Origin: a virus
DNA length: 22,453 nucleotides
Reading direction: 5' to 3' (one strand)
Virus record (IMG/VR): IMGVR_UViG_3300037293_000032
Span: 1-22,453 of that record
The notes beneath the pieces were generated by a model. It saw only the letters and a list, made by a program, of their open reading frames with translations, did no database searches and had not been told where the DNA came from. Of the stretch, positions 1 to 22,453 are shown piece after piece. Made by a program: the position numbers and the translations under genes. Numbering within the stretch: position 1 is the stretch's first letter; the number at the start of each line of letters is the position of its first letter.

Positions 1-248
1 TTAAAAGGCTCTTTTACACAACTTGATAGTTCTATATAGGTTTCGTTATGTTCTGGAAAAGTATGTATTGCAAAATGACTTTCGCTTAATAAAAATAAAG
101 CGGTGTACCCAAATGGCTCAAAATGCTTTTCGGCTATTTCTAACACATTAAATCCGCTTTGACTTAATAGTTTATTATATTTGTTTTTTAGTGCAACTGG
201 GTTTGTCTCATTAACCCATACAGAGTAATTATATATTTGTGCTTTCAT
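1..248 (-). CDS. speD: SpeD-like pyruvoyl-dependent decarboxylase, N-terminal part (cut by window edge)
   Basis: The first 82 residues are visible; the C-terminus lies beyond the left edge. The segment SESHFAIHTFPEHN is the AdoMet decarboxylase (SpeD) processing site: autocleavage at Glu56-Ser57 would give a pyruvoyl group from Ser57. His62 and Cys77 lie 5 and 20 residues after that Ser, the same spacing as the catalytic His and Cys of class 1b SpeD such as the Thermotoga enzyme. The family makes decarboxylated AdoMet for spermidine synthesis, but some SpeD homologues, including phage-borne ones, are reported to decarboxylate arginine or ornithine instead, so the substrate cannot be assigned. 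The ATG at 248 lies inside the 3' end of the preceding methyltransferase gene (20-base overlap), suggesting co-translation as the last visible gene of the early operon. Confidence 0.88.
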   Translation of the reverse strand, partial: MKAQIYNYSVWVNETNPVALKNKYNKLLSQSGFNVLEIAEKHFEPFGYTALFLLSESHFAIHTFPEHNETYIELSSCVKEPF

Positions 249-1479
249 TTAAATTTGTAAAGTTTAATTTATTGTAATTGTTTTTAATGTTTTTTGTATT
301 GCCCTTATAGAACACTAAAACGTTTTGATGACATTTCCCTATTTTTCTATTGTTCATATAACGCCCAACTCTTTGAGGTAATGTACCTAAACTTTCCGCT
401 ATTATCATTTCGTTATATATTTGTACTCCATTTTTAGCAAATATGTTTTTTATATCGTCTGGGAAACCATAGTAAAAACCTTTTTTATTTCTAATATCCC
501 CAACCACAATTACTGCAAACCTATCTTCTTTTAAACATTTTATAGCACCAGTAAATGCTTTATCTATTATTTTTAAAAAGTCCTCATAGCTTTCTTGGTT
601 ACTGGCATCGTTTTTTAGCTCAGAGTAAACCTCTAAATCAAAATAAGGTGGACAACTAAATAATAAATCTTGGCTTGCAGCTGGTATATGTTTTAAAACA
701 TTTACACCATCATCACATATATATTTGCTTTTACTACCTTTTAATCTTTCATTATTTAAATCTGCTTGTTCTCTTCTTAATTCAATACCAGTAAATTTAT
801 TACCTAATGCGTCACTTACATATCCAAAAACACTATCCCCAGCAAAACAATCAAACGTATTACCTTTTTCTATACCAAACCAGCGATTAGATATTTCTGC
901 TAAAACTGGGTCTAATATGCTAACTCCATTATTTATATCCCCCATTAATTTACTTTCAGATAAAGTACCCTCTCTTGTTTCTCCGTTATCTCCAATTAAG
1001 TCTTTCCAATATTTTTTCCTATCTATCCAGTAACCTTGCTTGGTGTCTAATATGCTAAATGGTGGCACAATAAATATATCTTGCAACTTATTATGTTCTT
1101 CTTTTTCTTCTATTGCATCAAAAGGGAAACCATCTAATCCCCATTCTTCAAGCAAATCTACATCCCATTCATTAGCTAATATATCCCAATCCCATTCTCC
1201 AAACCCAACGTTATCTTTTACAATAAATTCTTTTTGTTGTTCCTCTGTTAAATCATCTGCTTTTAAAACATACACTTCTTTAAGTCCAGCTTCTTTACAA
1301 GCCTTTAATCTCATATTACCACCCAGCACTATCATATCTTTATTAACTACAATAGGTCGTAGTTTTAACATCTCTGGAAACTCTTTAATTGATTTTACAA
1401 GTTTCTTAAATTTATGGTCTTTTATAAATCGAGGATTGTTTTCGTTGCTCTTAACCTCTTCAATTTTTATTAGTTGCAT
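229..1479 (-). CDS. ParB-like domain fused to DNA methyltransferase
   Basis: 416 residues. Residues about 4-95 form a ParB/sulfiredoxin-like domain with the box GGNMRLKA (53-60). The rest is a SAM-dependent DNA methyltransferase: motif I is FDCFAGDSVFG (209-219) and motif IV is CPPY (276-279, where other enzymes have D/N/SPPY), so the amino-methyltransferase motifs run I then IV. The product is expected to methylate adenine N6 or cytosine N4 in phage or host DNA, perhaps against restriction; the target site cannot be read from sequence. ParB-methylase fusions are common in phages and mobile elements. The start at 1479 gives a complete ParB domain. It overlaps the SpeD-like gene downstream and follows a 115-base spacer. 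Confidence 0.85.
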   Translation of the reverse strand: MQLIKIEEVKSNENNPRFIKDHKFKKLVKSIKEFPEMLKLRPIVVNKDMIVLGGNMRLKACKEAGLKEVYVLKADDLTEEQQKEFIVKDNVGFGEWDWDILANEWDVDLLEEWGLDGFPFDAIEEKEEHNKLQDIFIVPPFSILDTKQGYWIDRKKYWKDLIGDNGETREGTLSESKLMGDINNGVSILDPVLAEISNRWFGIEKGNTFDCFAGDSVFGYVSDALGNKFTGIELRREQADLNNERLKGSKSKYICDDGVNVLKHIPAASQDLLFSCPPYFDLEVYSELKNDASNQESYEDFLKIIDKAFTGAIKCLKEDRFAVIVVGDIRNKKGFYYGFPDDIKNIFAKNGVQIYNEMIIAESLGTLPQRVGRYMNNRKIGKCHQNVLVFYKGNTKNIKNNYNKLNFTNLNESTNI

Positions 1480-1594
1480 ATTTAAAAACGTAGTTTTTGT
1501 ATTAGTATATAGTTAATTTTTAATTATTTTTAAATCTTCTATTGCTTAAATTAGCATTTGACCAATCAATACAACTTTTAAATAATCTAATTGC
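1480..1594. other. Short spacer without a recognisable gene
   Basis: An AT-rich 115-base gap between the DnaA-domain gene and the ParB-methyltransferase gene. I see no credible small reading frame, no good stem-loop and no clear TAnnTTTG element in the minus direction. Confidence 0.5.
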
Positions 1595-1972
1595 TTATTC
1601 ATCTTCATTTAATTTTATTCCTAAATCATTCATCATTGTAGTCATTTTATCTAACCTTAATTCAAGTTCTTTGTTTTTATAAAACAAGTAAGAATAACTC
1701 TTAGAGCTTTGTTCTATAATAGGTTCAAATTGTTTAAATGCTCTATTTACTTTTTCTCGATCTAAAAAACAAGTAACGTTATTTAAACTATGCAATACAG
1801 TTGCGTGATTCTTTCCTAAAGGCTTTCCTATTTCATACAAGCTACATATAGTTATTTTTCTTGCTAACTCATAATAAAAGGCTCTTGCATCAACAAAATT
1901 TCTTTTTCTTGAATCTGTTGAAATATCTATATTAAATAGTGTGTTTGTGTAATTTATTAATTCTTCTAACAT
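1595..1972 (-). CDS. Stand-alone DnaA domain IV-like DNA-binding protein
   Basis: 125 residues. The first half matches the C-terminal domain of the replication initiator DnaA. Residues 29-50 (ARAFYYELARKITICSLYEIG) correspond to the DnaA helix leading into the helix-turn-helix, and KNHATVLHS (54-62) matches the DnaA signature R-D-H-T-T-V-x-H. There is no AAA+ domain, so it cannot act as a full initiator. It would bind DnaA-box-like DNA, perhaps the phage origin, or interfere with host DnaA; both roles are inference. The rest (about 70-125) is charged and helical. The start lies one base after the exonuclease stop, so the two genes are almost certainly co-transcribed. Confidence 0.8.
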   Translation of the reverse strand: MLEELINYTNTLFNIDISTDSRKRNFVDARAFYYELARKITICSLYEIGKPLGKNHATVLHSLNNVTCFLDREKVNRAFKQFEPIIEQSSKSYSYLFYKNKELELRLDKMTTMMNDLGIKLNEDE

Positions 1973-1973
1973 C

Positions 1974-2687
1974 TTAGTTTGTTCTTAATTTTAAAAGATT
2001 ATAGCATTCTATATATCTTTGTTTTGCTTTTCCTTTATATTGTTGTTTAAATAATTCATACATTCTTTTAGTGTATTGATATTTAGTATTGCAATCAGCT
2101 AAGTACTTTTCTGCGTACTTCTTTCCCTTGCCTTTAAAATAATTTACATTATCAGCTGTATCTCCTATAATCATTTGCTCATAAAAATTATACATAGCTT
2201 CTTCTTCTGTAATATCATACACCACTTTATGCTTGTAATAATAATTATACATCAAGCAAGGTAATTGTTTGTAGTCTTTATCTATTGAAACTATCATAAC
2301 TTCATTCCTGCTAAAATCTTTAGATAAATTATGCCAATACCTAGCAACCATATCATCAGTTTCTATTCCGTAACCGTAAACAGAATTATGTTTCTCTTTA
2401 ACGTATGCGTGTACTTCATTTAATAAAGGCGGTTTCTCTTGGTTTGTTCTATTAGCCTTATACTTGCTTGTTATTAGCTTTCTAAAGTTACCTAGTGAAC
2501 CACTAAAAATAAGTATCTTGTCTATATCGTAATTTTCCTCAAGGTCATTTACAATACCCATAACTTGCTCATCAAACTTATTAGTCGCATCAGATAGTTT
2601 CTTATAATAAGGACTATCATCTGGAGTTAATCTTTTACGATAACAACTAGCAAATATTAAACTATCTGCATCTATAAGTAAAATCAC
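1974..2687 (-). CDS. FEN/T7 gp6-like 5'-3' exonuclease
   Basis: 237 residues. It has the acidic metal-binding clusters of the PIN/FEN 5' nuclease fold: ILLIDADSL at the N-terminus (Asp6, Asp8), ETDDMVARY (Glu109, Asp111, Asp112), SIDKD (Asp136, Asp138) and GDTADN (Asp176, Asp179), followed by the glycine-rich KGKGKK turn that replaces the helix-hairpin-helix of larger members. It probably removes primers or flaps, or degrades host DNA, during phage replication. The start is a GTG at 2687 that overlaps the stop of the upstream zinc-finger gene in a GTGA arrangement, and the first codons lead straight into the first Asp motif, which supports this start. Confidence 0.87.
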   Translation of the reverse strand: MILLIDADSLIFASCYRKRLTPDDSPYYKKLSDATNKFDEQVMGIVNDLEENYDIDKILIFSGSLGNFRKLITSKYKANRTNQEKPPLLNEVHAYVKEKHNSVYGYGIETDDMVARYWHNLSKDFSRNEVMIVSIDKDYKQLPCLMYNYYYKHKVVYDITEEEAMYNFYEQMIIGDTADNVNYFKGKGKKYAEKYLADCNTKYQYTKRMYELFKQQYKGKAKQRYIECYNLLKLRTN

Positions 2688-2812
2688 AACATTGATGATT
2701 TAAAACAATCTCTACTACATACACCTTTGCTTTCTATTGGTGTTCCGCATTCTGTACATTCATAATCTTTCTCATTATAATATTCGTCTAAGTCGTAATC
2801 TAATTGTGTCAT
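2684..2812 (-). CDS. Small zinc-ribbon-like protein (42 aa)
   Basis: A 42-codon frame that closes the gap between the DUF3310 gene and the exonuclease gene. The acidic N-terminus is followed by CTEC (Cys19, Cys22) and CSRDC (Cys32, Cys36), a four-cysteine pattern typical of a small zinc-binding knuckle. Its ATG overlaps the stop of the upstream gene as ATGA, and its own stop overlaps the GTG start of the exonuclease as GTGA. Such double coupling is strong evidence that it is translated. The function is unknown. Confidence 0.78.
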   Translation of the reverse strand: MTQLDYDLDEYYNEKDYECTECGTPIESKGVCSRDCFKSSML

Positions 2813-3024
2813 CTGTCTATTTTGTTTTTGTTTCTTAATAATTCAATTTCTCTATTTAAATAATCTTGTGCCTTAATTAAATCAAGTAACTCATCTTGCT
2901 TCTTTCCTGCACGTGCTACATATTTAATTATATTTCCTCTGCAAAAGTTTAAATTATAATCTCTTATAAAATCTATAATATCATAATCTCTACCACTGTC
3001 ATAATGTAATTGCGTAGCCTTCAT
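2809..3024 (-). CDS. DUF3310-like phage protein
   Basis: 71 residues that match the pattern of DUF3310: a start region with HYDSGRDYDIIDFI, then NFCRGNIIKYVARAGKK (27-43) and a terminal helix with DLIKAQDYLNREIELL. Family members are small phage proteins often found beside nucleotide or replication genes and sometimes labelled nucleotide kinase, though no kinase motif is visible here. The ATG overlaps the stop of the preceding 42-codon gene by one base (TAATG). Confidence 0.8.
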   Translation of the reverse strand: MKATQLHYDSGRDYDIIDFIRDYNLNFCRGNIIKYVARAGKKQDELLDLIKAQDYLNREIELLRNKNKIDR

Positions 3025-3152
3025 TATATAACTTCTATTTTACCATTTCTATAATGCTGACAAATAATACCAGTATCTAAAATAACTGTTTTAAATGGCA
3101 CTATATTTTTACTCTGTTTGTACTGTCTTATAATTCTTTTTATTGTTTTCAT
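3024..3152 (-). CDS. Small hypothetical protein (42 aa)
   Basis: A 42-codon frame beginning MKTIKRIIRQYKQSK, basic at its N-terminus. It ends in TAA overlapping the ATG of the DUF3310 gene by one base, the coupling seen repeatedly in this operon. I recognise no family. The coupling and the lack of any other content in this stretch are the reasons for calling it. Confidence 0.6.
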   Translation of the reverse strand: MKTIKRIIRQYKQSKNIVPFKTVILDTGIICQHYRNGKIEVI

Positions 3153-3194
3153 AATTTACCTTTTTAAATATTCTATCTTGTTTTGTTTTATTAA

Positions 3195-3395
3195 TTATGC
3201 TATTGTTAAATTGTGATTAGGTTTTTGCTTACTTAAATTTAAAAAATAAGTAGAAGCAACTAAATAATCTTTATAATATTGTTTTCTATCTACTATTGAA
3301 ATAGATTTGTCTTGAATACAATTCATTAATAATTCCATTGTATTTTCTGTTTTTTTAATTTCCGAGTTTATTTTAGCTTTAGTCATTTTACTCAT
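3195..3395 (-). CDS. Small hypothetical protein (66-69 aa)
   Basis: A lysine-rich, probably helical protein with no family I recognise. An upstream TTG at 3404 would give 69 residues, but ATG codons at 3395 (66 residues) and 3386 are more likely starts. The reading frame is the first one after an intergenic stretch that carries a long inverted repeat and a TAnnTTTG element, so it probably opens a transcription unit that reads on through the DUF3310, exonuclease and methyltransferase genes. Confidence 0.55.
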   Translation of the reverse strand: MSKMTKAKINSEIKKTENTMELLMNCIQDKSISIVDRKQYYKDYLVASTYFLNLSKQKPNHNLTIA

Positions 3396-3412
3396 TTCAC
3401 TCAAATTTGATG

Positions 3413-3478
3413 ACTGTACAAAACTGGATACACTACATATTAGACTATCAATATAAGGGGCATCACTTTTTGTACAGT
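3413..3478. repeat. 11-bp perfect inverted repeat with 44-bp interior
   Basis: ACTGTACAAAA at 3413-3423 is the exact reverse complement of TTTTGTACAGT at 3468-3478. Each arm contains the hexamer palindrome TGTACA. The element sits between a TAnnTTTG promoter element (3491-3498) and the first gene (start 3395), so it could be a pair of operators or a stem in the mRNA leader. There is no transposase and no flanking duplication to suggest a transposon end. Confidence 0.6.
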
Positions 3479-3490
3479 TGTTTAATTTAT

Positions 3491-3498
3491 CAAAAATA
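3491..3498 (-). promoter_or_regulatory. Bacteroidota-type -10 element TATTTTTG
   Basis: On the minus strand this reads TATTTTTG, an exact match to TAnnTTTG. A TTG lies 22 bases upstream, within the looser spacing reported for flavobacterial promoters. A near-copy of the surrounding sequence precedes the other early transcription unit at 7244-7251. Confidence 0.5.
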
Positions 3499-3540
3499 CA
3501 AAACTTATTTTAATTATTAACAATAAAATGTTAATAATTT

Positions 3541-3702
3541 TTAAATTAAATTGTAAATCCTTGTATAACAAATGTTTATCAGACCAAGATATATTACAAA
3601 ATCCTTCTCAATGACTTCTTTTTCTATAAAATTTTCCTCCATAACGCCAAAAATAATACCTTTAAGTAGTGTTATATTAATTTCGTATCCTATATATTCC
3701 AT
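3541..3702 (-). CDS. Small hypothetical protein (53 aa)
   Basis: A 53-codon minus frame beginning MEYIGYEINITLLKG and overlapping the 3' end of the PD-(D/E)XK nuclease gene by 13 bases. It has an alternating hydrophobic pattern with an acidic middle, and no family I can name. Its position directly after the nuclease gene, and the way it ends just before the promoter-like sequences, suggest a real gene closing this operon segment. Confidence 0.55.
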   Translation of the reverse strand: MEYIGYEINITLLKGIIFGVMEENFIEKEVIEKDFVIYLGLINICYTRIYNLI

Positions 3703-4250
3703 TTGTTTTTTATTTTTTTTAAGTCTTCGTAGTCATTACTTAGCTTTAGTTTAACAATATCTTTTAAAACCTCATTTCTTTCTTGAAGATTTATCCTGTC
3801 AGATAACTGATTCAACTTTTGTATAATTTCTTTTTTCATCGTATAAATTGTATCATTATTATTAATCATTGCTGCTTGGCTTTCCTCTAATAGATAACAA
3901 GGCTTTAATACTTTACTGTTGTTCCACATAGTTGTCATAGGACAATATTTGTTTACAGGTTCTGGCATCTTAATATCATTTAACCAGAACATATAATTTG
4001 CTTTTGGGTCATTAACGAAGTAAAAAGCAACCTTACCAGTAGCTATTAGCTTATCGTATTTAAACTTTTCAAGCATCTTAGTAGAATAATATTTATTTCT
4101 AAACTTCATCTCTATAACGCATTCTTTTCCTTTTGGAGTTAAACCCTCTGCATCCCAGCTTTCACTTCCTTCTCCTGTCCAATTTAATTGCCATCCCTCT
4201 AAATTTAAAATGCTTACTACTGATTTTTCTAGTTGATGTTGTTTGTTCAA
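3690..4250 (-). CDS. PD-(D/E)XK-type nuclease
   Basis: 186 residues. The order is an N-terminal helix (LEKSVVSILNLEGW), then SWDAEGLTPKGKECVIEMKF, in which Asp33 and the Glu47-x-Lys49 pair form the core of a PD-(D/E)XK nuclease site. The C-terminal third is a helical, charged segment. Comparable phage proteins act as recombination or Holliday-junction type nucleases, or as restriction-like nucleases; which one applies here cannot be seen. It lies in the replication operon, ends inside the start of the 53-codon gene, and follows the short Cys/His protein by 15 bases. Confidence 0.65.
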   Translation of the reverse strand: MNKQHQLEKSVVSILNLEGWQLNWTGEGSESWDAEGLTPKGKECVIEMKFRNKYYSTKMLEKFKYDKLIATGKVAFYFVNDPKANYMFWLNDIKMPEPVNKYCPMTTMWNNSKVLKPCYLLEESQAAMINNNDTIYTMKKEIIQKLNQLSDRINLQERNEVLKDIVKLKLSNDYEDLKKIKNKWNI

Positions 4251-4265
4251 ATTTATTTATTTAGA

Positions 4266-4454
4266 TTAATATTTTCTATCAATATCAGCAATCCACATTA
4301 AGTAAATCTTACCATTGCAACTACAAGGTTCGTGATATTTATGGTTGTAATACTTTGCGTGTAATGTACATAATATCTTTCTATATTCTGGAGTTAGTTT
4401 GTTTGTAACGTTTGCTTTAAAATCAACCCATATATTTTTATCTTCTTCTACCAT
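4266..4454 (-). CDS. Small conserved-looking phage protein with Cys/His cluster (62 aa)
   Basis: 62 residues. The middle carries LCTLHAKYYNHKYHEPCSC, a cluster of cysteines and histidines that could bind a metal ion. I recognise the general pattern from small proteins of Bacteroidota phages, but no function is known to me. The start overlaps the stop of the 43-codon gene upstream by 7 bases. Confidence 0.65.
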   Translation of the reverse strand: MVEEDKNIWVDFKANVTNKLTPEYRKILCTLHAKYYNHKYHEPCSCNGKIYLMWIADIDRKY

Positions 4455-4579
4455 AACTCAACATCATTAAGTTTATTCTTTCTGTCTTCACATCCGCAAT
4501 TTTCTCCCCATATCTTTTTAACAAGCCACTTGATGCCAGTATAGGTTGTAATTAATTCAATTAGGTTTCCTAGTTTCAT
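4448..4579 (-). CDS. Small protein with TGIKWLVKKIWG motif (43 aa)
   Basis: A 43-codon frame with MKLGNLIELITTYTGIKW followed by KKIWGENCGCEDRKNKLN. The ATG overlaps the sigma-like gene's stop as ATGA, and the TAG overlaps the next gene by 7 bases. Small proteins of this shape (an amphipathic helix, then CGC and a basic tail) recur in Bacteroidota phages. The role is unknown. Confidence 0.72.
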   Translation of the reverse strand: MKLGNLIELITTYTGIKWLVKKIWGENCGCEDRKNKLNDVELW

Positions 4580-5070
4580 AACAATTCATCTTTTAGTTTA
4601 TTTTTAACTGTATTATAAGTATTGTAAAGGCTATAATATCCAATCTTTGTATCTCTGCTTAATTCTGCAATACTCTTTCCTTTAGCAACTAATTCAAATA
4701 TTTTCTTATCGTACCAAAAAACGTCATCTACTGCGTTCAAATAGCTGTTTAGAAACTTCTCGTATTGATCTTCATATTCTAATGGGTCTATTTCTTGAAA
4801 CTGTACATCAATCTCATCTAAAGATACTTTCTTTATTTTAGAACTAGTACGAAGATACTGTACATAGATTCCTCTTAATTGTTTAAAAACATAATAGTAG
4901 TTTACTTGATCGCCATACCATAAGTTTTTACCTTCCCTTTCATATCTAATAAGATAAATATACATTTCCTGCACTATATCTTCTTGTATATTTGAAGGAC
5001 AACCAAAAGATTTTACAATATTTATCCAAGTTTTATGTTTCTTGTATGCTAATTCAACTAATTTTGACAT
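4576..5070 (-). CDS. Sigma-70-like phage transcription factor
   Basis: 164 residues. EDIVQEMYIYL (30-40) resembles sigma region 2 (the EDxVQEvF helix that contacts RNA polymerase). The C-terminus from about 126 (FELVAKGKSIAELSRDTK, then YNTYNTVKNKL) looks like the region 4 helix-turn-helix. The product may redirect host RNA polymerase to phage promoters, or may be a diverged DNA-binding relative. It is placed 4 bases after the ATPase gene in the early operon, the right time for a middle or late gene activator. The N-terminal Lys-rich helix is short and there is no region 3. Confidence 0.65.
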   Translation of the reverse strand: MSKLVELAYKKHKTWINIVKSFGCPSNIQEDIVQEMYIYLIRYEREGKNLWYGDQVNYYYVFKQLRGIYVQYLRTSSKIKKVSLDEIDVQFQEIDPLEYEDQYEKFLNSYLNAVDDVFWYDKKIFELVAKGKSIAELSRDTKIGYYSLYNTYNTVKNKLKDELL

Positions 5071-5074
5071 TTAT

Positions 5075-5950
5075 TTAAAATGGTATTTCTACGTGTTTAG
5101 GTTTTTGTGCTATATAATCTTTTAAAGGGTCGTAAATGTTTCCAACTACAAAAGGTAATCCATATTTATTTATACTAAAATCAAAACTTTCAAACGAGTA
5201 ACCTCTACTTAATTTGCAACTTACTGTTATATTGTCTTTATGAACTGTATTAGGCTCTAATGCAATTGCTGTTTCACATTTTTTGTATAGAAAACTTCCT
5301 AAATGCCCTGTTGCTTTATCGCTTCCATAGTTACTATGTATTACAGTTATAATATGGCAATCATATCTTGCACTCCATTCCATTAATTTTTGCGTACAAA
5401 GGTTAGATTCTTCAAGATTATTTACATCACTTACAAGGTCTGCAATTCCGTCTATTATAACTAATCCGTTGTTACCTTTATTTTGTTCTAAAGTCCATTC
5501 GATGAATTTTAGCCTTGTTTTATAATTTATAGTTCTTAAAGCATAAGTCTGATAACATCCAAAGTCTTTTAATACAGTCATATCTTCAACTCTTTTAAAT
5601 ACCCTTTGACTATGCCAATAACCTTGCTCTGTATCAAAATGAATTAAACACCTTCCATTTCTATTTCCTTTTATATTTCCTCCAAAATTGTTTTCACCAC
5701 TTAAATAGACACTTGCTAAAAGTGATATAAAAAATGTCTTCTTTGTTTTTGGTGGTGCCTGGACAAAAGAAAAGTTTCCATAGGTTCCAATTGGTATTGG
5801 TATCTTTATATCTCCATCTTTTGTTGATATTATTTTTTCTCCTAAACTTAAAGCAGTTGGAGGATATGCAAAAATCTCATCTGTTGTTATCCTGCATTCT
5901 TCTGCAACAAGTTCCATTTCCATTTGAGCAATTGTCTGTTCTTCTGTCAT
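5075..5950 (-). CDS. RecA-fold AAA/RepA-like ATPase (probable replicative helicase or loader)
   Basis: 291 residues. The ATPase core begins near residue 60 with QAPPKTKKTFF in the Walker A position. The canonical G-x4-G-K-T appears as A-x4-K-K-T, a departure seen in some phage and plasmid RepA-type (AAA_25) proteins. Walker B is GLVIIDGIADL, followed by an IITVIHSN sensor strand and GHLGSFLYKK, as in RepA/DnaB-type hexameric ATPases. It would unwind or load onto DNA at the phage origin. It lies after the SSB-like gene, behind a terminator and its own -10 element, and before the sigma-like gene. Confidence 0.72.
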   Translation of the reverse strand: MTEEQTIAQMEMELVAEECRITTDEIFAYPPTALSLGEKIISTKDGDIKIPIPIGTYGNFSFVQAPPKTKKTFFISLLASVYLSGENNFGGNIKGNRNGRCLIHFDTEQGYWHSQRVFKRVEDMTVLKDFGCYQTYALRTINYKTRLKFIEWTLEQNKGNNGLVIIDGIADLVSDVNNLEESNLCTQKLMEWSARYDCHIITVIHSNYGSDKATGHLGSFLYKKCETAIALEPNTVHKDNITVSCKLSRGYSFESFDFSINKYGLPFVVGNIYDPLKDYIAQKPKHVEIPF

Positions 5951-5966
5951 TGTTTATAAATTTGTC

Positions 5967-5974
5967 CAAATATA
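5967..5974 (-). promoter_or_regulatory. -10 element TATATTTG before the ATPase gene
   Basis: The minus strand reads TATATTTG, an exact TAnnTTTG match, about 17 bases before the ATG at 5950. It directly follows the terminator at 5976-6004. No convincing upstream TTG is seen at the usual distance, so the promoter is tentative. Confidence 0.4.
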
Positions 5975-5975
5975 T

Positions 5976-6004
5976 AAAAAAAAAGGGTGGCTATTAAACC
6001 ACCC
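5976..6004 (-). terminator. Intrinsic terminator after the SSB-like gene
   Basis: On the minus strand GGGTGG (6004-5999) pairs with CCACCC (5990-5985) across an 8-base loop and is followed by nine T residues. It sits between the SSB-like gene and the ATPase gene and could attenuate read-through. Confidence 0.75.
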
Positions 6005-6013
6005 CTATTTAAT

Positions 6014-6310
6014 TTAAAAAGGAAAATCAGACGCTACCTCTTCATATACTTCTTGTTTTACTTCTTTTTCTGCATTTACAATACTTCCATTATTCCAAAC
6101 TACCTTGCCATTTCCCAAATATAATTTAGGTTTTTTATTTTCGTTTTCTTCTTTAGTTTGACTAACAAATACTGCTGTATTGTTTCCGTATCTTGTTTCG
6201 TCATTAATTGACATTGTTAAGTTGATGTATACTGCACCATCTTTTCCTGCTACAAATTTTTCCTTAGGTAATTTGTCTACTCTTAAGCTGTAATTGACAA
6301 TTGCACTCAT
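6014..6310 (-). CDS. Putative single-stranded DNA-binding protein
   Basis: 98 residues. The C-terminus EEVASDFPF resembles the acidic tip of bacterial SSB (DDxPF), which recruits replication partners. The body has alternating strands (AVYINLTMSIND, NTAVFVSQ, LYLGNGKVVW) compatible with a short OB fold, but it is smaller than standard SSB and the match is not strong enough for a symbol. It is placed between the recombination-associated gene and the replicative ATPase, where phages often carry an SSB. Confidence 0.55.
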   Translation of the reverse strand: MSAIVNYSLRVDKLPKEKFVAGKDGAVYINLTMSINDETRYGNNTAVFVSQTKEENENKKPKLYLGNGKVVWNNGSIVNAEKEVKQEVYEEVASDFPF

Positions 6311-6344
6311 AATAATTCTATTTAATTTAGGTTAATAATTATAT

Positions 6345-6731
6345 TTATTTTCTTTTAAATGATTCTGATTCGTCTTCTCCAAAAACTCCTAATTCATAGA
6401 AGCCAGTTAGTTTTAATACCGCTCTTGACATTGCTCTTTTTTCTGCCATTTCAGCCACATACCAACTGTTTGTGTTTCCATCTTTAAATGTATCTCCTTT
6501 TAATGCGCTTCCAAAAGTCTGTATCATTTTACCTTCCTTTTGTGCCTTTGCTTTAAATACCGCAAAGTTAGGTTCACATTTAATAACTTCATAATCTACA
6601 TAAATTTGTTCTTTAGCTTGTATCTTATCAATACCTTGTCTAGTCAAAATTGTGTAGTACTGATGCTTGTAAACATCATCTGGAGTTAATTCATACTTTA
6701 AATAAAGTTCTTTTAATTTGTCTGTTTTCAT
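6345..6731 (-). CDS. Recombination-associated conserved phage protein
   Basis: 128 residues. NSWYVAEMAEKRAMSRAVLK (about 88-107) resembles the AExRAxxRA helix found near the C-terminus of phage single-strand annealing and ERF-like proteins. It is followed by LTGFYELGVFGEDES. This supports a link to the annealing or recombination machinery, but the protein is too short to be a full ERF or RecT, and I cannot assign a family. It is next to the SSB-like gene, which fits. The ATG overlaps the stop of the 46-codon gene by one base. Confidence 0.55.
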   Translation of the reverse strand: MKTDKLKELYLKYELTPDDVYKHQYYTILTRQGIDKIQAKEQIYVDYEVIKCEPNFAVFKAKAQKEGKMIQTFGSALKGDTFKDGNTNSWYVAEMAEKRAMSRAVLKLTGFYELGVFGEDESESFKRK

Positions 6732-6871
6732 TATCTTAATTTTAATACTGTTACTTGTCCTTCTAAAAATTCAACTCTGTTTTCTAATGCCATAATTCTT
6801 GCGTTTAAATAATCTACTAAATCATCTTGCGAGGATTGTCTTAATCTCATAATGTCTTCTGTGTGTGTCAT
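6731..6871 (-). CDS. Small coiled-coil protein (46 aa)
   Basis: A 46-codon frame. The second half (LNARIMALENRVEFLEGQV) has leucine/valine heptad spacing typical of a short coiled coil. It starts in an ATGA overlap with the upstream gene and stops in a TAATG overlap with the downstream gene. The function is unknown. Confidence 0.72.
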   Translation of the reverse strand: MTHTEDIMRLRQSSQDDLVDYLNARIMALENRVEFLEGQVTVLKLR

Positions 6872-7029
6872 TCGTCTATTTTTATTGCTAGTTTTAAATA
6901 ATTTCTTGTTCCTATTTCTGGCACTCTTAACTGATAATTAATATTGATATCAGTTAAGTTGTGGTCTTGTTCTGTGTGGTACTCAATTTGAAGTCTTAAT
7001 TTTTCCCACGCTTCTTTACTCAATTTCAT
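6868..7029 (-). CDS. Small hypothetical protein (53-62 aa)
   Basis: A minus frame that overlaps the preceding gene's end. An upstream ATG at 7056 would give 62 residues, but the ATG at 7029 (MKLSKEAWEKLRLQIEYH) gives a tidier 14-base overlap and a more natural protein start. No recognised domain. Confidence 0.55.
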   Translation of the reverse strand: MKLSKEAWEKLRLQIEYHTEQDHNLTDININYQLRVPEIGTRNYLKLAIKIDE

Positions 7030-7219
7030 CAAATAAATCATAAGGAGATTGTACACCTGTAAAGAAATATAAATCTTTCCAAATTCCGTATCTCATACTA
7101 GATACTAATGTAATTTCTTCTAACTCTAAGCAGATAAGACCAATTAAAATTGGATAACTTGCATTATGCAATTCTAGTTTGTCTTTATACTCTTTTTTCA
7201 ATCTGTCAATTAATTTCAT
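7016..7219 (-). CDS. Small hypothetical protein (67 aa), first gene of the early operon
   Basis: 67 residues beginning MKLIDRLKKEYKDKLELH, then a hydrophobic stretch (PILIGLICLELEEITLV). No family recognised. It is the first gene after the cassette region and has a TAnnTTTG element 25 bases before its start, so it probably leads the transcription unit containing the SSB-like, ATPase and sigma-like genes. Confidence 0.6.
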   Translation of the reverse strand: MKLIDRLKKEYKDKLELHNASYPILIGLICLELEEITLVSSMRYGIWKDLYFFTGVQSPYDLFDEIE

Positions 7220-7243
7220 TTTGTCTTGTTTTTAATTATTTAT

Positions 7244-7251
7244 CAAAAATA
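7244..7251 (-). promoter_or_regulatory. -10 element TATTTTTG of the early operon
   Basis: The minus strand reads TATTTTTG. The flanking sequence shares tatcaaaaata and the 16-mer AATAAAATGTTAATAA (7255-7270) with the region of the promoter at 3491-3498. No TTG is placed well, but the shared block suggests a common regulator or promoter type. Confidence 0.5.
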
Positions 7252-7320
7252 ATAAATAAAATGTTAATAAAAAAATATATTTTAATTTATTTACTGTCCC
7301 ATATTTAGTATTTATTTAGG

Positions 7321-7370
7321 ACGTTCATTTCTTTCAAGTCGCACATAATCATATACAACACGTTGGTAAC
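7321..7370 (-). repeat. Cassette site A, half-site at the downstream end of the array
   Basis: On the coding strand GTTACCAACGTGTTGTATATG follows the last cassette gene after a 2-base gap. It has the YAACG box and the GTATAT start of a stem, but I cannot find the matching right arm and GTT box, so the site seems to run into phage sequence. Confidence 0.5.
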
Positions 7371-7372
7371 AA

Positions 7373-7576
7373 TTAAAAATTTGTTTTCACAATTTTAGTG
7401 TACTTGCTTTTTAAGTTCCATTCTAAATGCTTTTCAGCTTCCTCTAAAGTATCAAAGTAGCCAACTATATCGTTTTGAAAGTAATCGCTTAGCCAAAAGC
7501 CAAAAATAGTTTTTCCTTGTAATTCAAATACAGGAGAGCAACTATTAACGTGTTCTAAAATTCTAAATTTCTTCAT
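7373..7576 (-). CDS. Small hypothetical cassette protein (67 aa)
   Basis: 67 residues with VGYFDTLEEAEKHLEWNLK near the end, a pattern seen in small alpha/beta proteins, but no family I can name. It lies after the SPFH gene with a 61-base spacer that lacks a clear cassette hairpin, so these two genes may form one two-gene cassette or be separated by a worn-out site. Its stop is 2 bases from the AAC box of site A. Confidence 0.6.
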   Translation of the reverse strand: MKKFRILEHVNSCSPVFELQGKTIFGFWLSDYFQNDIVGYFDTLEEAEKHLEWNLKSKYTKIVKTNF

Positions 7577-7637
7577 TTTTATTTAATTGTTTCAGTCCTT
7601 TTACAAATAAGTTAGGGTAAATACTACATTCTGCACA

Positions 7638-8186
7638 TTAATAAATCTGTGTATCTAATTCGCTATTTATTTGCGAGTAAAGTTTATCTGTAATTATCCT
7701 ATATGTTTTTGCGTTTGAAAATGTTATTAATTTAAAATCTTCAAACAACATTCCTTTACCTTCTATTTTTTGTAAATGAAGTAAAACTCTTTTCTCAAAA
7801 ACATCTAAATCAAAATCAGCGTAATCAGTAGTTAAAAAATATCTGTTAATTTCATTTTTAATAAATCCATCAAGAATACTTAAAGGCTCTGCATATCCAT
7901 TATAATAATCTTTTATGTTGTCTATTTTAAAAAAAGCAGTAGCAGATGCAGTTATCTGTTTATCGTCTTTTGTTGTAAAATTAACTTGGCTAATTATTAC
8001 ATCTTGTATCCTTTTGGGCTTGCAAAAAACAGCATCTAAAAAAGGTATCTTAAAATAAATTCCATATTTTAATTCTCTTTTTATTTTACCATTTCTTAAC
8101 TGCAACCCATTTTCCCATTCTTTCACTATAAACCAAAATTTTAATTGGTTTGTTAAGTATGTAAAAAACTCTTTTAATCCATCCAT
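7638..8186 (-). CDS. SPFH/Band 7-like protein
   Basis: 182 residues. From about residue 18 the pattern VKEWENGLQLRNGKIKREL, YGIYFKIPFLDAV, then DVIISQVNFTTKDDKQITA and TAFFKID follows the SPFH/Band 7 (prohibitin/HflK/stomatin) core, with its E-x-G-hydrophobic-R-G-K start, IPF-x-D turn and strand carrying T-x-D. It lacks the usual N-terminal transmembrane helix and long C-terminal coiled coil. The role is unknown: SPFH proteins scaffold membrane complexes and regulate proteases, and a short version in a cassette could act on the host membrane. The leader contains TTAAAAACTAAATT, shared with other cassette genes. Confidence 0.7.
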   Translation of the reverse strand: MDGLKEFFTYLTNQLKFWFIVKEWENGLQLRNGKIKRELKYGIYFKIPFLDAVFCKPKRIQDVIISQVNFTTKDDKQITASATAFFKIDNIKDYYNGYAEPLSILDGFIKNEINRYFLTTDYADFDLDVFEKRVLLHLQKIEGKGMLFEDFKLITFSNAKTYRIITDKLYSQINSELDTQIY

Positions 8187-8218
8187 TTTAATATAATTTA
8201 GTTTTTAATTCACCGTAC

Positions 8219-8283
8219 TTGCCATAGCACCGTATATAATTAATAGCAAAAAAGCCACTAACCATATACAAAACGTTATGCGT
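8219..8283 (-). repeat. Cassette site C (attC-like hairpin)
   Basis: On the coding strand the order is CGCATAACG, a 16-pair stem (8269-8254 with 8247-8232), a TTTTTT loop, then GGTGCTATGG. All 16 pairs form if four G-T wobbles are allowed; on the other strand these four become A-C mismatches. The right box is GCT instead of GTT, so this end looks diverged. Confidence 0.7.
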
Positions 8284-8564
8284 CAGGCTAAAGAACGACC
8301 TAGCAATACTTCAAGCTCAGAATGAATAATCCATTTTTGAGCAATTAACGCTTCTAATCCAAGTTCATCAGAAGTCATATTCATAAAAAAACCTTCATTA
8401 TTAGTTCCTTTGCAATAGACTGTTAATTTCACTTTTTCAGGCATTTTGTTTTCCCAACGCAACTCATTAGCATTTTTATCTTTTGGATAAATATCTATGA
8501 ACTTGTCTAAATTGTCGTAGCATAATTGAATCACTTTGTTTTCTTCGATTTCTTCTTTTGTCAT
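8283..8564 (-). CDS. Hypothetical cassette protein (93 aa)
   Basis: 93 acidic residues with no family I recognise. A helical N-terminus with IQLCYDNLDKFIDIYPKD is followed by a strand-rich part (KVKLTVYCKGTNNEGFFMN) and a terminal helix. It is bounded by GTTATGCGT (8275-8283) and ACGCATAAC (8592-8600), an exact 9-base inverted repeat whose first base falls in the stop codon. It is thus a complete single-gene cassette. Confidence 0.65.
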   Translation of the reverse strand: MTKEEIEENKVIQLCYDNLDKFIDIYPKDKNANELRWENKMPEKVKLTVYCKGTNNEGFFMNMTSDELGLEALIAQKWIIHSELEVLLGRSLA

Positions 8565-8591
8565 TATTATTTACTTTTGTGAGAAGCCCAA

Positions 8592-8723
8592 ACGCATAAC
8601 ACTGTATATAAAACAGCTTTAGTTCCGTGCTTAATCGGTGGTTGTTGTTTATTTATTAAGTTGTTCCCATTTTGGAAATATCCGCTATTTTACAAGACGT
8701 TTTATATACTGAACGTTGGCAAA
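8592..8723 (-). repeat. Cassette site D (attC-like hairpin, large loop)
   Basis: On the coding strand GCCAACGTT is followed by CAGTATATAAAAC (8711-8699), which pairs at 12 of 13 positions with GTTTTATATACAG (8614-8602). About 84 bases lie between the arms, with a smaller nested hairpin. The site ends in GTGTTATGCG, whose GTT box belongs to the next cassette. Confidence 0.7.
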
Positions 8724-8728
8724 AAGCA

Positions 8729-9067
8729 CTAACCCGCAAATTCTAACTCTGAACCAGTTAATTCGAAATATAAATTTTGGAGTTGATGAACGTGTTTAAT
8801 ATCAATTTTAAAATTATGAGACTCATTACTTAAATAAATTACATATCCGTTAATCTCTTGTCTTATGCAAAAAATATCTAGTCTTAAACCGTGATTTTTC
8901 CATTCAAAACCGAATTTAATTAACCACTCTTCTGTTAATTGGATTGGTTTTATTTGTTCAGGAATCTCGGTATTAGACCATATTTTTAAATCTAAACCCG
9001 AAACTTTTTCAGTTTCATTTTTAAAGTTGGTTAATAAATTTCCTATTCTTAAATCTTGTGTTTTCAT
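8729..9067 (-). CDS. Cassette protein of the VHQLQNLYFELTGSEL family (112 aa)
   Basis: 112 residues. The start MKTQDLRIGNLL, the middle IQLTEEWLIKFGFEW and the end HVHQLQNLYFELTGSEL are hallmarks of a small protein widespread in Bacteroidota phages and mobile elements; no function is established that I know of. It is flanked by GTTGGCAAA (8715-8723) and TTTGCCAAC (9109-9117), an exact 9-base inverted repeat. The leader shares the 11-mer TTAAAAACTAA with other cassette genes. Confidence 0.78.
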   Translation of the reverse strand: MKTQDLRIGNLLTNFKNETEKVSGLDLKIWSNTEIPEQIKPIQLTEEWLIKFGFEWKNHGLRLDIFCIRQEINGYVIYLSNESHNFKIDIKHVHQLQNLYFELTGSELEFAG

Positions 9068-9108
9068 TTCGTTATTAGTTTTTAAAATTCGTAATTATAA
9101 TCGTGCCA

Positions 9109-9241
9109 TTTGCCAACACCGTACAAAAATACGCTATTCACTACTTGTTACTGTAAAGTACAGTCCTATTAAAAATATAATTATACCATATATTATTTCT
9201 TCCATTATAATCGCTTTAAATTTGTTATACAATACGTTGTA
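9109..9241 (-). repeat. Cassette site E (diverged, with an ORF in its loop)
   Basis: On the coding strand TACAACGTATTGTATAAC opens the site and TTTTTGTACGGTGTTGGC closes it. The arms pair only partly (GTA and CAAA blocks), unlike sites C, F and G. The long interior holds a 23-codon membrane-peptide frame. Confidence 0.55.
9134..9205 (-). CDS. Possible 23-aa membrane peptide inside cassette site E
   Basis: ATG at 9205, TAG at 9134. It begins MEEIIYGIIIFLIGLYF: two acidic residues, then a single hydrophobic helix long enough to span a membrane, then a short polar tail. The frame is too short to prove by itself. The clean topology and its place between the two arms of the site argue that it may be real. 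It could equally be chance in AT-rich DNA. Confidence 0.35.
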   Translation of the reverse strand: MEEIIYGIIIFLIGLYFTVTSSE

Positions 9242-9274
9242 TTCAAGTGCTTAAATTAGTGATAAATTGAAAGT

Positions 9275-9625
9275 TCATTGTTTAAAGTCTTTTTCTTTTA
9301 TTTTTTCCCCTTCATAAAATCCGTTTAAGAATCCATAAAGTAAAGTGTAAATGTAGGATTTTGAAACTCTATCGTTTAATGACCATTCGTTGTCTTGGCA
9401 AAAATTAATTATTTGACATTCAATTCCACCAAGATTAAAAAGTAAAGTGTATCTTATTTTTTCAATTGGCTTTTTAAAAAAACCTTGTTTTATAGTGTAT
9501 TTTTTCTCTTGAAGGTAATACCTATCGTCTTTTTTTCTAACGTCTTGTAATAATTTATTAAGCTCAATATCTTTTACTTGTTTTGCTTCTTCAAGTTCAT
9601 TTTCATTGTAATAAGAACATATCAT
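9275..9625 (-). CDS. Hypothetical cassette protein (116 aa)
   Basis: 116 residues with a charged helical N-terminus (NENELEEAKQVKDIELNKLL), a basic middle, and a mixed C-terminal part with KSYIYTLLYGFLNGFYEG. No family recognised. It is bounded by GTTGTA (9236-9241) and TACAAC (9717-9722). Its leader, about 97 bases from the GTT box, is longer than in the other cassettes. Confidence 0.62.
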   Translation of the reverse strand: MICSYYNENELEEAKQVKDIELNKLLQDVRKKDDRYYLQEKKYTIKQGFFKKPIEKIRYTLLFNLGGIECQIINFCQDNEWSLNDRVSKSYIYTLLYGFLNGFYEGEKIKEKDFKQ

Positions 9626-9715
9626 AATATTTATATTTTTTGCCCTCGCTTAAAAAATAAAAGAAAAAGGGTAGGTTAATAATTCAAATTTTTGTCCTTT
9701 AAAGTCGCACCAGAC

Positions 9716-9775
9716 TTACAACGCGGTATAAAAGACATTGAAAAAAACGTCTCTTATACCCATCCGTTGTGCGTA
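9716..9775 (-). repeat. Cassette site F (attC-like hairpin)
   Basis: On the coding strand: ACGCACAACGGATG, then GGTATAAGAGACG pairing with TGTCTTTTATACC (13 of 13 pairs, two of them G-T) around a T-rich loop, then GCGTTGTAA. The stem is not followed by a T run, so it is not an ordinary terminator. Confidence 0.75.
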
Positions 9776-9779
9776 ATAC

Positions 9780-10421
9780 CTAAGCATCCGTTTTCATAAG
9801 GAAGTTATGCCATTGGTTTGCCATAGCCTGTGCAATTCCTGGAAATGTTTTACTTCTTAGTTTTGCTCTTTCATCCTTTGGTAGTTTACACGCATCAGCA
9901 TACCAAGCAGGCATAGTTTTACCACTCTTAAATTCTTTTCGCTTTGGTGGTTCAACCTCATTCGTAGGATTCAATGTCGGAAGTCCTTTAATCCAAAGGC
10001 AGGTTTTCTTTTCAAATGGGTCGCCAAATTGATAAGGGGTTATTATTTGGTCAGGTTTCCGCCATTCGCTACTCATTACGCCAACAGGGTTTTCAATTAC
10101 AATATGGTCGCAGTTAGCATTTGCAAACATCATAAAGAATTTAATCGCTTCTTTACGGTCTGCGTGTCGCTTCACGGCTTTTTCACCATATCTTTCAATA
10201 TTAAACCATCTATTGCCTGTCACAGTTAAGTAGGTACACGGTGGAAAGCTAATAATCAAATCCCAATTTTCTTTTAATAGTTCGGTTACATCTTTTTGCA
10301 AGTGCCATTCAGGATGTCCACCGCTACAAGGCAATATATCACAAGAAAAAGCCTCGTGTCCTAACTTTCTAAATTCTTTCGTTACTGCTTGGCTTTCCTC
10401 ACAGGCTATTAATATTTTCAT
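9780..10421 (-). CDS. DNA cytosine methyltransferase-like protein
   Basis: 213 residues. ILIACEESQAVTKEFRKLGH is a SAM-binding start like C5-methylase motif I with the E-x-S variant. SFPPCTYLT (58-66) carries the PPC motif IV with the catalytic Cys62, and ENPVG (110-114) and QFGDPFEKKTCLW (131-143) follow as in motifs VI and VIII. The protein is far shorter than typical Dcm/HhaI enzymes and has no evident target-recognition domain, so activity is uncertain. The family is common in phages. It is bounded by GTTGTGCGTA (9766-9775) and TACGCACAAC (10456-10465), an exact 10-base inverted repeat, and its stop codon adjoins the left repeat. Confidence 0.72.
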   Translation of the reverse strand: MKILIACEESQAVTKEFRKLGHEAFSCDILPCSGGHPEWHLQKDVTELLKENWDLIISFPPCTYLTVTGNRWFNIERYGEKAVKRHADRKEAIKFFMMFANANCDHIVIENPVGVMSSEWRKPDQIITPYQFGDPFEKKTCLWIKGLPTLNPTNEVEPPKRKEFKSGKTMPAWYADACKLPKDERAKLRSKTFPGIAQAMANQWHNFLMKTDA

Positions 10422-10455
10422 TCTATTTAAATTTAGTTTTTAATAATCCGGTACA

Positions 10456-10521
10456 TACGCACAACAACGTATATACCCCATTTTCGTACCTCAAACGGTG
10501 CATATACAATTCGTTACCTGC
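10456..10521 (-). repeat. Cassette site G (attC-like hairpin)
   Basis: On the coding strand: GCAGGTAACGAATT, GTATATGCACCGTTT pairing with AAATGGGGTATATAC (14 of 15, two G-T, one mismatch), then GTTGTTGTGCGTA. The extra unpaired A in the stem recalls the extrahelical bases of attC sites, but this is only a likeness. Confidence 0.75.
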
Positions 10522-10525
10522 TATT

Positions 10526-11446
10526 TTAAAAGACGTTCGGTAATCTATCACGAACTTTTGCGAAAACAAAGTGTTGAAGCGTTTTAAAATTAATTGTTGG
10601 ATTACGATTTTCTTTAACAAAATTCCAACTTTCTTCTTTTACAATTTCGTAGTAAATTACGTTTAACAATCTAGGTGTCATTTTAGAAGTCCATCCATCA
10701 GAGCTTTCAATTTTTGCATATTCTTTTTCACAAAAAGCAATAGTTACATATTTTTCAGCAATTTCTTCCTCTACCATTTTTTTTCCTTCAATCGTAGATT
10801 TACCCATTACTTTAGCGTGTTTTTCTTTAAACTCACTTGTTACGATTTTAGCCCAAGTTTTACGACCGTATTTGTTTTTAAATTCATAGTTTTTTAAAAC
10901 AACTCCCTCTCCATAACCTTTTCCATCTTCAATTAAAAAATCGTTTTTCATTAATTGATTGACTAATTGTTCGTAGTTTGAATTTCTAATTATTGCAATT
11001 GGTGGAATAAAGTCGATTTCGTGTTTTTCTAAAATTGGTTTATAATTATCGTATTTCAAATAATTAAATTTTTCGTCATTTTCGTGTTGTATTTCGATTT
11101 CACTTCTGTCCTCTACAACTTCAAAAACATAAAACTTTCTCCAAGCATCGACACGATAAGTTTTTAGAGAATGAGGTACTAACCATTCTCCAAATAATCT
11201 ATGCGTTGGATTTTCTTTAAGGTAATTTAATAGGCTTGATTGTTTTAAAACCCATTCTAAAAATCCAGCGTTATCTTTATCTATTGATAAATGCCTTGTT
11301 CTACTTCCTGCTTGTATTTCTCCATTATGAAGCCATACACTTGCATTTGTGCCGTCAATTTTTGGGAATACATATAATTCTCCTAATTCTATATTTTGAA
11401 CCTCCGTAGTTCCAAATCTTTCTAAATGTTGATACTTTTTGAACAT
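10526..11446 (-). CDS. RNA ligase, nucleotidyltransferase superfamily
   Basis: 306 residues with the five nucleotidyltransferase motifs in order: KIDGTN (29-34, Lys29 is the AMP-accepting lysine), FGEW (85-88, motif III), FYVFEV (105-110, motif IIIa), EGVVLK (180-185, motif IV) and WAKIV (198-202, motif V). This fits ATP-dependent RNA ligases of the Rnl2/DRB0094 type, which repair or circularise RNA; a substrate cannot be deduced. As cassette cargo it could counter tRNA-cleaving host defences, as T4 ligase does, but that is inference. The cassette ends, GTTACCTGCTATTTT (10513-10527) and AAAACAGCAGGTAAC (11473-11487), match at 14 of 15 bases, and the stop codon overlaps the left one. Confidence 0.85.
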   Translation of the reverse strand: MFKKYQHLERFGTTEVQNIELGELYVFPKIDGTNASVWLHNGEIQAGSRTRHLSIDKDNAGFLEWVLKQSSLLNYLKENPTHRLFGEWLVPHSLKTYRVDAWRKFYVFEVVEDRSEIEIQHENDEKFNYLKYDNYKPILEKHEIDFIPPIAIIRNSNYEQLVNQLMKNDFLIEDGKGYGEGVVLKNYEFKNKYGRKTWAKIVTSEFKEKHAKVMGKSTIEGKKMVEEEIAEKYVTIAFCEKEYAKIESSDGWTSKMTPRLLNVIYYEIVKEESWNFVKENRNPTINFKTLQHFVFAKVRDRLPNVF

Positions 11447-11480
11447 CTTTATAATTTTAATTTAGTTAATAAAAAACAGC

Positions 11481-11545
11481 AGGTAACAATGGTTATAGTG
11501 CATATTTGCGAAAAGCAAATCCGACACCATACCTATCCGTTATTC
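11481..11545 (-). repeat. Cassette site H, upstream end of the array
   Basis: On the coding strand: GAATAACGGATA, a stem GGTATGGTG with CACTATAACC plus an upper TTTGC/GCAAA helix around TTTTC, then ATTGTTACC. The last codons and stop of the 94-codon gene run into its YAACG box. Confidence 0.65.
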
Positions 11546-11817
11546 AAATAATCACAGTACATTTTTGATTGTTCTTCGCTATGTATAAAAAAAACTACTT
11601 CTATACCTTTGCTGTCTAGTACCGCTTTACCTTGTTTTCTGCCAACTCTAAAAGGTGGTGTATATTTAATAGCATCATAACGTTTGCTAACACCGTTTAA
11701 AATTAATTGTTTCTTATAATCGTCTAATAATCTTATTACATCGGACATAGGTATATATAAACCATCATCTTCGTGTAATCCTTTTATTTGTATTTTACTT
11801 TTATATATGTATGGCAT
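11533..11817 (-). CDS. Hypothetical protein at the array border (94 aa)
   Basis: 94 residues beginning MPYIYKSKIQIKG with DGLYIPMSDVIRLLDDYKKQL and a basic middle. No family recognised. Its 3' end, including the TAG stop, lies inside the YAACG box of site H. Upstream of its start I find no convincing partner for that box, only the AT-rich ATTATTTG, so it may be a phage gene at the edge of the array rather than a cassette. Confidence 0.62.
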   Translation of the reverse strand: MPYIYKSKIQIKGLHEDDGLYIPMSDVIRLLDDYKKQLILNGVSKRYDAIKYTPPFRVGRKQGKAVLDSKGIEVVFFIHSEEQSKMYCDYLNNG

Positions 11818-11840
11818 TATAAATCTAATTATTTGTTTAA

Positions 11841-12320
11841 TTATTGATTTAAAAGTTTAACTCTTCTTTTTGATTTTTTCTTTATGTCTTCAATAAATAA
11901 GTATTGATCTACACTTAATTTTGAAAATAGAAACATTGATTTTATTATATTTTTTTCTTTTTCTGTAAACGGGTTAATCTCCATAAATTTAACTAAACTT
12001 TTTTGCTTTGCGTTTGTCATATTTAAGTTAATTAATTTATTTCCAACTAGAGCTAATTGATTTTCTCTACTGTTTTTTTGTGGTGTGTTTTTAAACTCAA
12101 TATTTTTTTGTTTAATATTTTCTTTTTTTAAATCACCAAATTCTGTTTTTGATTCTGTAAATTTATTGTTTTTAATAAAAGAATATTTAAGATAATTACA
12201 ATTATTATTCAACTGTAAATTTTTATACTTATTAAAAAATTCAATGTCTTTAAATTCTTTGAAAAATTCTTTTCTCCTTGAAGAAGTTACTAATGTAACC
12301 TTTACTTTAATTCGTTTCAT
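11841..12320 (-). CDS. Lysine-rich hypothetical protein (159 aa)
   Basis: 159 residues, very rich in Lys and Asn, with little sign of globular strands and a helical C-terminal half (TNAKQKSLVKFMEINPFTEKE). No family recognised. It is the first minus-strand gene left of the AT-rich divergent region and may be a DNA-binding early regulator, but only its charge suggests this. Confidence 0.55.
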   Translation of the reverse strand: MKRIKVKVTLVTSSRRKEFFKEFKDIEFFNKYKNLQLNNNCNYLKYSFIKNNKFTESKTEFGDLKKENIKQKNIEFKNTPQKNSRENQLALVGNKLINLNMTNAKQKSLVKFMEINPFTEKEKNIIKSMFLFSKLSVDQYLFIEDIKKKSKRRVKLLNQ

Positions 12321-12452
12321 TTGTTTTGTTATAAATTAATAAAAAATATATATAAAAATAAATTTAAAAAACTATATATAAATATAAAAAAAGATATATA
12401 TAAAATTATAAAAAATACATATAAAAAACATATATAAAAAATAAATATGGCT

Positions 12453-12460
12453 CAAAGGTA
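12453..12460 (-). promoter_or_regulatory. -10-like TACCTTTG for leftward transcription
   Basis: The minus strand reads TACCTTTG, a TAnnTTTG match, with a TTG 24 bases upstream. The leader to the gene at 12320 would be long (about 130 bases). Confidence 0.35.
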
Positions 12461-12503
12461 AATAAAAAAAACTAGAAAAAAATACAATTTATAAAAATAA
12501 TTA

Positions 12504-12511
12504 TATATTTG
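12504..12511 (+). promoter_or_regulatory. -10 element TATATTTG of the NinG-like gene
   Basis: TATATTTG on the plus strand, 16 bases before the ATG at 12528. It fits TAnnTTTG and implies a very short leader. No clear upstream TTG. Confidence 0.45.
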
Positions 12512-12527
12512 TTAAAAATAATTATAA

Positions 12528-12929
12528 ATGGCTAAAAAACCTACAAGAAAACCTGCAAGAAAAACCATAATAACTAAACTAGATACTATATTTAGTCAAT
12601 TCATAAGATTAAAATATTCAAAGAATGAAATTTCTAAATGTGTTACTTGTGGTAAGAAGGACCATTGGAAGAAACTTCAAGCTGGTCATTTTATTTCACG
12701 TAAACACTATACAACTCGATGGGATGAAGATAACGTACAAGTTCAATGTGTAGGCTGCAACGTATATAGATATGGTGAACAGTACTTATTTTCTAAATAC
12801 CTAGGTCAAGAACTATCTGATGAATTAATGGCTAAATCAAGAAGCATTGCTAAATTTAGTGATGTAGAATTACTGGAGATGATAAAGGAATATAAAGATA
12901 AAGTTGATAAATTGTTGATAACATCGTAA
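12528..12929 (+). CDS. ninG: NinG/Rap-like HNH-type recombination protein
   Basis: 133 residues, the only plus-strand gene seen. After a basic start, CVTCGKKDHWKKLQAGHFISR (38-58), TRWDEDNVQVQC (63-74) and CNVYRYGEQYLF (77-88) follow the pattern of bacteriophage lambda NinG (Rap). Cys38, Cys41, Cys74 and Cys77 form the zinc site and His54 the HNH-like active centre. Family members cleave recombination intermediates and act with phage recombination systems. The gene is isolated from the leftward operons by the AT-rich region on one side and a terminator on the other. Confidence 0.85.
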   Translation: MAKKPTRKPARKTIITKLDTIFSQFIRLKYSKNEISKCVTCGKKDHWKKLQAGHFISRKHYTTRWDEDNVQVQCVGCNVYRYGEQYLFSKYLGQELSDELMAKSRSIAKFSDVELLEMIKEYKDKVDKLLITS

Positions 12930-13027
12930 ATATTTAAACTCAACTAAACCTTTTTATAATTATATTTGTAAAGGAATTAATATCATTTTATAATATATTT
13001 GCCTTTTGTCCAATTTGTCTTTTTTTA
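12930..13027 (+). other. Spacer with two TATATTTG elements
   Basis: The plus strand has TATATTTG at 12961-12968 and again at 12994-13001, both perfect TAnnTTTG matches, followed only by the terminator at 13028-13062. No reading frame lies between. They could drive a very short RNA or be chance in AT-rich DNA. Confidence 0.35.
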
Positions 13028-13062
13028 AAATAGCTGTCTTTAATTAGATGGCTATTTTTTTT
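13028..13062 (+). terminator. Terminator after the NinG-like gene
   Basis: AAATAGCTGTCT (13028-13039) pairs with AGATGGCTATTT (13046-13057) over 12 positions, two of them G-T, and a T run follows on the plus strand. It also lies at the stop of the convergent spanin-like gene and may slow transcription from that side. Confidence 0.75.
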
Positions 13063-13504
13063 AACTAAATTTTCCAGTCAAATATCCTAATGCATAAAGA
13101 ATAGTACATAATATTATTAACCATAAAGGAGTTCTATATTTTACAACCTCTTTTTCTTTTATAACAATATTTTTATCTATTTTACTTTTGTATTCAGATT
13201 CCCATATCTGTTTATAAGCATTTAAGTCTATTTCAGCAGTTATAACATTGTTTTTTCCTTGTATAGATACTTTGCCTTGCTTTGTAGATATTATTTGTTT
13301 AAATGGCTTTAAATTACCTAAACTATCACAAGGTTGTTTTATTGTTAATGTATCAGTAAATCTTTCTACTAATACCTCTATTTTTGTTTGTAGAATTGTA
13401 TCCTTGACAATACGCTCTTTATACTCAATAGTAGATTTTGAAGCATTACAACCAATAAAAAAAAATAAAAGCAAAAATATGTAAGACTTGTTTTGTAGTT
13501 TCAT
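13061..13504 (-). CDS. Putative unimolecular spanin (lipoprotein with C-terminal membrane anchor)
   Basis: 147 residues. The N-terminus is a lipoprotein signal: basic MKLQNK, the hydrophobic core YIFLLLFFF, then F16-I-G-C19 as the lipobox. The middle (about 25-120) is charged with strands and helices. The C-terminus WLIILCTILYALGYLTG is a transmembrane helix. Linking outer and inner membranes in one chain is the design of u-spanins such as phage T1 gp11, which fuse the two membranes at the end of lysis. It is placed right after the lysozyme gene, which supports this role. Rz/Rz1 two-gene spanins are not seen here. Confidence 0.68.
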   Translation of the reverse strand: MKLQNKSYIFLLLFFFIGCNASKSTIEYKERIVKDTILQTKIEVLVERFTDTLTIKQPCDSLGNLKPFKQIISTKQGKVSIQGKNNVITAEIDLNAYKQIWESEYKSKIDKNIVIKEKEVVKYRTPLWLIILCTILYALGYLTGKFS

Positions 13505-13595
13505 AATTTATGTTATTATATGTTTAAAAGTATAATTCTTTAATTTTTTTCCTTATTATATGTATATTAATATAATTTACGAATAATAATAAACA

Positions 13596-14099
13596 TTAAT
13601 ACTTACATTTTATATAAATATCAACTTCTCGTTTACGTCTACGAATTAATCCATTTAATCTAACACCTCCACCTGTTACTGCACAATTTGACCAATAATT
13701 AAACATTTCTTTTTCGCTCAATCTAGTATTTACGTTTCTAAATAAATTGTAATATTTCTTAGTACCATTCTTAGTTATGTAAGTAGCGCCAGCGTTATAA
13801 ACAAAAGAAACCAATGCGTCAAATTCATTTTGGTTTAAATCATCTCTACAAAGTTTATTTACTAAAGGCGCAAACACCTCGTTTATATGCCCTAGTTTTA
13901 ACCTTAAAGCCTCATCTTCATTAATGTGTTTATCAGCCATTGTAACACGCTTCTTTGTATCAAAGTAATATGTCGTACCATAACCAATAGTAGGCACTTT
14001 AGAAGGGCATAAATAAGGTTTACTTACAAAGCTCTCAAGCTCTTTTAAAAAGTCTAACAATTCTTTTGATACAGTTGTAATTATTTCTTTTCTTTCCAT
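13596..14099 (-). CDS. GH24 lysozyme (endolysin)
   Basis: 167 residues. ELESFVSKPYLCPSKVPTIG (20-39) aligns with the GH24 muramidase active site: Glu22, Cys31 in place of the usual Asp, and Thr37, with the T4 lysozyme spacing of 9 and 6. NQNEFDALVSFVYNAGA (about 89-105) and the C-terminal GGVRLNGLIRRRKRE are standard family motifs. It should cleave peptidoglycan at lysis. No signal peptide is seen, so it would need a holin. It overlaps the upstream holin candidate gene by 19 bases. Confidence 0.88.
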   Translation of the reverse strand: MERKEIITTVSKELLDFLKELESFVSKPYLCPSKVPTIGYGTTYYFDTKKRVTMADKHINEDEALRLKLGHINEVFAPLVNKLCRDDLNQNEFDALVSFVYNAGATYITKNGTKKYYNLFRNVNTRLSEKEMFNYWSNCAVTGGGVRLNGLIRRRKREVDIYIKCKY

Positions 14100-14266
14100 T
14101 GTCTAACAATATCTATTGTCTTTATAATTGTAAAAACTAAAGAAGCGATTAATAAAACAAGTTTTAACGCTTCGCTAACACCTGTTAAAGTCATTAAGAA
14201 AGCTGTCAAGTTAAATATGTAAACCCTCAATGATTGTATATCTGTAAAACTATTAAATAAACTCAT
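14081..14266 (-). CDS. Small membrane protein, holin candidate (61 aa)
   Basis: 61 residues with two hydrophobic segments (about 15-31 and 34-50) and a basic end (RQWKEKK). It directly precedes and overlaps the lysozyme gene, the usual place of a holin. No family match is visible, so the role rests on topology and context. Confidence 0.6.
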   Translation of the reverse strand: MSLFNSFTDIQSLRVYIFNLTAFLMTLTGVSEALKLVLLIASLVFTIIKTIDIVRQWKEKK

Positions 14267-14268
14267 TT

Positions 14269-14466
14269 TTACTCTATTTTTTTGTTGATCGCTTTCTTTA
14301 TCAACTCAATTAACGTTTGATTTTTAAACAGGAATAACGCCCCGCCAATTACAATTAATGAACTTATAAAAGTTATAGAAGGCCCTAAGGAGTTTGCCTC
14401 TTTTACCGCTAAACCCCAAAATATTAAACCTAAAATATTTGTAATTATGTTTTTTATGCAATTCAT
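14269..14466 (-). CDS. Small membrane protein, second holin/antiholin candidate (65 aa)
   Basis: 65 residues with two membrane segments (IITNILGLIFWGLAV and ITFISSLIVIGGALFLF) and a lysine-rich tail. It is followed 2 bases later by the other small membrane gene, giving a pair like a holin with a partner. The start overlaps the upstream gene by 4 bases (ATGA). Confidence 0.58.
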   Translation of the reverse strand: MNCIKNIITNILGLIFWGLAVKEANSLGPSITFISSLIVIGGALFLFKNQTLIELIKKAINKKIE

Positions 14467-14762
14467 ATTTTATGGATCTGATAATCTACACCCGAAAATC
14501 CGTGTACACCTTCTCCTGATATTTCAATAGAATAAGACTTCCAACCAAATGGGTGTGAATCTATGCCTTTCCACATAACATCAACAGAATATTTGTCAGA
14601 ATAAATAGCCTCTTTTATTAATTTATCTTTATCGTTGTAAGTTGCTTCTATTTGCAAAATATTACCTATTAAAACGATTGCGTGATTGTGGTTTTCTTCT
14701 AAACCTTTAATTTTTAAATCCGCTTGTTCCTGCGAATTAAACTCGTATTTTCCTATTTTCAT
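14463..14762 (-). CDS. Conserved-looking phage protein with WKSYSIEISGEGVHGFSG motif (99 aa)
   Basis: 99 residues. The C-terminal half, VMWKGIDSHPFGWKSYSIEI then SGEGVHGFSGVDY, is a pattern I associate with small proteins near the fibre genes of Bacteroidota phages; its function is not known to me. It follows the spike/fibre gene by one base and precedes the lysis genes. Confidence 0.6.
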   Translation of the reverse strand: MKIGKYEFNSQEQADLKIKGLEENHNHAIVLIGNILQIEATYNDKDKLIKEAIYSDKYSVDVMWKGIDSHPFGWKSYSIEISGEGVHGFSGVDYQIHKI

Positions 14763-14763
14763 A

Positions 14764-16020
14764 TTATAAAGTTGTTAAGGTTATTAATTCTAAGTCCGTT
14801 AACGCTGTTTTGTAAACTCTTAAATCCTTGTTTTCTCCATAAAAAGCCCAAGAACCACCTACTCTATTAAAACCTAATCTATTTAAAACGCCAGCAGAAA
14901 ACGTAACTCCAGATAAAGATTCATCAATTTTAACACCATTTACCCAAAAAGAAAATTCATTTTGCTTCCATTTTAAAGCTATTTTTTTAAATTCAAGAAT
15001 GTTAGATAATATAGTTAATCCAGAGAATACTGTAACATTGTTAACGTCTACGATATAACCAATAGTATTAGAAGCCCCAGTGTAGTATATCATAACCCTA
15101 TCGTCATCAGAAGTACCAGAAATTGTAATTGCTTTTTGGTTAGAATTATTATTTAAAGCCTTTATTTCACCATACAAAACACCCTCTTGACTATTGATAT
15201 AATTTGACAACCCTGTTTTAGAAGCTGATTCTGCTACTCTAGTAACTGTACTACCCTCTGTAGCTGGTAACATTAAAGATGTTGCGTATGGTAACGCTTC
15301 TAATTGTGCTCCGAATATGTAAACGCCTGATGTTCCGTCACCTGTGTATAAAGGCAGTCTTGAATTTGTAGAAGTTTTTATTAGCGACATTATAAATCTT
15401 GAATCAGAAGAATCTACTGTTGCTTCATCTGTATATGTACATCTGTAATAACCGTTTGATAATAATTTAATTGTTGCCGTAGCTGTTGCAGCATTCGTTA
15501 AAACAAGAGTTCCGTTATCTAAATCATAGTTAATATAGTTAGATAAAAAACCTGTTGAACCTGTTATTTGTAGTAGCCTTCCATTTGGTTTTACATAAAT
15601 TGATTGCGTATAAATTGTACCTGTTACTGTTGTAAATACGTTGTATATATATTGTCTTTCATTAACACTACTCTCCACCAACTTAAAAGCACTTGTAGGA
15701 TTGTCTACACTTGGTGCTGAAAAGCCTCCTGCAACTGTTGCACCGGTTTTAAACCAATATGCGTTACTAAATGATAAAGGATAGGTAATTAAGTTAGTTG
15801 ATTGAGGCTCTAGTAATAAACTAGGGCAACCGCCATCTGTATGATCACGTCTAGGAACGCCCGTTGCTACATTTTCAATTAATCCGCTACTATTTACCCT
15901 ATTTGCTGTATTTGCTCTCGTAAACAATAAATCCCCGTCCCCATTAGTGGGTAGTACGCTATATATTTTATTTAATTTAACACCACTTGGTATTAATGCT
16001 ATGCTTGGTATTGTTGCCAT
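14764..16020 (-). CDS. Spike/tail fibre protein with LamG-like C-terminus
   Basis: 418 residues. The N-terminal part (FTRANTANRVNSSGLIENVA, VPRRDHTDGGCPSLLLEPQS) matches the spike domain repeatedly found in Bacteroidota phage head or tail fibres. The rest is strand-rich with a LamG/concanavalin-like jelly roll: KEIALKWKQNEFSFWVNG-type strands near 340-390 and the end DLRVYKTALTD. It likely binds host surface glycans. It is the last large virion gene before lysis. Note that the start is close to a small repeat protein gene upstream. Confidence 0.7.
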   Translation of the reverse strand: MATIPSIALIPSGVKLNKIYSVLPTNGDGDLLFTRANTANRVNSSGLIENVATGVPRRDHTDGGCPSLLLEPQSTNLITYPLSFSNAYWFKTGATVAGGFSAPSVDNPTSAFKLVESSVNERQYIYNVFTTVTGTIYTQSIYVKPNGRLLQITGSTGFLSNYINYDLDNGTLVLTNAATATATIKLLSNGYYRCTYTDEATVDSSDSRFIMSLIKTSTNSRLPLYTGDGTSGVYIFGAQLEALPYATSLMLPATEGSTVTRVAESASKTGLSNYINSQEGVLYGEIKALNNNSNQKAITISGTSDDDRVMIYYTGASNTIGYIVDVNNVTVFSGLTILSNILEFKKIALKWKQNEFSFWVNGVKIDESLSGVTFSAGVLNRLGFNRVGGSWAFYGENKDLRVYKTALTDLELITLTTL

Positions 16021-16030
16021 ATTTTTTATT

Positions 16031-16294
16031 TTAATAATTTGTTACACATTCTAAAGATTCTACTTTTCCTCCATCACTTTCTACTCTAAAGTTATAATCC
16101 CAGTTATAAATACTTAAAATAGATAATGCTTGACTAACGCATTCGCTCGATTCTATAATACCACCATCAGCTTCAACCCTATCAATAAAGTAATTTATTA
16201 AAGGAAAATCAAAAGCATAATCATAGTAGATACCGCCCCATCCGTTTTTCTGTGGATTACCCCACCAAGTGCTATTGTATATTTCGTTTGCCAT
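16031..16294 (-). CDS. Virion-associated protein with internal repeat RVExDGG (87 aa)
   Basis: 87 residues. After MANEIYNSTWWGNPQKNGWGG there are two copies of one motif: RVEADGGIIESSECV and RVESDGGKVESLECV. The motif is common in small structural proteins of Bacteroidota phages. No enzyme motif is present. The start at 16294 overlaps the small 30-codon gene by 23 bases. Confidence 0.65.
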   Translation of the reverse strand: MANEIYNSTWWGNPQKNGWGGIYYDYAFDFPLINYFIDRVEADGGIIESSECVSQALSILSIYNWDYNFRVESDGGKVESLECVTNY

Positions 16295-16364
16295 TTTTTT
16301 GTTTTTTTAAGTATTCAGATAATTTAACAATATTAGATTGTTTTGGTTTATACGTATCTTTCAT
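16272..16364 (-). CDS. Possible small basic protein (30 aa)
   Basis: ATG at 16364, one base after the stop of the connector gene, with a lysine-rich product (MKDTYKPKQSNIVKL) ending at 16272 inside the next gene. It is short and of unknown role. Its spacing suggests translation. Confidence 0.42.
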   Translation of the reverse strand: MKDTYKPKQSNIVKLSEYLKKQKNGKRNIQ

Positions 16365-16365
16365 A

Positions 16366-16866
16366 TTACAAAACCCAGCCATTAAATAAATCGTTTTTAT
16401 CTGGATAAACATCTTCGTTGTTATTGGTATTATATTCTGGAAACAAATTAGTGTAAAAAGAAATATAATCAATAAATCTCCTGGTATAATATTCAGCAAA
16501 GTTTCTTGATTTGTTTACTAAATAATCAACCTCATCTTTAGATACACTTTCAGAGTTTTCAGATGTATGCTTACTTATTCCTCCATTCTTAATTTGATAA
16601 GCTGCAAATGGTAAATACTGCATCATAGCATAATGAATTAACATCGGTTGTATATAATCTTCAACTAATGTAAAATAGTTCCCAGTTAATGTACCTGCAA
16701 GAATATCTGTACTAATTTTATTGTATAAATCAGTACCTAAATAATTTTGAATATCTATCTGTTGTGCTATCTTAATAAATTGAAGTAGCTTATCAGTATC
16801 AACGTTACCATCTAAAATACTATTTTTTACTAAATCTGTTCTTGAAATAAAGTATGCTGTCGCCAT
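16366..16866 (-). CDS. Head-tail connector-like protein
   Basis: 166 residues, largely helical. It begins MATAYFISRTDLVKNSILDG with LLQFIKIAQQIDIQNYLGTDLY, and continues DYIQPMLIHYAMMQYLPFAAYQ, the DUF6712-like pattern of head-tail adaptors that follow the portal in Bacteroidota phages. It sits immediately after the portal gene (4 bases). Confidence 0.65.
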   Translation of the reverse strand: MATAYFISRTDLVKNSILDGNVDTDKLLQFIKIAQQIDIQNYLGTDLYNKISTDILAGTLTGNYFTLVEDYIQPMLIHYAMMQYLPFAAYQIKNGGISKHTSENSESVSKDEVDYLVNKSRNFAEYYTRRFIDYISFYTNLFPEYNTNNNEDVYPDKNDLFNGWVL

Positions 16867-16869
16867 ATC

Positions 16870-18639
16870 TTATCCTTTATAGTTTGGATGATGCCCATTA
16901 TTAGCCATATCCTTTGGTGCTATTTCAGAAGTTTTATAATCAGTTCCTTTTGGTTTATAAGAACTTGGTATATTATCAACTTCTTGTGAACTAGATAATG
17001 CTTTATCTTCTACAAAGGTTCTATCAGTTTTAGTCTTTAAACGATATAGATTTTCATTCCAAAAATGCCCACAATTAACACCACCTTTATATTTGAATAA
17101 AGAATAGTTTTCACCTTTATGACCGAATGAATTATTTACACCTCTAAAACTTGCCTGATCAATATCTTCTTTTCTATAAACAACTCCGTTTGATGTTCTA
17201 CCCATCATATTTTTACAAAATAATCTTGACTTACCACTTGAATACTTTTCAGAATATTCATATCTAACCTTGTAAAAGGATTTATCTAAAAAAGATACTT
17301 GACTTGGTTTTGATGTAATAAAATCAGCTAACTTTTGTAAACCAGTTTTTTTTTGTTTTATCAATCTATTTGCCCAACTATCTACATCATCATTCTCTTC
17401 TGCATATTCTCTTTTTTCTACAAGTTCCCATTCATCATTTATACTTTCACCCTCTAAATAATTAAGCATTTCTTCGTCATTAAAATCAACTTGGCTACTC
17501 ATCTTTACACCAGTTTCTTCTTCTCTAGTTTCTGCATCCACTACGTTGTTTAAATCAGTAAATTCTAAAGGCTGTAACGTTTTAAAGTATAGATTTAAGC
17601 TAATATCATTAAAAGCTAATACATCATTAAAAGCATTTATTAAAAGTGTTTGAAATGGTCTTATAACTGTGTTATCCATTAATATAGATGCAGTCTTTAA
17701 TTCATCAGAATTATTACCAAAACCGCTTGAATCTTTTACACCCAATAACATAGGAGAAACAACCCTGTGAGCAACCATAATTTTACGCATACTTTCATCA
17801 GATAAAAACTGATATTGATTGTGCGCATCACTTAATTGAATTGGCTCTATTGAAGCAGCAGTTGCAGCGTCATCATTAAAACTTAATATAAATTTACCAC
17901 TATTAGAACTTCCGCTAAACTTTTGGTAAATTCTGTTTTCTATTAATTGTCTTTGCTCTGGGTCTGGAGTTCCGTTATTAAAATTTATTAGCATACTTGG
18001 TGCTAAACCATTCATTATATTGTTTAAATGATAGTTTGAAATCTCTTCTTCTAATTCTGCATACTGCAACCCTCCTTGATAATCTACTGGAGAATAATAT
18101 TTAAAACCAGCTTTATAAGGCTTTACATAATATATTTGTATAGGCTCTTTACCATATCCAAAAGATTCTATACGTACAAGTTTATCGTTCTTCTTATAAT
18201 TTACCCAATCTGGGTGCATATAATACGCTTCAATTTCTCCTTTTTCATTACACTTTTCAGCTCTTAATGTTTCAATAGGTATATGCTCAACTCTTGCAAT
18301 ACTCTTTCCATCTTTTGAATAAATTACTTGCATAGCACAATTACCCATTAATTTTAAATCAGACGATAATCTTCGTACACAGTTATCGTGAAATAAAGTA
18401 ATCATTTTAGCGTATGCTTCTGGCTTTCTTTGTGAATCTGTTGCATCTAACCCTTTGCCGAAAATCATTTCAGACATTCCATTTATAATAGCATTATTTG
18501 TAGCACTACCATTATATCTATCAATTAGAAATTGAAAATAATTATTATCTTCTCCATAAGAAACATAACTATCTGTTTTTGTTTCCTTAATCTTAGGACT
18601 TGTATATGTAGATAAATTTAAAACTCTTAATTCATTCAT
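16870..18639 (-). CDS. Portal protein with extra C-terminal domain
   Basis: 589 residues. From about 30 to 380 it reads as a phage portal: SYGEDNNYFQFLIDRYNGSA near the start, GMSEMIFGKG, MGNCAMQVIYSKDGKS and QFLSDESMRKIMVAHRVVSP (portal stem region), then a helical tail. The last third (about 450-560) is different: YSEKYSSGKSRLFCKNMMGR, YRKEDIDQASFRGVNNSFGH and YKGGVNCGHFWNENLY, a domain I have seen attached to XkdF-type proteases or other head proteins. A fusion would place it in the capsid vertex. The start is near the end of the upstream small gene (1 base apart). Confidence 0.78.
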   Translation of the reverse strand: MNELRVLNLSTYTSPKIKETKTDSYVSYGEDNNYFQFLIDRYNGSATNNAIINGMSEMIFGKGLDATDSQRKPEAYAKMITLFHDNCVRRLSSDLKLMGNCAMQVIYSKDGKSIARVEHIPIETLRAEKCNEKGEIEAYYMHPDWVNYKKNDKLVRIESFGYGKEPIQIYYVKPYKAGFKYYSPVDYQGGLQYAELEEEISNYHLNNIMNGLAPSMLINFNNGTPDPEQRQLIENRIYQKFSGSSNSGKFILSFNDDAATAASIEPIQLSDAHNQYQFLSDESMRKIMVAHRVVSPMLLGVKDSSGFGNNSDELKTASILMDNTVIRPFQTLLINAFNDVLAFNDISLNLYFKTLQPLEFTDLNNVVDAETREEETGVKMSSQVDFNDEEMLNYLEGESINDEWELVEKREYAEENDDVDSWANRLIKQKKTGLQKLADFITSKPSQVSFLDKSFYKVRYEYSEKYSSGKSRLFCKNMMGRTSNGVVYRKEDIDQASFRGVNNSFGHKGENYSLFKYKGGVNCGHFWNENLYRLKTKTDRTFVEDKALSSSQEVDNIPSSYKPKGTDYKTSEIAPKDMANNGHHPNYKG

Positions 18640-18640
18640 A

Positions 18641-18985
18641 TTATAAAATTATAAAATCATTGTTACCAGACTTACTTATATATTCTTCTTTATTGACTGA
18701 ATAATAATTGTTTGTATCTTGGTTTATTGTTTGGTCGGTGCAGAATATCTTATCTAAATAGATAATATTACTTCCATATAAAATTGATAAATCGTAAAAA
18801 CGACCTTCTACTAAATTAAAAGCATAAGAAATTACTAAATAATCTTTATCCGTTGTGGTAGATATATTTGCTGTTGTAACTTCATTTGTACTATCATCTC
18901 TTAATTGTAAAGTAACAGATGAAAAGTATTCTCTAGGAATTATTTTTATTGTTTGGCTACTATTAGATGTCGTTAATACTTTCAT
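18641..18985 (-). CDS. Small beta-rich structural protein (114 aa)
   Basis: 114 residues, mostly alternating polar and hydrophobic strands (SSQTIKIIPREYFSSVTLQL, KDYLVISYAFNL), typical of a small phage tail or neck protein. No specific family. It follows a terminator and is preceded by the leader motif TATATAGT (minus strand ACTATATA) a few bases before the ATG. Confidence 0.55.
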   Translation of the reverse strand: MKVLTTSNSSQTIKIIPREYFSSVTLQLRDDSTNEVTTANISTTTDKDYLVISYAFNLVEGRFYDLSILYGSNIIYLDKIFCTDQTINQDTNNYYSVNKEEYISKSGNNDFIIL

Positions 18986-18988
18986 ACT

Positions 18989-18998
18989 TATATATAGT
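18989..18998 (-). promoter_or_regulatory. Leader motif ACTATATATA
   Basis: The minus strand has ACTATATATA ending 4 bases before the ATG. Near-identical sequence occurs before the scaffold-like gene (21201-21210) and the XkdF-like gene (21971-21978, ACTATATA). Confidence 0.4.
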
Positions 18999-19025
18999 CA
19001 TTAATTTTATTTTTTGTTTATATGC

Positions 19026-19059
19026 AAAAAAAAAGGATATGAATTAACATACCCTTTTT
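19026..19059 (-). terminator. Intrinsic terminator before the 114-codon gene
   Basis: On the minus strand AAAAAGGGTATG pairs with CATATCCTTTTT (one G-T) over a TTAATT loop and runs into a nine-T tract. Confidence 0.78.
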
Positions 19060-19080
19060 AAATTAGTAAATAAAAAGTAA

Positions 19081-19608
19081 TTAAGCAGTTGGATTTATTT
19101 GAACCGGAGATACCTCAGCAGTAATTACTGATCCAGTTACAAAGTAAGGGGGTGCAGTTTCTTGAGCAACTATCGTTAAAGAATATCCACTTAAATCTCC
19201 CATAGCAGCACCAGATGAAATTGAGCCACCAGTTACTTCTCCTCCGTTTTCTAAGCCAACCAAGAAGTAGTTTCCATTGTAGTCTTCTATTGCTACGTGT
19301 GGTCTTGCGTGTGTAATTAATTTTAATTGCTCTTGAGTTTCTTTATCTTGAAAAGTCAAAGACAATGTAAGAGTACTTTCGTAAAAAGTAGTTCCACTTT
19401 CTCTTGATGAATTAATTGCAGTTTCTAAAGACGATGTTCCTTTTACATCAAATTTAAACCACTCTGGAGTTCCTGCTAATGCAGTAATTTCTCCAGCAAC
19501 GATTGTTTCAGCACCTAAAGTTCCATAATCTGCAAAGTAAATAGTTTTTATACCACCTACTGCTGATTTACAAGGTACTTTTCTACCAGAAGTTAATAAA
19601 CAAGCCAT
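19081..19608 (-). CDS. Tail-tube-like structural protein
   Basis: 175 residues, strand-rich with few charges. ACLLTSGRKVPCKSAVGGIK and KGTSSLETAINSSRESGTTF, then ARPHVAIEDYNGNYFLVGLE and GDLSGYSLTIVAQE, form a pattern known to me from major structural proteins of Bacteroidota siphophages and consistent with a tail tube. This is a contextual call, not a firm family match. It lies between two terminators, so it may be transcribed at a separate level. Confidence 0.6.
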   Translation of the reverse strand: MACLLTSGRKVPCKSAVGGIKTIYFADYGTLGAETIVAGEITALAGTPEWFKFDVKGTSSLETAINSSRESGTTFYESTLTLSLTFQDKETQEQLKLITHARPHVAIEDYNGNYFLVGLENGGEVTGGSISSGAAMGDLSGYSLTIVAQETAPPYFVTGSVITAEVSPVQINPTA

Positions 19609-19630
19609 ATTTTTTTATATTTTTTTAAAT

Positions 19631-19671
19631 AAAAAAGAGTAGATGTGCATTTCGCATACCCACCCCCTTTT
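19631..19671 (-). terminator. Long stem-loop after the major capsid gene
   Basis: On the minus strand AAAAGGGGGTGGGTATGC and TGCACATCTACTCTTTT form an 18-position stem with one A-C mismatch and five G-T pairs, a small GAAA-type loop, and a T run. A terminator that might only partly stop transcription out of the capsid gene. Confidence 0.72.
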
Positions 19672-19689
19672 AAAATTATTAATTAATTA

Positions 19690-20619
19690 TTAAGAATAAA
19701 ATACAATTTCAGAACCAAAGACGTGCTGAACACCTGCTGTAAATCTCATAACAACTCTTACATTTTGAGAACCATCGATATCTGACATATCAATTACCTT
19801 CACTTCGTTTTGGTCGTTTAAAATTCCAGTTCCAAAGTACAAGTTAGATTTTTGTGCTAAAATCATTTTATTAGAAGTTAATCCTTTTGCAACAAAAATA
19901 TTTACTCCTTCAAAAGATAAAGAACCTCCATTATACCATTGTGTCCCTTTTCCATCAGTACCATTTGCACCAACGTTAGCACCAAAACCACCTAAAGCAC
20001 GAATATACGCTTGTGCAACATTTGTAGAAACATAAAGAGTTAAATCTTCTTGTCCTAAAATTGTATCAGCATTAGCAATAGCTGAATCAATAACTTTCGC
20101 CATTTCAGTAATTACGTTTGCAGAAGTTACAGTTGTTCCAGCTACATCATTTACAGATGCATCAGCAGTTAATTTTGCAGAAAAACCATCAAATTGTCCA
20201 CTTGTACTAGTTGAACCACTCCAAATACTTTTTTCTGTTCTATCAGCTACTTTTGCCGCAACGTGAGCAATTACAAATCCAGCAAAACTAGGTGCTAAAT
20301 TATCAAATGCAGAATAACCCATATTAGCAGCTTCCCAAGATGCGTGTAAATCTTTCTTACATAATTGTAAATTTACTTGAAATTCCTCTGGAATTAAAAT
20401 AGCTTCTGTTAAGGTTAAAGTTCCTGCATTAGTTACGAAATCACAAGAAGCATCTTTTACGATATCATCTGTTGCTCCTTTTTGTATAACTGTTTTAAAT
20501 TTTACGTTTGGTAAAATAGAAATTGCACCACTATCTAAAGTTGATGCTGATAATAATGCAGCTGCGATATATTCACCACTAAATTCACCTGCATAACTTG
20601 ATGTTAAAGATACACTCAT
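19690..20619 (-). CDS. Major capsid protein
   Basis: 309 residues, the size of HK97-fold capsid proteins without a long cleaved arm. MSVSLTSSYAGEFSGEYIAA, the P-domain-like KDLHASWEAANMGYSAFDNL and the late QNVRVVMRFTAGVQHVFGSE are typical of the capsid proteins of Bacteroidota phages. Placement after scaffold and protease genes supports it. Its codon use is richer in Ala, Gly and Ser than the neighbours, as expected of a highly expressed virion protein. Confidence 0.82.
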   Translation of the reverse strand: MSVSLTSSYAGEFSGEYIAAALLSASTLDSGAISILPNVKFKTVIQKGATDDIVKDASCDFVTNAGTLTLTEAILIPEEFQVNLQLCKKDLHASWEAANMGYSAFDNLAPSFAGFVIAHVAAKVADRTEKSIWSGSTSTSGQFDGFSAKLTADASVNDVAGTTVTSANVITEMAKVIDSAIANADTILGQEDLTLYVSTNVAQAYIRALGGFGANVGANGTDGKGTQWYNGGSLSFEGVNIFVAKGLTSNKMILAQKSNLYFGTGILNDQNEVKVIDMSDIDGSQNVRVVMRFTAGVQHVFGSEIVFYS

Positions 20620-20642
20620 TTTTTTTTAATTTTTAATTAGTT

Positions 20643-21197
20643 TTATAATTTATTTAATTTTCCCATCACTCTATCCAAAGTTGATTGAGTTCTTTTAGAA
20701 GATATATTGAATTTCACCGACATCTTACCTAATTGAGCATTTGTATTAATTGGTTCAACTGCTGGTTTAGATAATTCTTGTAAGACTTCGCTTGGTAATT
20801 TATTTACAACCTCTGATAATTCTTCTTCCTTTTTAGGTTTTAACATAGCTTTGATTTCTTCAATTATTGACTTAACCTCTTCTAGTTCTTTTTTAGTAGC
20901 ATAAGATACTTCTTCTTCTTCAGCTTCTACCTCAACTTCTGGTGCTTCTTCGCTTTCAGATGATTTAAGCTCTTTTATTACTCCTTCTTCTTCGATTACT
21001 ACAACCTCTCCGTTTTCTAAAACATACTCTCCAACTGGTAATGCAACTCTTTCATCTTCTGTTACAATAAAGATTTCATTTCCTGCTTCAAATTTATCTG
21101 CTTCTAAAACAGTTCCGTTCTCTAGCTTCATTTGTTCAAGTTTAACCTCTATTCCTAAAAGTATTTTTACTTGGTTTAACATTTCATTTGATTTCAT
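20643..21197 (-). CDS. Acidic coiled-coil protein, probable capsid scaffold
   Basis: 184 residues. The first part (MKLENGTVLEADKF, EIFIVTEDERVALPVGEY) is strand-rich. A very acidic stretch (about 75-100, many Glu) leads into coiled coil (ELEEVKSIIEEIKAMLK), and the last quarter is basic with QSTLDRVMGKLNKL, which could bind the capsid protein. This acidic-helical design with a basic end is that of a scaffold. It directly precedes the capsid gene. Confidence 0.68.
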   Translation of the reverse strand: MKSNEMLNQVKILLGIEVKLEQMKLENGTVLEADKFEAGNEIFIVTEDERVALPVGEYVLENGEVVVIEEEGVIKELKSSESEEAPEVEVEAEEEEVSYATKKELEEVKSIIEEIKAMLKPKKEEELSEVVNKLPSEVLQELSKPAVEPINTNAQLGKMSVKFNISSKRTQSTLDRVMGKLNKL

Positions 21198-21200
21198 ATT

Positions 21201-21210
21201 TATATATAGT
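21201..21210 (-). promoter_or_regulatory. Leader motif ACTATATATA
   Basis: Minus-strand ACTATATATA, 3 bases before the ATG, preceded by TTAATTAAAC. It is the second of three copies. Confidence 0.4.
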
Positions 21211-21220
21211 GTTTAATTAA

Positions 21221-21379
21221 TTAATTTGCATTTTCAATAATTGTAGATATTTGACCTATTCCTTGTGCGTGTAAACTTCCATCACAGCACTTAGTTGAAT
21301 AAGTATTATTTTTACACAAGCAACCTCTTTTGCTTTCTTTAGGACTTGTTCTACTTGGTGTGGTATTATCTTTATTCAT
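21221..21379 (-). CDS. Small Cys-rich phage protein (52 aa)
   Basis: 52 residues. KRGCLCKNNTYSTKCCDGSL followed by AQGIG is a pattern I know from short proteins or protein ends in Bacteroidota phages. Four cysteines (20, 22, 31, 32) may bind metal or form disulfides. It overlaps the XkdF-like gene's end by 8 bases, and a leader motif follows for the scaffold gene. Confidence 0.72.
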   Translation of the reverse strand: MNKDNTTPSRTSPKESKRGCLCKNNTYSTKCCDGSLHAQGIGQISTIIENAN

Positions 21380-21965
21380 TTCTTAAAATATCTTTAATTT
21401 TAGACAATAACAAATCTGCTTCAACGTCTTCTTTTATTGGCTCTTTAATTTTTTCTGATTTGTCAATAAAATACCCTTCAATACTAAAGCCTTTTACTTT
21501 ACCAGTTTTAACGTAATCATTCCAAACTTCAGAATTATTTACCTTTACTGCACCCATCCAAGTACCAACTGGAACATTCATTCCATACTTTCTTGACTTA
21601 TCGTGTACCTCGTCTTCAACAATCCAACTTTCAACTAAACTTAAACCACTTAATTCGTGTTCGTGTTCTAATGTAGAATTATTTTGATTTCCCCTTATTA
21701 AATACATCTGTGAGGCTTTAACAACTGTTTCTTTTGAGAAATAAATATAATACTCCTCTTCTCCGCTCTTTCTATAAATAGGCTTGTTTGGTATTAGTAA
21801 AGCACCTAATAAAATTTGCTTCTCTTTATTTAATTCCTTTAATTCTACAAATGCACTATTTAAAGCAATAAAACCCTCTTCAATAGCAGGACTTTCAACA
21901 ACTGAAATAGCGTCAATACCTAGTGTTTCGTTTTGGTCGTCTAAAATTAATTCAATAATATTCAT
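21372..21965 (-). CDS. XkdF-like prohead protease
   Basis: 197 residues. SVVESPAIEEGFIALN is the usual N-terminal motif of the XkdF family; LGALLIPNKPIYR and YIYFSKETVVKAS follow, then LEHEHELSGLSLVESWIVED (99-118) with His101 and Ser109 as candidate catalytic residues, and VPVGTWMGAVKVNN and KGFSIEGYF. XkdF proteins are predicted serine proteases that cleave scaffold or capsid proteins in assembly. The gene lies before the scaffold and capsid genes, as expected. Confidence 0.8.
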   Translation of the reverse strand: MNIIELILDDQNETLGIDAISVVESPAIEEGFIALNSAFVELKELNKEKQILLGALLIPNKPIYRKSGEEEYYIYFSKETVVKASQMYLIRGNQNNSTLEHEHELSGLSLVESWIVEDEVHDKSRKYGMNVPVGTWMGAVKVNNSEVWNDYVKTGKVKGFSIEGYFIDKSEKIKEPIKEDVEADLLLSKIKDILRNE

Positions 21966-21970
21966 AGTAT

Positions 21971-21978
21971 TATATAGT
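21971..21978 (-). promoter_or_regulatory. Leader motif ACTATATA before the XkdF-like gene
   Basis: Minus-strand ACTATATA, about 5 bases before the ATG, preceded by TTAAAT. It is the third copy of the late-gene leader motif. Confidence 0.35.
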
Positions 21979-22000
21979 ATTTAATTATTTTTTTTGCATT

Positions 22001-22453
22001 TTAAATAGATGCCCCGTTTACAATATTTCTATACATAGATTGTGCAGAAGTTACATCATTTGAAACTACATAAGCCTTAACAGGTTCTTTTGATTGACCA
22101 CCAATAGCATCTGCTAACTGATTTGTATTACTTGCACCAACTACATTAAAAGCTGGTGGTTGAGAAACAGCAGGGGCACTAGTAATTGATCCACCACCTC
22201 CACCACCTCCACTAAAAGAACTTGCAACAGATTTTGTTTTTTTAGTTGCAGCTAAAACAGACGAAATAATACCAACAGCAGTTGCAGCATAACCTATCAA
22301 CGCAGGAATAGCAGCAGGAAAACCTAATTTTAAAGTTTGTGCAAATCCACTAGAAACAGCAGAACCACTTGAAGCAGCTTCTATATTAGCAGTTATAATT
22401 GCTTTACTGGCTTTTGATTTTATCGCTCCTAAATCTATTAACAGTTCTTTTGC
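22001..22453 (-). CDS. Tape measure-like protein, C-terminal part (cut by window edge)
   Basis: 150 codons are visible, open to the right edge. The apparent start at 22300 is an internal TTG; the frame continues without a stop to 22453. It has a hydrophobic Ala-rich helix (PAAIPALIGYAATAVGIISS), a run of glycines, then PPAFNVVGASNTNQLADAIG and PVKAYVVSNDVTSAQSMYRN, ending NGASI. This matches the C-terminal end of tail tape measure proteins in Bacteroidota phages. The gene order with the capsid genes downstream is unusual. Confidence 0.7.
   Translation of the reverse strand, partial: AKELLIDLGAIKSKASKAIITANIEAASSGSAVSSGFAQTLKLGFPAAIPALIGYAATAVGIISSVLAATKKTKSVASSFSGGGGGGGSITSAPAVSQPPAFNVVGASNTNQLADAIGGQSKEPVKAYVVSNDVTSAQSMYRNIVNGASI

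Follow-up and report, generated by a model that had tools for sequence, protein, structure and literature searches.

A Short Phage SpeD Overlapping a ParB-DNA Methyltransferase Gene: A Candidate Two-Gene Module for Aminopropylation of DNA

Results

Our analysis of a viral contig revealed that a short S-adenosylmethionine decarboxylase (SpeD) gene overlaps the gene of a ParB-domain DNA methyltransferase-like protein, that the active site of SpeD is intact, and that the cofactor loop of the methyltransferase covaries with the presence of its partner gene; decarboxylase activity of a relative of this SpeD is known from a publication. On balance, we lean slightly towards a reading in which SpeD would supply decarboxylated AdoMet (dcAdoMet) to the neighbouring enzyme, which would put an aminopropyl group on DNA, the chemistry of the product being predicted from sequence comparison. 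For the broader proposal, the chances appear evenly balanced: that a widespread phage and prophage module is a natural nucleic-acid aminopropyltransferase system giving a cationic DNA modification, from which a derived subclade reverted to AdoMet through a basic residue and its own AdoMet synthetase. SpeD itself is known; what is new is the methyltransferase partner and its changed loop. No paper on aminopropylated DNA or dcAdoMet-dependent DNA modification was found in our literature search of open-access published papers.

The Short SpeD and Its Fold

The analysed stretch (hereafter the window) is an entire IMG/VR record of 22,453 bp, and the SpeD gene ends beyond the contig edge. The SpeD reading frame on the minus strand starts with an ATG at position 248 and runs off the left edge at base 3 after 82 residues (Table 1). 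It matched Pfam AdoMet_dc (PF02675) with 51.3 bits (curated cut-off 25, E = 1.7e-13) and PHROG 27309, an S-adenosylmethionine decarboxylase family with a profile of just 96 positions (E = 7.9e-35). Relatives of this SpeD are encoded in 80 viral loci, the best of which shows 93% identity across all 82 residues and has a full length of 89-90 aa. Measured to the stop codon, close relatives have 89-99 aa and the whole set mostly 86-111 aa. Judged by the full lengths of the close relatives, the window SpeD probably lacks a few residues, about 7-10, at the contig end. The original prediction had taken the 82 residues for the front half of the enzyme; the relatives have no back half of that kind.

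The same prediction of a phage-borne SpeD with an ESH cleavage site and correctly spaced His and Cys was confirmed. Ser57, His62 and Cys77 are invariant in an alignment of 36 diverse relatives and align with the structure 1tlu, and their spacing (His +5, Cys +20) is that of S63/H68/C83 in T. maritima, for which the roles of His68 and Cys83 were taken from PMC10407285. The window gene is a SpeD of the genuine AdoMetDC lineage, an already known kind of enzyme. A truncated pseudogene was considered and rejected, as the relatives are uniformly short and the active-site residues invariant.

Table 1. Positions of the features in the window and, for the last four rows, in the viral loci named.
Feature	Position	Strand	Basis
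Short SpeD / S-adenosylmethionine decarboxylase proenzyme, 82 of about 89-90 residues	3..248	-	ORF, Pfam, PHROG, full-length relatives
Ser57 codon (E-S-H), predicted self-cleavage site and pyruvoyl precursor	78..80	-	Alignment, 1tlu
His62 codon, equivalent of T. maritima His68	63..65	-	Alignment; PMC10407285
Cys77 codon, equivalent of T. maritima Cys83	18..20	-	Alignment; PMC10407285
ParB-domain DNA methyltransferase-like protein, 416 aa, predicted decarboxylated-AdoMet user	229..1479	-	PF01555, weak PF02195, phrog_498
ParB N-terminal-like domain, methyltransferase residues 2-72	1264..1476	-	PF02195 7.2e-05, below curated cut-off; PDB ParB chains
Catalytic motif IV S-C-P-P-Y, residues 275-279	643..657	-	Common to unlinked relatives
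Cofactor loop (motif I) F-A-G-D-S-V-F-G, residues 212-219	823..846	-	Comparison with unlinked relatives
Asp215 codon	835..837	-	Always Asp if SpeD-linked; Gly in 92/92 relatives of the Gly/Arg type, thinned set
Phe218 codon	826..828	-	Phe/Ile if SpeD-linked; Arg if unlinked; Lys in MetK-associated subclade
MetK-adjoining methyltransferase, loop FAGDTQKG (L270)	1949-2992 with 2992-4551
MetK-adjoining methyltransferase, loop FAGDTQKG (L347)	2470-3501
MetK-adjoining methyltransferase, loop FAGDTQKG (L349)	1392-2441
MetK-adjoining methyltransferase, loop FAGDTQKG (L350)	2439-3482

The C-terminal helix and last strand of canonical class 1b SpeD (about 115-130 aa overall) are absent from the short family. 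The model of a full-length relative (L003, pLDDT 96) has the order beta-alpha-beta-beta-beta-beta-alpha with a terminal helix at 79-89, and its best PDB matches in a structure search were T. maritima AdoMetDC 1vr7/1tlu; as modelled, this is the SpeD fold, intact despite the short C-terminus. Li et al. 2023 (PMC9992855) showed that spermidine was restored in an E. coli speD mutant by the SpeD of Croceibacter phage P2559S when E. coli speE was co-expressed. This protein of 106 aa is 60% identical to the window SpeD over 77 residues; its locus (L061) is among those aligned, and the invariant motif residues are shared. Loss of the remaining SpeD core had been foreseen as a point against the enzyme; formally the last strand is indeed lacking, but the P2559S homologue is active and the model fold is intact. 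Because this short relative is active, the canonical C-terminal part seems not to be required for activity, which suggests that the family consists of shortened SpeD members. From the activity of the same relative, the window SpeD likely decarboxylates AdoMet.

The original prediction had also raised a change of substrate to arginine or ornithine. In such an explanation the amine product would be used for DNA packaging or attached to DNA, and SpeD homologues of such kind do exist in phages and bacteria. Yet the closest assayed relative, that of P2559S with the same gene arrangement, is a true AdoMetDC (PMC9992855) and shares the alignment and invariant motif residues of the window SpeD; ornithine or arginine is therefore an unlikely substrate, and we regard this explanation as very improbable.

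Pairing of SpeD with a ParB-DNA Methyltransferase

The suggested coupling to a ParB-methylase gene was found as a physical overlap: the methyltransferase gene lies directly upstream, and the start codon of SpeD is 20 bases within its 3' end. The methyltransferase gave a full-length profile match to phrog_498 (E = 1.9e-117) and contains the PF01555 domain and a CPPY motif IV. Structure search retrieved Rossmann methyltransferases, the best being Trm11/TrmN/Trm14 (Z 17-19, rmsd 2.0-2.9, 174-185 aligned), a result uninformative as to the donor.

A homologue of the methyltransferase is directly upstream of SpeD in 72 of the 80 SpeD-seeded viral loci, counted as ending within 400 bases upstream of SpeD and usually with an overlap or a gap of tens of bases. 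The same gene pair is present in two cultured phages, P2559S (gp66/gp67) and Pseudomonas (Stutzerimonas) phage ZRG1; in the latter, SpeD is longer (129 residues) and terminase genes follow downstream. In linked loci, the first and second genes 3' of SpeD most often belong to families that resemble the small and large terminase subunits, a reading made by sequence inspection that agrees with the annotation of ZRG1, and the module is found just upstream of terminase genes in many relatives. The pairing persists across contigs with assignments to the Bacteroidota, Bacillota and Pseudomonadota. A second origin of the pairing was not found: no methyltransferase is annotated beside the SpeD of Bacillus phage vB_BcoS-136 (a 357-aa SpeH) or that of Moorella phage MTATph1.

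Six viral records (L029, L038, L064, L071, L079 and L080) contain a short SpeD with no match to the ParB-methyltransferase or PF01555; therefore, the short SpeD probably serves other purposes too. In L064 (4449-5101), L071 (1026-1675) and L080 (4968-5646), the short SpeD adjoins another SpeD-like protein, which is 121 aa long, has no ESH cleavage site and matches AdoMet_dc in the case of L064; the pairing recalls that of AdoMetDC and prozyme in trypanosomes. In L029 (5001-7339) and L038 (5001-7805), which are very large phages with records of 289 and 250 kb, the short SpeD is near a thymidylate-synthase-like gene, and the ParB-methyltransferase was detected in neither record.

Elsewhere in the window, the gene that shortly precedes the ParB-methyltransferase and SpeD, likewise on the minus strand (1595-1972), encodes a small protein with the helix-turn-helix of the DnaA C-terminus (PF08299). 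There is also an RNA ligase gene (PF09414; 10526-11446, minus), and beside it (9780-10421, minus) the gene of an unassigned 213-aa protein that matched no Pfam family; it has a PPC-type motif and, on visual inspection, resembles phage DNA-cytosine-methylase-like proteins.

Cofactor Loop of the Methyltransferase

Comparison of motif I revealed two types of loop. In unlinked phage relatives (Listeria B054, Enterococcus phiFL3A and others) it reads FAGGSVRG or near variants, whereas in SpeD-linked methyltransferases it reads FAGD[S/T]VFG or near variants. All 72 scorable SpeD-seeded loci have Asp at position 0 and Phe or Ile at +3. When all gathered loci were scored automatically, Asp with Phe/Ile beside SpeD was counted in 118 sequences and Gly with Arg without SpeD in 135, with some loci shared between searches; loop patterns seeded some of the searches and so biased the loops found, and no search combined loop and SpeD. 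One seeming exception (L269) proved on inspection to have SpeD. In a scan of bacterial genomes seeded on the methyltransferase alone, with L269 included after inspection, SpeD accompanied the D+F loop in 24/24 scorable cases and any other type in 0/54. A scan of every alignment column revealed that positions 215 and 218 divide the linked and unlinked groups completely and carry the most radical exchanges (Gly to Asp and Arg to Phe), the remaining clean-separating columns being conservative aromatic or aliphatic swaps. Across 39 members, down to 38% identity, Asp is constant and Phe nearly so. In L105, the gene 3' of an Asp/Phe methyltransferase gene (2825-4111) resembles that of a terminase small subunit, and the 532 bases available downstream contain no SpeD.

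Spermidine synthase from plants has an Asp (D103) within GGGDGG; this residue pairs with the dcAdoMet amine, and the AdoMet carboxylate is assumed to be repelled by it. The exchange D103I abolished aminopropyl transfer and gained weak methyl transfer, and V106T, at +3, improved the use of AdoMet (PMC3725402). The position of Asp215 fits the motif-I slot of this Asp103, a tentative match that rests on the shared motif-I pattern; profile comparison of the methyltransferase with spermidine synthases gave no alignment. We infer that the Arg of the family is the partner of the AdoMet carboxylate. Asp also occupies the motif-I slot in small-molecule methyltransferases that have GCGDG loops and use AdoMet, and it is kept in the MetK subclade described below; therefore, Asp alone is no proof of dcAdoMet use.

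Tree and the Subclade without SpeD

In a tree computed without the loop columns, all Asp members lie beyond one branch (SH-aLRT 87), which points to a single origin of the state with Asp, Phe and SpeD. The perfect association between loop and SpeD is essentially one gain and one nested loss, i.e., few independent events, which Fisher p values leave out of account. Nested within the Asp clade are members with Asp and with Lys at +3 that have no SpeD and retain the clade-specific Phe229, Tyr253 and Gly258. Immediately upstream of the methyltransferase, a phage gene for AdoMet synthetase (MetK) is present in four of the six members scorable upstream (L270, L347, L349 and L350; in L270 and L349, Pfam confirmed the synthetase family), while L267 and L306 have no upstream MetK and the upstream region of L348 is cut. 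The loop and its neighbours in this subclade suggest a natural reversal, in which SpeD would have been lost and a basic residue regained, the supplied cofactor being AdoMet in most cases.

One origin on the tree is also what would be expected if Asp and Phe were neutral marks of a lineage, the methyltransferase still used AdoMet and the pair had simply been co-inherited. This account is at odds with the retention of Asp, and nearly always of Phe, down to 38% identity, with the pairing retained across contigs of Bacteroidota, Bacillota and Pseudomonadota, and with the correlated loop change in the MetK subclade; we hold it to be decidedly unlikely.

Pyridoxal-phosphate enzymes were observed next to two relatives without SpeD. 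In Mycobacterium phage Vincenzo (L089, 1-1440 and 1406-2275), the methyltransferase gene is overlapped by a PF00291 pyridoxal-phosphate enzyme gene annotated as carboxylate deaminase, and in Pseudanabaena phage Pam4 (L358, 464-2953) the relative is part of one long frame annotated as a pyridoxal-phosphate enzyme. This arrangement possibly reflects another cofactor or product chemistry on DNA.

Fate of Decarboxylated AdoMet

Spermidine synthase (PF01564) was searched for in 49 phage records, of which P2559S and ZRG1 are complete and many others are fragments, and no member was found; the window record likewise gave no match. Among 12 genomes with module genes, some of them perhaps incomplete, four (G049, G050, G052 and G053) gave nothing for PF01564, and for PF02675 nothing but the prophage SpeD. 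Polyamine manipulation was among the first suggestions for this gene; in a role of polyamine supply, SpeD would raise spermidine for phage replication. This is the published view of phage polyamine genes and has been proposed for other phage SpeDs, and the SpeD of P2559S functions with E. coli SpeE (PMC9992855). Because no spermidine synthase was found in the 49 phage records and none was matched in several prophage-bearing genomes, polyamine supply is an unlikely general explanation; its constant partner, moreover, is a DNA methyltransferase. We consider its probability about as low as that of neutral co-inheritance.

The other proposal for AdoMet was that SpeD drains it. By depleting AdoMet and making dcAdoMet, the enzyme would act against AdoMet-dependent restriction, BREX or signalling of the host, and the methyltransferase would merely be a neighbour that protects the phage DNA first. 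The family does include an active AdoMetDC (PMC9992855), AdoMet-degrading phage enzymes are known as counter-defence (PMC7877911), and a like idea was raised for CmoA (PMC12783734). However, depletion would deprive of AdoMet the very methyltransferase that the phage encodes in an overlapping pair with SpeD, and it predicts neither Asp215/Phe218 nor the exchange of SpeD for AdoMet synthetase with Lys at +3. AdoMet manipulation held as a theme, while its drain form, which leaves the fixed pairing as well as the changed loop of the partner unexplained, seems unlikely, though it has more in its favour than the other alternatives.

Discussion

A Proposed Route to Aminopropylated DNA

In the reading that we favour, SpeD would cleave itself at Ser57 to form the pyruvoyl cofactor and would decarboxylate AdoMet. 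The transferase, with the Gly and Arg of its relatives exchanged for Asp215 and Phe218, would bind the decarboxylated product: Asp215 may hold the free amine of the donor, and with the Arg lost a carboxylate would no longer be favoured. A 3-aminopropyl group, rather than methyl, would then be moved onto an exocyclic amino group of a DNA base, a target suggested because motif IV is of the N6/N4 type. The positively charged adduct would probably protect the DNA of the phage, ahead of packaging, against restriction or a similar defence.

Phage SpeD genes have so far been read as polyamine genes, and if the proposal is true, a common auxiliary gene changes its meaning. The use of AdoMet analogues on DNA would extend from Cx-SAM to dcAdoMet, and DNA bearing a primary amine would offer a natural chemical handle, with altered charge and packing and plausibly with resistance to restriction. 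In two cultured phages (P2559S and ZRG1) the proposal is directly testable, and the MetK subclade is a ready reversal for the specificity residues.

Comparison with Known Systems

The closest system is that of P2559S, in which the 60% identical SpeD (gp67) overlaps a FAGDTVFG ParB-methyltransferase (gp66) as in the window, the SpeD having 106 aa compared with about 90 in the window family. The passages of PMC9992855 consulted for this comparison make no mention of the link to gp66 or of a changed cofactor loop.

In Synechococcus phage S-B43, a phage CmoA makes Cx-SAM for an adapted cytosine-C5 DNA transferase, CmoX (PMC12783734). The CmoA/CmoX/CmoY system and the window both combine a maker of an AdoMet analogue with a neighbouring adapted DNA transferase, and the S-B43 neighbourhood has ParB-domain proteins. 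They differ in donor, enzyme and adduct: Cx-SAM, a cytosine-C5 enzyme and a carboxylate adduct in S-B43, and in the window predicted dcAdoMet, a PF01555 enzyme of the N6/N4 exocyclic-amino type and a predicted amine adduct. The authors of PMC12783734 did not find N6 or N4 counterparts for Cx-SAM.

Spermidine synthase (SpeE, PF01564) has Asp in what, by motif pattern, looks like the same motif-I slot as in the window transferase (GGG-D-GG and FAG-D-SV), and use of dcAdoMet as donor is the predicted shared feature; SpeE acts on a polyamine, whereas the predicted acceptor of the window transferase, which has no sequence match to PF01564, is DNA. The ParB-DNA methyltransferases of phrog_498 (Listeria phage B054 gp77 and Enterococcus phiFL3A gp36) have the domain order and motif IV of the window enzyme and match it by profile-profile comparison over the full length, but they carry Gly and Arg in the cofactor loop and have no SpeD, where the window enzyme has Asp215 and Phe218.
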